Positions 1-64,000 of a stretch of 64,000 nucleotides of DNA are shown here, in pieces (within the stretch, counting starts at the first letter, position 1; each line of letters opens with the position of its first letter). A program made the translations under genes and the position numbers. The notes below the pieces were generated by a model that was not told the origin of the DNA, made no database searches, and saw nothing but the letters and a program-made list of their open reading frames with translations. This DNA is from Parerythrobacter lutipelagi. Lineage in GTDB: Bacteria > Pseudomonadota > Alphaproteobacteria > Sphingomonadales > Sphingomonadaceae. The stretch is taken from NCBI RefSeq assembly GCF_005434975.1, contig NZ_SKCJ01000002.1, forward strand, positions 620,001 to 684,000, read 5' to 3'.

Positions 1-1
1 G

Positions 2-778
2 AAGGCTGGCGGCACGGTTGCATTTGTCGACGCAGAGCACGCGCTGGACCCTGTCTATGCGAGGAAGCTCGGGGTCGATATTGACGAGCTTATCATCTCG
101 CAGCCCGACACGGGCGAACAGGCGCTCGAGATTACCGATACTCTGGTCCGCTCCAATGCGGTGGATGTGCTGGTGGTCGACTCGGTTGCCGCACTGGTCC
201 CGCGTGCGGAAATCGAAGGCGAAATGGGTGATAGCCATGTTGGCCTGCAGGCCCGCCTGATGAGCCAGTCGCTGCGCAAGCTGACCGGTTCGATCAACCG
301 CTCGAAATGCATGGTGATTTTCATCAACCAGCTGCGCATGAAGATTGGCGTGATGTACGGCAACCCGGAAACCACCACTGGCGGCAACGCGCTGAAGTTT
401 TACGCTTCGGTCCGCCTCGACATCCGCCGGATCGGCCAGATCAAGGACCGTGACGAAGTGGTGGGCAACTCGACCCGCGTCAAAGTGGTCAAGAACAAGG
501 TTGCTCCGCCGTTCAAGCAGGTCGAATTCGACATCATGTACGGCAAGGGCATTTCCAAGACCGGCGAAATCCTTGATCTCGGCGTCAAGGCCGGGTTGGT
601 CGAAAAGTCGGGTTCGTGGTTCTCCTATGACAGTGTCCGCATCGGGCAAGGCCGCGAAAACTCGAAGAGTTTCCTCGATGAGAACGTCGAGATGCGCGAC
701 AAATTGGAAGCCGCCATTCGCGGCCGCACCGATGAAGTCGCCGAAGAGATGATGGCAGGCCCTGACGCGGAGGACTGA
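2..778 (+). CDS. recA: Recombinase RecA (5' truncated by window edge)
   Basis: RecA forms ATP-dependent filaments on single-stranded DNA, drives homologous recombination and triggers LexA self-cleavage. The window opens just after the Walker A region: the frame from base 2 reads [17 protein letters not shown] and has about 258 codons before the stop, so roughly 85-90 N-terminal residues lie outside. Visible hallmarks are the Walker B-like strand [18 protein letters not shown], the L1/L2 DNA-binding region with [22 protein letters not shown], and the C-terminal domain ending in an acidic tail (GPDAED). A strong hairpin terminator follows, so recA is probably the last gene of its transcript. 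Confidence 0.98.
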
Positions 779-827
779 TCTCTCACTCTTCAAGCGGGCC
801 ATCCGTCCAGTCGGCCCGAATAAACGG

Positions 828-869
828 AAAACCGGCGCGAGCATCCAACTGGGGGCCGCGCCGGTTTTT
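828..869 (+). terminator. Intrinsic terminator of recA
   Basis: A 12-bp perfect stem (828-839 pairing with 857-868, AAAACCGGCGCG arms) ends in a T-run at 865-869, about 50 bases after the recA stop codon. Confidence 0.85.
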
Positions 870-976
870 CGTTGGTTGACTTGTCGTGTGCCGCAAACCC
901 ATAGAAGTAGCGATTTGCAACGGACGATCTGGCAGCAGCCAGAAAACCAATGCGGCCTGCACCGGTGGGATAGAAC

Positions 977-1807
977 ATGACGACAAAACTCGATTGGCAA
1001 GGGCGCGTCGGGCACAGCTGGGCTGCGGAATGGCGCCGGACCGATCGAAGTTTTGGCGGGCTGACAGAACATCTCTTGGGCAAAGCCAGGGCACGCTCGG
1101 TCTATCAGGCTCTGGATGTTGGCTGCGGGGCTGGCGAACTGTCCATGGCCATTGCCCGTGAGCACGCGATGGCCGAAGTTGTCGGCCTCGATGTCTCGCC
1201 GGAACTCATCGAAGTTGCCAAGGAAAGAGCCGGCTATCTCTCCAATCTCGACTTTGCCGAGGGCGATGCGGCGAACTGGGTGCGTGACGGATTTTCGCCG
1301 GACCTCCTTATGTCGCGTCATGGCCTGATGTTTTTCGAACAACCCGTGGCTGCATTTGCCCACCTTCGTTCGATCTGCGCACCGGCTGCACGGCTGGTCT
1401 TCTCGTGCTTCCGGAGTTTCGAAGAGAACCCGTGGGCCGAACGCGTGGCCGGTTGCTTGCCCGGCGGTACCTTCGTGCCGCCAGATCGCTTCTCTCCCGG
1501 CCCGTTTGCCTTTGCAGATCGCGCGCATGTCGAAGGCATTCTCCACGATGCGGGCTGGACGGAGATCATGTTCGAGCGGATCGACTATGCATTCATCGCG
1601 GGCGCCGGAGAAGATGCGGTGGGCGACGCGCTGGAATATTTCCAGACCATCGGGCCGGCGGCGCGTGCCGCAGCGGGGCTTGGTCCCGAAGACAAGTCGA
1701 GGTTCCTCGGCAGTCTTGGTCGATATCTGCGCCAGAATGATGACGGGGGCATTATTGCCTTGCGCGCAGGGGCATGGGTTGTGACCGCCAAGGCACCAAT
1801 GCAATAG
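977..1807 (+). CDS. Class I SAM-dependent methyltransferase, substrate unknown
   Basis: The 276-residue protein has the class I methyltransferase signature. Motif I is [12 protein letters not shown] (about residues 44-55), followed by an acidic post-I strand [18 protein letters not shown] later strand ([17 protein letters not shown]) resembles the family's motif II/III region. The ATG at 977 follows GTGGGATAGAAC, which supplies a weak GGGA ribosome site. The C-terminal half resembles the small-molecule methyltransferases next to UbiE/COQ5-like enzymes, but nothing identifies the acceptor. It stands alone between the recA terminator and alaS. The fold is secure; any more specific name would be a guess. 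Confidence 0.85.
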
Positions 1808-1898
1808 ACCAAAAACTGGACGCGGATCGCCAGGTCCGGCGACAGAGAGCGATTTAATCGACTTGTCGCACGGCGAGCGAAGCCTTAACTGCCCGACT

Positions 1899-4550
1899 AT
1901 GCAATCGACCAACGATATTCGCCGCTCGTTTCTGGATTTCTTCGCCGACGCGGAGCATCAAGTGGTGCCCAGCGCGCCGCTGGTACCCTACAACGACCCG
2001 ACCCTGATGTTCGTTAACGCCGGGATGGTCCCGTTCAAGAACATTTTCACCGGGCTCGAGGCCGCCCCGTCGCCGCGGGCGACCAGCAGCCAGAAGTGCG
2101 TGAGGGCTGGCGGCAAGCACAATGATCTCGACAATGTCGGTTATACCGCGCGGCATCATACGTTCTTCGAAATGCTCGGCAATTTCAGCTTCGGCGATTA
2201 TTTCAAGGAACAGGCGATCCTGAACGCATGGACGTTGCTGACGAAGGAATGGGGCCTGCCGGCTGACAGGCTGACGGTAACGATCTATCACACGGATGAC
2301 GAAGCCTTCGACCTGTGGCGCAAGATCTCCGGCTTGCCCGAAGAACGGATCATCCGCATTGCGACCAATGACAACTTCTGGTCGATGGGCGATACCGGGC
2401 CGTGCGGCCCGTGCAGTGAAATTTTTTACGATCACGGGGCGCACATTCCAGGCGGTCCGCCCGGATCGCCCGATGAAGACGGCGATCGCTTCATCGAAAT
2501 CTGGAATCTGGTTTTCATGCAGTTCGAGCAATCGGCCGACGGTTCGCGTGCCGATCTGCCGAAGCCGTCGATCGACACCGGCATGGGGCTGGAACGCATC
2601 GCAGCCGTCATGCAGGGGGTCCACGACAACTACGATACCGACACTTTCCGCAACCTGATAGAAGCTTCGGTGAGCCTGACAGGGGTCAAGGCAGCGGGTG
2701 CCAATCAGGCAAGCCATCGGGTCATCTCCGATCACCTGCGATCGACCAGTTTTCTGATGGCCGACGGGGTGCTCCCGTCGAACGAAGGGCGGGGCTATGT
2801 GCTTCGCCGGATCATGCGCCGCGCCATGCGGCACGCTCACCTGCTTGGTGCCAGCGAGCCGCTGATGCATCGCCTCGTGCCGGAACTCGTATCCGAAATG
2901 GGTCAGGCCTATCCTGAGCTCCAGCGCGGGCAGGCGCTGATTTCCGAAGTGCTCGAGCGGGAAGAGACGCAATTCCGGCGTACGCTCGACAAAGGCTTGC
3001 GTCTGCTTGACGAGGCCACTTCGGACATGGGCGACGGGGCCGAGCTCGACGGCGAAACCGCCTTCAAACTCTACGATACGTTTGGCTTCCCGTACGACCT
3101 GACCGAAGACGCCTTGCGGGCGCGCAATATCGGCGTCGACCGGGCCGGCTTCGATGAGGCGATGGCGCGTCAGAAAGCCGCAGCGCGCGCTGCATGGAAG
3201 GGATCGGGCGAAGCTGCGTCGGACGAAGTCTGGTTCGACCTTGCGGAGCGTGAAGGCAGCTCGGAGTTTACCGGCTATACCGCCACCAGCGGCGAAGGCC
3301 GGGTGGTCGCACTGGTCCGGGATAGTGCAGAAGTAACCAGCGCCGACGAGGGCCAGGAAGTCATCGTGCTGACCAACCAGACACCGTTTTATGGCGAAAG
3401 CGGCGGCCAGTCCGGCGATGTCGGCACTATCGCTACGCCGGAAGGCCTGAAGGTCACGGTGACAGACACGGCGAAGCCTTTGGGCCGGCTCCACGCCCAC
3501 AAGGCCAAGGTCGAAGCCGGAACGATCCGCACCGGGGACATCGTACATCTCGATGTCGATGTCGCCCGCCGGGACAAGATCCGCGCAAACCATTCGGCAA
3601 CGCATCTGGTTCATGCCGCGCTGCGCAACCGGCTTGGCGAGCATGTCACGCAAAAAGGCTCACTTGTTGCAGCAGACCGCTTGCGGTTCGATTTCTCGCA
3701 CCCCAAGCCCTTGAGTGACGAGGACATTGCGGCGATCGAAGCCGAAGTGAATGCGGAAATTCGCGCCAATGAAACGGTCAGCACGCGTCTGATGAGCCCG
3801 GATGAGGCGGTTGAAGCGGGCGCGGTGGCGCTGTTCGGCGAGAAATACGGTGACGAGGTCAGGGTGTTATCGATGGGCCGCACAGCCGGGGCGGGGCGCA
3901 ACTATTCGGTCGAATTATGCGGCGGGACCCATGTACGCGCCACGGGTGATATCGGGGTGTTCCGCATAATTTCGGAAAGCGCGGTTTCATCTGGTGTGCG
4001 GCGGATCGAAGCGTTGACGGGCGAAAGCGCCCGGCAGTGGCTCGTTGCTCGCGAAGATGCTCTCAAGGCGGCGGCGAGTGTTCTCAAGACTTCACCTGAC
4101 GATGTGCCGACACGGCTTTCCGCGCTCATGGAAGAGCGCAAGGCGCTTGAGAAAGAGCTCGCAGAGGCGCGCAAGCAATTCGCCCTCGGCGGAGGCGGTA
4201 GCGGCTCTTCCGCAGCTGTCGAAGAGGAGATCGGCGGTGTGAAGTTTTCCGGTCAGGTGCTTGACGGACTGAACCCGAAAGAACTGCGACCCCTGCTTGA
4301 TGACGCCAAGGCCAAGCTGGGCAGCGGCATAGCTGCAGCAGTCGCTGTTAATGACGGCAAGGCGGCCTTTGCAGTCGCGGTCACGGATGATCTGACAGAT
4401 CGTTTCAGCGCCGTTGAGCTTGTGCGTATCGGGGTGGAAGTCCTGGGCGGCAAGGGCGGCGGTGGCCGTGCTGACATGGCGCAAGGCGGCGGGCCGGACG
4501 GGTCGAAAGCTGACGACGCGATTGCAGCCGTAAAATCCGCTCTGGCCTGA
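1899..4550 (+). CDS. alaS: Alanyl-tRNA synthetase
   Basis: AlaS charges tRNA-Ala with alanine and edits mischarged Ser/Gly. From the ATG at 1899 ([15 protein letters not shown], the usual family N-terminus) the protein has 883 residues, normal for AlaS. A TTG 36 bases upstream in the same frame is a less likely start. The aminoacylation domain carries [18 protein letters not shown] and the motif 3 region. The editing domain has the zinc ligands H565 and H569 (HSATH) and C674/H678 (CGGTH). The C-terminal oligomerisation domain contains a Gly/Ser linker and a [16 protein letters not shown] segment. Next to recA this matches a gene order common in alphaproteobacteria. Confidence 0.98.
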
Positions 4551-4575
4551 GCCTGAACCTTCGCGATATTCCGGG

Positions 4576-4755
4576 TCAGGCGTTGGGCGTTGATTTGGTC
4601 ACGCCGCTCGATCCCGATCCCACGTCATACCCTTCGGTATCGGCAGGCGCGCCGCGCTTGTCGGTCGGGGCCTGGTCTTTCAGCGGTCCCTTTACATTCT
4701 GCGGCTTGAATTTCTCGTCATTCGAGGTCGGCTTGGTGGGGTCTGGGTTGCTCAT
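4576..4755 (-). CDS. Small hydrophilic protein of unknown function (59 aa)
   Basis: The 59-residue product (MSNPDPTKPTSNDEKF...) is polar, rich in Pro, Lys, Asp and Ser, and lacks a signal peptide or membrane segment, so it is probably disordered. The start is fixed by an AAGGAG Shine-Dalgarno (4761-4766) just upstream; an ATG seven codons earlier overlaps that site and is unlikely. It converges with alaS. Directly upstream is a close match to the EcfG stress promoter, which suggests a stress-response protein. That role is inference; I do not recognise the family. Confidence 0.65.
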   Translation of the reverse strand: MSNPDPTKPTSNDEKFKPQNVKGPLKDQAPTDKRGAPADTEGYDVGSGSSGVTKSTPNA

Positions 4756-4774
4756 GTCATCTCCTTGCTGTCTC

Positions 4775-4799
4775 AACGGGTGACAACCAGGAAAGGTCC
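4775..4799 (-). promoter_or_regulatory. EcfG-like general stress promoter (one mismatch)
   Basis: On the minus strand GGACC (4799-4795) is followed after exactly 16 bases by CGTT (4778-4775). The alphaproteobacterial EcfG consensus is GGAAC-N16/17-CGTT, so there is one mismatch. The predicted transcript would start a few bases before the AAGGAG of the 59-aa gene, giving a very short leader. Confidence 0.4.
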
Positions 4800-4805
4800 G
4801 AGAAA

Positions 4806-6560
4806 TCAGCTGTCTGCGTTACTCGTGCGCAGCTTGGGCCGATAATCGAGAGCGCCGTCCTTCTCGATCTGGGCGCGGAATTCGTCGCGCTTTTCGTGGA
4901 TCGAGGCGATTACCGGCCCCATGGCAACGCCGATATCGACCAACACGGCTTCGGACAGCTGGAGCGAGCTTTCCAGCGTCTCGGGAACGGCATGGCTCGC
5001 GCCGGCGCGGTATAGCTCTGCAGCGTGCTGCGTGTCACGGGCGCGCGCCACAATCAGCAGATCAGGATGGTCCTTGCGCAATTTCCGCGTGAGACGTTCA
5101 GCCAGGATCGGTTCGTCCATGGTCAGGACCACCGCAGGTGATCGTTCGATGCCGAGGCGGTTCATCGCGTCGCCTCGCGCAGCATCGCCGAAGGTGGCGC
5201 GGTAACCTTTCCGCTTGGCGGATTCGATCAGGTCTGCATCGCTGTCGATGGCGATGTAGGGCTTGTCATGCGCATCGAGCATCTGAGCAATCAGCCGGCC
5301 CACACGGCCCGCGCCGATGATGATGACGGGTTGCTCGCTGTCATCAGGGGTTTCGACCACTGGCGCGGGTTCGACGCGCCGCGCGATTATGCGCCCCAGT
5401 CTGGCCAGCACGGGGGTGACGGTCAATCCGATTGCGGTGACGATCTGCCAGAACTGCGCGGTCCCGGGCTGGATCAGCAAGGCCGCGCTCGCTGCTGCCA
5501 TCACGATCAGCGTCGTTTCCGAAGGGCTCGCCATGAGAATGCCGGTTTCCGCCGCCGTACTGCGCCGCGCACCCATCATGCGAAGCAGGAAGCCGGTCAC
5601 GAAGGCCTTGAATACGAGGACCAGAACCACCGCGGTCATGATCGACCAGACATTCTCCCAGATGGTCAGCAGGTCGATGCTCATGCCGACGGTGATCAGG
5701 AAGATACCGAGGGCAAGCCCCTTGAACGGCTCGATGATGCCTTCGACTTCGGAGTGGTATTCGGTTTCTGCGATCAGCAGACCCGCGATCAGCGCGCCGA
5801 CAATCGGCGACAACCCGACCACGGCAGTAGCAAGGCTGGACGCGATGACCACCAGCAGACTGGCGGCGAGAAACAGTTCGGGGCTCTTGGTCCGCGCGGC
5901 CTGGGCGAACAGGCGGGGCAGGGCGATGCGCCCGATTACCATCATCGCAAGCACAACCAGCCCGCCTTGCCACAGCGTTTCGACGAGGCCTTCCCAGCCG
6001 CCTGCGGCATTGGGTGCCATCGCGCCGAGGACGAAGATGATCGGAACGATCATGATGTCTTCGAACAACAGCATCGACAGGGCTGCGCGACCGACTGGGG
6101 ATTGCGTCCCGGCAATCGGCAGCACGATGGCTGTCGAGGAAAATGCCAGAGCAAAGCCAAGCGCTATTGCGCCGGTCCAGTATTGCCCCATCATCGACAG
6201 GACTGTCGCCGCAATGGAGCCGATGATCAGCAATTCGAGCGCGCCCAGCCCGAAGACGAGTTTCCGCAATTGCCACAATCGCTTGAACGACAGTTCCAGC
6301 CCGATTGTAAACAGCAGCAGGATTATCCCGAACTCGGCATAGGGGGCGAGAGCTTCTGGGTCGGTGATCGTCACATGCGACAGCCAGGGATACTCGTATA
6401 CGAGCTTCCCCAGTCCAAACGGGCCAACAGCGACACCGATCAGGATGAAGCCGATGATCGGGGTGATCTTGACGCGCGTAAAGACAGGGATGACCAGCCC
6501 GGCAGCGCCGAGGATCACCAATGCATCGCCCATCGAGGAAGTGTCGAGCTCGCCCGCCAT
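4806..6560 (-). CDS. CPA2-family monovalent cation:proton antiporter with RCK domain (Kef/YbaL type)
   Basis: This inner-membrane antiporter exchanges K+ (or Na+) for protons under nucleotide/redox control. Of 584 residues, about the first 390 form the multi-spanning exchanger domain, with runs such as FGIILLLFTIGLELSF and IVGALIAGLLIAETEYHSEVEG that are typical of CPA2. From about residue 412 there is a cytosolic Rossmann RCK/TrkA-N domain with the dinucleotide motif IIIGAGRVGR and an acidic D-x-D at the end of the second strand. The protein ends in a short charged tail. Ion specificity cannot be read from sequence, so no Kef letter is assigned. It appears to be a single-gene unit. Confidence 0.92.
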   Translation of the reverse strand: MAGELDTSSMGDALVILGAAGLVIPVFTRVKITPIIGFILIGVAVGPFGLGKLVYEYPWLSHVTITDPEALAPYAEFGIILLLFTIGLELSFKRLWQLRKLVFGLGALELLIIGSIAATVLSMMGQYWTGAIALGFALAFSSTAIVLPIAGTQSPVGRAALSMLLFEDIMIVPIIFVLGAMAPNAAGGWEGLVETLWQGGLVVLAMMVIGRIALPRLFAQAARTKSPELFLAASLLVVIASSLATAVVGLSPIVGALIAGLLIAETEYHSEVEGIIEPFKGLALGIFLITVGMSIDLLTIWENVWSIMTAVVLVLVFKAFVTGFLLRMMGARRSTAAETGILMASPSETTLIVMAAASAALLIQPGTAQFWQIVTAIGLTVTPVLARLGRIIARRVEPAPVVETPDDSEQPVIIIGAGRVGRLIAQMLDAHDKPYIAIDSDADLIESAKRKGYRATFGDAARGDAMNRLGIERSPAVVLTMDEPILAERLTRKLRKDHPDLLIVARARDTQHAAELYRAGASHAVPETLESSLQLSEAVLVDIGVAMGPVIASIHEKRDEFRAQIEKDGALDYRPKLRTSNADS

Positions 6561-6610
6561 AATCTTCCGCCTATCGCGCCGCGCCGCTTATGTCACGCGG
6601 CTATGATGGC

Positions 6611-8275
6611 TTATCCGCCTCCACTGCCCGGGCCGCCGAGCGGGGCGCGGCGGGGTCTGGTCTTGCCAGGATGCTCACCGGCTTCATCCCATTCGATACG
6701 GTACAGATCGAAGCGCCGGTCAGCGAGGTTGCGCACTGTCCCTTCGGCGCGCGCCCACTGCAAATCGGCGAGGTTGATATCGCTGATCGTCAGCGTCTCG
6801 ACATTCTCGCTCGCCTCGGCGGCGATCCCGTCTCGGGCAAACGGGAAATCGCACGGTGTAAGGATGCAGCTTTGCGCGTATTGAATGTCCATATTGCCGA
6901 CGTTGGGCAAATTACCGACATTGCCGGACATGACCACGAAACACTGGTTTTCGATCGCCCGTGCCTGCGCGCAATAGCGCACGCGAAGGTATCCCTGCCG
7001 ACTGTCGGTGCAGAAAGGCACAAAAATGATCCGTGCGCCTTCGTCTGCCAGGCGGCGGGAAAGCTCCGGAAATTCGCTGTCGTAGCAAATCTGGACCCCG
7101 ATCGGACCGCAATCGGTCTGGATCACATCGATCGTGTCGCCGCCCTTGATATTCCACCAGTAACGCTCGTTCGGAGTGGGGTGGATCTTCTCCTGTTCGT
7201 GGACCGATCCGTCGCGCAGGCAGACATAGGCGATATTGTGAATGTCGCCATCATCCATCCGCGTCGGATGCGATCCGGCGATGATGTTGATGTTGAAGCG
7301 CATCGCCATATCGCTGATGTCGGCCTTCAACCTAGGTGTGTATTCGGACAGGCGCTCGATTGCCTCGACCGGAGACAATTCCTTCTCTTCGAAGCTCAAC
7401 AGCTGAAGCGTGAAGAGTTCCGGAAAGACTATGAAGTCAGCCTCGTAATCACTTGCAACATCGACGAAATACCGGATGTTCCCCATGAAATCGTCATAGT
7501 CGGTGACTGCGCGCGCCTGAAGCTGGCAGGTGGCCACACGCACCGCTTCCACCCCGCGCGGCAGGCGCTTTTTGACCGGCTGGTCGCGCTCGACATAGGG
7601 GTTGCGCCAGACCATCATCACCGCATTGCCTTCGGACGCCTTGTCTTCCGGCAGGTAGTTCTCGAGGATGCGCTCGGGCTCGAAACCATTGGCAAGTTGA
7701 AAGCGCAGGACCGGATCGTGAATCTTGCCGGCCAGCACCTGGTCCAGATAATCCTGCGGACTTTCGACCTTGCGCTTGCGCCGTTTGTAATTCGGCATCC
7801 GGCCGCCAAACACGATCCCGGTCAGTTCGCGATCTTCTGCCAGTGCGCGGCGTTCTTCGTACAAGCGGCGGCCAATGCGGACACCGCGAACCTTGGGGTC
7901 GACGCACATCTCATAGCCATACAGCCAGTCGCCCGTCGGATCGTGGCGGCTGCCATAACCATTGCCTGAAATTTCGTCCCAATCGTGGTCTGCGAAAACC
8001 ACCGGTTCGGGCAATTGCATCGATGCACAATAACCGACGACATCCTCATCGAGCAGCGCGACGAAGCATCCTTCGGGAAAATTGTTGATCTGACCGCGAA
8101 TCTCGCCCTGAGTGTAGGGCGGCAATTCGGTGTAGGCACGGCGGACCAACGCGGAAATTCCGCGCACGTCCTTCATCATGGCGTTTCTGATTTCCAGCCG
8201 CCGGGCGCCGAATTTCTCGGCGGCCGGCTTGCGGCGTGCCGGCCGCTTGGCCGGTTTCTGTCCCTGTCGGGTCAT
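6611..8275 (-). CDS. Bifunctional GNAT acetyltransferase / carbon-nitrogen hydrolase fusion
   Basis: The 554-residue protein joins two enzymes. Residues ~25-225 are a GNAT N-acetyltransferase domain with the acetyl-CoA loop region VRGVRIGRRLYEERR. Residues ~243-520 are a nitrilase-superfamily amidohydrolase with the complete triad E286 (FPELF), K363 (EKIHPTP) and C397 (QICYDSEFPE). A Lys/Arg-rich tail of about 20 residues precedes the GNAT domain. The same fusion occurs widely in proteobacteria without a settled substrate. The start codon overlaps the stop of the upstream metallopeptidase-like gene (TAATG at 8273-8277), indicating translational coupling. The two domains presumably act in sequence on one amide or amine metabolite, which is inference. 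Confidence 0.92.
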   Translation of the reverse strand: MTRQGQKPAKRPARRKPAAEKFGARRLEIRNAMMKDVRGISALVRRAYTELPPYTQGEIRGQINNFPEGCFVALLDEDVVGYCASMQLPEPVVFADHDWDEISGNGYGSRHDPTGDWLYGYEMCVDPKVRGVRIGRRLYEERRALAEDRELTGIVFGGRMPNYKRRKRKVESPQDYLDQVLAGKIHDPVLRFQLANGFEPERILENYLPEDKASEGNAVMMVWRNPYVERDQPVKKRLPRGVEAVRVATCQLQARAVTDYDDFMGNIRYFVDVASDYEADFIVFPELFTLQLLSFEEKELSPVEAIERLSEYTPRLKADISDMAMRFNINIIAGSHPTRMDDGDIHNIAYVCLRDGSVHEQEKIHPTPNERYWWNIKGGDTIDVIQTDCGPIGVQICYDSEFPELSRRLADEGARIIFVPFCTDSRQGYLRVRYCAQARAIENQCFVVMSGNVGNLPNVGNMDIQYAQSCILTPCDFPFARDGIAAEASENVETLTISDINLADLQWARAEGTVRNLADRRFDLYRIEWDEAGEHPGKTRPRRAPLGGPGSGGG

Positions 8276-8901
8276 TAATGCTCCTGCATAAATAGATCGT
8301 CGACCGATTCGCCATTGTCGGCGAGGATTTCGGCGACGCGGATGCGTCCGTGGTAATAAATGAGCGCCGGATGATCGGTTCCGCTACGCTTGAGGTCGGC
8401 TGCCTGTTTTTCCGAAAGCGCGCTTTCGCCAGCTACGTAGTCGCAGTAGCCTTCGACCTTCCACTGCGGAAAACCGATCGAGCTCAAGATGCCGAACCGG
8501 CGGCGGATCAAGCCGTGGGTGAATTCATGAGCAAGCACGGCCCCCAGCGTGCGTTCCCCACCGATGGATTGGATGGTTCCGGTTTCAGGATCGGCCTTGT
8601 TGACCACAACCGCAGAATTGAGGGGCCGGGTGATAGCAAGCGAACGCGAGGAGCTGATCGCTAGCCATTGCCAACGCCATCCCCCGTCGGTGATGAAAAT
8701 CGGGCGAGCTTCAGCTTGAGAGGCAAGGAGCGTTGTCGCCATCCTCTCCTGCACCGTTCTTACGCTCTTCTGCAGCATGGCTGCGTCGAGCGGTTTCTCC
8801 GAATGAACGGTTCCGATCTCGGTTTCCACCGAATGCGGAAACGCCAGCAATTGCGGCGCCATCACTGGCGAGGCTAGAATCATAAGGGCCGCACCGAGCA
8901 A
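8275..8901 (-). CDS. Membrane-anchored HExxH metallopeptidase-like protein
   Basis: An N-terminal hydrophobic segment (about residues 1-20) is followed by a soluble domain with HEFTH at 125-129 and a possible third zinc ligand E150 in WKVEGYCDY. This gluzincin-like layout is typical of peptidase-MA-like proteins. The length is 208 residues from a TTG at 8901; an ATG at 8883 is an alternative. The reading frame stays open further upstream into the icd 3' end ([11 protein letters not shown]), so a longer N-terminus through a non-canonical start cannot be excluded. Translation is coupled to the downstream GNAT-nitrilase gene by a one-base stop/start overlap. No substrate can be proposed. Confidence 0.75.
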   Translation of the reverse strand: MLGAALMILASPVMAPQLLAFPHSVETEIGTVHSEKPLDAAMLQKSVRTVQERMATTLLASQAEARPIFITDGGWRWQWLAISSSRSLAITRPLNSAVVVNKADPETGTIQSIGGERTLGAVLAHEFTHGLIRRRFGILSSIGFPQWKVEGYCDYVAGESALSEKQAADLKRSGTDHPALIYYHGRIRVAEILADNGESVDDLFMQEH

Positions 8902-8933
8902 AAACCCGATGCGGCCCCCTGAAAGCTTGCGGA

Positions 8934-10154
8934 TCAGGCCCAGCTGGCCATTTCCTTTTCGAGATTGTTCACAATCGCTTCGAAGAACTGTTCGGTGGTG
9001 AGCCAGTTCTGCTTCGGACCGATGAGCAAGGCGAGATCCTTGGTCATCTGACCGCTCTCGACCGTTTCGATGCAGACCCGTTCGAGCGTCTCAGCAAATT
9101 TCACCACGTCGGGCGTGTCGTCGAATTTGCCGCGATACATCAGGCCGCGAGTCCAGGCGAAGATGCTGGCGATCGGGTTGGTCGAGGTTGCCTTGCCCTG
9201 CTCGTGCTGGCGGAAGTGGCGGGTGACTGTGCCGTGCGCAGCTTCCGCCTCGACTGTCTTGCCATCGGGTGTCATCAGGACAGACGTCATCAGGCCGAGC
9301 GAGCCGAAGCCCTGCGCGATCGTGTCCGACTGCACGTCACCGTCGTAGTTCTTGCAGGCCCAGACGAATTTGCCGTTCCACTTCATCGCCGCGGCGACCA
9401 TGTCGTCAATCAGGCGGTGTTCGTAGTGGATTCCGGCTTTCTCGAACTTGTCCTTGAATTCCGCTTCGTAGATTTCTTCGAACAGGTCTTTGAAACGGCC
9501 ATCGTATTTCTTGAGGATGGTGTTCTTGGTCGACAGGTAAACCGGCCAGCCGCGATCGAGGCCGTAATTCATGCTGGCGCGAGCGAAGTCACGAATCGAC
9601 TGGTCGAGGTTGTACATCGCCATGGCAACGCCCGGGGCTTCGAATTCGAACACGTCCAGATCGATGTTCTTGCCGTCAGCGCCCTCAAATACCAGGCGCA
9701 GCTTGCCGGCACCGGGAATCAGCGTGTCGGTGGCGCGATACTGGTCACCAAAGGCATGGCGGCCAACCACGATCGGATCGGTCCATCCCGGCACAAGGCG
9801 CGGAACATTGTCGATCACGATCGGCTCGCGGAAAACCACCCCGCCCAGAATGTTGCGGATCGTACCATTGGGGCTGCGCCACATCTGCTTGAGACCGAAT
9901 TCCTCAACCCGGGCTTCATCCGGAGTGATTGTGGCGCATTTGACGCCCACGCCGTGTTCCTTGATCGCATTGGCCGCATCGATGGTGATCTGGTCATCGG
10001 ATGCATCGCGGCCTTCGATCGAGAGGTCGTAATACTTCAGGTCGACATCGAGATAGGGCAGGATCAGCCGTTCGCGGATCCACTGCCAGATGATCTTCGT
10101 CATTTCGTCGCCATCGAGTTCGACGACCGGGTTCTTGACCTGAATTTTCTGCAT
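8934..10154 (-). CDS. icd: NADP-dependent isocitrate dehydrogenase (homodimeric, eukaryotic-like type)
   Basis: The enzyme oxidatively decarboxylates isocitrate to 2-oxoglutarate in the TCA cycle, making NADPH. The 406-residue protein opens with [21 protein letters not shown], characteristic of the eukaryote/alphaproteobacterium-type NADP-IDH rather than the E. coli type. It carries the substrate motif [27 protein letters not shown] and the metal/cofactor segment [17 protein letters not shown]. The ATG at 10154 follows purine-rich GAAAGAGGCAACAGG. It precedes the HExxH/GNAT-nitrilase pair by 32 bases on the same strand, with a long-loop hairpin (8886-8917) between them that may reduce readthrough. 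Confidence 0.97.
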
Positions 10155-10251
10155 GATTGCCTGTTGCCTCTTTCGGGGAAAATCGTTGCGCGCGCTTTAG
10201 CAGAGGAGGGCGGAGGCGCAAGGGAGGGGCGGGAACGGAAAGGCAGGTACG

Positions 10252-10276
10252 AAAAAGCCCGCCGGTGAGGGCGGGC
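10252..10276 (-). terminator. Intrinsic terminator downstream of tRNA-Val
   Basis: On the minus strand a 7-bp stem GCCCGCC/GGCGGGC (10270-10276 with 10257-10263) is followed by five T residues (10256-10252), 13 bases after the tRNA CCA end. Confidence 0.75.
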
Positions 10277-10288
10277 CTGTCGTCTCGA

Positions 10289-10363
10289 TGGTGGGCGTAG
10301 GAAGAGTTGAACTTCCGACCCCTGCAATGTCAATACAGTGCTCTACCACTGAGCTATACGCCC
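10289..10363 (-). tRNA. tRNA-Val (anticodon GAC)
   Basis: The cloverleaf folds cleanly. Acceptor arm GGGCGTA/TACGCCC; D arm GCTC...GAGC; anticodon stem CTGTA/TGCAG with loop TTGACAT, giving anticodon GAC (Val GUC/GUU); T arm GGAAG-TTCAACT-CTTCC; discriminator A. The 3' CCA is encoded in the gene (10289-10291). Length is 75 bases with CCA. Confidence 0.95.
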
Positions 10364-10442
10364 ACGTCATCGAGTGCGCCGCAATCGCGGCAGGCGCGCC
10401 CTTTAGCGAGGGGCTACCGGCCACGCAAGGGCTGAATGCGGT

Positions 10443-10832
10443 TTAAAGCGATGCAGCAGCTTCGCCGGCGAAGACGCGCTCAACTTCCAGCACGAGATCG
10501 CGCAGGTGAAACGGCTTCGAAAGTACTTTCGCCTGCGGCTGCTCGCGGCTCGCCTTCAAGGTGACCGCGGCGAATCCGGTGATGAACATCACCTTCGTCT
10601 GGGGGCTGATTTCGTTGCAGCGCTGAGCGAGCTCGATCCCATCCATTTCGGGCATCACGATATCCGACAAGAGCAGATCGAATCGCTCGGCCTCCAGCTT
10701 GGGTACAGCTTCAGTGCCCCGATCGACGGAAACAACTTCATAGCCGGCGTTTTCCAGCGCACGCGCCAGGTAAATGCGCATGGCCTCTTCGTCTTCGGCG
10801 AGGAGGATTCGTAGTTTCTGTGGTTCCGTCAT
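10443..10832 (-). CDS. cpdR: CpdR-like single-domain response regulator
   Basis: From the ATG at 10832 the protein is 129 residues: one receiver domain without an output domain. Receiver residues are E13/D14, phospho-acceptor D57 (LLLSDIVMPEMDG), T85 (FITGFAAV) and K106 (LSKPFHLRDL). The strings MFITGFAAVTLKA and VLSKPFHLRDLV are diagnostic of CpdR. In Caulobacter CpdR is the CckA/ChpT phosphorelay-controlled adaptor that primes ClpXP for cell-cycle proteolysis. The frame could extend about 77 codons upstream, but that stretch is not receiver-like. The gene is divergent from the N-formylglutamate amidohydrolase-like gene. Confidence 0.93.
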   Translation of the reverse strand: MTEPQKLRILLAEDEEAMRIYLARALENAGYEVVSVDRGTEAVPKLEAERFDLLLSDIVMPEMDGIELAQRCNEISPQTKVMFITGFAAVTLKASREQPQAKVLSKPFHLRDLVLEVERVFAGEAAASL

Positions 10833-10922
10833 TCCGGCTTGGTAGTCGATTCTGCTTAAGAAATCTTTCGCGATGTAACATGCGCCCTGCTTTGACACAG
10901 CATTGGCAAACGGGCAGCAAGG

Positions 10923-11876
10923 GTGCGAATGACCGAGACACCGCCAAATCGATGGGAATCGCTGTCGCACAGAGGCGGGATGATCCCCGGAACGCGCAGC
11001 CCGGCGTACACGCTTTCGGTTATGGAAGACCTGCCAACCCCGGTCATTCTCGCGGTACCGCATGCAGGACGCACGTATCCCGAGACGTTATGGCAGCGGA
11101 TGCGGCGCCCTGAATGGTCGGCGCTGAGGCTGGAAGACCGCTATGTCGACCGAATTGCCGCGGAGGTGGCGCGCCAGACCGGTGCCGGTCTGCTGGTCGC
11201 ACACGCCCCGCGCGCGTTGATCGATCTGAACCGTGCGTGCGATGATGTGGACTGGACCATGGTGACGGAAGGCGGCCCGTCCGGTCGCACCAATCCGGCG
11301 GGCAACCAGCGGGCACGAAGCGGACTCGGCTTGGTGCCGCGCAGGCTGCCGGGCCTTGGAGAAATCTGGACCAGACCGCTGTCAGGCTCCGATCTCGATG
11401 CCCGGCTCGGGCAAGTCCACACGCCTTACCATCGGGCACTCGAATCGGTGCTCGCGCACTGCGCACAGCGGTGGGGGGCAGCCTTGCTGGTCGACCTGCA
11501 TTCGATGCCGCCGTTGAAGCGCGCGCACCCGCATGATCAATCCGCCAAATATGTGATTGGCGACCGTTTCGGAGCGTCCGCAGCCGACCGCCTGGTCGCC
11601 TGTTCCTTGCGGCACCTGTCTGCCGAGGGCGTGCCGGTGGCGCACAACCGCCCCTATGCAGGGGGATATGTGCTGGACAGGCACGCGAACGTGCGGAACA
11701 ACCGGCACGCGATCCAGATAGAAATCTGCCGCTCGCTTTATCTCGATGCTGACTTTGCCGACACGACCGACGGTGTCGAGCATGTCGCAGCGCATCTCTC
11801 ACGGCTGGTTCGCGCCCTTGCCGAAGAGGTTGCGAGCCTTGGCAGGGGCCGCGAGCAGCAATTGGCGGCGGAATAA
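10923..11876 (+). CDS. N-formylglutamate amidohydrolase family protein
   Basis: Members hydrolyse N-formyl-glutamate (histidine degradation, HutG-type) or related N-acyl substrates. Of 317 residues, the catalytic zinc region VILAVPHAGRTYPE, the segment LIDLNRACDDVDWTM, and the C-terminal NRPYAGGYVLDRHAN and IQIEICRSLYLD are the family signatures. The GTG at 10923 and an ATG two codons later are both possible; a further GTG/ATG near the VPHAG segment would remove a poorly conserved ~33-residue N-terminus. No other hut genes are nearby, so the natural substrate is uncertain and no symbol is given. Confidence 0.88.
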   Translation: MRMTETPPNRWESLSHRGGMIPGTRSPAYTLSVMEDLPTPVILAVPHAGRTYPETLWQRMRRPEWSALRLEDRYVDRIAAEVARQTGAGLLVAHAPRALIDLNRACDDVDWTMVTEGGPSGRTNPAGNQRARSGLGLVPRRLPGLGEIWTRPLSGSDLDARLGQVHTPYHRALESVLAHCAQRWGAALLVDLHSMPPLKRAHPHDQSAKYVIGDRFGASAADRLVACSLRHLSAEGVPVAHNRPYAGGYVLDRHANVRNNRHAIQIEICRSLYLDADFADTTDGVEHVAAHLSRLVRALAEEVASLGRGREQQLAAE

Positions 11877-11891
11877 CCGGGCCCTGAAACG

Positions 11892-11926
11892 AAAAAACCA
11901 CCTCGCGCAGGGGGTGCACGAGGTGG
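11892..11926 (-). terminator. Candidate minus-strand terminator facing the SapC-family gene
   Basis: An 8-bp stem (CCACCTCG 11898-11905 with CGAGGTGG 11919-11926) is followed on the minus strand by six T (11897-11892). An outer pair CCCTGAA (11882-11888) / TTCAGGG (11933-11939) could extend the structure. Confidence 0.6.
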
Positions 11927-12005
11927 CCAAGGTTCAGGGATGGTGCACCGAAATGCACCGTACCGGACAGCGTGAGGGGGGAAGCTGTCCGGATACAACA
12001 AATAT

Positions 12006-12052
12006 GGGGTCGCAGCGGGGCGTTTCAACCCTGCTGCGACCCCAACATTTTT
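12006..12052 (+). terminator. Plus-strand terminator for the amidohydrolase-like gene
   Basis: A 15-bp stem (12006-12020 with 12029-12043, one G-T pair) around an 8-base loop is followed by AACATTTTT on the plus strand. Together with the hairpin at 11892-11926 it separates two convergent genes. Confidence 0.7.
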
Positions 12053-12082
12053 CAGCAATCGGCCGTGTCTGGCCGGCCGGCG

Positions 12083-12856
12083 TTAGCTAGCCGGTGCGAG
12101 GGCCGGACCTTTGCCCTGAGCCTGCTGGCGCGCGAAAATATTGCGCATCAGATCGAGCGAGAAGATATGCGCATGGATCAGCATGAGAAGTCCGTTCTCA
12201 TTCCACTTGCGCAGTTGGTCACCGCGCATTTCGCGCAGCTTTTCCTGATTGACCATCATGAACCCGCGATAGACGTAGGGCTTGTCTGCATTCTGCTCGG
12301 TCGAAATAGCGATTTCACCGTCCATCAGGAGGTCATGTGCTTTAAGCTCGTCAATGAACGCCTTGGTGCGCTGACCGGCCTGTTCGAAATCTTCGCAGAA
12401 TTTCAGAATGGCCTTGGTCTGTTCGCTCGCACCGTCGCCGTCGAACAGCGGCTGACCTTCGTCGAATTCGCCGACCAGATCAGCGGTCGGGTCGAAGCAG
12501 AGAGACAGCTCCTCGGTTTCCTGTGTCAGCTTGGCCAGCATGAAGGGGTAGCGGCGAATATAGGCCGGCAGGTAGATCGGATCGTTCACCTTGCCATTGT
12601 CGTCGACAAAAGCATTCACGCCTTCATTCAGGCCCATCAGTGCCAGCGGCAGCGGATTATCGCCGGACGAGAACACGATCGGGAAGTTACGCTGTGCCTG
12701 AACGAATTCGTCGACCGTCAGCGGAATCGCGTGCTGCGACTTGAGCCAATCGGCGGAGTCCATTGACTTGGCTTTGTAATCCTTATGGTCGCGGCTGTTG
12801 AGCGGCATAAGGTCCTTGTAGAACAGGGGAAGGCTGGGCTGCGGCGCGCTGGCCAT
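12083..12856 (-). CDS. SapC family protein
   Basis: The 257-residue protein matches the SapC family, named after a protein of an S-layer locus. Characteristic segments are PLNSRDHKDYK near the N-terminus, IPLTVDEFVQAQRNFPIVF, YLPAYIRRYPFMLA and the C-terminal LMLIHAHIFSLDLM. There is no signal peptide or membrane span, so the product is probably cytoplasmic; the biochemical role of the family is unknown. The ATG at 12856 has a GGAG site eight bases upstream. It is transcribed alone, between the convergent amidohydrolase-like gene and the GlcD-type oxidoreductase. Confidence 0.9.
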   Translation of the reverse strand: MASAPQPSLPLFYKDLMPLNSRDHKDYKAKSMDSADWLKSQHAIPLTVDEFVQAQRNFPIVFSSGDNPLPLALMGLNEGVNAFVDDNGKVNDPIYLPAYIRRYPFMLAKLTQETEELSLCFDPTADLVGEFDEGQPLFDGDGASEQTKAILKFCEDFEQAGQRTKAFIDELKAHDLLMDGEIAISTEQNADKPYVYRGFMMVNQEKLREMRGDQLRKWNENGLLMLIHAHIFSLDLMRNIFARQQAQGKGPALAPAS

Positions 12857-12931
12857 GGGGATGTCTCCGGATCACAATTGAATGTCTGAACGGCAGGAGG
12901 CGAGCGCCCCCCGGCGCGTGAAGCGCGCGCT

Positions 12932-14380
12932 TTAGGGGCTGGAGCCTTCCGGCGCAAGCGGTACCAGCTTGCCGGGATTGAGAATTCCCTGCGGATCGAG
13001 GGCGCGCTTCACGCTGCGCATCATGTGCAGCGCGACCGGATCGCCCAAGCGGCCCAATTCGCCCACTTTCATCTGCCCGATTCCGTGCTCGGCGCTGATT
13101 GAGCCGCCCCATTCGGTAACAAGATCATGCACGAAAGCGCTGATTTCCTTGCCTTCACTGACTTCCCACTCGCCTGCGACGGCATTGCCGGGGGCCAACA
13201 CATGGAAATGTACATTGCCATCGCCGAGGTGGCCGAATGCGATGGCCGTCGTGTCCGCAAAGCGCGCCTCCACCTGCGGTACGGCGGCTTCGACAAAGCG
13301 AGCCATCCGTTCGATCGGTACGGAAATGTCGTGCTGCATGGCAGGCCCGATCGCGCGTTCTGCCGGCGAAATCGAATCGCGCAGCAGCCAGAATTGCTCT
13401 GCCTGGGTTTCGTTGGCCGCTATCACCGCATCACCGATCACGCCGTTTTCGAACGGTGCCTCCAGCATCCGCTCTGCCAGTTCGGGCAGATCGTCAGTCT
13501 GCCCCTCTTCGGCCACGAGTTCGATCAGCGCATTCCACGCATATATGTCATTCAGTGGAGACCGTGCATCGGGCAGATGATCGAGCACAGCGGCGAGGCT
13601 GTGCGCAGGCAGAACCTCGAACCCTTCGAGGTGATCTCCGGCAACACGCTCACAATGAAGCAGCAGCTTGCGTGCATCGGTGATCGACCCGAGCCCCGCC
13701 CAGATGACGGTGCGCCCGCCGATTTCGGGCAATAGCCGCAGGGTTGCCCCGGTCACCACACCCAGCGTCCCTTCGGATCCGATCAGCATCTGCTTGAGAT
13801 CGAACCCGCGATTGTCCTTCTTCAGCGGCACCAGTGCATCGAAGATCTGCCCGTCCGCCAGCACCGCTTCGATGCCGAGGACCTGCGCGCGCATTGCGCC
13901 ATGACGCAAAACCTGCGTTCCCCCGGCGTTGGTCGAGATCAGTCCACCAATCGTGGCTGACCCTTTGCCGCCCAGGGTGAGGGGAAAGCGGAGCCTTTCC
14001 TTCGCGGCCGCATCGTGCAGGTTCTGCAAGATCAGGCCGGCGTCGCAAGTGACCATCCGCGCATCGGCGTCGAGCGAGCGGATTCGGTCCATGCGGCGCA
14101 GCGAAAGCACGATGGAATTGCCGCTTTCGTCAGGCGTCGCTCCGCCCGACATCCCGCTATTGCCGCCCTGCGGAACGATGGCGATGCGGTATTCAGCGCA
14201 CAGTGCGACCAGGCCGGCCACCTGTTCGGTGGTGGCGGGCGAGGCAAGGGCGAGCGCGGCACCACGGTATCGCCCGCGCCAGTCGGTCAGCCACGGTGCC
14301 ATCTCGTCCGGCTGTGAGGTCAGGCCTTTTTCACCCAGCAGCGCTTCAGCGCGCATGAGAAATTCGCGTCGGTCGGTCAT
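12932..14380 (-). CDS. FAD-binding oxidoreductase, GlcD / D-2-hydroxyacid dehydrogenase type
   Basis: From the ATG at 14380 (MTDRREFLMRAEALLG) the protein has 482 residues. The N-terminal FAD-binding domain has the PCMH signature IAIVPQGGNSGMSGGATP and LGGKGSATIGGLISTNAGG. The C-terminal FAD-linked oxidase domain has FGHLGDGNVHFHVLAP and SAEHGIGQMKVGEL, which hold substrate and metal ligands in D-lactate, D-2-hydroxyglutarate and glycolate dehydrogenases. It probably oxidises a D-2-hydroxy acid and passes electrons to quinone or a flavoprotein; the substrate is not decided by sequence. The frame opens 30 codons further upstream, but that extension lacks family character. Confidence 0.9.
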   Translation of the reverse strand: MTDRREFLMRAEALLGEKGLTSQPDEMAPWLTDWRGRYRGAALALASPATTEQVAGLVALCAEYRIAIVPQGGNSGMSGGATPDESGNSIVLSLRRMDRIRSLDADARMVTCDAGLILQNLHDAAAKERLRFPLTLGGKGSATIGGLISTNAGGTQVLRHGAMRAQVLGIEAVLADGQIFDALVPLKKDNRGFDLKQMLIGSEGTLGVVTGATLRLLPEIGGRTVIWAGLGSITDARKLLLHCERVAGDHLEGFEVLPAHSLAAVLDHLPDARSPLNDIYAWNALIELVAEEGQTDDLPELAERMLEAPFENGVIGDAVIAANETQAEQFWLLRDSISPAERAIGPAMQHDISVPIERMARFVEAAVPQVEARFADTTAIAFGHLGDGNVHFHVLAPGNAVAGEWEVSEGKEISAFVHDLVTEWGGSISAEHGIGQMKVGELGRLGDPVALHMMRSVKRALDPQGILNPGKLVPLAPEGSSP

Positions 14381-14552
14381 TGTCGCCGCTATGGCACAGA
14401 CCGTGCCGATTACGCCACAGTCCCGGCACGAACTTGCAAATATGTGGCGGGCAATTAAGCCGACATTCAACCGCGCCCGCTATTTCCGCCTGATCGTGAC
14501 GACGCTTTATTGGTGCCGCGCACGGTCGAGGGAGTTTGCAAACACAATCGCA

Positions 14553-15134
14553 ATGCCGAATTTTTCTTCCCTTATCCTGCCTTTGGCGCTGCTCTTGCCG
14601 CAGCCTGCGGATGACGTGCCGCACGCTCCTGAACAGCCGAGGCCATCGGTTAATGAAGAGCTGTGGGGCCTGACGCCCGATGCGCAGCCCAGCCAGCCGC
14701 AACCGGCACAGGGGTGGATCCTGTTTGACGCGCAGACATCATTCCCGATCCAGCATCAGGTCCGTGTCGAGCGCCGTGTCATCATTCGTGTATCTCCGCG
14801 GCGGCCAGCCCGAACCGACCTGACAGCGACTTTGCCGCGCGGGGAAATTCCCAAGAACATGGTCGAGCGCAAGATCGGCAAATGCTTGCCGGTCAACGGG
14901 ATCGCCGGGGTCATGCCGACGCAGGACAACCGGCTAATGCTGTTCATGCGGGACCAGCGGATCATCGCGGCAAATCTGGAGAAGGCCTGCTCCGCCAGGG
15001 ACTATTACTCCGGCTTCTATGTCGAGCCGAGCCGCGACGGGAATATCTGCGTCGATCGTGACAAGCTGCAATCGCGCACCGGCGCCAAGTGCGAGCTTAG
15101 CCGGATCCGCCAATTGATCCGGGTCGACACCTGA
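14553..15134 (+). CDS. Secreted protein of unknown function
   Basis: The 193-residue product begins with a signal peptide-like stretch (MPNFSSLILPLALLLPQPADD) and a Pro/Gln-rich linker. The domain that follows has two cysteine-containing segments (KCLPVNGIAGV; KACSARDYYSGFYVEP) and a C-terminal NICVDRDKLQSRTGAKCEL. The pattern suggests a periplasmic or cell-surface domain with disulfides; I do not recognise a named family. The frame is open far upstream, but only the ATG at 14553 precedes a plausible export signal. It is divergent from the flavoprotein gene. Confidence 0.7.
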   Translation: MPNFSSLILPLALLLPQPADDVPHAPEQPRPSVNEELWGLTPDAQPSQPQPAQGWILFDAQTSFPIQHQVRVERRVIIRVSPRRPARTDLTATLPRGEIPKNMVERKIGKCLPVNGIAGVMPTQDNRLMLFMRDQRIIAANLEKACSARDYYSGFYVEPSRDGNICVDRDKLQSRTGAKCELSRIRQLIRVDT

Positions 15135-15275
15135 TCCGGACCTGTTACGCCCAAGCGGCGATTTCTTGACATTTCCCCCTGTGGAGCGCAAAGGCGCGGC
15201 CACTGGCGTGCGGATTTTGCCGCATTGCACAATCGGGCTTTCGGGCCCCTGTATATCCGGGCACATTCGAAACCT

Positions 15276-16751
15276 ATGAACTTTGCCGACCTCGGCCTCT
15301 CCGAACCCTTGCTGAAAGCCGTCGCAGACGCCGGCTACACCACGCCGACCGACATCCAGGCGGAAGCTATTCCGGCGGTGCTGATGATGAAAGACATCAT
15401 CGGTATCGCACAGACGGGGACCGGCAAGACAGCGGGCTTCGTCCTGCCGATGATCGACATCATGGCCGCCGGTCGCCGCCGAGCGCTGATGCCGCGCTCT
15501 CTCATCCTCGAGCCGACCCGAGAACTCGCGGCGCAGGTGGCGGAAAACTTCGAGAAATACGGCCAGAACCACGATCTGAAAATGGCCCTGCTGATCGGCG
15601 GCGTGCAGATGGGCGATCAGGTCAAGGCGTTGAACGAGGGCGTCGACGTTCTCATCGCCACGCCGGGCCGACTGATGGATCTGTTTGAACGCGGCAAGAT
15701 CCTGCTCAACGGCTGCGAACTGCTGGTCATCGACGAAGCCGACCGCATGCTCGACATGGGCTTCATCCCCGATATCGAATTCATCTGTTCCAAGTTGCCT
15801 GAAACGCGTCAGACGATGCTGTTCAGCGCCACAATGCCGCCGCCGATTGAAAAGCTGGCGAAGAAATTTCTCAACAATCCCAAGCGGATCGAAGTCAGCC
15901 GCGCAGCCTCGACCAATCAGGACATCACCGCTTTCAAGGTGCCGGTGGAAAGCCGCCAGAAACGCGAAACGCTCGAATGGCTGCTCAACAACGATCTGGT
16001 CGAAACGGCGATGATCTTTGCCAACAAGAAGACCACGGTTCGCGACCTGAACAAGCATTTGCAGAAGCGTGGCTTCCGCAGCAGCGAGATCCATGGCGAC
16101 ATGGATCAGGGCAGCCGCATTCAGGAACTCGATCGCTTCAAATCGGGTGACGTGAATATCCTCGTCGCTTCGGATGTCGCCGCGCGCGGGCTGGACATCA
16201 AGGGCGTGAGCCACGTGTTCAACTATGACACGCCGTGGCACCCGGACGACTACGTTCACCGCATCGGCCGCACGGGCCGGGCAGGGGCCAAGGGCCGCGC
16301 CTTCACCTTCGTTGCGAAAGAAGATGCCGAAGCGATCGACAATGTCGAGAAGCTGACCGGCGCCAAGATTAACGTGTTCGGCAAGGGCGATGTCCGTGTC
16401 GCGCTGAAAGACCCGTCGACTAGCAACAGTGCCGGGAAAGCCGACAAGGCCGACCAAGCCGACAGTGCGGAGAAGCGCAAGAAGCCACGCGCGAAGAAGG
16501 CCGATGCGGATGAACCGCGCGAAGAAAAGCCTAAACGCGCCCGGGCAAAGAAATCCGACGCCGCACCGCGCGAGGAAAAGCCGAAGGCGCCCCGCCGCGA
16601 CGAGAAGACGACTAAATCGGATATGCCGTCCAAGGCAGCGGCCGAAAAGGCATCACGCGGCCGCAAGCGCCGCAACGATGATGAAGAGCCGGTCCCCGCA
16701 GGCGAATGGAACGGCCCCAAGCCGGACTTTCTCGGCGTCGGATTCGACTGA
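15276..16751 (+). CDS. DEAD-box ATP-dependent RNA helicase (RhlE-like)
   Basis: The helicase unwinds short RNA duplexes during ribosome assembly or RNA decay. From the ATG at 15276 (MNFADLGLSEPLLKAV) it is 491 residues with the full motif set: Q motif YTTPTDIQ, motif I AQTGTGKT, Ia PTRELAAQ, motif II DEAD in LVIDEADRMLDMGF, motif III SAT, and motif VI HRIGRTGRAG. After residue ~385 the tail is a long Lys/Arg/Glu/Ala-rich disordered segment with repeated EEKPK blocks, typical of sphingomonad RhlE-like proteins and probably RNA-binding. A TTGACA-like -35 lies at 15166-15171. Confidence 0.95.
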   Translation: MNFADLGLSEPLLKAVADAGYTTPTDIQAEAIPAVLMMKDIIGIAQTGTGKTAGFVLPMIDIMAAGRRRALMPRSLILEPTRELAAQVAENFEKYGQNHDLKMALLIGGVQMGDQVKALNEGVDVLIATPGRLMDLFERGKILLNGCELLVIDEADRMLDMGFIPDIEFICSKLPETRQTMLFSATMPPPIEKLAKKFLNNPKRIEVSRAASTNQDITAFKVPVESRQKRETLEWLLNNDLVETAMIFANKKTTVRDLNKHLQKRGFRSSEIHGDMDQGSRIQELDRFKSGDVNILVASDVAARGLDIKGVSHVFNYDTPWHPDDYVHRIGRTGRAGAKGRAFTFVAKEDAEAIDNVEKLTGAKINVFGKGDVRVALKDPSTSNSAGKADKADQADSAEKRKKPRAKKADADEPREEKPKRARAKKSDAAPREEKPKAPRRDEKTTKSDMPSKAAAEKASRGRKRRNDDEEPVPAGEWNGPKPDFLGVGFD

Positions 16752-17031
16752 CCCGATTCGCGCAAGATTTGTAGGAATAAGGCGACACGTGTCACCCTGT
16801 TGGATTTTCCACCGGGTTGATTTCGCGCGGATTTAGTATTTCTTACAGGGTTACACGCTGTGCGGGAAAATTGCGCTTGCGCTTTACGTATGTCAGCAAG
16901 CAGAAATTCAATACGGTCAAAGAACGCGCGCAGCTTAGCGAGCGCGGGGCGTGTAGGACAATGGAAAGTCGGAAGCTGGGGTGGTAAGCGGAAAATAGAC
17001 AATGCAATGACGGAATTGCGACAACCAATTT

Positions 17032-18621
17032 TCAAATATTTGCACCGGCGAGTTTTAGTCCCGAACGAAGCATTTCGCGAGTGTCAGTATCCCGGAACCA
17101 GACTAGAAGCTTGTTGAGCTTCATCTCGGGCCTTATCTGCGCCAGCGCCTTTCGAGCCGCGTCCATTTCTTCCAGATGCGCGTAACTCGCAGCAGCAACC
17201 ATTTGCGCGATGGTGAAGTTTTCCCTGCGAAAAATGATCTCGTTTGCCCGCTCGGCCGCCAGTGCAAACTCACCTAGCTCAAAATGACACGCCATCTGCA
17301 TCGCCAGAACATAGATATCCCCCTCCCAGTTTGGATTGAGGCGGATTGCGGTATCGAGACACATTCGGGATTCTGCGGTCTTCTTCCCTTGCAAGGCCTT
17401 GATAGCGCCCATTGTCACTAGCAGTGAGGAATTGTTGGGTGTTTTCGTCAGCAAACGTTCGGCCATTGCCTCCAATGGGTCAAGGTCTCCACCCAAAGAC
17501 GCCATAGCCATGAACAGAAATTGGAGCGTGTTGGAATCCTGTTCCGCGCCGTGCATAGCCTTGCTCGCATGATCGAGGGCAGAGCGATAGACCTCGTCTG
17601 GGTTCCAGTCCCCCGTCTCCAGATAAAGCATTGAATAGTGCCGTGCCGCAACCGCGTGCGCGACAGCATTGTGAGGGTTGAGCGCGATGGCTTTGCCAGC
17701 ATATTCGAGAGCGAGTTTGATCGATTTTGTGTCAAGATTCGTAATAAGTGCGATCGACTTCAAGACATAATCCAATGCCGAGTGATGACCATCAGGAATG
17801 TTCTGCAACCGAACGACTTCTGCTTTAAAAATGTGCGATCGAATTTGGGCTTCGATCGTTGAGGCGATTTGCTCTTGAAACGCGAGCTCGTCCTGCCGGG
17901 CTCCATCGAAGCTTTTGGACCATAATTGCTTGCCGTCGCTCGATTGGACCAGCTTGACCGTTACCCGCAACCGCTCGGCTGAACCACGTACGCTGCCTTC
18001 GAGCCGGTACGGTGCGCTAATGCCTTTGCCGTCGACTTGCGCGGTTCTGGCAACGGTAGTCATTCCGTCACGGATTTCCTCGTTGAGCCCGTCAATAAAT
18101 GATTGCTGATCCTTGTCGGTGCTAAGATCAGCAAAGGGCAGCAACGCAATCTCGGCCATCTCAGACCTGTCAGCAGCAGGTTTCGAAGGTGGCATGTCTG
18201 GTGCCGGAGTATCCTGAGCCTTATTGCTTTTGCCGACAAGTGATTGCACGTCTTGCACAAAGCTTCGCCACGTCGGATCATCCGCTGCGCCTTGCCAATG
18301 CCCAAGTTCAGCGGTTTGGGTGAGTTCAAACATGACGGGTCGTTCGCAGGGTTCGATCATTACCGGCATCAGAGTCTTGTTGCGATAGGCAACTGTTGCT
18401 TCAGCGCGGACCCAACGTGAGACCACCGAGCGCGGCGACCAAAGCACAACGACAGCCTTTGCACTGCGCAAAGCGGCCTCGGTCACCTCATCATAGGCTT
18501 CGCCTGATTTGAGCGTAGCATCCCACCAAACATCAAATCCCTCACGCTCAAATGCATCGGCATAGGTCTGCGCAATGGCTGCATCTTCGCGGTTGTAGGA
18601 AAGGAAAATTTCGGTGATTTC
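17032..18621 (-). CDS. TIR domain / TolB-like domain / TPR protein, 5' end apparently frameshifted
   Basis: The open frame from 18621 encodes three parts. (1) A TIR domain, EIFLSYNREDAAIAQ, GFDVWWD, AVVVLWSPRSV and RWVRAEA, whose Glu sits where NAD-cleaving TIR enzymes keep their catalytic Glu. (2) A TolB/FlgO-like domain (IALLPFADLSTDKDQQ, YRLEGSVRGSAERLRVTVKL, LWSKSFD), as in alphaproteobacterial adenylate-cyclase-like signalling proteins. (3) About 240 residues of TPR-like helices. The frame has no ATG, GTG or TTG before the TIR core; the first usable start is a GTG at 18486, which would delete the first third of the TIR fold. Base use is visibly more AT-rich than the flanks, suggesting transfer. 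It may be a pseudogene or a sequencing error; role unknown. Confidence 0.75.
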   Translation of the reverse strand, partial: EITEIFLSYNREDAAIAQTYADAFEREGFDVWWDATLKSGEAYDEVTEAALRSAKAVVVLWSPRSVVSRWVRAEATVAYRNKTLMPVMIEPCERPVMFELTQTAELGHWQGAADDPTWRSFVQDVQSLVGKSNKAQDTPAPDMPPSKPAADRSEMAEIALLPFADLSTDKDQQSFIDGLNEEIRDGMTTVARTAQVDGKGISAPYRLEGSVRGSAERLRVTVKLVQSSDGKQLWSKSFDGARQDELAFQEQIASTIEAQIRSHIFKAEVVRLQNIPDGHHSALDYVLKSIALITNLDTKSIKLALEYAGKAIALNPHNAVAHAVAARHYSMLYLETGDWNPDEVYRSALDHASKAMHGAEQDSNTLQFLFMAMASLGGDLDPLEAMAERLLTKTPNNSSLLVTMGAIKALQGKKTAESRMCLDTAIRLNPNWEGDIYVLAMQMACHFELGEFALAAERANEIIFRRENFTIAQMVAAASYAHLEEMDAARKALAQIRPEMKLNKLLVWFRDTDTREMLRSGLKLAGANI

Positions 18622-18645
18622 TTAGGCCCCAAATCAGGCTCCGGT
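18600..18645 (-). other. Lost start region of the TIR gene: TTG start, Shine-Dalgarno and one-base indel
   Basis: On the minus strand GGAG (18642-18639) sits six bases before TTG (18632). That frame reads M-G-P-K-K-S-P-K and meets AAATTTTCC at 18611-18603. One extra A there would continue it as I-F-L-S-Y-N-R-E-D, the canonical TIR start. As given, the TIR frame is blocked by TAA at 18624-18622. Confidence 0.6.
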
Positions 18646-18808
18646 TGGAGTTGAAGTCCGGAGGCTAAGCCAGCATGGTATGACCGTCAATTTACTTGCA
18701 GAGACATTCAGCTTGGTTCGTTGAACAGCATTCGTTCATTGCGCCCGAAATCGACGGGTTTTCGATCTTCTCCCAAGGTCGACCTTTGGGCCGTCAGCGT
18801 AGCCTCAC

Positions 18809-21115
18809 TCACCCAGCTACCGTCACAAAGCTGTCGATCACCCGCTTCTCGCCCGCCTGCTCGAATTCGATGGTCAGCTTGTTGCCCTCCTGATCGGTCA
18901 CTGTGCCATAGCCGAATTTGTCGTGAAATACGCGCGCGCCCACGGCGATGTCGGCGCGGGGTTTGGCGGCGAAGCTGGCGGCGCTGCGGCGGCTTTCCTT
19001 CACCACAGCCTGCTTGGTTTCATAGCCTGAGCTGAGCGCGCGTTGCCAGCCGGGGCCGCGCGCGTCGCTGCGGCCGGGGCGGTCGCGGGCGACGTGGGCG
19101 AAGGGATCGTCGCTCTCGCTCCAATTCGCTTGCCACAGCGACTTGCCGCCGGTCAGGGTGGTTTCGCTGTCGACATGTTCGTCCGGAAGCTCGGCGATGA
19201 AGCGGCTCGGGATGCTGCTGGTCCACTGGCCGTAAATGCGGCGGTTGGCGGCGTGCAGGATGGTGCAATGGCGCTTCGCGCGGGTGATCGCGACATAGGC
19301 CAGGCGGCGTTCTTCCTCCAGGCTGGCCAATCCGCCTTCGTCGAGCGAGCGCTGGCTGGGGAACACGCCCTCTTCCCAGCCCGGCAGGAAGACATTGTCG
19401 AATTCCAGCCCTTTCGCCGCGTGCATGGTCATGATGGTGACCTTCTCGTCATCGGGCGAGGCGTCGTTGTCCATCACCAGCGCGACATGTTCGAGGAAAT
19501 CGCCGAGCGTCTCGTATTCTTCCATCGCGCGGGCAAGTTCGCCAAGGTTTTCGGCTCGGCCCTTGGCTTCCGCGCTTTTCTCCGCTTCGAGCATGGCGTT
19601 GTAGCCGGTCTCGTCCAGCACGGTGCGCAGCAGTTCAGCGGGCGTCACGCCATTTGCCATTTCGCGCCAGTTGAGGAAATTGCGCATCAACGCGGCAATC
19701 GTGTTGGATGCACGCGCCGGCAACTCGTCGCTATCCGCGAGTTGCAGGGATGCAGCGGCAAGCGGCAGGCCGACGCGGCGCGCATGCTGGTGCATCTTCT
19801 CCAGCGTTTTCGCGCCGAGACCGCGCTTGGGCTGGTTGTAAATCCGCTCGAAAGCGAGGTCGTCCTGCGGCTGGGCGATGACCCGCAGATAGGCGAGGGC
19901 ATCGCGCACTTCGGCACGCTCGTAGAAACGGAAGCCGCCGATGATGCGGTAATTGATCCCGATCTGAATGAACCGGTCTTCGAATTCGCGCGTCTGGTAT
20001 TGCGCGCGCACGAGGATGGCGACCTGGTTGAGGTCCGCGCCCTGTCCTTCCAGCCGCTCGATCGCTTCGCCGACCCGGCGTGCTTCTTCGGGCCCGTCCC
20101 ACACCCCGATGATCTTGACCTTGTCGCCGCCGTCCGCCTCGGTCCACAGCGTCTTGTCGTGGCGTGTGGTGTTCTCGCGGATCAGGCCGCTGGCTGCGCC
20201 AAGAATATGCGGGGTGGAGCGGTAATTCTGCTCCAGCTTGACCACCACCGCGCCGGGAAAGTCCTTTTCGAACCGCAGGATGTTGGCCACTTCCGCCCCG
20301 CGCCACGAATAGATCGATTGATCGTCATCCCCCACCACGCAGATGTTCTTGCGGTCCTGCGCCAGCAGCCGCAGCCACAGGTACTGAACGGCGTTGGTGT
20401 CCTGATATTCGTCCACCAAGACATATTTGAAGCGTTTCTGGTACTGCGCCAGAATCTCGCGGTTCTTGCGGAAGATGTTGAGCATATGCAGCATCAGATC
20501 GCCGAAATCGCAGGCGTTGAGCGCTTTCATCCGGTCCTGATACAGCTGGTAAAACTTCTGGCCTTGGCCGTTGGCGTAGCTTTCATTGTCGACCGCATCG
20601 AGATCGCCCGGATTGAGCCCGCGGTTCTTCCACCCGTCGATGAGTCCGGCGAGCTGGCGCGGAGGCCAGCGCTTTTCGTCGAGGTCATTATCCCTGATCA
20701 GCTGTTTGAGCAGGCGCAGCTGATCGTCGGTGTCGATAATGGTGTAATTGCTCTCCAGCCCGACCAGTTCGGCATGGCGGCGCAGCATCTTCGCGCAGAT
20801 CGAATGGAATGTGCCAAGCCACGGCATTCCTTCGACCGCGTCCCCGATATGCTGGCCGACCCGGTGACGCATTTCGCGCGCGGCCTTGTTGGTGAAGGTT
20901 ACGCACAGAATCTCGCTCGGCCAGGCGAGCCGCATGGCGACCAGATGGGCCAGCCGTGCAGTCAGCGCGGCGGTCTTGCCGGTGCCAGCGCCCGCCAGCA
21001 TCAAGACCGGTCCTTCCGTGGTTAGCACAGCCTGCTGCTGCGGCGGATTAAGCCGCGCGGCATAGGCGGGAACGCGCTCGTCAGGGGCGGTCGATGGGGT
21101 GGGCAGGTCAGTCAT
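18809..21115 (-). CDS. uvrD: ATP-dependent DNA helicase UvrD/PcrA
   Basis: UvrD is a superfamily 1A 3'-5' helicase for nucleotide excision repair, mismatch repair and clearing of RecA filaments. The protein has 768 residues. It shows motif I GAGTGKTAALTARLAHL (about residue 42 on), motif II VDEYQDTNAVQY, motif III GDDDQSIYSWRGA, motif IV LEQNYRSTP, motif V TMHAAKGLEFDNVFLPG and motif VI RRLAYVAITRAK. The C-terminus holds a short Tudor-like segment (GARVFHDKFGYGTV), which binds RNA polymerase in related proteins. It is a single-gene unit upstream of the TIR gene, with no sign of disruption. Confidence 0.97.
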   Translation of the reverse strand: MTDLPTPSTAPDERVPAYAARLNPPQQQAVLTTEGPVLMLAGAGTGKTAALTARLAHLVAMRLAWPSEILCVTFTNKAAREMRHRVGQHIGDAVEGMPWLGTFHSICAKMLRRHAELVGLESNYTIIDTDDQLRLLKQLIRDNDLDEKRWPPRQLAGLIDGWKNRGLNPGDLDAVDNESYANGQGQKFYQLYQDRMKALNACDFGDLMLHMLNIFRKNREILAQYQKRFKYVLVDEYQDTNAVQYLWLRLLAQDRKNICVVGDDDQSIYSWRGAEVANILRFEKDFPGAVVVKLEQNYRSTPHILGAASGLIRENTTRHDKTLWTEADGGDKVKIIGVWDGPEEARRVGEAIERLEGQGADLNQVAILVRAQYQTREFEDRFIQIGINYRIIGGFRFYERAEVRDALAYLRVIAQPQDDLAFERIYNQPKRGLGAKTLEKMHQHARRVGLPLAAASLQLADSDELPARASNTIAALMRNFLNWREMANGVTPAELLRTVLDETGYNAMLEAEKSAEAKGRAENLGELARAMEEYETLGDFLEHVALVMDNDASPDDEKVTIMTMHAAKGLEFDNVFLPGWEEGVFPSQRSLDEGGLASLEEERRLAYVAITRAKRHCTILHAANRRIYGQWTSSIPSRFIAELPDEHVDSETTLTGGKSLWQANWSESDDPFAHVARDRPGRSDARGPGWQRALSSGYETKQAVVKESRRSAASFAAKPRADIAVGARVFHDKFGYGTVTDQEGNKLTIEFEQAGEKRVIDSFVTVAG

Positions 21116-21189
21116 AAGGCAAGTGAACAGCTAGGGAACATCGTCTCGGGGTGCAAGGCGGGTTAGCCTGGGTGGACGCAGGCATTCTC

Positions 21190-21214
21190 GGAACCCTTGG
21201 CGGACCAAGTCATT
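21190..21214 (+). promoter_or_regulatory. Possible EcfG-like promoter (one mismatch)
   Basis: GGAAC (21190-21194) is followed after 16 bases by CATT (21211-21214), one mismatch from GGAAC-N16-CGTT. It lies about 40 bases before the ATG of the small secreted protein, a sensible distance. The spacer contains CTTGGCGGACCAAG, a short inverted repeat. Confidence 0.3.
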
Positions 21215-21252
21215 GATTGTGAAAGGATGGGTACGGAATTGGAGATACACCG

Positions 21253-21528
21253 ATGAAAAAGTTTTTTGCCGCAGTTGTCGCCACCGGCCTCACTTTCAGC
21301 GCAGGAAGTTTCGCCATGGCCAATCACCATGCGGGTGACACGATGAAACCCACGGTGGTTGAAACCAACGCACGCGGCCAAGCGACCAAAGTGGAGATCG
21401 AGGGCAAGACCTATGCCGTATGCATGTCGGACAAGCAGGACGCCTGCATCAATCCGCGCGAAGCCGGTCTCAAGTGGGGTAACCGCCCACTCAGCTACTG
21501 GCCCGGCAAGCCCGCCAGCGAAATGTAA
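21253..21528 (+). CDS. Small exported protein of unknown function
   Basis: The 91-residue protein has a clear signal peptide (MKKFFAAVVATGLTFSAGSFAMA) with likely cleavage near residue 23. The mature part, about 68 residues, carries two cysteines (YAVCMSDKQDACINPRE) that could form a disulfide, and ends in WPGKPASEM. The start is supported by TTGGAGATACACCG before the ATG. No family is recognised. Short sphingomonad periplasmic proteins of this shape are often stress-induced, which would agree with the possible EcfG-like box upstream. Confidence 0.75.
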   Translation: MKKFFAAVVATGLTFSAGSFAMANHHAGDTMKPTVVETNARGQATKVEIEGKTYAVCMSDKQDACINPREAGLKWGNRPLSYWPGKPASEM

Positions 21529-21587
21529 TTCATCACAGTTTTGTCACGCCTGCAGGCCACCGATCATGCCGCAGGATGTGGACAGGA

Positions 21588-21619
21588 GGGCGGTCGTTCC
21601 ATGGAACGGCCGCCCGTTT
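21588..21619. terminator. Bidirectional hairpin between convergent genes
   Basis: GGGCGGTCGTTCC (21588-21600) pairs with GGAACGGCCGCCC (21603-21615), one G-T pair, followed by GTTTC on the plus strand. It separates the small secreted protein gene from rsmD. Confidence 0.65.
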
Positions 21620-22161
21620 CATGTGCGGGTCAGAAGCGTCAGCTTCGCCTTGCCCACCGGGCGTCCCTTTTCGATGTCCAGACCCTTCACTGTAACGATC
21701 TCGTCGCGCGAAGTTTCTAACGCGATCCAGGTTGCATCGCCGATCCAGCCGAGCCGCAGCAACCGGTCGAGCGCGACCTGTCCGGCGCCTGTGCCATAGG
21801 GCGGGTCGAGCAGGATCAGGTCCAGCGGCTCTTTCGCCGGACCGAGCGCCATGACCGAACCAGCGCGGACATCGCTTCGGCTGCGGGCATCGAACGCGGC
21901 GAGATTCGCCCGGATCGATTTCAGCGCGTCGTCTTCCTGTTCGACGAACAGGCAGTGACCGGCGCCGCGTGACAGGGCTTCAAGCCCGAGCGCGCCCGAG
22001 CCGGCGAACAGGTCTGCCACGCGCAATTCGTCGAACGAACCCAACCGGCTGGCGAGCATGGAGAACAGCGTCTCGCGGGTACGGTCGGCGGTCGGCCGGG
22101 TCGTTTCGCCCTTGGGCGCGACAATCTTTCGCCCGCGCCATTGACCCGCAATAACCCTCAT
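21619..22161 (-). CDS. rsmD: 16S rRNA (guanine(966)-N(2))-methyltransferase
   Basis: RsmD methylates G966 of 16S rRNA during small-subunit assembly. The 180-residue protein has the family N-terminus MRVIAGQWRGRKI, the conserved RPTADRTRETLFSML, the SAM motif VADLFAGSGALGLEALSRG and the amino-methyltransferase catalytic tetrad DPPY in LILLDPPYGTG. Its ATG overlaps the stop of the upstream pseudouridine synthase gene by four bases (22158-22161), so the two rRNA-modification enzymes are translationally coupled. Confidence 0.97.
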   Translation of the reverse strand: MRVIAGQWRGRKIVAPKGETTRPTADRTRETLFSMLASRLGSFDELRVADLFAGSGALGLEALSRGAGHCLFVEQEDDALKSIRANLAAFDARSRSDVRAGSVMALGPAKEPLDLILLDPPYGTGAGQVALDRLLRLGWIGDATWIALETSRDEIVTVKGLDIEKGRPVGKAKLTLLTRT

Positions 22162-22928
22162 TTCTGCTTCAGGCTCGACCGGAAGCGGTCGAGATCACCC
22201 TTGCGGATTTCGACCGCCTGACCGCGCGGCAGATCGGACAGTTCGAACGGGCCGTAAGCGGTGCGCATCAGGCGGCTGACTTCGAGCCCGAAATGTTCAA
22301 GTACCCGGCGCACTTCGCGGTTCTTGCCTTCCGTGATGGTCATTTCGATCCACTGGTTGCGGCCCGTTCGGCGCTCCATATTGGCGTCGATCCGGCCATA
22401 CCGCATGCCGTCGATCTCGATCCCTTCGATCAGGCTCTCAAGCTGTTCCTGCGTCACATCGCCAAATGCACGCGCGCGATAGGTTCGCGGAATTCCGCTG
22501 GCGGGCAGTTCCATCTGGCGCTTCAGTCCGCCGTCATTGGTCAGCAGCAGCAAGCCCTCGGTGTTGTAGTCGAGCCGGCCGATCGGCATCACCCGGCCGG
22601 CATCCTTGGGCAAGGTGTTGCGCAAGGCATCGTAGATTGTCGGTCGCCCGGCGGGATCGCGCTCGGCCGTGATCAACCCGGTCGGCTTGTTGAATGCGAA
22701 CAGCCGGGTCCGGTCAGCCTTGCCGACGGGGTTTCCGTCGACCGTTACCCCGCGCAGCGTGGGGATGATGGTGGCGGGTGTCTCAAGGACTTTGCCATCG
22801 ATAGCCACGCGCCCGTCGGCGATCATCCGCTCGACCTCGCGGCGGCTGGCCACTCCAGCACGTGCGAGCAGCTTGGCGATGCGTTCGCCTTCGGGCCGGT
22901 CGCCGGCAAGGGGATCATATTTGGGCAT
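22158..22928 (-). CDS. rluB: rRNA pseudouridine synthase, RluB/RsuA family
   Basis: The 256-residue protein has an S4 RNA-binding domain at residues ~16-60 (RIAKLLARAGVASRREVERMI). The RsuA/RluB catalytic domain follows, with the active-site Asp in GRLDYNTEGLLLLTNDG and TEGKNREVRRVLEHFGLEVSRLMR. It isomerises a uridine in rRNA, most likely in the 23S peptidyl-transferase region if RluB. It is shorter than many alphaproteobacterial RluB proteins, which carry long disordered tails. Coupled to rsmD by an ATGA overlap. Confidence 0.9.
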   Translation of the reverse strand: MPKYDPLAGDRPEGERIAKLLARAGVASRREVERMIADGRVAIDGKVLETPATIIPTLRGVTVDGNPVGKADRTRLFAFNKPTGLITAERDPAGRPTIYDALRNTLPKDAGRVMPIGRLDYNTEGLLLLTNDGGLKRQMELPASGIPRTYRARAFGDVTQEQLESLIEGIEIDGMRYGRIDANMERRTGRNQWIEMTITEGKNREVRRVLEHFGLEVSRLMRTAYGPFELSDLPRGQAVEIRKGDLDRFRSSLKQK

Positions 22929-23080
22929 GGCGCGCGCTCTACACCGATCACAGCCGTAGCGAAAGCGGAAGCGACGGAGAGAGAAAAATCAAGTTGGCCC
23001 ACGCAGTAAGCTGCCGGGTGGCAGTCGGTCGCACGGGCAAGCCGCTTGACCGCATAAAGGGCTCATGGCTCAACATGCAG

Positions 23081-23105
23081 GGAAATAAATCCAGAAAAGT
23101 CCGTT
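23081..23105 (+). promoter_or_regulatory. EcfG (general stress response) promoter
   Basis: GGAAA (23081-23085), a 16-base spacer and CGTT (23102-23105) match the EcfG consensus GGAAC-N16/17-CGTT except for the last base of the -35. It lies 35 bases before the ATG of the PA2169-type gene, with a CAGGAG ribosome site between. Confidence 0.65.
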
Positions 23106-23140
23106 GGTTAGGCAATACTCACATTTGACAGGAGCCTACC

Positions 23141-23578
23141 ATGGCAAACGGAATTGCAACACTTCAGACCCTGACCGACACCGCGATCGATAGCGTCATC
23201 GGCTACGAAAAAGCTGCTGAAAGCGCGACAAGTGCGGGGCTTTCCCAAACGCTCCGCCAGTGCGCGACGGAACGCCGCGAAGTGGTGAATAACTTGAACA
23301 ACGAGATTTCCCGTCTCGGCGGCGACACACGTGAAGACGGTACGTTTTCCGGAAGTGTGCACCGCGTATGGACGGACATCACCACCGCATTCGGTGACAA
23401 GAACGAAAGCACGATGGAACGGGTTGAAGAAGGCGAAGATTACATCAAGGCCAAGTTCGAGACCGCGCTGGAAGACAATGAACTGGAGCCGCAGTCGCGT
23501 CAGATCGTGCAGCAGTGCTATTCCCAAGTGTGCGAAGGTGAGCGGATGAGCGATCGTCTCGCTGCTCAATTCGACTGA
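23141..23578 (+). CDS. PA2169-type four-helix-bundle protein (DUF2383)
   Basis: The 145-residue, mostly helical protein matches the PA2169/DUF2383 family of ferritin-like four-helix bundles: an N-terminal helix LQTLTDTAIDSVIGYEKAAE, a central GTFSGSVHRVWTDI turn and GEDYIKAKFETAL. The molecular function is unknown; members are commonly stress-induced in alphaproteobacteria. The ATG has a good CAGGAG site. A textbook EcfG promoter lies directly upstream, placing it in the general stress regulon with some confidence. A long hairpin follows the gene. Confidence 0.9.
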   Translation: MANGIATLQTLTDTAIDSVIGYEKAAESATSAGLSQTLRQCATERREVVNNLNNEISRLGGDTREDGTFSGSVHRVWTDITTAFGDKNESTMERVEEGEDYIKAKFETALEDNELEPQSRQIVQQCYSQVCEGERMSDRLAAQFD

Positions 23579-23600
23579 CACTCGTTCATGACCGCAAATC

Positions 23601-23636
23601 CAGAGGCCCGTCCGGTACGAACCGGGCGGGCCTCTG
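23601..23636. terminator. Long hairpin between convergent genes
   Basis: A 16-bp stem (CAGAGGCCCGTCCGGT 23601-23616 with 23621-23636, one G-T pair) around loop ACGA. No strong T-run follows in either direction, but the position between convergent genes implies a bidirectional terminator. Confidence 0.6.
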
Positions 23637-23640
23637 CACA

Positions 23641-24801
23641 TCAGTTCACCGCGCGCAAAGCTTCCTCTACCGTGAGATGGAATTTGTGAACGCCGCCTTC
23701 GAGAGTGCCTAGAGTGATTTCAGGGATCGCCCCGGTCGATAGGCCTTGCTGACCCAGTTCCGCCGCGCGGAAATCTTCGCTGGCGAAGACCCCGCCGTCG
23801 AGCAGCGCCCAGCTGCGTTCCCAGTGGTGCCGTGCCTTGTCGCTTGCGGGCGCTTCCGGGATCAGCATGAAATCTTCCACCAGCGTATGGCCCTCATCCT
23901 GCGGCATCAGCACCAGCACGTTGAGATAATCCGGGCTCGGTATGATAATCGTCGCAGGAAGCAGCTGATAGGCGAATGTCACCACGCGGCGCAGCGCGGC
24001 CATATCGGTAAGGTCGACGCTTTCCATCTCTTCCAGCCGCCCGACGGCAGAACGGTGGTGCGGCCCCACCGTGTCGCTGCACGAGCACCCATCCTTGAAA
24101 AACGGGCCGATGGTCTTCGCGTGCAGCCGGGTGACATGATAGCTTTCAAGGAAAGCATCCATGATCAGTTTCCAGTTTCCTGCGACCTCATGCGTCTTGC
24201 GGCGGAACAGCACATGGTCGCCGGTTCCGAACGCTGCGAAATCCTCCCCCAGCGATCGGGCATCACTGAAGTCGGCCCCTTCGACCGGCGCAAACCAGAT
24301 CAGACCACCGGCTTCGCAGCTGGGTAATTCAATCAGCGGCATATCGGCCTTGTCCATACCCGGAAAGGTCTCGGGGCGGGGCAGGGCAAGCAGGCGCCCG
24401 TCAACCGAATAGGTCCATGCGTGGTAGGGACAGACCAGCCGTTTCGCCTTGCACACCTCTTGGCCTTCGACCAGCCGCGTGCCGCGGTGGCGGCATACGT
24501 TGAGGAACACATGCGCCGCTCCGTCACCGTCGCGGGTGATCAGCAGCGGGCGTCCGGTCCCGTCGTGCGGCACGGCCATACCCGGCTCGGGCAACAAGGC
24601 AGAGGGGCACAGCACTTGCGGCAACCGGTCGAACAGCGCTTCTTTCTCGCGCTGCCAGTGCTGCGGGTCGGTGTAAACCGAAGCAGGGACCGTGCGGATC
24701 CCCTCAACACGGCTCGTCTCACCGCGCGCCAGCGCTTCGGCGAGCGCGAGCTGCCCGGCAGTCGGCTGTAATCTGGGGACATGCGTATCGACGGGGTTCA
24801 T
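23641..24801 (-). CDS. Rieske-type aromatic-ring/amine oxygenase, alpha subunit
   Basis: This 386-residue oxygenase subunit has the N-terminal Rieske [2Fe-2S] motif C103-x-H105...C124-x2-H127 (CRHRG; CPYHAW). The catalytic SRPBCC domain carries the mononuclear-iron ligands H222 and H227 with nearby acidic residues (MDAFLESYHVTRLH). Such proteins hydroxylate aromatic rings or N-demethylate quaternary amines using electrons from a separate reductase. No reductase or beta subunit is encoded nearby, so a partner must be supplied elsewhere. The substrate is open; resemblance to CntA/YeaW-like oxygenases is only general. Confidence 0.88.
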   Translation of the reverse strand: MNPVDTHVPRLQPTAGQLALAEALARGETSRVEGIRTVPASVYTDPQHWQREKEALFDRLPQVLCPSALLPEPGMAVPHDGTGRPLLITRDGDGAAHVFLNVCRHRGTRLVEGQEVCKAKRLVCPYHAWTYSVDGRLLALPRPETFPGMDKADMPLIELPSCEAGGLIWFAPVEGADFSDARSLGEDFAAFGTGDHVLFRRKTHEVAGNWKLIMDAFLESYHVTRLHAKTIGPFFKDGCSCSDTVGPHHRSAVGRLEEMESVDLTDMAALRRVVTFAYQLLPATIIIPSPDYLNVLVLMPQDEGHTLVEDFMLIPEAPASDKARHHWERSWALLDGGVFASEDFRAAELGQQGLSTGAIPEITLGTLEGGVHKFHLTVEEALRAVN

Positions 24802-24873
24802 CGAAGCTTTCCTATTGCCATTGACCGCGAGTAGTGTCGCAGAATTCGGGTCTCACGGGAAGGACGCTAGGGC

Positions 24874-26661
24874 ATGGCCGAAGCTGCGGCAGTGAAGAAG
24901 AAGAAACCGGGCATTCGCGAGGTCATCCGCGCACTGGGCAACCGCAAGGCGCTGTACATGCTGCTGTTCGGTTTCGCCTCCGGCCTGCCGTTATCCCTGT
25001 TCCTCGGTACGCTTTACGCGTGGCTGACCGAAGCGGAGGTGGAGCTGGAGACGATGGGCGTTTTCTCGCTCATCGGCCTCGCCTATGCGTTCCAGTTCCT
25101 GTGGTCGCCGCTGATCGACAAGGTCAACATCCCCGGCTTCGCGAAACTCGGCAAGCGCAAGCAATGGATGGTTCCGGCGCAGATCCTGCTCGGCATCATC
25201 CTTGTTGCGCTGAGCTTCAGCAATCCGACCGACAGCAATATGGGCTGGTTCAGCCTGCTCGCCGGGATCGGCGCGTTAGCCAGCGCGACTCAGGATATCG
25301 CGATCAACGCCTGGCGGATCGACGTCGCGGACGAGGTTGCCACCCTCGATATGCTCTCGACCATCTACCAGATGGGGTACCGCTTCGCCGCTCTGGTCGG
25401 CGGGGCAGGGGGCCTGATTATCGCCGCCCGGATCGGGTGGCCGCAGACCTATCTGTGGATGGGGGCGGTCCTCTTGCTGATCGGTATCGCGGGCCTGTTC
25501 GCGCCCGACCGCAAGACCGGCGATGTCGAAGACGGGCTGGCGGAAGACGAATTGATGCTGAGCCTGCGCAGGAAGGGCGAATTGCGGCCCGATATCCGCG
25601 CCAAAGCGCTGGCCGTCGTCGGCCTGCTGTGGGCGGGTGCCATCGGTGTGGTCCTGACTTTCATGTATATGTCGCTTGCCTTCGCGCCGGAGGATCGGCC
25701 CAACCCGACCGATTTCACCCTCGGCTGGGGGCCGTGGATCATTGTTGCCACTGTTGTCATTCCTGCGCTGATCGCGGGCTGGCTCGCCTCGCAAAAGGAG
25801 CGCGGTGAAAATGTGCTGGCCGAAGACGCGCCGGCGGTGGGCGGCCGGGCGTTTGCGATGGATCATCTTTACCGCGCGCTGGTGATGCCGTTGGTCGAAT
25901 TCGTCGGCCGGATGGGCTGGTCGCTGGTGCTGATCCTGTCGCTCGTGCTGACTTACCGCATCTGCGACGCAATCTGGGGGACGTTCGCTTACCCGTTCTA
26001 CCTCGGAGAACTCGCCTATACGAATGACGAAGTCGCCTTTGCATCGAAATTCTTTGGCGTGTTCGCGATCATTCTGGGGCTTGCGCTCGGCGGTTACATG
26101 CTGACCGTGATCGGGCGAATGGCAACTTTGACCATCGGTGCCTTGCTCGCCGCGCTCACCAACCTGCTTTACGCCGATATGGCCGTTGGCGGGCAGCGTA
26201 TGCAGGCGGCGAGCGATGCCATCGGTTTCACCCGGCTGATCGAGTTCCTGGCACCGTTCGGATCCGAGGGGCTGGCGCGCCTGACCTTCACGATCATGTG
26301 GGAGAACCTCGCAATCGGCATAGCGGGCGCTGCGTTCGTGGCCTGGCTCAGCTCCATCGTGTCGAAGAAATACAGCGCGGTGCAATATGCGCTGCTCTCT
26401 TCACTCACCCTGCTGGTGGGCACGCTCGGACGCGGTGCGTTGGGCAAAATGATCGAGGACCGCGGTTATTTCGATGTTTTTGTGTTCACCACACTGATCG
26501 GCTTCCTGGCGGTTGCGCTGTGCATCGCCGAATGGATCCGGGTGAAGCGTTTCGGCGCGCGATCGGGCGTGGTGACACCGGATGCGGCTGAACTTGTCTC
26601 TACGGAACCGGAGGCGATTGCCGGTGAACCGGTCGCCGCTACTCGGGAAGCTCCGCGTTGA
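24874..26661 (+). CDS. AmpG-like MFS transporter
   Basis: The 595-residue inner-membrane protein resembles AmpG permeases, which import anhydro-muropeptides for cell-wall recycling. The N-terminal half has GFASGLPLSLFLGTLYAWL and QDIAINAWRIDV, both conserved in AmpG. About 12-14 hydrophobic segments are visible, with an extended central loop around residues 200-330. GGAAGGA precedes the ATG at 24874. The last 23 bases overlap the 3' end of folC on the other strand. No amidase or beta-lactamase gene is adjacent, so muropeptide import is inferred from the family only. Confidence 0.85.
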   Translation: MAEAAAVKKKKPGIREVIRALGNRKALYMLLFGFASGLPLSLFLGTLYAWLTEAEVELETMGVFSLIGLAYAFQFLWSPLIDKVNIPGFAKLGKRKQWMVPAQILLGIILVALSFSNPTDSNMGWFSLLAGIGALASATQDIAINAWRIDVADEVATLDMLSTIYQMGYRFAALVGGAGGLIIAARIGWPQTYLWMGAVLLLIGIAGLFAPDRKTGDVEDGLAEDELMLSLRRKGELRPDIRAKALAVVGLLWAGAIGVVLTFMYMSLAFAPEDRPNPTDFTLGWGPWIIVATVVIPALIAGWLASQKERGENVLAEDAPAVGGRAFAMDHLYRALVMPLVEFVGRMGWSLVLILSLVLTYRICDAIWGTFAYPFYLGELAYTNDEVAFASKFFGVFAIILGLALGGYMLTVIGRMATLTIGALLAALTNLLYADMAVGGQRMQAASDAIGFTRLIEFLAPFGSEGLARLTFTIMWENLAIGIAGAAFVAWLSSIVSKKYSAVQYALLSSLTLLVGTLGRGALGKMIEDRGYFDVFVFTTLIGFLAVALCIAEWIRVKRFGARSGVVTPDAAELVSTEPEAIAGEPVAATREAPR

Positions 26662-27973
26662 GGCGCAGAACCTCACCCGCGAGGTAAAGCGATCCGGCGA
26701 TAAGGACGCGCTCGTTCGCTCGAGGGGGATCGTTGCGCAGCCAGTCGAATGCCTGCGTCACTCCGTCACAGGGGTAGGATCCGGAAAGCGCGAAGATATC
26801 GTTGGCGAGGCGGCACAGGTCTTTGGGATCGTGGTGTTCGTGACCGGGCACCGGGACCGCACAGAATCGTGTAACCCGGCCTTTGAACGGGGCAAAAATG
26901 CACGCAGGATCGCGGTTCTTGAGGATGCCGGATATCATCACCAGCGGACCATCGCCGGTGGATTGCGCCAGCACCGCAGCGGACTGGGCATTGTGCGCTC
27001 CGTCGAGGAGAACGGGTACTCCAACACCGCGCGTCAGCGGCCCTTCACCCAATTGCTGCAATCGCGCCGGCCAGTGCGCGTTCTGCAAGCCCTTACGGAT
27101 CGCGTCTTCCGAAATCCCCAGACCGGAAACCTGGAGCATCGCAATCGCCAGGCCGGCGTTCTCTACCTGATGCGCGCCGGATAAACCCGGACGCGGCAGA
27201 TCGAGGACCGATCCGAATTTGGAGCGGTAGTGAAGCGCACCTTGTTTCTTTTGCATGTACCAGTCGGTGTACCAGACTGCTGGTTCAACTTCCCGTACCT
27301 GCCTCTCGATAGCCCGTTCTGCCTTTGGGTCCTGCTTCAGGCACACGAACGGCACACCCGGCTTGATGATTCCGGCTTTTTCGAACGCGATTCGCGCGAT
27401 CGGATCTTTTGGCACGCCGTCTTCCGGCGCGAGCAGGAAGCGTTCGTGATCGATGCCCAGCGCGGCGATACCGCAGGCGGCGAGCACATCCGGCTCCAGC
27501 ACATTGGTCGCATCGAACCGTCCGCCCAGGCCAACTTCGACCACGCAGGCGTCAGCAGGTGTGCGGCTGAAAGCGAGGAAGGCTGCGGCGATGGTGGTCT
27601 CGAAGAAGCTCGGATTCAGCCCCTCGGCCGCATCGAGAACTTCCTCCAGCAATTCGGCCAACGGACCGTCCTCGATCAGTCTGCCCGCGAGCCGGATGCG
27701 TTCGTTGTAGCGCACGAGATGCGGGCTGGTGGTGACATGCACCCGCTTGCCGTCGGCCTCCAGCATGGCGCGCAGGAAGGCGCAGACCGAACCCTTGCCG
27801 TTGGTCCCGGCGACATGGAATACCGGCGGCAGGCGCTTGTGCGGATTGCCCAGCCGCGCGAGCAATTCGCGCGCCGTATCGAGCCCGAGCCGCCCCTGCG
27901 GCAGGCTCAGTGCTGCGAGCCGGTCAAGCTGCGCCTGGACGCGCGGGTCATCCGAGCGCCCGAAATCGCGCAT
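26639..27973 (-). CDS. folC: Bifunctional folylpolyglutamate synthase / dihydrofolate synthase
   Basis: FolC adds glutamate to dihydropteroate and to reduced folates. From the ATG at 27973 (MRDFGRSDDPRVQAQLDRL) the protein has 444 residues. It carries the P-loop VAGTNGKGSVCAFLRAML, the folate-site segment TSPHLVRYNERIR, and the Mur-ligase-like VEVGLGGRFDATNV and LLDGAHNAQS. It lies four bases after accD on the same strand, the usual alphaproteobacterial accD-folC arrangement downstream of trpBA. The 3' end overlaps the convergent AmpG-like gene by 23 bases. Confidence 0.96.
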   Translation of the reverse strand: MRDFGRSDDPRVQAQLDRLAALSLPQGRLGLDTARELLARLGNPHKRLPPVFHVAGTNGKGSVCAFLRAMLEADGKRVHVTTSPHLVRYNERIRLAGRLIEDGPLAELLEEVLDAAEGLNPSFFETTIAAAFLAFSRTPADACVVEVGLGGRFDATNVLEPDVLAACGIAALGIDHERFLLAPEDGVPKDPIARIAFEKAGIIKPGVPFVCLKQDPKAERAIERQVREVEPAVWYTDWYMQKKQGALHYRSKFGSVLDLPRPGLSGAHQVENAGLAIAMLQVSGLGISEDAIRKGLQNAHWPARLQQLGEGPLTRGVGVPVLLDGAHNAQSAAVLAQSTGDGPLVMISGILKNRDPACIFAPFKGRVTRFCAVPVPGHEHHDPKDLCRLANDIFALSGSYPCDGVTQAFDWLRNDPPRANERVLIAGSLYLAGEVLRLNAELPE

Positions 27974-27977
27974 AGGG

Positions 27978-28826
27978 TCAGGCAGCCGCAGCCGGTTGCA
28001 AATAGCCCAGCAGGCTGGCCAACGTCTCGCGCAGGTCATGGCGGTGGACGACCATGTCGACCATGCCGTGCTTGTGCAGATATTCCGCGCGCTGAAACCC
28101 TTCAGGCAGCTTCTCGCGAATCGTGTCCTGGATTACCCGCTGTCCGGCAAATCCGATCAATGCGCCGGGCTCTGCAATATGGACATCACCCAGCATGGCA
28201 TAGCTGGCAGTGACGCCGCCGGTGGTCGGGTCGGTCAGTACGACGATATACGGCAGGCCGGCCTCTTTCAGGCGGCGCGTCATCACGGTCGCCTTGGGCA
28301 TCTGCATCAGGCTGAGAATACCCTCTTGCATCCGCGCGCCGCCTGCCGCGGTCACGACGATGTAAGCGCATTTGCGGTTCAGCGCGCGCTCCGCACCTTG
28401 GCAGAACGCGGTGCCCACGGCCATGCCCATCGATCCGCCCATAAACCCGAAATCCTGCACCCCAACGACGGCCGGATGGCCTTCGATCGTGCCCGATCCG
28501 ACGCTGAATGCGTCTCTATGCGGGTTCTTGGCGCGGGCTTCCTTGAGCCGGTCGGTGTATTTCTTTGTGTCCCTGAATTTCAGCGGGTCCTCGACAACCT
28601 CGGGCTGTTCGAGCACGTCGTAGCCCAGATCGAGCAGCTGCCGCAGCCGCTCGTCCGCACCGATGCGTTCGTGGTGGTCACAGCGCGGGCAGACCTGCTG
28701 GTTCTCCTCGATCTCCTTCGCGAAGACCATTTCCTGACAGGACCTGCACTTGACCCACAGATTGTCGGGCGTCTCGCGCTTGTTGCCGAAGGGGAGCGAA
28801 TTGCGGACTCGGGTTATCCAGTTCAT
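27978..28826 (-). CDS. accD: Acetyl-CoA carboxylase carboxyltransferase subunit beta
   Basis: AccD with AccA transfers carboxylate from biotin to acetyl-CoA, making malonyl-CoA for fatty-acid synthesis. The 282-residue protein begins with the conserved MNWITRVRN and a four-cysteine zinc ribbon (CRSCQ...CPRC at residues ~28-52). The carboxyltransferase core has [28 protein letters not shown] and [18 protein letters not shown]. It starts four bases after the trpA stop, so it is probably cotranscribed with trpA and folC. Confidence 0.98.
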
Positions 28827-28829
28827 GGC

Positions 28830-29615
28830 TTAAGCCTTTGCCGCCGAATGCACCGCCTTGGCAAGGCTTGCGGTAAGCTCGCGCAGTTTTGACGGGGCAT
28901 CCGCGCCGTGTTCGCCGACCAGTTCAACCAAAGCCGAACCGACGACCACGCCATCGGCAACCTGCGCGATTTCAGCCGCTTGCTCAGGTGTCCTCACACC
29001 AAATCCCACTGCGACAGGAATATCGGTCGACTGTTTGATGCGGCTGACATTGGCTTCGATCGATCCAATCGCCGCCTGCTGCATGCCGGTGATCCCGGCG
29101 ACTGCGACGTAGTAGAGGAAGCCTTCGCTGCCTTCGATCACTTGCGGCAACCGCGCCGCATCGGTGGTTGGCGTGGCAAGCCGGATCGGTGCGATCCCGG
29201 CAGCGCGCAATTGCGGGCCGAGCGCATCATCCTCCTCGGGCGGAATATCGACGCAGATCACCCCGTCGACACCCGCATCACTGGCGGCGGAGGCAAACCA
29301 CTCCGGCCCGCGCCGGATCATCGGATTGGCATAGCCCATCAGCACCAGCGGTACATCGGGATGGCGATCGCGAAACTTGCGCGCAATGCGCAAGACATCC
29401 GCGGTGGTGGTGCCCGCACCCAGCGAACGAATATTCGCTGCCTGGATCGCAGGGCCATCGGCCATCGGATCGGTGAAGGGCATCCCCAGCTCGATCACAT
29501 CCGCGCCGCCTTCGACCAGCGCGTCGAGATTGGCCGCCGTGTCTCCGTCGCCAGCAGTGACGAAGCAGACGAGAGCAGGGTGGGGTTTGCTGAAGGCGGA
29601 AGAGAGGCGGGTCAT
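28830..29615 (-). CDS. trpA: Tryptophan synthase alpha chain
   Basis: TrpA cleaves indole-3-glycerol phosphate to indole, which is channelled to TrpB. The 261-residue TIM-barrel has both catalytic acids in family contexts (VIELGMPFTDPMADGPAIQAAN) plus VDGVICVDIPPEE and the phosphate loop VGFGVRTPEQA. The ATG at 29615 directly follows the TAG stop of the preceding membrane-protein gene, so in this genome trpA is read as the downstream partner of that gene rather than of trpB, which lies 1.3 kb away. The first ~15 codons (MTRLSSAFSKPHPAL) recur in degenerate form at 30357-30401. Confidence 0.97.
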   Translation of the reverse strand: MTRLSSAFSKPHPALVCFVTAGDGDTAANLDALVEGGADVIELGMPFTDPMADGPAIQAANIRSLGAGTTTADVLRIARKFRDRHPDVPLVLMGYANPMIRRGPEWFASAASDAGVDGVICVDIPPEEDDALGPQLRAAGIAPIRLATPTTDAARLPQVIEGSEGFLYYVAVAGITGMQQAAIGSIEANVSRIKQSTDIPVAVGFGVRTPEQAAEIAQVADGVVVGSALVELVGEHGADAPSKLRELTASLAKAVHSAAKA

Positions 29616-30110
29616 CTAGACTTTCGAAAAACGGGAGTGGGCCGCGTGGGCGAGCTTGCAACAGCAGATGACGATCATAGTCAAGCTTAGGATGTTCAGC
29701 GGGTAGCGGATCAGCCAATGCGGTCCGTAACTACCATGCGGTCCGAAGTAGGATGGGTAAGGTATGAACTCTTCAAATTGGCGGAATGCCGTCAGAACCA
29801 TCAGCGTTGCAGTTAAAGAGCCAAGCACAAAGAAAGCACGATAGGATAGGATTGCTCGCCAAAGTTTTCGCGCGGGCCGCCGCTCTTCGAGCAGATCGCC
29901 AATGTGCCATGGCATAGCGACAAACATGCAGCCGAGGAGAAACACCTCAAGAGAACTCGCAAGAGAAAGCAGGCAAAGCGTGCGATCCTCTGCCAGAACG
30001 CAAAACCGACTTTGGGTGTAACTGGCGACATAGGCCGCAATCGTCAGACCGATCAAGACGCCCATGCTGGTCAGCCAGCGGAGCAGCTTGTGGCGATATT
30101 CGCTGGTCAC
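29616..30110 (-). CDS. Small membrane protein inserted in the trp operon, function unknown
   Basis: The 164-residue protein has four likely transmembrane helices: WLTSMGVLIGLTIAAYVAS, LLSLASSLEVFLLGCMFVAM, AFFVLGSLTATLMVLTAF and a C-terminal LNILSLTMIVICCCKL. Three consecutive cysteines sit in the last helix. No family is recognised. It starts with GTG at 30110, overlapping the stop of a 19-codon ORF (30107-30166) as GTGA, and ends with TAG immediately before the trpA ATG. Base composition is clearly lower in GC than trpA or trpB, pointing to acquired DNA. Position suggests cotranscription with trpA; there is no sign of a role in tryptophan synthesis. Confidence 0.6.
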   Translation of the reverse strand: MTSEYRHKLLRWLTSMGVLIGLTIAAYVASYTQSRFCVLAEDRTLCLLSLASSLEVFLLGCMFVAMPWHIGDLLEERRPARKLWRAILSYRAFFVLGSLTATLMVLTAFRQFEEFIPYPSYFGPHGSYGPHWLIRYPLNILSLTMIVICCCKLAHAAHSRFSKV

Positions 30111-30166
30111 GCGCGTGAGAGCTCCGGATGTTTGCCAAGTGCTTCCGTCACTAGCCAGCGCGCCAT
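30107..30166 (-). other. Possible 19-codon upstream ORF coupled to the membrane-protein gene
   Basis: ATG at 30166 opens M-A-R-W-L-V-T-E-A-L-G-K-H-P-E-L-S-R-A and its TGA overlaps the GTG start of the membrane protein (30110-30107, GTGA). It may be a translational leader or a gene fragment; no clear ribosome site is visible. Confidence 0.25.
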
Positions 30167-30221
30167 GGTTGGTAGTGCGGACAGCGCGCTGTCCCGCGCT
30201 TCCGCGCGCGGATCGTGGCCC

Positions 30222-30401
30222 TCAGCCGCGCAGGTCATGGGCCGGGCAGGTTGTTGTCATCCTGTCGCCGCGGCCGCACAAATTGGCGACGAAGATCTGG
30301 TCCTGGCGCATTACTTTCGATCGTTTCGTAATGGCGGCGATCGCGTGGCTGGGTTCGAGCGCGGGGTGGGGGTTAGCGAAGGCGGAGGCGAGGCAGGTCA
30401 C
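30222..30401 (-). pseudogene. Chimeric trpA'-'trpB gene remnant
   Basis: A 59-codon ORF starting with GTG at 30401 begins [15 protein letters not shown], close to the trpA start MTRLSSAFSKPHPAL (11 of 15 identical). It then continues without a frame break into [14 protein letters not shown]...ANLCGRGD, matching the trpB C-terminal region [14 protein letters not shown]...ANLCGRGD (26 of 34 identical counted from the shared PAL). The join is at P-A-L, present in both parents. The trpB part stops short of the native C-terminus and runs into unrelated codons. It cannot encode a tryptophan synthase subunit; it is a recombination scar whose divergence implies it is not recent. Confidence 0.8.
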
Positions 30402-30805
30402 AGAGCCCTCTCCCCTTCAGGGGAGAGGGTTGGGAGAGGGGCGCAGGATTGCAAAGTGTCAATAACCTTACCCAGTTGATCCAACACTCCATCCAAATTC
30501 GTCAAAACGTCATGATTTGCGAACCGGATCACCGTGTAGCCTTTGCTTTCAAGAAAGTGTGTGCGCTGAGCGTCATACTGTTGCTGTGAAGAATGTGCAT
30601 CCCCATCAAGTTCAATCACGACCTTGGGTTCGTTGGCGGAGAAATCGACGATATAGCGATGATTGTCGTCCTGGATGACTTTCTGGCGACGAAATTTGAT
30701 GCCCTTGAAGCGCTTCGCCCGAAGTTCAAGCCAGAGGCGCGTTTCCGGCTCTGTCATCTCGCTGCGCATTTTTCTCGCGCGATTTCTCAGCTCAATGTCA
30801 CGCAT
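30398..30805 (-). CDS. DUF559 family endonuclease-like protein
   Basis: The 135-residue protein has the DUF559 layout of a restriction-endonuclease-like fold related to Vsr repair nucleases: an N-terminal helix pair ([15 protein letters not shown]), FRRQ at 38-41, D54 in IVDF and E65-L-D67 in [10 protein letters not shown], then [19 protein letters not shown]. These fit a PD-(D/E)xK-like metal site. The start chosen is the ATG at 30805, directly after a GA-rich palindromic repeat that doubles as its ribosome-binding purine tract. The last ~12 codons ([12 protein letters not shown]) are read through an inverted copy of the same repeat. GC is lower than the trp genes. Its activity and target are unknown. 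Confidence 0.85.
30406..30441. repeat. GA/CT-rich palindromic repeat, copy 1 (3' side of DUF559 gene)
   Basis: CCCTCTCCCC (30406-30415) pairs with GGGGAGAGGG (30420-30429) around loop TTCA, followed by TTGGGAGAGGGG. Read on the minus strand it encodes the C-terminal [10 protein letters not shown] of the DUF559 protein. Confidence 0.9.
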
Positions 30806-30851
30806 CCCCCTCTCCCAACCCTCTCCCCTGAAGGGGAGAGGGTTGGGAGAG
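30806..30851. repeat. GA/CT-rich palindromic repeat, copy 2 (5' side of DUF559 gene), inverted
   Basis: A 19-bp perfect stem (30810-30828 with 30833-30851) around loop TGAA. It is the inverse complement of copy 1 plus one extra half-arm, and abuts the DUF559 start codon, placing GGGAGAGGGGG directly before the ATG. Confidence 0.9.
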
Positions 30852-30937
30852 AAGATAGACGGTTCATCTTTCCCGCCACTGAAGCCAAAGCCCAAAAAAT
30901 GCGTCGAAAGCGCATACGGCTCGTGAGGAAGGAGACA

Positions 30938-32149
30938 TCAAATCTCCACCCCGAGCTTCTCAGCCACGGTGAAAATATCCTTGTCGCCGCGGCCGCACAG
31001 GTTGGCGAGGATGATCGCATCGTCGGGCATTTCCTTCGCCCGTTTGGTCACCGCCGCGATGGCGTGGCTTGGTTCGAGCGCGGGGATGATGCCTTCGGTC
31101 CGGCACAGTAGCTGGAATGCGTCCAGTGCCTCGTCATCGGTTACCGCGGTGTATTCGACGCGTTCCATGTCCTTGAGCCAGGCGTGCTCGGGGCCGATGC
31201 CGGGGTAGTCCAGCCCTGCGCTGATCGAGTGGCCTTCGGTAATCTGGCCGTCATCGTCCTGCAGCAGATAGGTCTTGTTGCCATGGAGCACGCCGGGGAA
31301 ACCACCGAGCAGGCTGGCGGCGTGTTCGTCTCCATCCAGCCCATGCCCCGCCGCTTCCACGCCGAGCAGCTTTACCTCGGGGTCGTCGAGGAAAGGGTGG
31401 AACAGGCCAAGCGCGTTGGAGCCGCCGCCGATGCAGGCCACTGCCAGGTCCGGCAGGCGGCCAGTGCGGCTCAGCATTTGCGCGCGGGCTTCGATGCCGA
31501 TCACGCTTTGAAAATCGCGGACCATCTCCGGATAGGGATGGGGGCCCGCAGCCGTGCCGATGATGTAGAAAGTGTCGTGGACATTCGCGACCCAGTCACG
31601 CAGCCCTTCGTTCATCGCGTCTTTCAGCGTGCCGCGCCCGCTGGTGACCGGCACGATTTCCGCGCCGAGCAGCTTCATGCGGAAGACATTGGGTTGCTGA
31701 CGGCGGATGTCCTCTGCGCCCATGTAGATGACGCAAGGCAGGCCGAAGCGTGCGCAGACAGTGGCCGTGGCAACCCCGTGCTGGCCCGCGCCGGTTTCCG
31801 CGATGATGCGGGTCTTGCCCATGCGCATGGCGAGCAGGATCTGCCCGATGCAATTGTTGATCTTGTGCGCGCCGGTGTGGTTGAGCTCGTCGCGCTTGAA
31901 CCAGACTTGCGCGCCGCCCAGCGCTTCCGTCAGTCGCTCGGCGAAATAGAGCGGGCTGGGGCGGCCGACATAGTGTTCGAGCAGATCGTCGAACTGCGCC
32001 TTGAACGCCGGATCGGCCTGCGCTGCGCGGTATTCACGCTCCAGATCGAGCACCAGCGGCATCAGCGTTTCGGCCACATAGCGCCCGCCGTAATCGCCGA
32101 AATGGCCGCGCTCGTCTGGTTGTGTGCGGAAGGAATTGGGAGAGTTCAT
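30938..32149 (-). CDS. trpB: Tryptophan synthase beta chain
   Basis: TrpB condenses indole with serine on pyridoxal phosphate. From the ATG at 32149 ([29 protein letters not shown]) the protein has 403 residues. The PLP lysine is in [13 protein letters not shown], the catalytic Glu region is [11 protein letters not shown], and the phosphate loop is [10 protein letters not shown]. The serine-site segment [11 protein letters not shown] and the C-terminal LCGRGDKD are intact here and are the parts copied in the nearby chimeric remnant. Upstream in-frame codons to 32230 are not TrpB-like. In this genome trpB is cut off from trpF by an opposite-strand gene and from trpA by inserted DNA. Confidence 0.98.
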
Positions 32150-32367
32150 AGCGCCAATGCGATTGGCAGAGCTGCACGGCGCTGTCCAGCGGGTAGAGGC
32201 GGTTGCAAAACCTTGCTCGCGGATTAACACAATGTTGCAAGAATGCGACAGATTCGAAAAGTCGGAAGTTTGGCGAAACTGTCAGTTGAAGTTCAGCATT
32301 GTGATCCGATGTAACACATCTGCCGTCCATCCCCCTTACCGGACGGTGAAGTTTGAAAGGAATATTT

Positions 32368-32832
32368 ATGCGCAAGATTGCAATCGCAGTTGTAGCGGCC
32401 GCCGCGGCATTTTCCGCCCCGGCTTTCGCACAGGACGCAAACGGCGAAGGCCGTGTCGAAGCCCGTGGCGGTATCGCCTGGGCCAATGGTGAAGAGGAAG
32501 CCGTTGCCGGTGTTGCAGCGGGTTACGACTTCAACCTTGGCGAAGCAGCATTCGTAGGTGTCGAAGCGTCGGCTGATCACCTGCTGGCCGATGGTGCCGA
32601 TTTCGTCTGGGGTGTCGGCGGCCGCGTCGGTGCCAATGTGGGCGAGCGTGGCAAGCTGTTCGCAGCGGGCGGCTATGCCTTCGGTGAAGGCGAAGACGTG
32701 CCCTATCTGGGCGCGGGCTACGAGCACAAGATCACCGATGGCGGTGTCTACCTCAAGGCCGAATACCGTCACTTCTTCAGCGACTTCGTGGACGTGAACA
32801 CCGCCGCTGTCGGCGTCGGCTTCAAGTTCTGA
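32368..32832 (+). CDS. Outer-membrane beta-barrel protein (opacity/OmpA-like porin type)
   Basis: The 154-residue product has a signal peptide (MRKIAIAVVAAAAAFSAPAFAQ). The mature part is made of alternating short strands rich in Gly, Ala, Tyr and Phe, ending in AAVGVGFKF, the terminal-aromatic pattern of outer-membrane barrels. Segments AAGYDFNLGEAAFVGVEAS and YLGAGYEHKITDGGVYLKAEYRH suggest an eight-stranded opacity-type barrel. GAAAGGA precedes the ATG at 32368. It lies on the plus strand between trpF and trpB and is followed by a strong hairpin, so it interrupts what is normally a continuous minus-strand trp operon. Confidence 0.8.
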   Translation: MRKIAIAVVAAAAAFSAPAFAQDANGEGRVEARGGIAWANGEEEAVAGVAAGYDFNLGEAAFVGVEASADHLLADGADFVWGVGGRVGANVGERGKLFAAGGYAFGEGEDVPYLGAGYEHKITDGGVYLKAEYRHFFSDFVDVNTAAVGVGFKF

Positions 32833-32855
32833 TTCGTTCAGGCCACCGATTACTA

Positions 32856-32887
32856 GAGAAGGGCGGTCCTGCGGGGCCGCCCTTCTT
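32856..32887. terminator. Hairpin terminator between the outer-membrane gene and trpF
   Basis: AGAAGGGCGGTCC pairs with GGCCGCCCTTCT (12-13 bp, 32857-32869 with 32874-32886) followed by TT on the plus strand. The same AGGGCGG...CCGCCCT pattern recurs at 62087-62118. Confidence 0.75.
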
Positions 32888-32898
32888 CCATGCGCCGC

Positions 32899-33534
32899 TC
32901 AGGCGGTGCGCGCGGCCTCGCAAAATGCCGCGATTTTGGCGGGATCCTTGAGCCCCGGCGCGCTTTCGACGCCCGAGGACGTGTCGACCATCGCGGCACT
33001 GGTAGCGCGGATTGCCTCTCCGACATTGCCCGCGTCCAGCCCGCCGGCGAGGCCCCACGGGATCGTGTGGTCGAACTGCGCGAGCAACTGCCAGTCGAAG
33101 GCTTCGCCATTGCCGCCCGGAAGTGCCTTGGCCGGGGCATCGAACAGCAGCCGGTCGACCGACCCTGCGAAGCGGCGCGATTTTTCCAGGGTTGCCGCAT
33201 CCTTGACGCCCAGCGCTTTCCAGACTTCGACACCCATCTTGTCGCGCAGCAATGCCGCCCATTCCGGTGTCTCGGAACCGTGCAGCTGGATGATGTCGGG
33301 TTTGACCGCGTCGAGCGCGGCGGACATCAATTCGATCTCCGCATTAACGGTCAGCAGCACGACCTTGACGCGGCCCCGTGCCAGAGCACGCAACCGGCCG
33401 GCTGCTGCCAGATCGATGTGGCGCGGACTTGGCTCGAAATGCACCAGCCCGATGTGAGTCGCGCCCGCTGCAATCGCAGCCTCAACGGTTTCAGGCGTTG
33501 ATAGCCCGCAAATCTTGATCTCTGTATGGGTCAC
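32899..33534 (-). CDS. trpF: Phosphoribosylanthranilate isomerase
   Basis: TrpF performs the Amadori rearrangement in tryptophan synthesis. The 211-residue TIM-barrel starts MTHTEIKICGLSTPETV with the catalytic Cys in KICG. It carries HIGLVHFEPSPRHI, IIQLHGSETPEW with its Asp-adjacent QLHG motif, the general-acid region RLLFDAPAKALPGGNGEAFDW, and the phosphate site LAGGLDAGNV...VDTSSGVE. It is on the same strand as trpB and trpA but 750 bases from trpB, with an opposite-strand gene and a terminator between, so readthrough coupling is unlikely. Confidence 0.97.
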   Translation of the reverse strand: MTHTEIKICGLSTPETVEAAIAAGATHIGLVHFEPSPRHIDLAAAGRLRALARGRVKVVLLTVNAEIELMSAALDAVKPDIIQLHGSETPEWAALLRDKMGVEVWKALGVKDAATLEKSRRFAGSVDRLLFDAPAKALPGGNGEAFDWQLLAQFDHTIPWGLAGGLDAGNVGEAIRATSAAMVDTSSGVESAPGLKDPAKIAAFCEAARTA

Positions 33535-33657
33535 GGAGCACTCCTAGCGCGGATTGCCGCATCCGCCAAACGCGCATGTCCATTTTCCGCCAGCGGTAAT
33601 AATTCCTTATAAATTTCATGTGATTGAAGCCGGGATTTTACAAACGAAGGGGGTCAC

Positions 33658-34212
33658 ATGAATATCTTTGCCGGAACCGGGCTTGTCGCAGTAGCGGGTG
33701 GATTGCTGTATGTTTTTGCGCAGCCCAGCGCGCCCGATGTCTACAACATGCCGGTCGGGACTGCCTATACGCAGCTCGCCAATGTCGATTTCGGGGAACT
33801 GACCGACGGGCAGAAGGCAGCGAAGATCCAGTACAGCGCTCGCGGGAACGGCAAAGACAAGGTTTTCTGGACCACTCGGGGCAGCCATGTTCGGGTTGAA
33901 TGCGAGTTGTCTCTTCAGCCGGCGCCAGAAGCTGCTGACAGCACCCATGTGACGGTTACCTGCAACGGGGGCTCGGCTTCTGATGGTGCTGCCTCCGGGA
34001 TAGCGCACAACATGCACCGCAACACTGTGATCGAGCGTCTTGACGCTGCCCTGACCGGGCGACCGTTCGATCGCGAGCGTGCTGGCCAGACGGCGTATCG
34101 CTGGCCTGGCGACGGCGTGGAAGGCGGCTACGCAAACGCAGTGGGCAAAGCGATAGAAATGGATCACGAAATGCGCCAACAGAAGGCCGAATGGCAGAAG
34201 AGCGCCCGCTAG
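33658..34212 (+). CDS. Membrane-anchored hypothetical protein
   Basis: The 184-residue protein has a single N-terminal hydrophobic segment (MNIFAGTGLVAVAGGLLYVFAQP) acting as a signal anchor, then a periplasmic-side domain with two cysteines (VECELSLQP; VTVTCNGGSASDG) and a basic, helical C-terminus ending QQKAEWQKSAR. GAAGGGGG precedes the ATG. I do not recognise a family. It is followed by a second small exported protein on the same strand, 150 bases downstream. Confidence 0.7.
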   Translation: MNIFAGTGLVAVAGGLLYVFAQPSAPDVYNMPVGTAYTQLANVDFGELTDGQKAAKIQYSARGNGKDKVFWTTRGSHVRVECELSLQPAPEAADSTHVTVTCNGGSASDGAASGIAHNMHRNTVIERLDAALTGRPFDRERAGQTAYRWPGDGVEGGYANAVGKAIEMDHEMRQQKAEWQKSAR

Positions 34213-34364
34213 TTCTCCAGATCGGATTCTTGCGTTTCGGCGCGGGCTTGCTCGGCTGAACGCCAGTCAGGCGGGAAGCGCCAGAATGTCGCGCCTGTCC
34301 TATCCACGATTTCGCCTGCGCTACTATTAAGGTCAGCGGGTCGATTCTCGGGGAGGGGAAAGTC

Positions 34365-34796
34365 ATGCCCACTGTGATCAGGAATTACGCGCTCATACTG
34401 CTGGCCGCCATCTTGGCGGCGTGCAATCCGATGGAGCAACTGGCCGATGGAGAAGGTGCCGTTGCCGAATTTCACCAGCGGTTGAATGCAAGCGACTTCG
34501 AAGCGATCTGGAATGACAGCCACAAGGATTTCAAGGCCTCGGGCGCAAGAGACAGCGCGCTGGCTTTCCTTGCCGGAGTGCATGAGCGGATGGGCGCGGT
34601 AAAATCGACCAGTCGTCAGTCCTTCAACATCAACTCCAACAACGGCGTGACAACAGTGAAGGTGACGCAGAAGACCGAATTCCAGAGGGGTAGCGCGACC
34701 GAAACGTTTGAATTTGTCCGCAATGGTGAGCGGTTGCAGCTGTGGAACTACAACATCAATTGGGGCGCCAGTGGCGCGGCTGAAGCCGCAGAGTAG
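34365..34796 (+). CDS. Lipoprotein with a DUF4019/DUF3887-like domain
   Basis: The 143-residue protein has a lipoprotein signal peptide with lipobox LAAC (ILLAAILAACNP, Cys near residue 20). The small alpha+beta domain that follows resembles NTF2-like DUF3887/DUF4019 proteins: a helix with ASDFEAIWNDSHKDFK, then GVTTVKVTQKTEFQRG and GERLQLWNYNINW. Such proteins are probably ligand-binding periplasmic lipoproteins without known chemistry. GGAGGGG before the ATG supports the start. The 3' end is three bases from the convergent SIMPL gene. Confidence 0.7.
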   Translation: MPTVIRNYALILLAAILAACNPMEQLADGEGAVAEFHQRLNASDFEAIWNDSHKDFKASGARDSALAFLAGVHERMGAVKSTSRQSFNINSNNGVTTVKVTQKTEFQRGSATETFEFVRNGERLQLWNYNINWGASGAAEAAE

Positions 34797-34799
34797 CTG

Positions 34800-35657
34800 C
34801 TATTCCGGAGCGAGTTCGAACATCAGGCCAACACGGCTGCTGATGTTGAGCTCGCCCGGAGAAACGGAGGTCGGCGAATCATAGTCTTCGGCCATTGCTT
34901 GATAGAAGCCGAACTGGTTCCTCGGTGCGCGCGAGGTCAGGCCCGAAGTACGGCCTTCGTCGATCATGATAATCCGCACCACGCGCATTCCAGCTGCAGC
35001 GGCATACAGCTCTGCCCGGCTGCGCGCATCAGCGATGGCCTTGGTGCGCGCTTCATTCTCGGCATCGCGTGAATTTTCGATCATGAAATTGGGGCCATCG
35101 ACGGTGTTTGCACCGGCTCCGACCAAGGCATCGATCGTCTCGCCGAAATCGCCCAGCTTGCGCTGGCGAAGAGTCAGCGCGTTGGTGACGCGATAGCCGA
35201 CGATTTTGGGCGGTTCCTTCTTGCGCGGCCCCACAGGCATCTCCATCGCGGCCGCTTCGACTTCCATCACGGCAGCTTCGACCGCATTGTAGCTTTCGAT
35301 CGCCAGATATTCCTCACCGCGATCATTGCTCATGATCGGCCGGATCGAGATATCGCTCGTCTGGATGTCCTTATCCGCGATCCCGCGCCGTTTCACTGCT
35401 GCGATGAGTGACTGCATCGTGCGCGCATTCTGCCGCAATGCCTCCTCGGCACTGGCACCGACGGTGGTAACCCCGGCGCTGAAAGTCGCCAGATCCGGCG
35501 CGCGGCGGACCTCGCCTTCGCCATTGAGCGTAAGCACGGTGTTCCCCTCGTCGACCGGGTCGAGCGCGAGGATTCCGAGACCCTGAACGCTTTGCGCGCT
35601 TGCTGGCACTGACAGGATAGCAAGACCTGCTGCTGCGGCTAGAAACAGATTTTTCAT
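34800..35657 (-). CDS. SIMPL domain-containing (DUF541) exported protein
   Basis: The ATG at 35657 gives 285 residues beginning with a signal peptide (MKNLFLAAAAGLAILSVPASAQ). The SIMPL/DUF541 domain follows: TLNGEGEVRRAPDLATFSAGV at its start, NARTMQSLIAAVKRRGIADKDIQT, GYRVTNALTLRQRKLGDFGE and ARTKAIADARSRAELYAAAAGM. Bacterial homologues are periplasmic or outer-membrane-associated and form ring oligomers, sometimes protecting against oxidative stress; the role here is unknown. An insertion with a KKEPPK motif lies near residue 145. Confidence 0.88.
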   Translation of the reverse strand: MKNLFLAAAAGLAILSVPASAQSVQGLGILALDPVDEGNTVLTLNGEGEVRRAPDLATFSAGVTTVGASAEEALRQNARTMQSLIAAVKRRGIADKDIQTSDISIRPIMSNDRGEEYLAIESYNAVEAAVMEVEAAAMEMPVGPRKKEPPKIVGYRVTNALTLRQRKLGDFGETIDALVGAGANTVDGPNFMIENSRDAENEARTKAIADARSRAELYAAAAGMRVVRIIMIDEGRTSGLTSRAPRNQFGFYQAMAEDYDSPTSVSPGELNISSRVGLMFELAPE

Positions 35658-35693
35658 GAGTGCGACCTCTCCCAAATTGGTCATGCTGGAATG

Positions 35694-36368
35694 TTACAAA
35701 GTGGCCTCGATATCGCGCGCGGCTTGCAGGGGATCGTCTGCACGGCTGATCGGGCGGCCTATCACCAGCACGCTGGCCCCGTCATCGCGCGCCTGACGCG
35801 GGGTGACAACGCGTTTCTGGTCTCCGGTCGAAGCACCCGCCGGGCGCAAGCCAGGGACGACGAAAAAGCCCTTCTTCCACTGCTTGTGGACCGCACCGAC
35901 TTCCTGGCCGGAACAGACGATGCCGTCCAAGCCCGACGCTTCAGCGAGTTCGGCAAGGCGCATCACCTGATCGTGCGCGCTGCCCGCGACACCGGTGCGA
36001 GAAAGATCGCGCTCGTCCAGGCTGGTCAGCATGGTCACGGCAACGACCTTGGTGCCTTCCGCCGCTGCAGCTTTTGCATCTTCCATCATCGCGCGTCCGC
36101 CGCTTGCATGGACGGTCACGATCTTGGGTTCGAGAACATGGATCGCCTGCATGGCGCCGGCAACGGTGTTGGGGATGTCATGGAACTTCAGATCGAGAAA
36201 GATCGGCAAGCCAACCTGCGCAATTTCGTGGACGCCGTGGCTGCCGTGGGCGCAGAAGAATTCCAGACCCAGTTTGAGCCCGCCGACATGCGATTTGACT
36301 ATGGTCGCCAGCGCTTTCGCGGAATCGAGGGTCGGCAAATCGAGGGCAAGAAAGACCGGGTTGCTCAC
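35694..36368 (-). CDS. pyrF: Orotidine 5'-phosphate decarboxylase
   Basis: PyrF makes UMP from OMP. The 224-residue TIM-barrel has the catalytic Lys/Asp array DLKFHDIPNTV, VTVHASGGRAMM, VTMLTSLDE and the phosphate motif VVPGLRPAGAS...LVIGRPI. The start is GTG at 36368 (MSNPVFLALDLP). The frame continues upstream through a Ser/Pro-rich stretch that is only the antisense-frame reading of the neighbouring gene. No purine-rich ribosome site precedes the GTG; instead it overlaps the stop of the LapA gene (GTGA, 36368-36365), so translation is probably coupled to it. Confidence 0.95.
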   Translation of the reverse strand: MSNPVFLALDLPTLDSAKALATIVKSHVGGLKLGLEFFCAHGSHGVHEIAQVGLPIFLDLKFHDIPNTVAGAMQAIHVLEPKIVTVHASGGRAMMEDAKAAAAEGTKVVAVTMLTSLDERDLSRTGVAGSAHDQVMRLAELAEASGLDGIVCSGQEVGAVHKQWKKGFFVVPGLRPAGASTGDQKRVVTPRQARDDGASVLVIGRPISRADDPLQAARDIEATL

Positions 36369-36778
36369 AGTGAGGAGAGGTCCGATTTGTCCTCTTTCGA
36401 GGTTGGCTGGGTTGGCGGCGCTGCTGGGGGAGGCGCTGCTGGGGGAGGCGCTGCTGGGGAAGGCGCTGCTGGGGAAGGGGGGGATGAGCCGAGCGGGGTG
36501 CCAGCCTCTTCGCTCGCAGTCCTTTGCGACAGCGTGTTGGCTTGCATCGCGTTCTCGAGCGTCTTGATCCGCCGCTCCAGCCGCCATTTGGTGCCGCGAT
36601 GCAGCAGCCACATCGGGACGATCCCGAGCAAGAAGGAGACAATCACCAGCGCGGGAACCTTCGTTTCCAGCACCAGATTATCCCATATCGTCACCTCCAC
36701 CGGTTCCCAGTTGAAGAACGAAAAGCCCAGCAGTGCTACCAGCAGCAGCACCCAGAGCAATGTACGGACGATCTGCAT
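36365..36778 (-). CDS. LapA family (DUF1049) membrane protein
   Basis: The 137-residue protein has two transmembrane helices (TLLWVLLLVALLGFSFFNW and VPALVIVSFLLGIVPMWLLH) followed by a basic coiled segment (RRIKTLENAMQAN), as in E. coli LapA (YciS), which acts with LapB in controlling lipopolysaccharide synthesis. The C-terminal ~45 residues are Pro/Ala/Ser-rich and encoded partly by four tandem 15-bp repeats. No lapB is adjacent. Its stop overlaps the pyrF start. Confidence 0.82.
   Translation of the reverse strand: MQIVRTLLWVLLLVALLGFSFFNWEPVEVTIWDNLVLETKVPALVIVSFLLGIVPMWLLHRGTKWRLERRIKTLENAMQANTLSQRTASEEAGTPLGSSPPSPAAPSPAAPPPAAPPPAAPPTQPTSKEDKSDLSSL
36418..36477 (-). repeat. Four tandem 15-bp repeats in the LapA-family gene
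   Basis: Four copies of GCGCTGCTGGGG(G/A)AG run from 36418 to 36477, encoding a Ser/Ala/Pro repeat. The unit is a multiple of three, so copy-number change would keep the frame. Confidence 0.9.
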
Positions 36779-36828
36779 TGGGTCATTCTCCCTTTGCCCA
36801 GGATGCTAGGGCGGTTGCCGCGTAAGGT

Positions 36829-38142
36829 CTAGAGCGCGAACACGCGGTCGAAGATCGTGTCGACATGCTTGAAGTGGTATTCGAGGTCGAACTTGTCCTC
36901 CAGCTCCTCGATTGACAGCGCCGCGGTTACTTCGGGGTCCTGCTTGAGCAAGTCGAGCAACATCATCGCGCCATCCGATTCCCACACCTTCATCGCATTG
37001 CGCTGGACGAGGCGATAGGCATCCTCGCGGCTGACCCCGGCTTGAGTCAGCGCCAGAAGGACACGCTGCGAATGGATCAGCCCGCCCATCCGGTCCATGT
37101 TCTTCTGCATCCGCTCAGGGTACACGAGCAGCTTGTCGATCACCCCGGTCAGACGCGCGAGCGAGAAGTCGAGCGTGATGCAGGCGTCGGGGCCGATGAA
37201 GCGCTCGACCGAGGAATGCGAAATATCGCGCTCATGCCACAGTGCGACGTTCTCCAGCGCCGGCAGGGCATAGGCGCGGATCATCCGCGCCTGTCCCGTC
37301 AGGTTCTCGGTCAGGATCGGATTGCGTTTGTGCGGCATGGCGCTCGAACCCTTCTGGCCGGGCGAGAAATACTCTTCCGCCTCGAGCACTTCGGTGCGCT
37401 GCAAATGGCGGACTTCCACTGCGACACGTTCGATCGATCCGGCGATCACAGCCAGTGTGGCGAAGAACATCGCGTGCCGGTCGCGCGGGATGACCTGGGT
37501 CGAGACAGGCTCGATGCTCAGGCCGAGCCGCTCCGCCACGTGCTGTTCGACCGCCGGATCGATGTTGGCGAAAGTGCCCACGGCGCCGGAAATGGCGCAG
37601 GTAGCGATTTCCTCACGCGCGGCTACCAGCCGTTTGCGGCAGCGGGCGAATTCCGCATAGGCTTGCGCCAGCTTCAGTCCGAAGGTCACAGGTTCGGCAT
37701 GGATTCCGTGGCTGCGGCCGATGGTCGGGGTGTATTTGTGCTCTTCCGCGCGGCGTTTGATCGCGGCCAGCAGCAGGTCGAGATCTTCCAGCAAAATGTC
37801 CGCCGAGCGCGCAAGTTGCACAGCCAGTGTCGTGTCGAGCACGTCGGAGCTGGTCATCCCCTGATGCATGAAGCGCGCTTCGTCGCCGACATTCTCCGCA
37901 ACCCAGGTGAGAAAGGCAATCACGTCATGTTTCGTCACCGCTTCGATTGCGTCGATCGCTTCCACGTCGATCTTGGGATCGGTCGCCCACCAGTCCCACA
38001 ATGCCTTGGCCGCGCTGTCCGGCACTACGCTCAGTTCGCCAAGCTTCTCGGTCGCGTGCGCTTCGATCTCGAACCAGATGCGATAGCGGGCTTCGGGCTC
38101 CCAAATGGCGGTCATGTCGGGGCGGGCGTAGCGGGGGACCAT
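36829..38142 (-). CDS. purB: Adenylosuccinate lyase
   Basis: PurB acts twice in purine synthesis, releasing fumarate from SAICAR and from adenylosuccinate. From the ATG at 38142 (MVPRYARPDMTAIWEPEARYRIWFEIE) it is 437 residues. It carries the fumarase/ASL signature KGSSAMPHKRNPILTENLTG, the catalytic His region GRSHGIHAEPVTFGLK and EVRHLQRTEVLEAEE. The in-frame extension to 38175 is not conserved-looking. It follows the LapA/pyrF pair in the same orientation, so a pyrimidine and a purine gene sit side by side. Confidence 0.97.
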   Translation of the reverse strand: MVPRYARPDMTAIWEPEARYRIWFEIEAHATEKLGELSVVPDSAAKALWDWWATDPKIDVEAIDAIEAVTKHDVIAFLTWVAENVGDEARFMHQGMTSSDVLDTTLAVQLARSADILLEDLDLLLAAIKRRAEEHKYTPTIGRSHGIHAEPVTFGLKLAQAYAEFARCRKRLVAAREEIATCAISGAVGTFANIDPAVEQHVAERLGLSIEPVSTQVIPRDRHAMFFATLAVIAGSIERVAVEVRHLQRTEVLEAEEYFSPGQKGSSAMPHKRNPILTENLTGQARMIRAYALPALENVALWHERDISHSSVERFIGPDACITLDFSLARLTGVIDKLLVYPERMQKNMDRMGGLIHSQRVLLALTQAGVSREDAYRLVQRNAMKVWESDGAMMLLDLLKQDPEVTAALSIEELEDKFDLEYHFKHVDTIFDRVFAL

Positions 38143-38364
38143 GTTCGACTCCGTGCGAAGGTGAGCGTCGTGCAATTGCGCATGCAGTTGCAGTTAAGAA
38201 TTTTGGGGCGGCTAGGGCGGCTGGCAGCGGTTGGCAAGAGAGCGCCGGGTTCGTCCACCGGTCGCAGGCACGCCTGCCACAGGAATAGCATTGCATAGCA
38301 AGGTCCAAACTGTAGGGTAACACCATGACGCGGCAGCAGTTCTGTCGCTCGACAGGGGTCCTCG

Positions 38365-41157
38365 ATGTATCGATTGATTGGCTGCTCAGCCGTTGCCATT
38401 TTTGCTGTCACCGCGCCGGCCAATGCCGGAGAAGCGGTTCTTTACGAAGCCGCGCCCGATTGGGTCGAGCCGATACTGCTCGATGATGCGACTATCGAGG
38501 ACGGGCCGAGCGAACAGCTTTTCGATTGGCAGCACCGGCTCGAAAACGGGATGGTGCAATCCTACAACGACCGGATTGTACGGATCGACAATCCGGAGGC
38601 GCTGACATCCGAAGGAACGCTGAAATTCGACTGGTCGCCGGACAAGGGCGATCTGTTCATCCACCGGCTGGAGATCGTGCGGGGCACTGAAACGATCGAC
38701 CTGATCGAACAGGGCGTCGAATTCGACGTCATCCGCCGCGAGGAAAATCTCGAACGCCGTCTGCTCGACGGGCGGTTGACTGCGACCGTTGCGGTTCCTG
38801 GCCTGAAAGAAGGTGATTTGCTGCGGGTCGCGCATTCGATCACCGTCGACGATCAGGCGCTCGGCGAAGAAGTGCAGGTTGTGCAGTATCTGCCGCCCGC
38901 GCCCTGGCGAGTCGGTGTGGGCCGTGCCATCGTCAGCTGGCCTGCAAGCGAAGATATCGGCTGGAAAGCGGGGCCATTTGTCGACCTGCCGGAGGTGCAG
39001 CAGCGCGACGGGTACAAGATCCTCGAAATCGGCATTCCTATCGCCAAGCGCGAAGACATGCCGAACGACGCACCCACACGTTTTCGTGCGCCGCCATTGC
39101 TGCGGGTTGGCAGTTTCGACAGCTGGCAAGACCTGTCTCGCGTGATGGAGCCGCATTTCACGAAAGCGGCGCAAATCGAGGCGGGCGGTGAGGTTGAGAC
39201 GCTTGCTGAAATGATCATGGCGCAAACCACCGATCCGAAGGAACGCGCTGCGCTGGCGACGCAGGCAGTGCAAGACGAAGTGAGCTACCTGCTGGACGGA
39301 CTGGACGGGGGCAATTACCTGCCGCAGGCGGCGGAAGACACGTGGGACAAGCGCTATGGCGACTGCAAGGCCAAGTCGGTCCTGCTGCTGTCCCTGCTAC
39401 GCCACATGGGGATTGATTCGAATGTCGTGCTGGTGACCACCGGCGGCGGCGATGCGCTGCCGGAACTGCTCCCTGTGCCGGGCAATTTCGACCATATGAT
39501 CGTTCAGGCGACAATCGACGGAACACATTACTGGCTCGACGGGACAAGCACCGCCACGCGTGTCGGCAACATGGCCGAGGTGCCGCCGTTCTTCTATGCG
39601 CTGCCGCTGACCGAAGCCGGGTCGGATCTGGTGCCGATGACCGACCGCCAGCAGGATCATTTCGACATGACCATGCTGATGACGATCGATCAGACCGCGG
39701 GCATCGACCTGCCGATGATGTTCACCATGGAAATGACGTTCGGAGGCGCGGCGAGCGCGCAGTTCGAGAAGATCGTGGACGAAAACGACCCCGAAACCCG
39801 CAAGCAGATCATGAACGGCTTTGCTGGCGGTGAATTCGAAGATGGCCGCGTTACGGATATCGATATCACCTATGACGACGCGAAGGCCATCGGCACGATG
39901 CGGGTAAAGGGTGTGGCGGCCTCGACATTCGCTTTCGACGAGGGAAAGATCGTCAATGATCTGGCGATGATCACGTCGAGCATAAAATTTGCCCCCAACC
40001 GGGCGCGGCCGATCTGGCGCGATATTCCGGTGGCGACCCGCGGTCCGGCACGCAATCGCTTGGAGATCGAAGTCAAATTGCCGGGAGACGGCAAGGGTTT
40101 TGATCTCGATGGCACGCCGACACTGAACGACAGTTTTGCGAATTCGCGCGTCACCCGCACGGCCTCGATCGAAGGCAGCCTGGTAAAGGTGGTTGAAGAA
40201 TCTGTCTCACTGCTTGGCGAAGTGTCTGTCGCCGATATTCCCGAAGCGCGCCGCAACGCTCTGCGCATATCCAAGGCGGATTTGCGGCTTACCGCGCCCG
40301 CCGAGACAACGCGAAGCTGGGAACGCGATCGCGATGAGCTGCGCGCACTGACTGCACCTGCGCTCGCGGCGTACACGAAGGTGGTCGACGAAGCGGATGA
40401 CGACGATTTCGGACCGCTTATTTCGCGGGCAAACTTTCTCTACGCGACTTACGACTTCGAAGCGGCAGTCGCCGATTACACGAAGGTGATCGAAAATGAG
40501 CCGACGACAGACCTGTTCCTGACGCGGGCCGAAGCGCTGGTCTCGCTGGGACGGCTGGACGAAGCGGTGCGCGATATTCAGTCCGCTTACGATCTCTCGC
40601 CAGACAACAGCACGGCATTCTGGCAGGCGCAGGTGCTGGCCCGGGCCGATCGCGGTGATGAAGCGATCGAACTGCTCGATTTTCTGCCGATCAATGACGA
40701 TGATCTCGACAGTTTCACCGATACCAGGGCGATGGTCCTGGGGATCACCGGTGACGTCGAAACCGGTCGGGCGCTTCTGGCAGAGCGGCTGGCGGAAAAG
40801 GATGACAATTCGACACTGCTGAATGCCGATTGCTGGTATAGCGGGCTGCACAAGATCGAGCTCGACAGCGCGGTTGCGCGCTGCACGAGAGCGGTCGAGC
40901 GCGCGCAATACCCGGCCGGCGTGCTCGATAGCCGCGCGATGGTGCATTACCGCAGGGGGGCATTCGATGATGCGCTGGCCGATCTCGACGCTGCGCTGAA
41001 GCTGCAACCGGGCCTCTCGAACTCGCTTTACCTGAAGGGCATCATCCTGCTCGAACAGGGCCGCAAGGAAGGCCGCAAGGATGTCGAAGCTGCGCTGCGC
41101 CAGACGCCTGAGCTGAAGGATTATTACGCGCTGTTCGGTATCTCGCCCGACCTCTGA
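38365..41157 (+). CDS. DUF3857 / transglutaminase-like / TPR exported protein
   Basis: The 930-residue protein has an N-terminal signal (MYRLIGCSAVAIFAVTAPANAG). A DUF3857 domain spans residues ~60-220. A transglutaminase-like cysteine-protease fold (~260-400) has the triad C334 (RYGDCKAKSVLLLSLLRHMG), H377 (NFDHMIVQ) and D392 (YWLDGTST). A DUF3858-like beta region follows, then from about residue 690 at least four TPR units (ADYTKVIENEPTTDLFLTRAEALVSLGRLDEA). It is probably periplasmic and may cross-link, hydrolyse or bind peptides; the substrate is unknown. It is the only plus-strand gene between purB and radC. Confidence 0.88.
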   Translation: MYRLIGCSAVAIFAVTAPANAGEAVLYEAAPDWVEPILLDDATIEDGPSEQLFDWQHRLENGMVQSYNDRIVRIDNPEALTSEGTLKFDWSPDKGDLFIHRLEIVRGTETIDLIEQGVEFDVIRREENLERRLLDGRLTATVAVPGLKEGDLLRVAHSITVDDQALGEEVQVVQYLPPAPWRVGVGRAIVSWPASEDIGWKAGPFVDLPEVQQRDGYKILEIGIPIAKREDMPNDAPTRFRAPPLLRVGSFDSWQDLSRVMEPHFTKAAQIEAGGEVETLAEMIMAQTTDPKERAALATQAVQDEVSYLLDGLDGGNYLPQAAEDTWDKRYGDCKAKSVLLLSLLRHMGIDSNVVLVTTGGGDALPELLPVPGNFDHMIVQATIDGTHYWLDGTSTATRVGNMAEVPPFFYALPLTEAGSDLVPMTDRQQDHFDMTMLMTIDQTAGIDLPMMFTMEMTFGGAASAQFEKIVDENDPETRKQIMNGFAGGEFEDGRVTDIDITYDDAKAIGTMRVKGVAASTFAFDEGKIVNDLAMITSSIKFAPNRARPIWRDIPVATRGPARNRLEIEVKLPGDGKGFDLDGTPTLNDSFANSRVTRTASIEGSLVKVVEESVSLLGEVSVADIPEARRNALRISKADLRLTAPAETTRSWERDRDELRALTAPALAAYTKVVDEADDDDFGPLISRANFLYATYDFEAAVADYTKVIENEPTTDLFLTRAEALVSLGRLDEAVRDIQSAYDLSPDNSTAFWQAQVLARADRGDEAIELLDFLPINDDDLDSFTDTRAMVLGITGDVETGRALLAERLAEKDDNSTLLNADCWYSGLHKIELDSAVARCTRAVERAQYPAGVLDSRAMVHYRRGAFDDALADLDAALKLQPGLSNSLYLKGIILLEQGRKEGRKDVEAALRQTPELKDYYALFGISPDL

Positions 41158-41166
41158 CGTCCTGAG

Positions 41167-41865
41167 TCAGATCAGACCCTTGGAACGCAGCGAGACATGA
41201 CCGCTGCGTCCGACGATCACATGGTCATGCACGGTTATGCCGAGCAGCCGCCCGGCTTCGGCAATGCGATTGGTGATCTGGATGTCAGCCCGGCTGGGTT
41301 CGGGATTTCCGCTTGGGTGGTTGTGGACCAGAATGAGCGCGGTCGCCCCGACATCGAGCCCGCGGCGAATGACTTCACGCGGATGGATCGCCGCTTCGTC
41401 GATCGAGCCGTCGCCCACGTGATGGTCCTGAATCAGGCGATTCTGGCTGTTGAGGTAAAGTACCCGTACCCGCTCGACCGTCAGATGTGCCATGTCGATG
41501 GTCAGGTAATCGAGCAGCGCCTGCCAACTGCCCAGCACGGGCTTGTCCTGCACTTCGCTGCGCGCCAGCCGCCGGGCTGCAAGGGCGACGCTCTTGAGCG
41601 CAGCGGCGCTCGTCTCGCCTACACCTTTGACGGACTGCAATGCTTTGGATTCGGCATTGAGGACATGGGCCAGTGTGCCGAACCGGTCCAGCAATGCCTT
41701 GGCGACCGGCTTGGTGTCACCCTGTTTGATCGCTGCAAACAGCAGATATTCAAGCACCTCGTAATCCGCCAAGGCTTCCGCCCCGCCTTCGAGCAGCCGT
41801 TTGCGCAGCCGGGCACGGTGGCCCGCGCCATCATGGGCGCCTTTTCGTTGGCCCGTTTCGGTCAC
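41167..41865 (-). CDS. radC: RadC/JAB-domain DNA repair-associated protein
   Basis: The protein has an N-terminal UPF0758 helical part (GHRARLRKRLLEGGAEALADYEVLEYLLFAA, VKGVGETSAAALKSVA) and a C-terminal JAB/MPN metalloenzyme domain with the JAMM ligands HNHPSGNPEPSRAD. The biochemical role of RadC is unsettled despite its name. A GTG at 41865 (VTETGQRKGAHDGAGHRARL) gives 232 residues and matches family length; ATG at 41910 or 41946 would add poorly conserved N-terminal residues. It is divergent from the YdbH-like gene, whose start lies about 80 bases away. Confidence 0.92.
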   Translation of the reverse strand: MTETGQRKGAHDGAGHRARLRKRLLEGGAEALADYEVLEYLLFAAIKQGDTKPVAKALLDRFGTLAHVLNAESKALQSVKGVGETSAAALKSVALAARRLARSEVQDKPVLGSWQALLDYLTIDMAHLTVERVRVLYLNSQNRLIQDHHVGDGSIDEAAIHPREVIRRGLDVGATALILVHNHPSGNPEPSRADIQITNRIAEAGRLLGITVHDHVIVGRSGHVSLRSKGLI

Positions 41866-41945
41866 GCGGAACCCTGTCCCTTCTGAAGCGCTACATCGGA
41901 TGCAATGCATTGCCTTTATCAGGTGAGGGGCGCAAGTAGCTGGCA

Positions 41946-44900
41946 ATGGTCGACAATCCCCCGGACGATGCAGATAAGGCGGTTCGCCTAGCGCCGCGCG
42001 GCCGCGTACCGCGGTGGCGCTGGATCGTCAGTTTCATTATCGCAGCGGCCATTCTTGGTGTCTGGTTGATGCGCAATCGGCTGGCGGGCGACGTGATCGA
42101 CGACCAGCTTGCTACCCTCGACCTGCCGGCAACCTACGACATCGAAAGCATCGAACCGGGCAGGCAAGTGCTGACCAATCTGGTGATCGGCGACCCGAAG
42201 CAGCCCGACCTGACGATCGAGCGTGTGATCGTGACGCTGGATTACGGGTTGGGGCTGCCTGAGATCGGCCATGTTACGCTCTTGAAACCGCGCCTGTACG
42301 GACGATACGATCAGGACGGGCTGAGCTTTGGCAGCCTGGACCGGGTTTTGTTCGCGCCGGATAGCGAAAGCGAAGGCTTGCCCGATCTCGATGTCCAGAT
42401 CGACGATGGGCGGGCGCTGGTCGAGACGCTGTATGGGCCGGTCGGTGCGAAGGTGCAGGGTGGGGGCAATCTTGCGGGCGGTTTCGCGGCCATTCTGGCG
42501 GTAAATGCTCCCGTTCTGAAGGTTGACGATTGCGAACTCACAGCGGCGACCGCTTATGGCGAACTGACGACTTCAGGCGATGGGCTTGGCTTTGCCGGTC
42601 CAGTCCGGTTGCGCGCTGCGAATTGCCCGACAATGCGGGTACGGGTGGCCAACGCGACTATGCAGGTCGAAGCGTCGATCCCAACAGATTTCCAATCGGC
42701 CAATGTCTCGGCGTCGCTGGAGACAGATCAGCTGGCGTATGGCGACAATGCGCTTGCATCGCTGGCCGGGCCGCTCCGTGTGAACTGGCGCGAAGGTGAG
42801 ATTGACGCGACCGCAGATCTCGATGCGACACAGGTAAGCGTGAGCGGTTTGCCGCTCCGCCGCGCTGCGCTGGACGGTGCGCTTCGAATGCGGGACGGGT
42901 ACAGGCGGATCGAAGCGGACGGCTCGCTAGGCGGGTCTGGTGTCGATTTGCACAGCTACGTCGCGGCTCCTCTGCGCAGCGCAGAGAAAATGGGGGAAGG
43001 GTCGCTGCTGGCACCATTGCTTGCCCGCATCCGCGGAGCATCAGCACAGCAGCTGCGAGCGACCTCTTTTGTCGCTGATTTCACGGCGCGGTCGACGGAC
43101 AAATCCTTCAGCCTGGTAATCCCTGCATTGCAGCTGCGCGGTGCTGGCGGGGCGTCGGTCCTGACGGCGTCACGCCTGCAGTATTCCACCGGGCTATCCG
43201 GTCTGCCGCGGCTTTCAGGCAACATCCGCAGCGGCGGTGCGGGGCTACCTGAGATCGCCGGACGGATGGAGCGGGACGACAGCGGCAGAACCGTATTCCG
43301 CTTGCGTATGCAGCCCTATGCCGCCGGGGCGAACCGGCTCGCCATCCCGGTAATGAATCTTTTCCAGGCAGCCAACGGCACGCTGTCTTTTGACGGACTG
43401 GTCGAGGCGGGCGGGGCGCTGCCGGGCGGCTCGGTGCGCGACATGACAATACCGGTCCAGGGGAGATGGAGCTCGGGCGGCGGCTTTGCTCTGTGGGATA
43501 GCTGCACCACTGTGGCGTTCGACCGGCTGGAATATGCCAATCTCGTTCTGTCCGATCGCGATCTGCGGGTCTGCCCCCCTCGCGGCAAATCGATTGTCAG
43601 CCAGAATGCAGGTGGCGTCTCGATTGCTGCGGGCGTGCCGGAACTGGACCTGAGCGGCATGCTGGCGGGCACGCCGATCCGGCTGAGCAGCGGTCCGGTC
43701 GGCTTTGCCTATCCCGGGGTTGCAGTGGCGCGCGATATCGATGTCGCACTGGGGCCGACCGGAAGTGCAAGCCGGTTCAAACTGTCAGGGGTGGAAGCGC
43801 GGTTCGATACCGACGGATCGGTGTCTGGTTCATTCGAGGATACGCGGATCGAGTTGGCGGCAATCCCGCTCGATCTGGCCGAAACCTCCGGGCAATGGAC
43901 CTACCGCGCAGGCGTTCTGGCAATTTCGGACGGTAGCTTCCGTCTGCTTGACCGTCAGCAGCCTGCACGGTTCAGCCCGCTCACCACCCGCAGTGCTACG
44001 CTTCAGCTGGCTGACAACGTCATCACCGCCAATGCGGAATTGCGCCACCCCGGCAGCGATCGCATCGTGACCGCCACGCAAATACGGCACAATCTGTCGA
44101 GCGCGACCGGCGGCGCGCGACTGACGGTCGATGGCCTGCGGTTCGACGATACGCTCCAGCCCGATCAACTGACCGATCTCGCGTTGGGTGTCGTCGCCAA
44201 TGTCGAGGGAGTGGTGACCGGCACAGGGCAGATCGACTGGAACGCGAATGAAGTCACCAGCTCAGGCCGGTTTTCTTCCGATGGTCTTGACCTTGCTGCA
44301 GTTTTCGGACCGGTGCGCGGCGCTCGTGGCACAATCGAATTCAGCGATCTGCTCAGCCTGACAACTGCGCCTAATCAGACGCTCGCCGTGGATTCGATCA
44401 ATCCTGGCATCGAAGTCAATGACGGGACGATCAGCTTTTCTTTGCGGGACGGTCAGTTTCTCGGCGTTACTGGCGGAAGCTGGCCGTTTATGGGCGGCAC
44501 GCTTTCCCTGCGACCGGTGGACCTGAACCTTGGTGCTTCGGAGGTGCGGCGCTACGTGCTGGAGGTCGAAGGCCTCGACTCGGCCATCTTCGTTCAGACG
44601 CTCGAACTGGGTAACATTGCGGCAACGGGCATTTTCGACGGGTCCTTGCCGCTGGTGTTCGATGAATTGGGTAATGGCAGAATAGAAGGCGGGACTCTCA
44701 CCTCGCGTCCCCCAGGGGGAAATCTCTCGTATATCGGAGAGCTGACTTATGAAGATTTGTCGCCGATGGCGGACTACGCTTTCCAGATGCTGCGCAGCCT
44801 CGATTACAGGCAAATGGATATCGAGATCGATGGGCCATTGACTGGTGACATCCTGTCCAAAATTCGCCTCGACGGGGTGAAGCAGGGGGCCGAAGCGGAT

Positions 44901-45194
44901 CGCAACTTCTTCACCCGGCAACTGGAAGACGTGCCGATCCAGTTCAACATCAACATCAATGCGCCGTTCTACAAGCTGATCGGCACGCTCAGAGCGATGT
45001 ACGACCCGGCCTTCGTCAAGGATCCCCGCGAGTTGGGACTCCTGAGCGACGATGGAGTGCGGCTGCGAGAAACAACCACTCAGGAAGACGTGGAAAAGCG
45101 CGAGCAGGAGGAAGAGGCTGAGACCGTGCCTGAAATCCTCGGCTTGCCACCAGAAGAACCGGCCATTCAGCGCCGGGAAAGCGAGATCATGTGA
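41946..45194 (+). CDS. ydbH: YdbH-like intermembrane phospholipid transport protein
   Basis: The 1082-residue protein has an N-terminal membrane anchor (residues ~20-38, WIVSFIIAAAILGVWLM) and a long beta-rich periplasmic body of AsmA/TamB-like repeats. In E. coli YdbH acts redundantly with TamB and YhdP as a bridge moving phospholipids to the outer membrane. The C-terminal part (GQFLGVTGGSWPFMGGTLSLRPVDL; GIFDGSLPLVFDELGNGRIEGGTL; QFNININAPFYKLIGTLRAMYDP) is the most conserved YdbH region. Its partners ynbE and ydbL follow, confirming the assignment. The tail is acidic and disordered. The stop overlaps a GTG, but ynbE itself starts about 75 bases later. Confidence 0.88.
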   Translation: MVDNPPDDADKAVRLAPRGRVPRWRWIVSFIIAAAILGVWLMRNRLAGDVIDDQLATLDLPATYDIESIEPGRQVLTNLVIGDPKQPDLTIERVIVTLDYGLGLPEIGHVTLLKPRLYGRYDQDGLSFGSLDRVLFAPDSESEGLPDLDVQIDDGRALVETLYGPVGAKVQGGGNLAGGFAAILAVNAPVLKVDDCELTAATAYGELTTSGDGLGFAGPVRLRAANCPTMRVRVANATMQVEASIPTDFQSANVSASLETDQLAYGDNALASLAGPLRVNWREGEIDATADLDATQVSVSGLPLRRAALDGALRMRDGYRRIEADGSLGGSGVDLHSYVAAPLRSAEKMGEGSLLAPLLARIRGASAQQLRATSFVADFTARSTDKSFSLVIPALQLRGAGGASVLTASRLQYSTGLSGLPRLSGNIRSGGAGLPEIAGRMERDDSGRTVFRLRMQPYAAGANRLAIPVMNLFQAANGTLSFDGLVEAGGALPGGSVRDMTIPVQGRWSSGGGFALWDSCTTVAFDRLEYANLVLSDRDLRVCPPRGKSIVSQNAGGVSIAAGVPELDLSGMLAGTPIRLSSGPVGFAYPGVAVARDIDVALGPTGSASRFKLSGVEARFDTDGSVSGSFEDTRIELAAIPLDLAETSGQWTYRAGVLAISDGSFRLLDRQQPARFSPLTTRSATLQLADNVITANAELRHPGSDRIVTATQIRHNLSSATGGARLTVDGLRFDDTLQPDQLTDLALGVVANVEGVVTGTGQIDWNANEVTSSGRFSSDGLDLAAVFGPVRGARGTIEFSDLLSLTTAPNQTLAVDSINPGIEVNDGTISFSLRDGQFLGVTGGSWPFMGGTLSLRPVDLNLGASEVRRYVLEVEGLDSAIFVQTLELGNIAATGIFDGSLPLVFDELGNGRIEGGTLTSRPPGGNLSYIGELTYEDLSPMADYAFQMLRSLDYRQMDIEIDGPLTGDILSKIRLDGVKQGAEADRNFFTRQLEDVPIQFNININAPFYKLIGTLRAMYDPAFVKDPRELGLLSDDGVRLRETTTQEDVEKREQEEEAETVPEILGLPPEEPAIQRRESEIM

Positions 45195-45268
45195 TAAAGA
45201 GTGAGAAATTGACCGCTGTGCACCATGCTGCGAGAAGAACCGGACGATTTGGAAGGGGCATTCTGAGC

Positions 45269-45454
45269 ATGACGAGCAGCGGAAAATGGGCGGTTGGGGC
45301 TTTGGGCCCGCTCGCGCTCGCCGGGTGCATCAATGTCAACGCCCCGACCGAGCCGATCGTTATCGAGCTGAATATCAACATCCGCCAGGAAGTGATTTAC
45401 CGGCTCGCGGAAGATGCGGGCAATACGATTGAAGATAACGCGGATATTTTCTGA
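45269..45454 (+). CDS. ynbE: YnbE family lipoprotein
   Basis: The 61-residue lipoprotein has a lipobox in GPLALAGCINVNAPTEPI. The mature segment PTEPIVIELNINIRQEVIYRLAEDA is the conserved YnbE block; this short beta segment is thought to cap the YdbH groove at the outer membrane. The ATG at 45269 puts the lipobox cysteine at a normal distance; an earlier GTG at 45191 would place it too far in. It sits between ydbH and ydbL. Confidence 0.88.
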   Translation: MTSSGKWAVGALGPLALAGCINVNAPTEPIVIELNINIRQEVIYRLAEDAGNTIEDNADIF

Positions 45455-45479
45455 TGTCCGCCTGTATGAGGAGACCGTG

Positions 45480-45875
45480 ATGCGGAACGCGATTGCAAGA
45501 AAGACCACCTTGGCCTTTACGGCTGCCGCGCTGGCTATCGGGGGGCTCTCCACCGCCGCTTTTGCCCAGCGGGACCCGGCCTATGCCGCTGCCCGCGCTG
45601 CTGGCCAGGTGGGTGAGAAAATGGACGGGTATCTCGGCGTTGTCGGAGCTGCCAACCCAAGTTTGCAGCGGCTGGTTACCGACATCAACATCAAACGCCG
45701 GGCAGTTTACGCCGATCGTGCTCAGGCGACGAATTCCACGATCGAGGAATATGCTTTTACAGCGGGCTGTCAGGCGATCGCCAAGACCGTGCCGGGTGAA
45801 AAATATCAGGCCCCGGACGGTGCGTGGAAGACCCGCACGAGCGCTCCGCCCGATCGCGATCCGCGCTGTCCGTAA
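45480..45875 (+). CDS. ydbL: YdbL family (DUF1318) periplasmic protein
   Basis: The 131-residue protein has a signal peptide (RKTTLAFTAAALAIGGLSTAAFAQ) and the DUF1318 domain: YAAARAAGQVGEKMDGYLGVV, NIKRRAVYADRAQATNSTIEEYAFTAGCQAI and a C-terminal YQAPDGAWKTR. In E. coli YdbL modulates YdbH-YnbE assembly and lipid flow. The start is supported by GAGGAGACC before the ATG. It completes an apparent three-gene operon and is followed by ~190 bases before the ATP synthase genes. Confidence 0.88.
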   Translation: MRNAIARKTTLAFTAAALAIGGLSTAAFAQRDPAYAAARAAGQVGEKMDGYLGVVGAANPSLQRLVTDINIKRRAVYADRAQATNSTIEEYAFTAGCQAIAKTVPGEKYQAPDGAWKTRTSAPPDRDPRCP

Positions 45876-46061
45876 GGGCAAGGCGCTGTGCGGCACTGCA
45901 CATGCGGGTGATCCCTTGGGCATGGCGCATGATGCAGTGCAATAAAAGCAACCCTTCAACACCCCGCTGCGGTTGACTCGCAAATGCCCCCCGCCTAAGG
46001 GGTCGGCGCCCTCGGCGGGCACCTTTGAGCCTGTGCCGTTTTTCCTTTATCGGAGGTTGGC

Positions 46062-46397
46062 ATGAGCGACGAGAAGCCCGCACGGGAACCCATTGCCGAG
46101 GATGCGCGTATCGACGCGCTCGAAGCGCGGTTAAAAGCCGCACGCGAGCGTGAAGATCAGCGCAACCGGCCGCAGGTTTCCGGTTCCGATGCGAATTATC
46201 GCAGCGGCAACCGGGTTCTGGCGGATTTGCTCGGCGGGATTCTCGGTGGTGTGTTGATTGGCTGGGTGGTTGACCACTTCGCCGGCACATTGCCCTGGGG
46301 TCTGTTGGTTGGTCTGTTCCTCGGAATAGTCGTAGCCTTCAGGAACATTTTTCGTACGGCGAACACCCGCCCCGAAGACCCACCTGAAGAGGGTTGA
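46062..46397 (+). CDS. atpI: ATP synthase assembly protein AtpI/AtpZ (F0F1 subunit I)
   Basis: The 111-residue protein has a charged N-terminal helix (ARIDALEARLKAAREREDQR) and two transmembrane helices (VLADLLGGILGGVLIGWVVDHF and LPWGLLVGLFLGIVVAFRNIF). This is the AtpZ/AtpI architecture of the first gene in alphaproteobacterial Fo operons, helping assemble or magnesium-load the c-ring. GGAGG precedes the ATG. It ends about 40 bases before atpB. Confidence 0.9.
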   Translation: MSDEKPAREPIAEDARIDALEARLKAAREREDQRNRPQVSGSDANYRSGNRVLADLLGGILGGVLIGWVVDHFAGTLPWGLLVGLFLGIVVAFRNIFRTANTRPEDPPEEG

Positions 46398-46435
46398 GGC
46401 GGCAGGCAGTTCGAGAGTTTAGGGACGTAACCGAC

Positions 46436-47227
46436 GTGTCAGCCGACGTGGCAGCCGAACCGGCGAAAGTCGATCCGATGTACCAGTTCACCATTAAGCC
46501 TTTGGCTGAGTGGGAGATGGCTGGAATCGACATTTCCTTCACCAATAGCGCGGCGTGGATGATGATCACCACGATCGTGCTGTTCCTGTTTGTCCTCGGC
46601 GGGATGAAGCGGGAACTGGTGCCCGGGCGCTGGCAGATGGCGGTCGAGAGCTTTACCGGCTTCATTGACGACATGCTCGAAGCGAACATCGGCAAGGAAG
46701 GGCGCAAATACGTCCCCTACGTGTTCTCGCTGTTCATGTTCATTCTGTTCGCCAACCTGCTGGGCCTGTTGCCGCTCGGCGTTGTCGGCATTCACCCGTT
46801 TACTTTCACCAGTCACTTTACCGTGACCGGCGTGCTTGCCTTGCTGAGCTTTTCGATCGTTCTGGTCGTCGGTTTCTGGAAGCACGGTTTCAAGTTTTTC
46901 ACGCTGTTCGTGCCGCATGGCACACCAGTGGCGATGATCGTCCCGATCGCGCTGATCGAATTCATCAGCTTCATGATCCGCCCGTTCAGCCTGGCGCTGC
47001 GACTGTTCGTCGCCATGATGGCCGGTCACGTGCTGCTGGAAGTGCTGTCGAGCTTTGTGATCGACGGGACCAACGCAGGCCCGCTCTGGGGCGGTGTTGT
47101 CGGTCTTCCCAGCTTCCTGCTGATGATCGGCATCTGCGCGCTGGAAATCCTCGTCGCGGGCATTCAGGCTTACGTTTTCGCGCTGTTGACTTCGCTCTAT
47201 ATCAACGACGCTGAACACCTTCACTGA
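46436..47227 (+). CDS. atpB: ATP synthase Fo subunit a
   Basis: Subunit a forms the proton half-channels against the c-ring. The protein carries the essential arginine segment FSLALRLFVAMMAGH, VYVFSLFMFILFANLLGLLPLG-type helices and a C-terminal QAYVFALLTSLYINDAEH. The start is uncertain: GTG at 46436 (MSADVAAEPAKVDPMYQF, 263 residues, AGGGA about 11 bases upstream) is preferred. The frame opens at 46394, overlapping atpI, and an ATG exists at 46478. It is the second gene of the Fo operon. Confidence 0.95.
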   Translation: MSADVAAEPAKVDPMYQFTIKPLAEWEMAGIDISFTNSAAWMMITTIVLFLFVLGGMKRELVPGRWQMAVESFTGFIDDMLEANIGKEGRKYVPYVFSLFMFILFANLLGLLPLGVVGIHPFTFTSHFTVTGVLALLSFSIVLVVGFWKHGFKFFTLFVPHGTPVAMIVPIALIEFISFMIRPFSLALRLFVAMMAGHVLLEVLSSFVIDGTNAGPLWGGVVGLPSFLLMIGICALEILVAGIQAYVFALLTSLYINDAEHLH

Positions 47228-47273
47228 GTTACCAATCAACCGAATTTAAGTAATCAACCCAAAGGAGTTTCAA

Positions 47274-47501
47274 ATGGAAGTAGAAGCTGCAAAGCTCGTC
47301 GGTGCGGGTCTCGCTGCCATCGGTGCCGGCATGGCCGCCATCGGCGTGGGCAACGTTTTCGGATCGTTCCTCGAATCCGCTCTGCGCAATCCAGGCGCAG
47401 CAGACGGCCAGCAGGGCCGCCTGTTCATCGGCTTCGCCGCTGCCGAACTTCTCGGCCTGCTGGCGTTCGTCGTCGCGATGATCCTGATCTTCGTCGCCTG
47501 A
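47274..47501 (+). CDS. atpE: ATP synthase Fo subunit c
   Basis: The 75-residue hairpin protein has two helices joined by the polar loop RNPGAADGQQ, with the proton-binding carboxylate as Glu in GFAAAELLGLLAFVVAM. The first helix carries GAGLAAIGAGMAAIGVG, the Gly/Ala packing repeat of the c-ring. AAAGGAG lies just upstream of the ATG, a strong site suited to a subunit needed in many copies. Confidence 0.98.
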   Translation: MEVEAAKLVGAGLAAIGAGMAAIGVGNVFGSFLESALRNPGAADGQQGRLFIGFAAAELLGLLAFVVAMILIFVA

Positions 47502-47577
47502 TCGAACATTCGATCTACGGGCCGGCCCTGATCGGTCGGCCCGCTGATTTTGCGCATTTACCCCGGGACGTAATGCA

Positions 47578-48072
47578 ATGCCCCAGATAGCCCAGTTGCT
47601 GGAAACCTATCAGAGCCAGATATTCTGGTTGCTGGTGTTCTTCGGCCTGACCTTTTTCGTTGTCGGCCGCGGGATGGTTCCCAAAGTCATGGACACCGTT
47701 GCCCAGCGGGACAAGCAGATCGCTGACGATCTGGCTGCCGCCGAAGCCGCGCGTGCCAAGGCGGACGAAGAAGAGGAAGCCTGGCGGGTGCGTGAAAACG
47801 AAAACCGGGCGAACGCACAGGCGTTGATCGCGCAAGCCAAGACCGAGGCCGCTGCCAAGTCGGAGAAAAAGATCTCCGCCGCGCAGAAGCGTCTCGATAC
47901 CAAGCTTGCCAAGGCCGAGGCCGAGATCGAGGAAGCGTTCAAATCGGCGCTGGCCGAGGTCGAGGATGTGGCTGTCGATGCCGCGCAGGATATCGTCCAG
48001 CGGCTCGCCGGTGTGACAGTGACCAAACCGGTTGCGAAGTCTGCTGTGAAAGAGGCAATGGCCAATGGCTAA
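47578..48072 (+). CDS. atpF2: ATP synthase Fo subunit b'
   Basis: The 164-residue protein has one N-terminal membrane helix (IFWLLVFFGLTFFVVGRG) and a long charged coiled coil (RDKQIADDLAAAEAARAKADEEE...), typical of the b' half of the peripheral stalk in alphaproteobacteria, which have heterodimeric b/b'. Its end overlaps the start of atpF by eight bases. The b' identity rests on gene order (c, b', b) and the lack of an N-terminal soluble extension. Confidence 0.93.
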   Translation: MPQIAQLLETYQSQIFWLLVFFGLTFFVVGRGMVPKVMDTVAQRDKQIADDLAAAEAARAKADEEEEAWRVRENENRANAQALIAQAKTEAAAKSEKKISAAQKRLDTKLAKAEAEIEEAFKSALAEVEDVAVDAAQDIVQRLAGVTVTKPVAKSAVKEAMANG

Positions 48073-48631
48073 CGGAGCACCCGAAGTCTTCACCACGGAC
48101 GCGGCGGAAGCCGTCGTCGAGGTCGATAGCGGCGCCGGCAAGCATATCGAACCGGAACTGTTCGGCCTTGCGCCCTATCAGGTCGTTTCGGTCGCCATGC
48201 TGGTGCTGATCGCCATCATGATTTGGAAGAAAGTCCCCGGCATGCTCGCCGGTGGGCTCGATTCCAGGATTGCGGCGATCCGTGCGCAGCTTGACGAGGC
48301 CAAGGCGCTGCGCGCCGATGCCGAAGCGCTGCGGAACGAATACCAGCAAAAGATTGCCGGTGCCGAGAAAGACGCTGAAGCGATGATGGAAAACGCTCGG
48401 CGCGAAGCCGATGCCATCGTCGAGAAGGCTGAAGCCGACAGCGCTGCAATGGTCGAACGCCGCAAGGTGATGGCCGAGAGCAAGATCGCTTCCGCCGAGC
48501 GCGATGCAGTGAAACAGGTGCGTGCCCGCGCCGCTGATGCCGCCGCATTGGCTTCGCGCAAGCTGATTGCCGAGAAGCACGATGCTTCTGCCGATCACAA
48601 GCTCGCCGACGAAGTGATCGCGAACATCTGA
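48065..48631 (+). CDS. atpF: ATP synthase Fo subunit b
   Basis: The 188-residue protein has an N-terminal soluble extension of about 35 residues, a membrane helix (YQVVSVAMLVLIAIMIW) and a coiled-coil dimerisation domain (RAQLDEAKALRADAEALRNEYQQKI...). It pairs with b' to link Fo to F1. It is the last gene of the Fo operon, followed by a terminator; the F1 genes (atpHAGDC) are absent, as expected in alphaproteobacteria where they form a separate operon. Confidence 0.95.
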   Translation: MANGAPEVFTTDAAEAVVEVDSGAGKHIEPELFGLAPYQVVSVAMLVLIAIMIWKKVPGMLAGGLDSRIAAIRAQLDEAKALRADAEALRNEYQQKIAGAEKDAEAMMENARREADAIVEKAEADSAAMVERRKVMAESKIASAERDAVKQVRARAADAAALASRKLIAEKHDASADHKLADEVIANI

Positions 48632-48654
48632 CAGTTTGAATGAGCTGGTTATCG

Positions 48655-48680
48655 AAGGGCGGCCCGAGGGTCGCCCTTTT
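48655..48680 (+). terminator. Terminator of the ATP synthase Fo operon
   Basis: AAGGGCGGCC pairs with GGTCGCCCTT around a short loop (G-T pair included), followed by TTTT at 48677-48680, 24 bases after the atpF stop. Confidence 0.75.
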
Positions 48681-48690
48681 CGATTCCGGC

Positions 48691-49665
48691 TTACGGTTCA
48701 AGCACGAGCTTCCCGACAATCTCGCCGCGCTGCATCGCTTCGAATGCCTCGCGCCAGCAGGAGAGCGGCAGCCTGCGGTCGATGGTCGGTTTGAGCCGCC
48801 GCTCGCTAACCAAGGCATCGATAGAAGCTGAAATGGCCCTGCCGCGTTCCGGGAAGCGGCGCGCATATTCACCCGCGCGAATACCGACAACGGAGAACCC
48901 TTTGATGAGGGGAATATTGACGGCGATCTCGGGGATGCGGCCCGAGACAAAACCGATCACCTGCAACTGCCCGCCGAAGGTCACACAGCGGGTGCTTTCG
49001 TCGAACACATCGCCGCCCACAGGGTCGAACACGATATCGCACAGATGGCCATCGGTAATGGCGCTGACCTGTTCTCGAAACCGCCCCTGATTGACGATCA
49101 GCGCATGCGGATCACACGCTTCGGCAATCCGTGCCAGCTTGTCCTCTCTGTGCGATGCAGCGATGACATGCGCGCCCAACGCCTTGGCAAGATCGCACGC
49201 GGCCAGCCCGACACCGCCGCTGGCACCATGCACCAGCACCCATTGACCGGCCTGCAACCTGCCGATTTCGACCAGCGCGGTGTATGCCGTGCTGTAAGCC
49301 GCTCCCATCGCCGCGGCCTGTGCATAGTCGAGGCCGGGCGGGATCGGACGCAGGTGCTTTGCCGGCAATACAGCCAGACCCGCCATCCCGCCGGTCTTCG
49401 CACCGCCCATGACCCGGTCGCCCGCCTTCAATTCGCTGGCGGGATCAGCCTCCAGCACTTCACCGGCAAGCTCCAGCCCCAGCGTGAAAGGCACCTCCGG
49501 CTTGAACTGGTATTTGCCCTGCGTCATCAACAGATCGGGATAGTTGAGCGAGGCCGCATGAACCCGGACCAGAACTTCGCCTGCTTGCCGTTCAGGGTCA
49601 GGCAGATCGACCAGGGCAACGCCCGAAAGATCGTCCGATAATTGCTCGACACGCAGCGCTTTCAT
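48691..49665 (-). CDS. NADPH:quinone oxidoreductase family protein (zinc-free MDR)
   Basis: The 324-residue protein belongs to the quinone-reductase branch of the medium-chain dehydrogenase superfamily. It has the GroES-like N-terminal domain (VLVRVHAASLNYPDLLMTQGKY; LGLELAGEV) and the Rossmann motif LVHGASGGVGLAACDLAKALGA. The catalytic and structural zinc ligands of alcohol dehydrogenases are missing, consistent with zinc-independent NADPH-dependent reduction of quinones or enones. No substrate can be assigned. It lies five bases from gloB on the same strand. Confidence 0.88.
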   Translation of the reverse strand: MKALRVEQLSDDLSGVALVDLPDPERQAGEVLVRVHAASLNYPDLLMTQGKYQFKPEVPFTLGLELAGEVLEADPASELKAGDRVMGGAKTGGMAGLAVLPAKHLRPIPPGLDYAQAAAMGAAYSTAYTALVEIGRLQAGQWVLVHGASGGVGLAACDLAKALGAHVIAASHREDKLARIAEACDPHALIVNQGRFREQVSAITDGHLCDIVFDPVGGDVFDESTRCVTFGGQLQVIGFVSGRIPEIAVNIPLIKGFSVVGIRAGEYARRFPERGRAISASIDALVSERRLKPTIDRRLPLSCWREAFEAMQRGEIVGKLVLEP

Positions 49666-49670
49666 TGTGG

Positions 49671-50426
49671 TCAGAAATTGTCCTTGCCGGCGCGCAGGGC
49701 GGCAAAGGTCTCATGCGGGGCATCGCCGCCCCATTTTGCCTGCAAGGCGGCATCGTCGGCGCGGAGGAAGGGATTGGTTGCAAGCTCGCGGCCAAGCTCG
49801 GTCGGTACGGTCGGCTCACCGCGGGCACGTTTGGTGTCGATCTCAGCGCAATAGGCCTGAAGCGCTGTGTTATCCGGGTCGGCGTGGAGAGCGAACTTTG
49901 CGTTTGCCTGGGTGTATTCATGCGCGCAGTAGAGCGTCGTATCGGCGGGGAGCGCCTTGATCCGCTGGAGACTGTTCCAGAACTGCTCGGGCTCGCCTTC
50001 GAACATCCTGCCACACCCGAGCGCAAACACGCTGTCTCCGACAAAGGCTATGCCTGCTTCGGGCAGATAATAGGCGATATGCCCATTGGTGTGGCCGGAT
50101 ACGTCGATCACCTGCGCCGTGTGTTTTCCGATCGCGACCGTATCGCCGTGCGCAACCACCCGGTCGGGCTTGTCGAGCTTCTCGACTTCGGCCGGTGCGA
50201 TGACTTTGCATCCTGTCGCTTGCCTGATCTCGCTGTTTCCGCCCGCATGATCCGGATGCCAGTGTGTGTTCCAGATATGGCTGATGTTCCAGCCCTTGGC
50301 CCTCGCTTCGGCGAGGATCTTCGCCGCCTCGGGCGTATCGATCACGGCTGTCTCGCCGCTCTCGCTATCGTGGAGGAGGAATCCGTAATTGTCGGACAGG
50401 CAGGGGAACTGATGAACTTCGAGCAT
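49671..50426 (-). CDS. gloB: Hydroxyacylglutathione hydrolase (glyoxalase II)
   Basis: GloB hydrolyses S-lactoylglutathione to lactate and glutathione, finishing methylglyoxal detoxification. The 251-residue metallo-beta-lactamase-fold protein has the binuclear metal motif THWHPDHAGGN, further ligands in VIDVSGHTNGHIAYYL and FVGDSVFALGCGRMFEG, and the C-terminal YCAHEYTQANAKFA. Family length and motifs are complete. It sits directly upstream of the quinone oxidoreductase gene, and the two could be cotranscribed as reactive-electrophile defences. Confidence 0.95.
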   Translation of the reverse strand: MLEVHQFPCLSDNYGFLLHDSESGETAVIDTPEAAKILAEARAKGWNISHIWNTHWHPDHAGGNSEIRQATGCKVIAPAEVEKLDKPDRVVAHGDTVAIGKHTAQVIDVSGHTNGHIAYYLPEAGIAFVGDSVFALGCGRMFEGEPEQFWNSLQRIKALPADTTLYCAHEYTQANAKFALHADPDNTALQAYCAEIDTKRARGEPTVPTELGRELATNPFLRADDAALQAKWGGDAPHETFAALRAGKDNF

Positions 50427-50458
50427 GGGGCGACACTACAGTGTCCCCTACAAGTAGG

Positions 50459-50493
50459 AAAGGCCCGCTCTCCGTGGTGGAGAGCGGGCCTTC
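50459..50493. terminator. Terminator of rpsA
   Basis: A 14-bp perfect stem (50460-50473 with 50479-50492, AAGGCCCGCTCTCC arms) around loop GTGGT. On the minus strand it is followed by TCC rather than a long T-run, but its strength and place after rpsA support termination. Confidence 0.7.
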
Positions 50494-50521
50494 CTGATAG
50501 CTTCGCAAAGAAGCGGCGGGC

Positions 50522-52225
50522 TTATTCGCCCTTCTTGAGCGCTTCGCCGAGAATGTCGCCGAGCGATGCGCCGCTGTCGGACGAACCGAACTGCTGCACA
50601 GCTTCCTTCTCTTCAGCGATCTGACGCGCCTTGATCGAGAAGTTGGGCTTTTTCGAGCGGTCGAAACCGGTGACCATCGCATCGACCTTGGCGCCGGCCT
50701 GGAAGCGGTCGGGACGCTGTTCGTCGCGGTCGCGGCCGAGGTCCGAACGCTTGATGAAGCCGGTCGCACCATCGTCGCCAACCTGCACTTCGAGGCCGCC
50801 ATCGCGGACTTCGAGAACAGTCACGGTCACGACATCGCCGCGCTTGAGGCCGCTGCCGGCCGCGCCTTCTGCCGATGGAGCACCCTTTTCGAGCTGCTTC
50901 ATGCCGAGGCTGATGCGCTCCTTGTCGGTGTCGACATCGAGCACGATAGCCGAAACTTCTTCACCCTTGCGGTGCAGGGCGAGCGCGTCTTCGCCCGACA
51001 GGCCCCACGCGATATCCGACATGTGGACCATCCCGTCGACGTCGCCGTCGAGACCGATGAACAGGCCGAATTCGGTGGCGTTCTTGACTTCGCCCTGGAC
51101 CTGCGAGCCGACCGGATGCTTCTCGGCGAACTCTTCCCACGGATTGCGCTGAGCCTGCTTGAGGCCAAGCGAAATGCGGCGCTTTTCGCTGTCGACTTCG
51201 AGCACCATCACTTCGACTTCCTGCGAAGTCGAAACGATCTTGCCCGGGTGGACGTTCTTCTTCGTCCAGCTCATTTCGGAGACGTGAACCAGGCCTTCGA
51301 TGCCCGCTTCCAGTTCAACGAACGCGCCGTATTCGGTGATGTTGGTGACAGTGCCGGTCAGCTTCGCACCGATCGGGTATTTCGCGCCGACGCCATCCCA
51401 CGGATCGCTTTCCAGCTGCTTCATGCCAAGGCTGATGCGCTGTGTTTCAGCATTGATGCGGATGATCTGGACGGTCACGGTCTGCCCGATTTCGATCACT
51501 TCGCTCGGGTGGTTGACGCGCTTGTAGCTCATGTCGGTGACATGCAGCAGACCGTCGATCCCGCCGAGGTCGACGAATGCACCGTAATCGGTGATGTTCT
51601 TGACCACGCCTTCGGTTACCTGACCTTCAGCCAGGCCGTCGATCAGTTCGCTGCGCTGTTCAGCGCGCGTTTCTTCGAGGATCGAACGACGCGAGACAAC
51701 GATGTTGCCACGGCGACGGTCCATCTTGAGGATCTGGAACGGCTGCGGAACGTCCATCAGCGGGGTGATGTCGCGCACGGGGCGGATATCGACCTGCGAA
51801 CCGGGCAGGAAGGCCACAGCTCCGTCGAGGTCGACTGTGAAGCCGCCTTTGACGCGGCCGAAGATACGGCCTTCGACGCGGGCGCTCTCGCCAAATTCGC
51901 TTTCCAGCTTGTCCCACGCAGCTTCGCGGCGAGCGCGGTCACGGCTGAGCATGGCTTCGCCGTCTGCGTTTTCGACGCGGTCGACATAGACTTCGACTTC
52001 GCTGCCGACAGAGAGATCGTGGTCGTCTTCGCCGCGCATGAATTCCTTGAGGTCGATGCGGCCTTCGCTCTTGAGGCCTACATCGACAACGGCCTTGCCG
52101 TTTTCGATTGCGGTGACAGTGCCTTTGACGACGCGGCCTTCAAAGCCGCCGTCTTCCGCACCGCCGAGTTGTTCGTTGAGAAGCGCTTCGAATTCGTCGC
52201 GCGTAGGATTGGCTGTAGATGCCAT
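50522..52225 (-). CDS. rpsA: 30S ribosomal protein S1
   Basis: S1 binds mRNA on the 30S subunit and helps unwind leaders during initiation. The 567-residue protein has six S1 (OB-fold) domains, recognisable from repeated blocks such as VKNITDYGAFVDLGGIDGLLHVTDMSY, VTNITEYGAFVELEAGIEGLVHVSEMSW and VKNATEFGLFIGLDGDVDGMVHMSDIAW. An acidic, less conserved tail follows. Gene order cmk-rpsA on one strand is a classic bacterial arrangement. The 5' leader is unusually long here (see 52226-52647) and may carry autoregulatory structure. Confidence 0.98.
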   Translation of the reverse strand: MASTANPTRDEFEALLNEQLGGAEDGGFEGRVVKGTVTAIENGKAVVDVGLKSEGRIDLKEFMRGEDDHDLSVGSEVEVYVDRVENADGEAMLSRDRARREAAWDKLESEFGESARVEGRIFGRVKGGFTVDLDGAVAFLPGSQVDIRPVRDITPLMDVPQPFQILKMDRRRGNIVVSRRSILEETRAEQRSELIDGLAEGQVTEGVVKNITDYGAFVDLGGIDGLLHVTDMSYKRVNHPSEVIEIGQTVTVQIIRINAETQRISLGMKQLESDPWDGVGAKYPIGAKLTGTVTNITEYGAFVELEAGIEGLVHVSEMSWTKKNVHPGKIVSTSQEVEVMVLEVDSEKRRISLGLKQAQRNPWEEFAEKHPVGSQVQGEVKNATEFGLFIGLDGDVDGMVHMSDIAWGLSGEDALALHRKGEEVSAIVLDVDTDKERISLGMKQLEKGAPSAEGAAGSGLKRGDVVTVTVLEVRDGGLEVQVGDDGATGFIKRSDLGRDRDEQRPDRFQAGAKVDAMVTGFDRSKKPNFSIKARQIAEEKEAVQQFGSSDSGASLGDILGEALKKGE

Positions 52226-52647
52226 CAGTGTTGGTTTCCCATTCGTTTTGCTACCGGCCGCCGGTTTTCCCGGGGTCTTTCTCCGTCTCCGAGCACTATT
52301 GCTCGGCCCAACGGGGCAAGAGGCCGAATTTCCCGCGAGGCCGTATGCCGCCGCAGGAGTTCTTCAATCCGGAAGATTGCGTGAACGGGCGCGCGCCTAG
52401 GCCAAAGCGGTGGTGAAAGCAAGGAAAATGGGGTGGGGCGTTGCTCCCCTGAAGTGGAACACGGATGCGCGTTTGCGAACCCGTGACCTTTCGGCTCAGG
52501 CAAGGATTCCTGCGGCTTCGGCCCGGTATGATGGAAACGCGGTGTGACCTTTCGGCGGCGCGGTGTTGCGCTGGCATCGATCAGCCCGGATTTGTTCATC
52601 CCTGCCGTGATGCAGATAGCGGACGTGTAGGACAGCGCTTTTGCGGT
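52226..52647 (-). promoter_or_regulatory. Long rpsA leader / cmk-rpsA intergenic region
   Basis: This 422-base stretch has no convincing gene. Near the rpsA start it holds a perfect 7-bp hairpin CCGAGCA/TGCTCGG (52289-52306) and a GC-rich palindrome ACCGGCCGCCGGT just before it. Further upstream are two direct copies of GTGACCTTTCGG (52483-52494 and 52544-52555). S1 autoregulates its own leader in E. coli; similar control here is inference. Confidence 0.4.
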
Positions 52648-53271
52648 TCAGCGGCCCTTCGCCTGTTCGACCGCTTCTATGGCTGCCGCGATCGCGGCTT
52701 CCTTGCCGAGATCGCTGGTGTCGAGGACGAAGGCATCGGGCGCGGCTCTTAGCGGCGCGTCCTTGCGTTCGATATCGCGCTTGTCGCGGGCGGCGATGTC
52801 GGCTTCGATCTCGCGCAATTCGAGGTCGAGCTCACGGTCCTGCATTTCGAGCCAGCGGCGCATTGCGCGCGACTGGACGCTGGCGGTGACGAACAGCTTC
52901 ACATCGGCCTCGGGCGCGATCACAGTGCCGATATCGCGCCCGTCAAGAACCGCGCCGCCGGGCTGCTCGGCAAAGGCGCGCTGGCGCTCGAACAGCGCGT
53001 GCCGCACCGCCGGGTGGACGGAAACGCGACTGGCAAAGCCGCCGGTTTGTTCTGTTCGCAGTTCTTGGTCAGCCAATCTCTCGTCGGGGAAAGCAGTCGC
53101 CGCCAGCGCATCCACGGTATCGTCGGGATCGCCACCATTCAGCGCAACCTGCCGCCCCACCGCGCGATAGAGCAGCCCGGTGTCGAGGTGCGGCAAGCCG
53201 AAATGCGCGGCCAGCGCCTTGGAAATGGTGCCCTTGCCTGAAGCGGTAGGGCCGTCGACGGCGATGATCAT
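52648..53271 (-). CDS. cmk: Cytidylate kinase
   Basis: Cmk phosphorylates CMP and dCMP. From the ATG at 53271 (MIIAVDGPTASGKGTISKAL) the protein has 207 residues, with P-loop GPTASGKGT, the nucleotide-binding HLDTGLLYRAVG, AVLDGRDIGTVIAPEADVKLFV and the Lid-region DIAARDKRDIERKDAPL. The ATG overlaps the stop of the upstream 69-aa membrane protein by four bases (ATGA), so cmk is translated as part of that small operon. Confidence 0.96.
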   Translation of the reverse strand: MIIAVDGPTASGKGTISKALAAHFGLPHLDTGLLYRAVGRQVALNGGDPDDTVDALAATAFPDERLADQELRTEQTGGFASRVSVHPAVRHALFERQRAFAEQPGGAVLDGRDIGTVIAPEADVKLFVTASVQSRAMRRWLEMQDRELDLELREIEADIAARDKRDIERKDAPLRAAPDAFVLDTSDLGKEAAIAAAIEAVEQAKGR

Positions 53272-53477
53272 GAAAAGACGTCCTTCGTCTGTCTTGAAGC
53301 GAGCAACTTGCGCTCTGCTCGCCGCCATTTGAAATGCAGCAATATCATTCCGGCGGTAGCAATTGTCAGATTGATCAGCATTGAAACGGGCTCGAATTTT
53401 CCAGCGTTCCAGAAAAGCGAAGAGGACGCAGCAGCAATCAGCAGGATGACAAATGCCAAGGCCCTTCGGCGAATCAT
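53268..53477 (-). CDS. Small two-helix membrane protein
   Basis: The 69-residue protein (MIRRRALAFVILLIAAASSSLF...) has two hydrophobic helices, ALAFVILLIAAASSSLFW and SMLINLTIATAGMILLHF, with Arg/Lys-rich ends giving an N-in, C-in topology. It overlaps the upstream CBU_0592-like gene (53474-53477) and the downstream cmk gene (53268-53271) by ATGA junctions, so all three are translationally linked. No family is recognised. Confidence 0.65.
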   Translation of the reverse strand: MIRRRALAFVILLIAAASSSLFWNAGKFEPVSMLINLTIATAGMILLHFKWRRAERKLLASRQTKDVFS

Positions 53478-53734
53478 GTTCTCGCGTCTCTTGCCTTGAA
53501 GGCCTTCCACAGCCCCCAGATTGCGATAGCGGCCCAGAACCCTTCCAGTACGAGGCTTGGCCAGTTGGTGTGGACGATCAGGGAAACGGTAAGCAGTGCA
53601 GCGCCGGTGAGATTGGTGCCGTGCAGGATCAGCGGGTTCGGCTTCTCCACCGCAGTCAGATAGAAATACGCCCCGATGATGCAGGCCGTGCCGACGAAAC
53701 CGATGACGGAATAGATATCGAGTTCGGCAGGCAT
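53474..53734 (-). CDS. CBU_0592-like small membrane protein
   Basis: The 86-residue protein has three hydrophobic helices (YSVIGFVGTACIIGAYFYL, LTGAALLTVSLIVH, LVLEGFWAAIAIWGLWKA). The pattern of GxxG-type packing and the NPLILHGTNLTGA loop match the CBU_0592-like family of unknown function. It lies 13 bases after the DUF411 gene and is coupled to the following 69-aa gene, forming the head of the run leading into cmk. Confidence 0.72.
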   Translation of the reverse strand: MPAELDIYSVIGFVGTACIIGAYFYLTAVEKPNPLILHGTNLTGAALLTVSLIVHTNWPSLVLEGFWAAIAIWGLWKAFKARDART

Positions 53735-53747
53735 ATCTCTCGCCGGA

Positions 53748-54191
53748 TCAGTTGTAGGACGCGAAGACGGTCATGCCGGCATCGCCGAATGCGATCACCT
53801 GGTAGGGCTGCTTGCGGTCGCCCATTTCCATGCCCGGCGAGCCGACCGGCATTCCCGGCACGGCGAGGCCCCTGACCCCTGCGGGGCGTTCTTCCAGCAG
53901 TCTCGCCACGTCAGCGGCAGGGACGTGGCCCTCGATCACGTAACCGTCGACGACCATGGTGTGGCAACTCCACAGCTGGCGCGGCACGCCGCGGTCCGTT
54001 TTGACAGCGGCCATGTCCGCCGTCACTTGCTGGGTGACTTCGGTTTCCAGTTCGGTCCGGACATGCTTGGCCCAATGCTCGCAGCAACCGCAATTGGGAT
54101 CGCGAAACATGGTGTAGGTCGCGGCCTGGACGGCGCTGGTGCAGGCGGCGAGGGCCAGGAAGGCCGGAGCGAGTAAATTGCGGAAGATCAT
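53748..54191 (-). CDS. DUF411 metal-binding exported protein
   Basis: The 147-residue protein has a signal peptide with a possible lipobox (LAPAFLALAACTSAVQA). The DUF411 domain has its conserved MFRDPNCGCCEHWAKHV, SCHTMVVDGYVIEGHVPAADVARLL and GLAVPGMPVGSPGMEMG. The CxCC cluster plus the Met-rich loop suggest copper or another soft metal as ligand. Homologues often sit in metal-resistance loci, but no copper genes are near it here. ATG at 54191. Confidence 0.88.
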   Translation of the reverse strand: MIFRNLLAPAFLALAACTSAVQAATYTMFRDPNCGCCEHWAKHVRTELETEVTQQVTADMAAVKTDRGVPRQLWSCHTMVVDGYVIEGHVPAADVARLLEERPAGVRGLAVPGMPVGSPGMEMGDRKQPYQVIAFGDAGMTVFASYN

Positions 54192-54226
54192 CGAAGGCCC
54201 TCGTGATTTGGAAGCTTGCCGGCCTT

Positions 54227-55561
54227 CTAGTCGCGGCGAGCGGTTTCAAGCAATGCCGAGAACGTTGGAAAGCTGGTCGCAATCGGTGCGGTGCTGTCCA
54301 CGGCAACTCCGGCGCGGCTTGCCAGCCCCGCAATCGCCATGCTCATAGCGATGCGGTGATCGAGGTGGGTGACGACCTTTGTATCATGGGCGGTGCCTGT
54401 CAGTGGCTCGCCACCCGTTCCGTGGATGATCAGCCCGTCTTCGGTTTCCTCGACGCTTGCTCCGGCAAGAGCGAGCGCTGCGGCCATCGCGGAAATCCGG
54501 TCGCTTTCCTTGACGCGCAATTCCTCGAGGCCCGTGGTGACCGTCGTTCCTTGCGCCAGTGCCGCGGCAACGAACAGCACGGGAAATTCGTCGATCATGC
54601 TTGGCGCGATCGCCGGATCGACTTCGATCCCGGCCAACGGAGCGTGGCGCACGCGCAGGTCTGCAACCGGTTCGCCGCCGACTTCGCGGGTGTTCTGCTC
54701 TTCGATGTTCGCGCCCATCTGGCGAAGCACTTCAATCAGGCCGGCGCGGGTCGGGTTGAGGCCGACGTTCTCGATAACCAGATCGCTGCCTTCGATCAGT
54801 GTTGCCGCGACGATAAAGAATGCGGCGGAGGAGGGATCGCCGGGCACTTCAAGCGTCTGCGGCTGCAACTCCGCCTCGCCGCGCATCTTGATGATCCGCT
54901 CGCCGCCGCGTTCTTCGACTGAAAGCTCCGCACCGAAGCCGCGCAGCATGCGCTCGGAGTGGTCGCGTGTCGGCACCGGCTCGATCACTGTGGTCACTCC
55001 GGGCGTGTTCAGCCCCGCGAGCAGCACCGCGCTTTTGACCTGCGCACTTGCGACCGGCAGGCGGTACTCGATCGGTACAGCGGGCAGGCAGCCGCGCATG
55101 AGCAAGGGCAGGGTGCCGCCCGGCGAAGCTTCGAAGCTTGCGCCCATCTGCGAGAGCGGTTCGATCACCCGGCCCATCGGGCGTTTCGACAGGCTGGCAT
55201 CACCGGTAAAGCCTGCGCTGATGCCGTGGCTCGCGATCAACCCCATCAGCAATCGGGTCGACGTTCCGCTATTGCCCATGTCGAGCGCGCCTTGCGGCTG
55301 GAGCAGCCCGCCCACACCCACGCCGTGGATCGACCAGACGCCATCTGCCTCACGATCGATTGATGCGCCCATAGCCCGCATGGCTGCAGCGGTCGCCAGC
55401 ACGTCTTCGCCTTCGAGCAGTCCGGTCACGCGTGTCTCGCCCACGGCCAGTGCGCCGAGCATCAGCGAGCGGTGGCTGATCGACTTGTCTCCGGGCACGC
55501 GAATGCGGCCGGTAAGCGGGCCCGAGGGCATGAAGCGGCAGGGTTGCGGCTGATCGGCCAA
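54227..55561 (-). CDS. aroA: 3-phosphoshikimate 1-carboxyvinyltransferase (EPSP synthase, class II-like)
   Basis: AroA joins shikimate-3-phosphate and PEP in the shikimate pathway. The 444-residue protein closely resembles the Agrobacterium CP4 class II enzyme: [59 protein letters not shown] and [10 protein letters not shown] are all present. In the PEP-site loop it reads [10 protein letters not shown]4 has Ala in place of that Gly, the change linked to glyphosate tolerance, so this enzyme would be expected to keep ordinary sensitivity. It is divergent from the TIGR02300 gene. Confidence 0.96.
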
Positions 55562-55729
55562 GTTTTATCTTTCAAGAAAGGCGCGCGATTTTCGTCGCGG
55601 CTTTTGACAGCGGGGGTGGCCTATGGCAAGGCGCGCGCCGCTCTTGATTCCCGAGTGATCGGATCCCATCAAGCTAGAGAAATTTTCGCTCCACCAAGCA
55701 AATTGGTGGGCAGCATCTGAGGAACAGTA

Positions 55730-56065
55730 ATGGTCAAGCCAGAATGGGGCACCAAGCGTACGTGCCCGAAATGCGGCACTCGCTTCTACGACCTGGGCAA
55801 GGAAGATCCGGTTGCCTGCATCGAATGCGGCGAGGAATGGACGCCGGAGCCCGTGCTCAAGGCGAAGCAGCCGATCCCGTTTGAAGACGAAGAGAAGAAG
55901 AAGGACGGCAAGGCCGATTCCGATCTCGCTGACGATGATGATGATCTGAGCGATGTCGATGAGGAAGAAAACCGGCCTGACGCCGATGTCGACCTCGGTG
56001 ATGACAGCGATCTTGGCGTCGAAACCAGCGGCAAGGGCGACGACGACGACAAGGCCGAGAGCTGA
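55730..56065 (+). CDS. TIGR02300 family zinc-ribbon-like protein with acidic tail
   Basis: The 111-residue protein opens with the conserved WGTKRTCPKCGTRFYDLGKEDPVACIECG block, in which two CxxC pairs can hold a zinc ion. From residue ~55 it is almost entirely Asp/Glu/Lys, a disordered acidic tail. TIGR02300 proteins are restricted mainly to alphaproteobacteria and have no known function. GAGGAA lies before the ATG. It stands alone between aroA and tRNA-Ala. Confidence 0.9.
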   Translation: MVKPEWGTKRTCPKCGTRFYDLGKEDPVACIECGEEWTPEPVLKAKQPIPFEDEEKKKDGKADSDLADDDDDLSDVDEEENRPDADVDLGDDSDLGVETSGKGDDDDKAES

Positions 56066-56417
56066 AGTAGCATCTGTTTGGAGCCTCAAGCGCCGGGCGC
56101 GAGCCGTCCGGCTCGCTTGGCTTCCTCGCATAAGCTCGGACGGGCGGTTGCCCTTGCGGTTCACGGCCAGTGAACCGGATCAGCGCTGTTCCGCGAGCCG
56201 CAGGCGAGTGCAAGCGCGACCGCGCGACCGCGCGTCCGCAGCGAAGCGGCCGTCAGGTCGCGAGAGCGAGGAACGCCAAGTGAGCGGATGCGAACGCCGG
56301 CGCCTGAGGCAAAACAAATATACAAACAAACCGAAACCCAGAAACACTCTTGCAAAGCAGTTCGGCGGGTCATAAAGGCGCACCTCTCGCTTTCGGGCGA
56401 GATCAAAATACGGTTTC
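56066..56417. other. Palindrome-dense, gene-free stretch before tRNA-Ala
   Basis: No gene is supported in these 352 bases. The first ~220 contain many short inverted repeats, e.g. GCGAGCC/GGCTCGC (56099-56116), TTCAC...GTGAA around 56160, and a tandem GACCGCGC pair. The last ~120 are AT-richer and presumably include the tRNA promoter. It looks like a degenerate repeat element rather than coding sequence. Confidence 0.45.
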
Positions 56418-56493
56418 GGGGCCTTAGCTCAGCTGGGAGAGCGCAACACTGGCAGTGTTGAGGTCAGCGGTTCGATCCCGCTAGGCTCCACCA
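56418..56493 (+). tRNA. tRNA-Ala (anticodon GGC)
   Basis: Acceptor GGGGCCT/AGGCTCC, D arm GCTC...GAGC, anticodon stem CAACA/TGTTG with loop CTGGCAG giving anticodon GGC, T arm AGCGG-TTCGATC-CCGCT, discriminator A and encoded CCA at 56491-56493. ATTTTT follows directly. Confidence 0.96.
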
Positions 56494-56689
56494 TTTTTCC
56501 GTCTTCCGGCCAGAGCAGGCTGCAAGACCCGGCAAGATGGCAATTGAATTACAAAGCCGGTCCAATGGATCGCGCGCTGGCCGACGAGTTTTCGTCCGCC
56601 GGCGTTTTTGGCATTTGGCGTTGCCTGGCCCGTCTCGGGACCCATATCGGGGGCCCGAACCGGGAAGGGCAACAGAGGAGTAGACGCGT

Positions 56690-58126
56690 ATGTTCGACAG
56701 CCTGTCAGATCGCCTTGGTGGCGTCTTCGACAAGCTGCGCGGTCGCGGCGCGCTGTCCGAACAGGACGTGCGCGATGCGATGCGCGAAGTGCGGATCGCG
56801 CTGCTCGAAGCCGATGTCGCGCTGCCGGTGGTGCGCCGCTTCATCGATGCGGTCACTGAAAAAGCGATCGGCGCCGATGTCCTGAAGTCGGTCACGCCGG
56901 GCCAGCAAGTCATCAAGATCGTCTCCGACGAACTGGTGGAAATGCTCGGCGGCGAGGAAACCGAAGGGCTGACGCTCGAGGCAAAGCCGCCGGTCGTGAT
57001 CATGATGGTCGGCCTGCAGGGCTCGGGCAAGACGACCACGACGGCCAAGCTCGGCAAGCTGCTGAAGGAAAAATACGGCAAGAAGTCGGTGATGGCGTCG
57101 CTCGACGTCAATCGCCCCGCGGCGCAGGAACAGCTGGCTGTTCTCGGCACCCAGGTCGATGTCGCGACTCTGCCGATCATCGAAGGCCAGCAGCCGGTCG
57201 ACATTGCCCGGCGTGCAATGGAAAGCGCCAAACTGCAGGCCGCCGACGTGCTGCTGCTCGACACCGCGGGCCGCCTGCATGTCGACGAAGCGCTGATGGC
57301 CGAAATGAAGGCGGTCGCGGGCGTTTCCGCGCCGACCGAAGTGCTGCTGGTGGTCGACAGCCTGACCGGTCAGGACGCGGTCAACGTCGCCAAGAGCTTT
57401 ACCGAAGAAGTCCCGCTGACCGGTGTCGTCCTGACCCGGATGGACGGCGACGCGCGCGGCGGTGCGGCGCTGTCGATGCGGCATGTCACCGGCAAGCCGA
57501 TCAAGTTTGCCGGTACGGGCGAGAAGCTCGACGCCATCGAAGCTTTCCATCCCCGCCGGGTTGCTGACCGCATCCTCGGCATGGGCGATGTCGTCTCACT
57601 GGTCGAAAGGGCCGCTGAAACGATTAAGGAGGAAGAGGCCGAGGCCATGGCCAAGCGCATGGCCAAGGGTCTGTTCGACCTCAACGATTTGCGCACTCAG
57701 CTCAAGCAGATGCAGAACATGGGCGGTCTCGGCATGCTCGCGGGGATGCTGCCCGGCATGAAGAAAGCCAAGGCGGCTATGGCTGCGTCCAACATGGACG
57801 ACAAGGTGCTGGTTCACATGGATGCGATCATCGGCTCGATGACGGAAAAAGAGCGCGCCCGCCCCGACCTGATGAATGCCAAGCGCAAGAAACGCGTTGC
57901 GGCCGGCTCCGGCACTTCGGTTCAGGAAGTCAACAAGGTGCTCAAGATGCACCAGGAAATGGGCCGCGCGATGAAACAGATCAAGAAGATGGGCGGGCTC
58001 AAGGGCCTTGGCGCCCTGTTCGGGCAGGGCGGTATGAATGCTGCCATGCCCGGGCTGGGCGGTCCGGGCGGAATGGGAGGCGGCGGACTGCCGCCGGGCC
58101 TGCCGGGTCTCCCGGGTAAAAAGTAA
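56690..58126 (+). CDS. ffh: Signal recognition particle protein Ffh
   Basis: Ffh is the SRP54 homologue that binds signal sequences and 4.5S RNA and targets ribosomes to FtsY. The 478-residue protein has the N domain (MFDSLSDRLGGVFDKLRG), the GTPase G domain with GLQGSGKTTTTAKLG, LLDTAGRLHVD, and TRMDGDARGGAALSM, and a Met-rich M domain ending in Gly/Pro/Met repeats (GGPGGMGGGGLPPGLPG). GAGGAGTAG precedes the ATG. It heads the ffh-rpsP-rimM cluster. Confidence 0.98.
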   Translation: MFDSLSDRLGGVFDKLRGRGALSEQDVRDAMREVRIALLEADVALPVVRRFIDAVTEKAIGADVLKSVTPGQQVIKIVSDELVEMLGGEETEGLTLEAKPPVVIMMVGLQGSGKTTTTAKLGKLLKEKYGKKSVMASLDVNRPAAQEQLAVLGTQVDVATLPIIEGQQPVDIARRAMESAKLQAADVLLLDTAGRLHVDEALMAEMKAVAGVSAPTEVLLVVDSLTGQDAVNVAKSFTEEVPLTGVVLTRMDGDARGGAALSMRHVTGKPIKFAGTGEKLDAIEAFHPRRVADRILGMGDVVSLVERAAETIKEEEAEAMAKRMAKGLFDLNDLRTQLKQMQNMGGLGMLAGMLPGMKKAKAAMAASNMDDKVLVHMDAIIGSMTEKERARPDLMNAKRKKRVAAGSGTSVQEVNKVLKMHQEMGRAMKQIKKMGGLKGLGALFGQGGMNAAMPGLGGPGGMGGGGLPPGLPGLPGKK

Positions 58127-58164
58127 TTCGAATTCAGAAGTTTGATTTGGAAAGGTAATATCAC

Positions 58165-58776
58165 ATGTCAGTTGCAATTCGTCTTTCGCGCGGTGGCGCA
58201 AAGAAGCGTCCTTACTACCGCATCGTCGTGTCGGACTCGCGCAGCCCGCGTGACGGCAAATATCTCGAGCAGATCGGCACCTACAACCCGATGCTCCCGA
58301 AAGACTCCGGCGAGCGCGTAAAGCTCAACGAAGACCGCGCACGCCATTGGCTGAGCGTCGGTGCCAAGCCATCGGACCGCGTCCTGCGTTTCCTCGATGC
58401 CGCTGGCATTCTCGAGCGTGCGCCGCGCAACAACCCGAAGAAGGGTGAGCCGGGCGAAGCGGCCAAGGAACGCGCTGAAGAGAAAGCAGCCAAGGAAACC
58501 GAAGCAGCAGAAGCTGCCAAGGCTGCCGAAGAAGAAGCCAAGGCCGCAGCCGAAGCACCTGCTGCAGAAGCAACCGCCGCCGAAGCAACCGAGAACGACG
58601 CGACCGGTTCGGTCAAATCGGACGAGACCGCAGAAGCTGTCGCGGACGCGGTCGAGACGACTGATGGCGATACCGCTGAAGACAAGACCGCGATCGCTGA
58701 AGAAGTTGCCGAAGGCGGCCCGGTGAACGAGCAGGCGGACGACACCGCCGGCAAGGAAGAAGAGAAGGGCGCGTAA
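58165..58776 (+). CDS. rpsP: 30S ribosomal protein S16 with a long acidic C-terminal extension
   Basis: The core (residues ~1-85) is typical S16: [56 protein letters not shown]. Standard S16 proteins are about 80-90 residues; here a further ~118 residues of Ala/Glu/Lys/Thr low-complexity sequence follow, probably disordered or helical. Such tails are known in sphingomonads but this one is long. GGAAAGG sits before the ATG. It is followed 9 bases later by rimM. Confidence 0.96.
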
Positions 58777-58785
58777 GCCTTTCCC

Positions 58786-59295
58786 ATGCAAGACAAGCCC
58801 GTCACGCTCGCTGCCATCTCCGGTGCGCATGGCGTGACGGGCGAAGTCCGCCTGAAATTGTTCGGTGAAGGCGTGGAAGCGCTTAAATCGCACAAGTCCT
58901 TCATCGTCGGTGATGCCAATAGCGGCGGGGGCCGGACTTTAACGCTCAAGAAAATCCGCAGCGACAACAAAGGCGGCGCAATCGCGCGCTTTGCGGATGT
59001 GAACGACCGCGGTGCGGCAGAGAAGCTGCGCGGAACAACGCTGTCGGTCTCCCGCGATGATCTGCCGCCGCTGCAAGATGGCGAATACTACCATGCCGAT
59101 CTGATCGGCCTTGCTGTCTTTACCGACGCGGGTGACGCTGTCGGCACAGTTGGCAATGTGCTGAATTTTGGCGCTGGCGACATCATCGAGATCGAGCAAT
59201 CGGACGGCAAGAGCTTCCTTGTTCCGATGAGCGAGCAGGCCGTTCCTCAATGGGATGCCGAGAAGCTGGTCATCGCAGCCGATTTTGCGCAGTAA
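58786..59295 (+). CDS. rimM: 16S rRNA processing protein RimM
   Basis: RimM binds S19 and helps mature the 30S head. The 169-residue protein has the N-terminal beta-barrel (VTLAAISGAHGVTGEVRLKLF) and the PRC-barrel C-terminal domain (YYHADLIGLAVFTDAGDAVGTVGNVLNFGAGDIIEI...FLVPMSEQAVPQWD). It overlaps no neighbour but lies close behind rpsP. In most genomes trmD follows directly; here about 1.6 kb of other genes intervene. Confidence 0.95.
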   Translation: MQDKPVTLAAISGAHGVTGEVRLKLFGEGVEALKSHKSFIVGDANSGGGRTLTLKKIRSDNKGGAIARFADVNDRGAAEKLRGTTLSVSRDDLPPLQDGEYYHADLIGLAVFTDAGDAVGTVGNVLNFGAGDIIEIEQSDGKSFLVPMSEQAVPQWDAEKLVIAADFAQ

Positions 59296-59359
59296 TCCGA
59301 GCTGTCACTACACCCTGAGTGACGGGTGAGCGATTGAGCAGTGATTGAGGAGCGACTGG

Positions 59360-59686
59360 ATGGCCACGGGCATAATTTCGATTGTTTTCTTCCTCTTGCT
59401 GCTGGGCTTGCTGACTGCGGGCGCGGTTCTGTGCTTGCACCTGTGGGCGCGCAAACTTGGCATCCAATCACGAATCCTGCTCGCCGCTTTGTTGGGTCCG
59501 GGCAGCGTTCTGGTGTTCCCCCTGCTGATCGCCCTTCTTGACGGCTCTGCACCATTGGCCGACTTGGGTCTTGGCCTGGGTGTGGGCGGGGCGTTTCTCT
59601 GCGTGGTGATAGGCTGGCCGGTCTCGGCGATCCTCACCAGGAAGCTGGAAAAAAGCATGCTGCCCGATCCCGGCATTTTCGAGTAA
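59360..59686 (+). CDS. Small membrane protein, function unknown
   Basis: From the ATG at 59360 (GAGGAG eight bases upstream) the protein has 108 residues and three hydrophobic helices: IISIVFFLLLLGLLTAGAVLCL, LLGPGSVLVFPLLIALL and LGVGGAFLCVVIGWPVSAIL. No signature is recognised. It is the first of three non-ribosomal genes between rimM and trmD, and runs 10 bases into the start region of the nitrilase-like gene. Confidence 0.65.
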   Translation: MATGIISIVFFLLLLGLLTAGAVLCLHLWARKLGIQSRILLAALLGPGSVLVFPLLIALLDGSAPLADLGLGLGVGGAFLCVVIGWPVSAILTRKLEKSMLPDPGIFE

Positions 59687-59695
59687 GGTGCTGAA

Positions 59696-60646
59696 ATGAC
59701 CAGACTGAACGTCGCCATCTGCCAGGCCGCACCGATCCCGCTCGCGATTTCGGATGGCATTGCGCAGGCGACCGAACTGGCGCGCAAGGCAATTGCCGAC
59801 GGGGCGCAGCTGGTGGCCTTTGGCGAGACCTTCCTCGGCGGCTATCCGCTATGGCTCGACGAGGCACCAGGCGCGGCGCTGTGGGACCACCCCGGCACAA
59901 AGGCGATGCACCGCATCCTGCTGGAGCAGGCGGTGGTGGCGAATGACGAGCGGCTGCTGCCCTTGCAGGAGCTATGCGACGAAACCGGCGCGGTCATCAG
60001 CATCGGCGCGCATGAGCGGGTGCGGCAAAGCCTCTACAACAACCAGATGACCTTCCGGCCCGGCTTGCCGGTGCTCGACCATCGCAAGCTGGTGCCCACG
60101 CATGGCGAGCGGCTTGTGTGGATGCGCGGCGACGGCTCGACGCTCGGCGTGCACCAGGCGGAGTGGGGCAAGGTCGGCTCGCTGATCTGCTGGGAGCACT
60201 GGATGCCCTTGGCGCGCGCGGCAATGCACAACCTCGGCGAGAGCGTACATGTTGCGGCATGGCCCACCGTGCGCGAGGAATACGCGCTCGCCTCGCGGCA
60301 CTATGCAATGGAGGGCCGCTGCTTCGTGCTCGCGGCAGGCCTGGTGCAGGCGAAGAACGACCTGTTCGATGGGCTGGAGCGTGCGGGCGGCGATGCTGCG
60401 GCGAAGGAATTGATCGAGGCGATTGAGGGCGATGCGCTCAATCGCGGCAGTTCGATCATTATCGCGCCCGATACGCGGATCGTCGCGCAGGCTGGCGAGG
60501 GCGAGGAGACGCTGCTTGCAGACCTCGATCTCGGTGAGATCGGTCAGGGTCTCGCGAGCCTCGACACCGATGGGCATTATTCGAGGCCGGACGTGTTCGA
60601 GTTGCATGTCAATACGACCCCATCGAAAGGCGTCAAATGGCGCTGA
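59696..60646 (+). CDS. Nitrilase-family carbon-nitrogen hydrolase
   Basis: The 316-residue enzyme has the nitrilase triad: Glu in LVAFGETFLGGYPLW, Lys in DHRKLVPTHGERLVW and Cys in GSLICWEHWMPLARAAM. These contexts match true nitrilases and cyanide/aliphatic-nitrile hydrolases better than omega-amidases, so it probably converts an organic nitrile to an acid and ammonia; the substrate is unknown. It is the second gene of the insertion between rimM and trmD, and overlaps the following membrane-protein gene by ten bases (60637-60646). Confidence 0.88.
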   Translation: MTRLNVAICQAAPIPLAISDGIAQATELARKAIADGAQLVAFGETFLGGYPLWLDEAPGAALWDHPGTKAMHRILLEQAVVANDERLLPLQELCDETGAVISIGAHERVRQSLYNNQMTFRPGLPVLDHRKLVPTHGERLVWMRGDGSTLGVHQAEWGKVGSLICWEHWMPLARAAMHNLGESVHVAAWPTVREEYALASRHYAMEGRCFVLAAGLVQAKNDLFDGLERAGGDAAAKELIEAIEGDALNRGSSIIIAPDTRIVAQAGEGEETLLADLDLGEIGQGLASLDTDGHYSRPDVFELHVNTTPSKGVKWR

Positions 60647-60918
60647 TTTTCCCTCTCGGCCTGCTGCTGATTACTTTCCTTTCCTTTCTTATGGCCTCGG
60701 GCCTGCGCCGGCTTTTCGCTCAAGCGAATAGGCTGGCGATCACGAGCCTTTCGGCAGTTGCAGTCGGATTTCTGCCGACTTGGGCTGCCATAGCCGAGGG
60801 TAGTGATATTGCCATGTCGATCACCCCCTCAGTGACGCTGGCATTGGCAATCTGCTCGTGGCCCGCATGGATTGGCAGCCGCCTATCTGCTTCGTCCCAA
60901 GCAATCCCTTCCGAATAG
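60637..60918 (+). CDS. Small membrane protein, function unknown
   Basis: The 93-residue protein has a strongly hydrophobic N-terminus ([22 protein letters not shown]) and two further hydrophobic stretches ([36 protein letters not shown]). No family is recognised. Its ATG lies inside the last codons of the nitrilase gene, indicating translational coupling, and its stop is seven bases before the trmD start, so the three inserted genes are tightly packed with trmD. Confidence 0.6.
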
Positions 60919-60925
60919 GAATTTG

Positions 60926-61630
60926 ATGACCTTCGCCGCCACCATCCTGACCCTCTATCCCGAGATGTTTCCCGGACCGCTGCGGCTGTCGCTGGCGGGG
61001 CGGGCGCTGGAGGAGCAGCGGTGGTCGCTTGATACCATCCAGATGCGCGACTTCGCCACTGACAAGCACCGTTCGGTCGACGATACGCCAGCTGGCGGCG
61101 GGGCAGGGATGGTGCTCAAGGCGGATATCCTCGGCGCGGCGGTCGATCATGCCATTGCCCAGCAGCCCAAGGCTCCAATCCTAGCGATGACACCGCGCGG
61201 GACGCCGATCACGCAGGATCGTATCCGCGAGCTGTCGGCAGGCCCCGGCGTAACTATCTTGTGCGGCCGTTTCGAGGGGTTCGACGAACGCCTGTTCGAT
61301 GCGCGCCCGCAGATCGAGCAGATCAGCGTGGGCGATATCGTGCTGTCGGGTGGAGAGCCTGCCGCGCTGATGATTCTCGACGCTTGCATTCGCCTGTTAC
61401 CGGGGGTAATGGGCGCGGCTTCGAGCGGTACCGAGGAGTCTTTCGAAGAAGGGCTGCTGGAATACCCTCAATATACCCGACCTCAGGAATGGGAAGGGCG
61501 CACGATCCCTGAAGTGCTGCGATCGGGGGATCATGCGAAGATCGCGGCATGGCGCAAAACCATGGCGGAAGATCACACACGGTTACGCAGGCCAGACCTA
61601 TGGGAGCGTTACAGGAACGCTCGGGACTGA
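60926..61630 (+). CDS. trmD: tRNA (guanine(37)-N(1))-methyltransferase
   Basis: TrmD methylates G37 next to the anticodon of several tRNAs, preventing +1 frameshifting. From the ATG at 60926 (TAGGA ribosome site) the 234-residue protein has the SPOUT knot sequence [42 protein letters not shown] and the substrate region [27 protein letters not shown]. An in-frame ATG at 60872 overlaps the preceding gene and is not family-like. Confidence 0.96.
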
Positions 61631-61668
61631 CCTGCCTCTGGCGCGCGGTAAAAACTAGGAAAACAGGC

Positions 61669-62037
61669 ATGAACCTGATTCAACAACTCGAAGCGGAAGC
61701 TATCGAGAACCTCGGGAAAGACATTCCCGAATTCCGCGCCGGTGATACCGTGCGCGTCGGCGTGAAGGTTGTCGAAGGCACCCGTGAGCGTGTCCAGAAT
61801 TTCGAAGGCGTCGTGATTGCCCGCTCCAACCGCGGCATGGGCAGCAACTTCACCGTTCGCAAGCTGAGCTTCGGCGAAGGCGTGGAACGTGTGTTCCCGC
61901 TGTACTCGCCGGTGGTGGACAGCATTGCCGTGGTCCGCCGCGGTGTCGTGCGCCGCGCGAAGCTGTACTATCTGCGTGGCCGTACCGGTAAGCGTGCGCG
62001 TATCGCGGAACGCAAGGTCAACGCCCCGAAGGCGTAA
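61669..62037 (+). CDS. rplS: 50S ribosomal protein L19
   Basis: L19 sits at the 30S-50S interface. The 122-residue protein reads [30 protein letters not shown], then [23 protein letters not shown] and the conserved [29 protein letters not shown] is upstream of the ATG. It is the last gene of the ffh-to-rplS cluster and is followed by a strong terminator. Confidence 0.97.
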
Positions 62038-62086
62038 GCCTTCCACGAATGGCGCAGGCGTAAGGCTCTCGCAGCAGACGATTTCG

Positions 62087-62118
62087 AAAGGGCGGTTCCT
62101 GCGGGAGCCGCCCTTTTT
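62087..62118 (+). terminator. Terminator of rplS
   Basis: AAAGGGCGGTTCC (62087-62099) pairs with GGAGCCGCCCTTT (62104-62116, one G-T pair) around loop TGCG, followed by TTTTT (62114-62118). Confidence 0.85.
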
Positions 62119-62177
62119 CGTTGCAAGCCGCGCGCGTGATTGCGAGAGGGGGCGGGTCGCAGAGAGGACCCGTCGCA

Positions 62178-64000
62178 ATGCCCCCGATATTGAAGACCAC
62201 ACTTGGAGCAGCCGTGCTGGCCTTTGCTGCGGTTCCCGTAAGCGCACAGGCGCAGTTCGCCGAGCAAGGCAGCGATCTTGCGATGGAGTTTCCTGCCGAC
62301 CGGCAGGACCGGCGGGTGTTGCCGAACGGCGCGGAATATTTCGGCTTTTCCGGGACAGTGACCAACAAGGGAAAGGCAGATGTCGCAGTGCCGGATGTGC
62401 GCATCGTGCTGCGTGACGATCAGGAGCGGGTGGTCTACCAGATGGACTTCGTGCCACAAAAGCGCAGCCTCGCGCCCGGCGAGACGTTATCGATCCGGGA
62501 TGGCATCACCGATGTCCCGGCAAGCAGCAGGTTCGCGGACTTCGGCTGGGCAACAGCGAGCAAGACAAACAATGGCAAGGCTGTCGGTATGAGCGAGACA
62601 CAGGACCTGACCTTTGAACGTGTTTTCGCCTCGCCGTCGCTCGACGGGCCGAGCCCGCGGCAGGCGAAGCTATCGCCGGATGGTCGTTTCCTGACGCTGC
62701 TGCGCAACCGCGATGATGACCGCGAACGCTATGATTTGTGGGCGTTCGACCGCGAGCAGGGCGACTGGCGCATGCTGGTCGACAGCGAGAGCCTGAGCAG
62801 CGGGCGCGAATTGTCCGAGGACGAGAAGATGCAGCGCGAACGCGCCCGCGTCGGCAATCTCAAGGGCATCATCAACTACGAATGGACCGCCGATGGTCAG
62901 GGTATACTCGTCCCGCTCGATGGGGACCTCTATCTCGCCGGTCTCGATAGGCAGGCCACGCGGCTGACCGATACCGAGGAAAGCGAACTCAACCCGAAGC
63001 TGAGCAGCGAAAGCAATTTCGTCTCGTTCGTGCGCGACCGGCAGTTGTGGGTCGGGAAAATCGGCGAAGAAGCGCAGCCGGTCACGCCGAAAGAGGGCGA
63101 CACGATCCGCTGGGGCGAAGCCGAATTTGTCGCGCAAGAGGAAATGGGCCGCCTGACCGGCTATTGGTGGAACCCCGACGACACCCGCATCGCGGTACAG
63201 CGCACCGACGAAAGCCCGGTCGGCATCGTCACCCGCGCCGCCATTGGCGCGACCGGGACCAAGGTGTTCGACCAGCGCTACCCGGTGGCGGGCAGCGCCA
63301 ACGCCATAGTCGAGCTGTTCGTGATGGACCCGGACGGCGGCGACAAGGTGAAGGTCGATCTTACGGCGGGCATGGACCCCGAATATTACGATGTTTCCCA
63401 GCCGCATGACATCTATCTCGCTCGCGTCGATTGGGCGCCCGACGGCAGGCTGTTTGTCCAGCGCCAGAACCGCGAGCAGACCGTGCTCGACCTGCTGGAG
63501 GTCGATCCGGCGACGGGCGAAAGCAACATTCTGCTGATCGAGTATGCTGCGTCCGAGAATTACTGGGTCAACCTGTCGGACGACTACAAATTCCTCAAAG
63601 ACGGATCATTTCTGTGGTGGAGCGAGCGTGACGGCTTTGCGCATCTCTATCGCAGCTTCCAGGGGATGCGTTTCACGGCAGACGACAATGTCGATCCTGC
63701 AAAAGTCGGAACACGGCTGCCGATTGTTCCCACGACACAGCAACTCACGTCCGGCAACTGGGTCGTCACCAAGCTGGTCGGGGTCGACCAGGATGCGGGC
63801 CGCGTGTTCTACACCGGTACCAGCGCGCAGGATCCGCTCGAGCAGCACGTCTATTCGGCTGCGCTGGATGGATCGGTGTCACCGATACGCCTCACAGAGA
63901 CGGGCTTCACTCACTCCGCCAGCATGGACAAGGGCGGCAAGACGCTGCTCATCACGCGTTCGAGTCACAGCCAGCCGACGCAAAGCTATCTTGCTGACCA
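62178..64000 (+). CDS. S9 family (DPP IV-type) peptidase with extra N-terminal domain, 3' truncated by window edge
   Basis: A continuous frame of 607 codons runs off the window. Residues 1-24 are a signal peptide (KTTLGAAVLAFAAVPVSAQAQ). Residues ~25-125 form a small beta domain (FGFSGTVTNKGKADVAVP; QMDFVPQKRSLAPGETL) resembling DUF3426/FxLYD periplasmic domains. From M138 the sequence is a normal S9B dipeptidyl-peptidase N-terminal propeller: TFERVFASPSLDGPSPR, KLSPDGRFLTLLRNR, YDLWAFDRE, LTGYWWNPDDTRIAVQRTDE, YPVAGSANAIVELFV and LDLLEVDPATGESN. The catalytic Ser domain lies beyond the window. Usual homologues start with their own signal just before TFERVF, so the fusion is odd. Specificity for X-Pro dipeptides is inferred. 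Confidence 0.88.
   Translation, partial: MPPILKTTLGAAVLAFAAVPVSAQAQFAEQGSDLAMEFPADRQDRRVLPNGAEYFGFSGTVTNKGKADVAVPDVRIVLRDDQERVVYQMDFVPQKRSLAPGETLSIRDGITDVPASSRFADFGWATASKTNNGKAVGMSETQDLTFERVFASPSLDGPSPRQAKLSPDGRFLTLLRNRDDDRERYDLWAFDREQGDWRMLVDSESLSSGRELSEDEKMQRERARVGNLKGIINYEWTADGQGILVPLDGDLYLAGLDRQATRLTDTEESELNPKLSSESNFVSFVRDRQLWVGKIGEEAQPVTPKEGDTIRWGEAEFVAQEEMGRLTGYWWNPDDTRIAVQRTDESPVGIVTRAAIGATGTKVFDQRYPVAGSANAIVELFVMDPDGGDKVKVDLTAGMDPEYYDVSQPHDIYLARVDWAPDGRLFVQRQNREQTVLDLLEVDPATGESNILLIEYAASENYWVNLSDDYKFLKDGSFLWWSERDGFAHLYRSFQGMRFTADDNVDPAKVGTRLPIVPTTQQLTSGNWVVTKLVGVDQDAGRVFYTGTSAQDPLEQHVYSAALDGSVSPIRLTETGFTHSASMDKGGKTLLITRSSHSQPTQSYLAD

Follow-up and report, generated by a model that had tools for sequence, protein, structure and literature searches.

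The DUF559 gene between trpB and trpA of Parerythrobacter lutipelagi is bracketed by two inverted copies of a palindromic repeat, and this bracketing is more general than the single locus: it defines a recurrent unit in relatives. In these units the repeat sequence follows the DUF559 lineage when the genome is held fixed. The findings suggest that a DUF559 nuclease is the basis of a small mobile element with a wide distribution. On balance, the unit described here is probably one instance of a widespread, REP-like palindromic element, the gene-bearing form of which encodes a DUF559 nuclease that would nick its own ends.

The window, which is the whole stretch of 64,000 nucleotides that was analysed, carries the unit on its minus strand in the order trpB, DUF559 gene (30398-30805), vestigial trpA start with vestigial trpB end, 164-aa open reading frame (ORF) and intact trpA. 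The individual features are the following.

30938..32230, minus strand: trpB ORF, the upstream host gene (PF00291); the real start may lie downstream of the listed GTG
30807..30851, minus strand: 5'-side repeat: the other arm in inverted orientation (30807-30842), lengthened to a palindrome with 20-nt arms (30810-30851)
30398..30805, minus strand: DUF559 (PF04480) PD-(D/E)XK nuclease-like gene, 135 aa with an ATG start, identified by PF04480, the invariant D54/E65/D67 and the structures 3hrl and 3r3p
30406..30441, plus strand: 3'-side repeat, with an outer hairpin (30406-30429) and an inner tail (30430-30441), coding for the last codons of the gene
30356..30400, minus strand: vestigial trpA start, adjoining the 3' repeat, 80% identical to 29570-29614
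30263..30366, minus strand: vestigial trpB 3' end, joined to the vestigial trpA start, 80% identical to 30982-31085
29616..30110, minus strand: 164-aa ORF that separates the unit, to which it does not belong, from the intact trpA; no Pfam match
28830..29615, minus strand: trpA, the downstream host gene, intact copy (PF00290)

The sequence-only reading had described two inverted palindromes around the gene, one supplying a purine tract before the start codon and the other coding for the last codons, in a unit of lower GC than its surroundings, and each of these points was borne out. The arms at 30406-30441 and 30807-30842 are 36 nt long and complementary at 36 of 36 positions. From outside to inside, each consists of the hairpin CCCTCTCCCC-TTCA-GGGGAGAGGG, the dinucleotide TT and the tail GGGAGAGGGG, which faces inward. 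Folded as single-stranded DNA, the arm forms that same hairpin, and the longer 5'-side palindrome, with 20-nt arms at 30810-30829 and 30832-30851, reaches −24 kcal/mol (z −6.6 to −7.5). The 5'-side tail, GGGAGAGGGGG, abuts the ATG of the DUF559 gene directly and is likely the purine tract for ribosome binding. The 3'-side arm encodes the C-terminal codons, as the translation confirms, and the TGA stop of the gene shares nucleotides with the GTG at the vestigial trpA start. GC content is 0.49-0.55 in windows over the DUF559 gene and 0.62-0.67 over most of trpB. The proposed position between trpB and trpA stands, except that a vestigial fusion of trpA and trpB just past the 3' arm (30263-30400, 80% identical to the real copies) and the 164-aa ORF precede the intact trpA. 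A relative, G045, likewise has a trpA fragment of 82 codons beside its unit and a complete trpA further on. Exact and one-mismatch searches of the window's own genome place the palindrome core at the two window sites and nowhere else, and the second DUF559 gene of this genome (L004) is a weaker match without flanking repeats.

The protein itself was assigned to DUF559 by a Pfam scan of the TTG-extended 165-aa frame of the ORF, in which PF04480 scored 129.4 bits against a cut-off of 20.6 (E 6.4e-38). Besides DUF559, the scan returned one restriction-enzyme model below its cut-off, and it gave no Y1 transposase domain, the domain that carries the HUH motif and catalytic tyrosine. The active site proposed from the sequence, D54/E65/D67, is invariant together with H71 in an alignment of 23 sequences. 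Against the PDB, the family profile matches a solved Neisseria DUF559 protein (3hrl, E 7e-35) and, more weakly, the homing nuclease I-Bth0305I (3r3p, E 3.7e-4). A structural model built from two sequences (mean pLDDT 75.8) has the same two entries as its top Foldseek matches, with E below 0.001 for 3hrl alone and 0.015 for 3r3p. By profile and model, the window protein is a predicted nuclease with the PD-(D/E)XK fold of the Vsr/EDxHD branch, and its nearest fold outside DUF559 appears to be that of I-Bth0305I, which we take to be of the EDxHD class. Every pair with at least 70% protein identity and a usable dS gives a dN/dS of 0.04-0.21, and the protein is therefore under purifying selection. 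No relatives were found in viral contigs, and phage records gave three matches; a defence library gave weak matches only (best E 0.0012), and an Rfam scan of six loci returned nothing at gathering score. YcjD was already handled as a PD-(D/E)XK member in 2005, when a YcjD profile was described as detecting Vsr (PMC1189080).

The generality of the bracketing was established by scoring inverted repeats around DUF559 genes and around control windows. DUF559 is found in 63 of 98 genomes and is missing from the other 35. In a first test, 75 of 92 genes had an inverted-repeat score of at least 16, compared with none of 591 control windows taken from the same loci with a shift of 900-1500 bp; the limit of 16 was chosen after the highest control had been seen at 15.5. 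The test was then extended to an order sample of 30 loci from the family search plus 60 and 20 further regions, comprising the stronger rows minus two at contig ends (G060, G072) and G012:C88, with most rows weaker than about 1e-18 left out. A second sample comprised 66 genes taken from further orders and classes of Pseudomonadota (26 loci and 40 regions, selected among rows not of the window's family as far as E of about 2e-33). Three genes with short flanks were skipped. At the limit of 16, 89 of the 111 DUF559 genes in the order are bracketed, compared with 0 of 809 shifted controls, and elsewhere in Pseudomonadota the counts are 44 of 66 genes and 2 of 235 controls (highest 34.5). Lowering the limit to 14 raises these to 92/111 and 45/66, with 5/809 and 4/235 controls. 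The score test leaves 22 genes in each sample (22/111 and 22/66) without a flanking repeat, and none of the six weakest order genes (E above 1e-26 on a profile built for this analysis) is bracketed. One control window at 32.5 belongs to L207 (G109), the own DUF559 gene of which is unbracketed, with an inverted repeat about 1 kb off.

Among the 138 bracketed genes, the median span from arm to arm is 475 bp, and a single genome (G032) holds up to eight such genes. Ten named records were scored in the same way and five reach 16, including L177 and L178; no flanking repeats were found at L173, L174, L176, L179 and L181. The Neisseria locus L172 is a weak case, scoring 16.0 with 300-bp flanks and below 16 with 250. 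L177, on a Pseudanabaena plasmid, is a cyanobacterial DUF559 gene inside 89-nt inverted paired hairpins of different sequence, and further cyanobacterial repeats may be of this type. In G049 (L026, 1411-1490), the tail of the 5' arm is longer and includes an additional small inverted stretch, which is missing from the 3' arm; the arms of one unit can therefore differ in type.

The nuclease and its repeats are coupled. Sorting the repeats into types by rules proved too crude for this comparison, and pairwise similarity was used instead. Between genomes, repeat similarity correlates with protein identity at r 0.383 (133 genes, with two or more in 26 genomes). When repeats are shuffled among the DUF559 genes within a genome, none of 2000 permutations reaches this value (maximum 0.304). 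With 264 of the 8688 pairs removed because they share neighbours, r is 0.337, and again none of 2000 permutations attains it (maximum 0.273). A nearest-neighbour count gives 119 cases for the coupling, 36 against and 11 ties. The coupling means that the unit holds together; by itself, it is silent on the enzyme that moves it, since another agent moving the whole unit would produce the same pattern.

The arms are also near-identical in picked pairs in which the silent sites of the gene are saturated, as judged by local alignment. This comparison covers 19 hand-picked pairs and a method that favours identity; arms are identical at 42 of 42 positions at a gene dS of 1.77 and at 36 of 36 between the window and L234, at 68% protein identity, while other pairs are lower (for example, 18/22). 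Two DUF559 genes of G268, L214 and L237, have a dS of 1.65 and arms of nearly 100 nt that are identical at 97 of 99 positions, a sign of either strong constraint or gene conversion.

A mechanism compatible with these observations can be proposed. The ends of the unit would be the hairpins with their inward G-rich tails, with the gene between them. The PD-(D/E)XK nuclease would recognise its own hairpin-tail ends, probably when these are single-stranded in replication or extruded, and would nick them on the outer side. The segment, or a gene-less version with both ends, would then be copied by host repair or replication to new intergenic sites, sometimes tight operon junctions, with no target duplication. 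An inserted end could give the next gene a purine-rich ribosome-binding sequence, and insertion between coupled genes may be tolerated because the end offers this sequence. We infer that DUF559 cuts the hairpins and drives their spread.

The closest known systems include REP/RAYT (TnpA-REP, REPtron) and REPINs. As in those systems, a nuclease gene lies between inverted palindromes, the repeat type co-varies with the enzyme, and gene-less inverted pairs are dispersed, in this case in relatives, with none in the window's own genome. The enzymes differ: RAYT is a HUH tyrosine transposase, whereas the window enzyme is of the PD-(D/E)XK type. The window arms, unlike those of RAYT/REP, lack GTAG and CTAC, and either tetranucleotide occurs anywhere in the arm pair in 17 of 138 units. 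GTAG is described as crucial for TnpA-REP of E. coli (PMC8266576). RAYTs are described as single copy (PMC3116915), unlike the eight bracketed genes of G032 and the near-identical duplicates of G046. The DUF559 unit works like RAYT/REP and is not a member, as the HUH transposase and GTAG are both missing. The CGTC REPs (dRS3, RPE and others) are short palindromes, mostly from Alphaproteobacteria, reported without a dedicated transposase (PMC3733652). The window arms differ from these in lacking the CGTC tag and in having a 10-bp C/G-rich stem with an inward tail; CGTC or GACG occurs at any position in 35 of 138 arm pairs. The EDxHD and Vsr-like homing endonucleases share the fold, I-Bth0305I being the closest outside DUF559, but the unit shows no intron or intein, is bounded by palindromes and has copies at unrelated sites in relatives. 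With the repair-type endonucleases Vsr, YcjD and VsrA it shares the PD-(D/E)XK superfamily. The E. coli ycjD gene, which lies between sapF and fabI, differs from the window gene in having no flanking inverted repeat by the same test. Finally, the Sinorhizobium DUF559 gene L178 lies inside 114-nt inverted arms of paired hairpins, which may resemble rhizobial RIME/mosaic elements.

The distribution of dispersed repeats bears on whether DUF559 or another enzyme moves them. Extra copies of three repeat types were counted in 59 family genomes with and without a fetched DUF559 gene of matching type. Genomes with such a gene have 7.6 copies and those without have 2.4 for one type (one-sided p 0.04), 4.0 and 3.6 for the second (p 0.058) and 13.7 and 5.2 for the third (p 0.0007), so that dispersed copies match type-matched DUF559 genes only moderately. 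Six genomes without DUF559 have 0-3 copies of the three types, compared with a mean of 15.2 (p 0.033). The window's repeat type occurs in 27 of 98 genomes, all 27 of them with a DUF559 match. The earlier suggestion that repeats unlinked to any DUF559 gene would speak against the element finds some cases in relatives: 4 of the 35 genomes that lack DUF559 carry type b repeats, several genomes hold many repeat copies without a type-matched gene, and G013 has 93 type-c copies with no type-matched DUF559 among its fetched loci. The window's type and type c are each found in 0 of the 35.

A rival explanation is that another enzyme, such as a RAYT, moves the palindromes and that DUF559 is cargo or a Vsr-like repair nuclease that restrains hairpins or mismatches. 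The moderate type matching fits this explanation, as do the type b repeats in 4 of 35 genomes without DUF559, and cargo always moved with the same ends would show the same coupling. VsrA, a DUF559 protein on which a DNA-damage response of a Caulobacter methyltransferase mutant depends, also fits a repair role: the authors of that work interpret it as a repair endonuclease of the Vsr type (PMC12907096). The bracketing, however, spans many orders and repeat types, which would require one mover to be replaced together with its ends each time, and the window arms carry no GTAG. We consider this explanation unlikely.

Copies in relatives show the unit at new sites. G046 has three copies (L147/L148/L151): two of them, located at unrelated sites, share 97.9% identity over 516 bp, and the third matches one of these at 89.2% over 583 bp. 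In other copy pairs the common part is the gene with its repeats only; some pairs, alike over several kilobases, are plain orthologues. Sphingomonas parapaucimobilis has a copy between sufB and sufC. Inverted pairs that lack the gene, with inward tails and 89-95 bp between the hairpin starts, are present at L039, L042, L044 and L118, and 38 close hairpin pairs were listed irrespective of orientation.

The sequence-only reading had asked for empty-site alleles and for copies that share their ends at the repeats. The most clear-cut case is that of two congeners at the junction of accD and folC, which is empty in G045 and filled in G098, with 88.6% identity over 1143 bp on the accD side and the short folC side compared by eye; the short spacer has diverged. 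At trpB and trpA the same genomes show the reverse, a full unit in G045 and a lone hairpin at the same place in G098, which is either a remnant after loss or a hairpin present beforehand. The shared ends are not exact: the 516-bp block of G046 is about 70 bp longer than the distance spanned by its arms (447 bp), and on one side the similarity to the third copy continues for about another 75 bp. The ends given by the arms are therefore approximate. Target-site duplications do not exceed chance: those of at least 4 bp occur in 11 of 132 cases (shuffled mean 8.0, maximum 16) and those of at least 5 bp in 5 (shuffled 2.1, maximum 9), counts in which uncertain boundaries could hide a duplication. 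Among the compared loci, none was an empty site of the same species with a precise joint.

Several candidate empty sites were rejected. G067/G073 and G077/G093 have flanks 92-97% identical, but G073 has a two-gene stretch between repeats and the latter pair differs by 293 bp of other sequence. Where G067 has its DUF559 unit, G073 (L192) carries these two genes, presumably a ParDE-type toxin-antitoxin pair, between two copies of a paired-hairpin repeat. In the comparison of G001 with G000 and G002, the corresponding gaps, judged by length, hold other sequence. The shorter S. meliloti allele of Sinorhizobium L173 is a truncated DUF559 gene with half a repeat, a decayed copy. Among the matches listed for L178 (40 of 151), there is no clean empty site on other plasmids: three records of Sinorhizobium sp. 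have the gene together with its left flank, a Shinella record matches in the left flank alone, and in most others the common part is the ISRm16 side. For L180 and L177, there were no informative relatives among plasmids. At sufB-sufC, the filled query is longer by 455 bp than an Azospirillum record but by only about 163 bp than Paracoccus records, and these relatives are too distant to give a joint. For E. coli ycjD, tried as a polymorphic test case, 3330 of 5426 genomes have a match over at least 80% of the query, and three fetched examples of the short-coverage alleles (L186-L188), which have an efflux transporter and an outer-membrane gene after sapF, are not clean empty sites.

The same copies weigh on a homing-type element, in which DUF559 would cut an uninterrupted target and recombination through flanking homology would copy the unit, leaving the palindromes a secondary role as insulators, ribosome-binding sequences or terminators. 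I-Bth0305I, the closest structural neighbour outside DUF559, is itself a homing nuclease, and the same trpBA site is filled in six genomes with one DUF559 group. Yet those six copies look vertically inherited, homing leaves copies at unrelated sites, even inside one genome, unexplained, and the repeats are conserved in pairs with saturated silent sites in the gene and exist without the gene. Homing is thus quite improbable as an account of the unit. The repeat-mobilising element analogous to RAYT/REP that the sequence-only reading had proposed fares better in relatives than in the window: the recurrent unit, lineage coupling, copies at new sites, empty/filled pair, lone hairpin and gene-less pairs all speak for it, but the window copy is probably old and has no dispersed core copies.

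Of 30 trpA loci examined (29 with trpB found), 2 carry the unit; in the same genus, trpB and trpA overlap in G002 and are separated by 878 bp of other sequence in G001. The six genomes with the unit at trpBA include G045, G049, G242 and the named metagenome record L171, and their DUF559 proteins form one group (SH-aLRT 91) in a quick tree of 119 rows with few columns, in which 62 of the 116 inner branches are open. The trpBA copies probably go back to a single old insertion that was inherited and often lost. In the trpB-trpA gap of several relatives, other sequences of about 185-1340 bp are found, and the junction therefore seems prone to insertions. In G007 (L079), this gap has about 115 bp in which inverted C/G-rich stretches resemble the decayed remains of a gene-less pair; a simple hairpin pattern search gave no match there.

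The persistence of one trpBA group across six genomes could also mean that the gene is an ordinary resident of the trp operon, kept for a cell function, with repeats that serve expression through ribosome binding and mRNA hairpins. The overlap of its stop with the vestigial trpA start and the palindrome tail before its start codon fit such a domesticated gene. The unit is missing, however, from most relatives' trpBA sites, G001 and G002 included, and the window arms are still 36/36 identical. The earlier reading had named a stable trp-operon member without flanking repeats as a counter-case; all five other trpBA copies keep both repeats. Domestication is very unlikely on this evidence. Chance association of GC-rich palindromes with a horizontally acquired gene, to which the lower GC of the gene might point, is refuted by the controls (89/111 compared with 0/809).

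The favoured reading remains that of a REP-like element with a DUF559 nuclease. In many bacteria, palindromic repeats are a common feature of the DNA between genes, and certain families reportedly lack a dedicated mover (PMC3733652). In the titles and abstract openings of the open-access papers searched, no link of DUF559, PF04480, COG2852 or YcjD to flanking palindromic repeats was found; within that literature, the DUF559 nuclease has not previously been linked to such repeats. A family listed as one of 'unknown function' is bracketed by repeats in most sampled members, with its lineage matching the repeat type. More tentatively, the unit, about 450-475 bp long, could represent a bacterial mobile element of a new class; in it, one DUF559 nuclease would mobilise itself and gene-less palindrome pairs by nicking hairpins, with no transposase, integrase or reverse transcriptase; we hold it possible, with some doubt, that such a class extends from Pseudomonadota into cyanobacteria and is a source of orphan repeat families. 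If DUF559 acts on the repeats, this would give DUF559 a function, orphan repeats a mover and REP-like DNA a second, chemically different route by which to spread.
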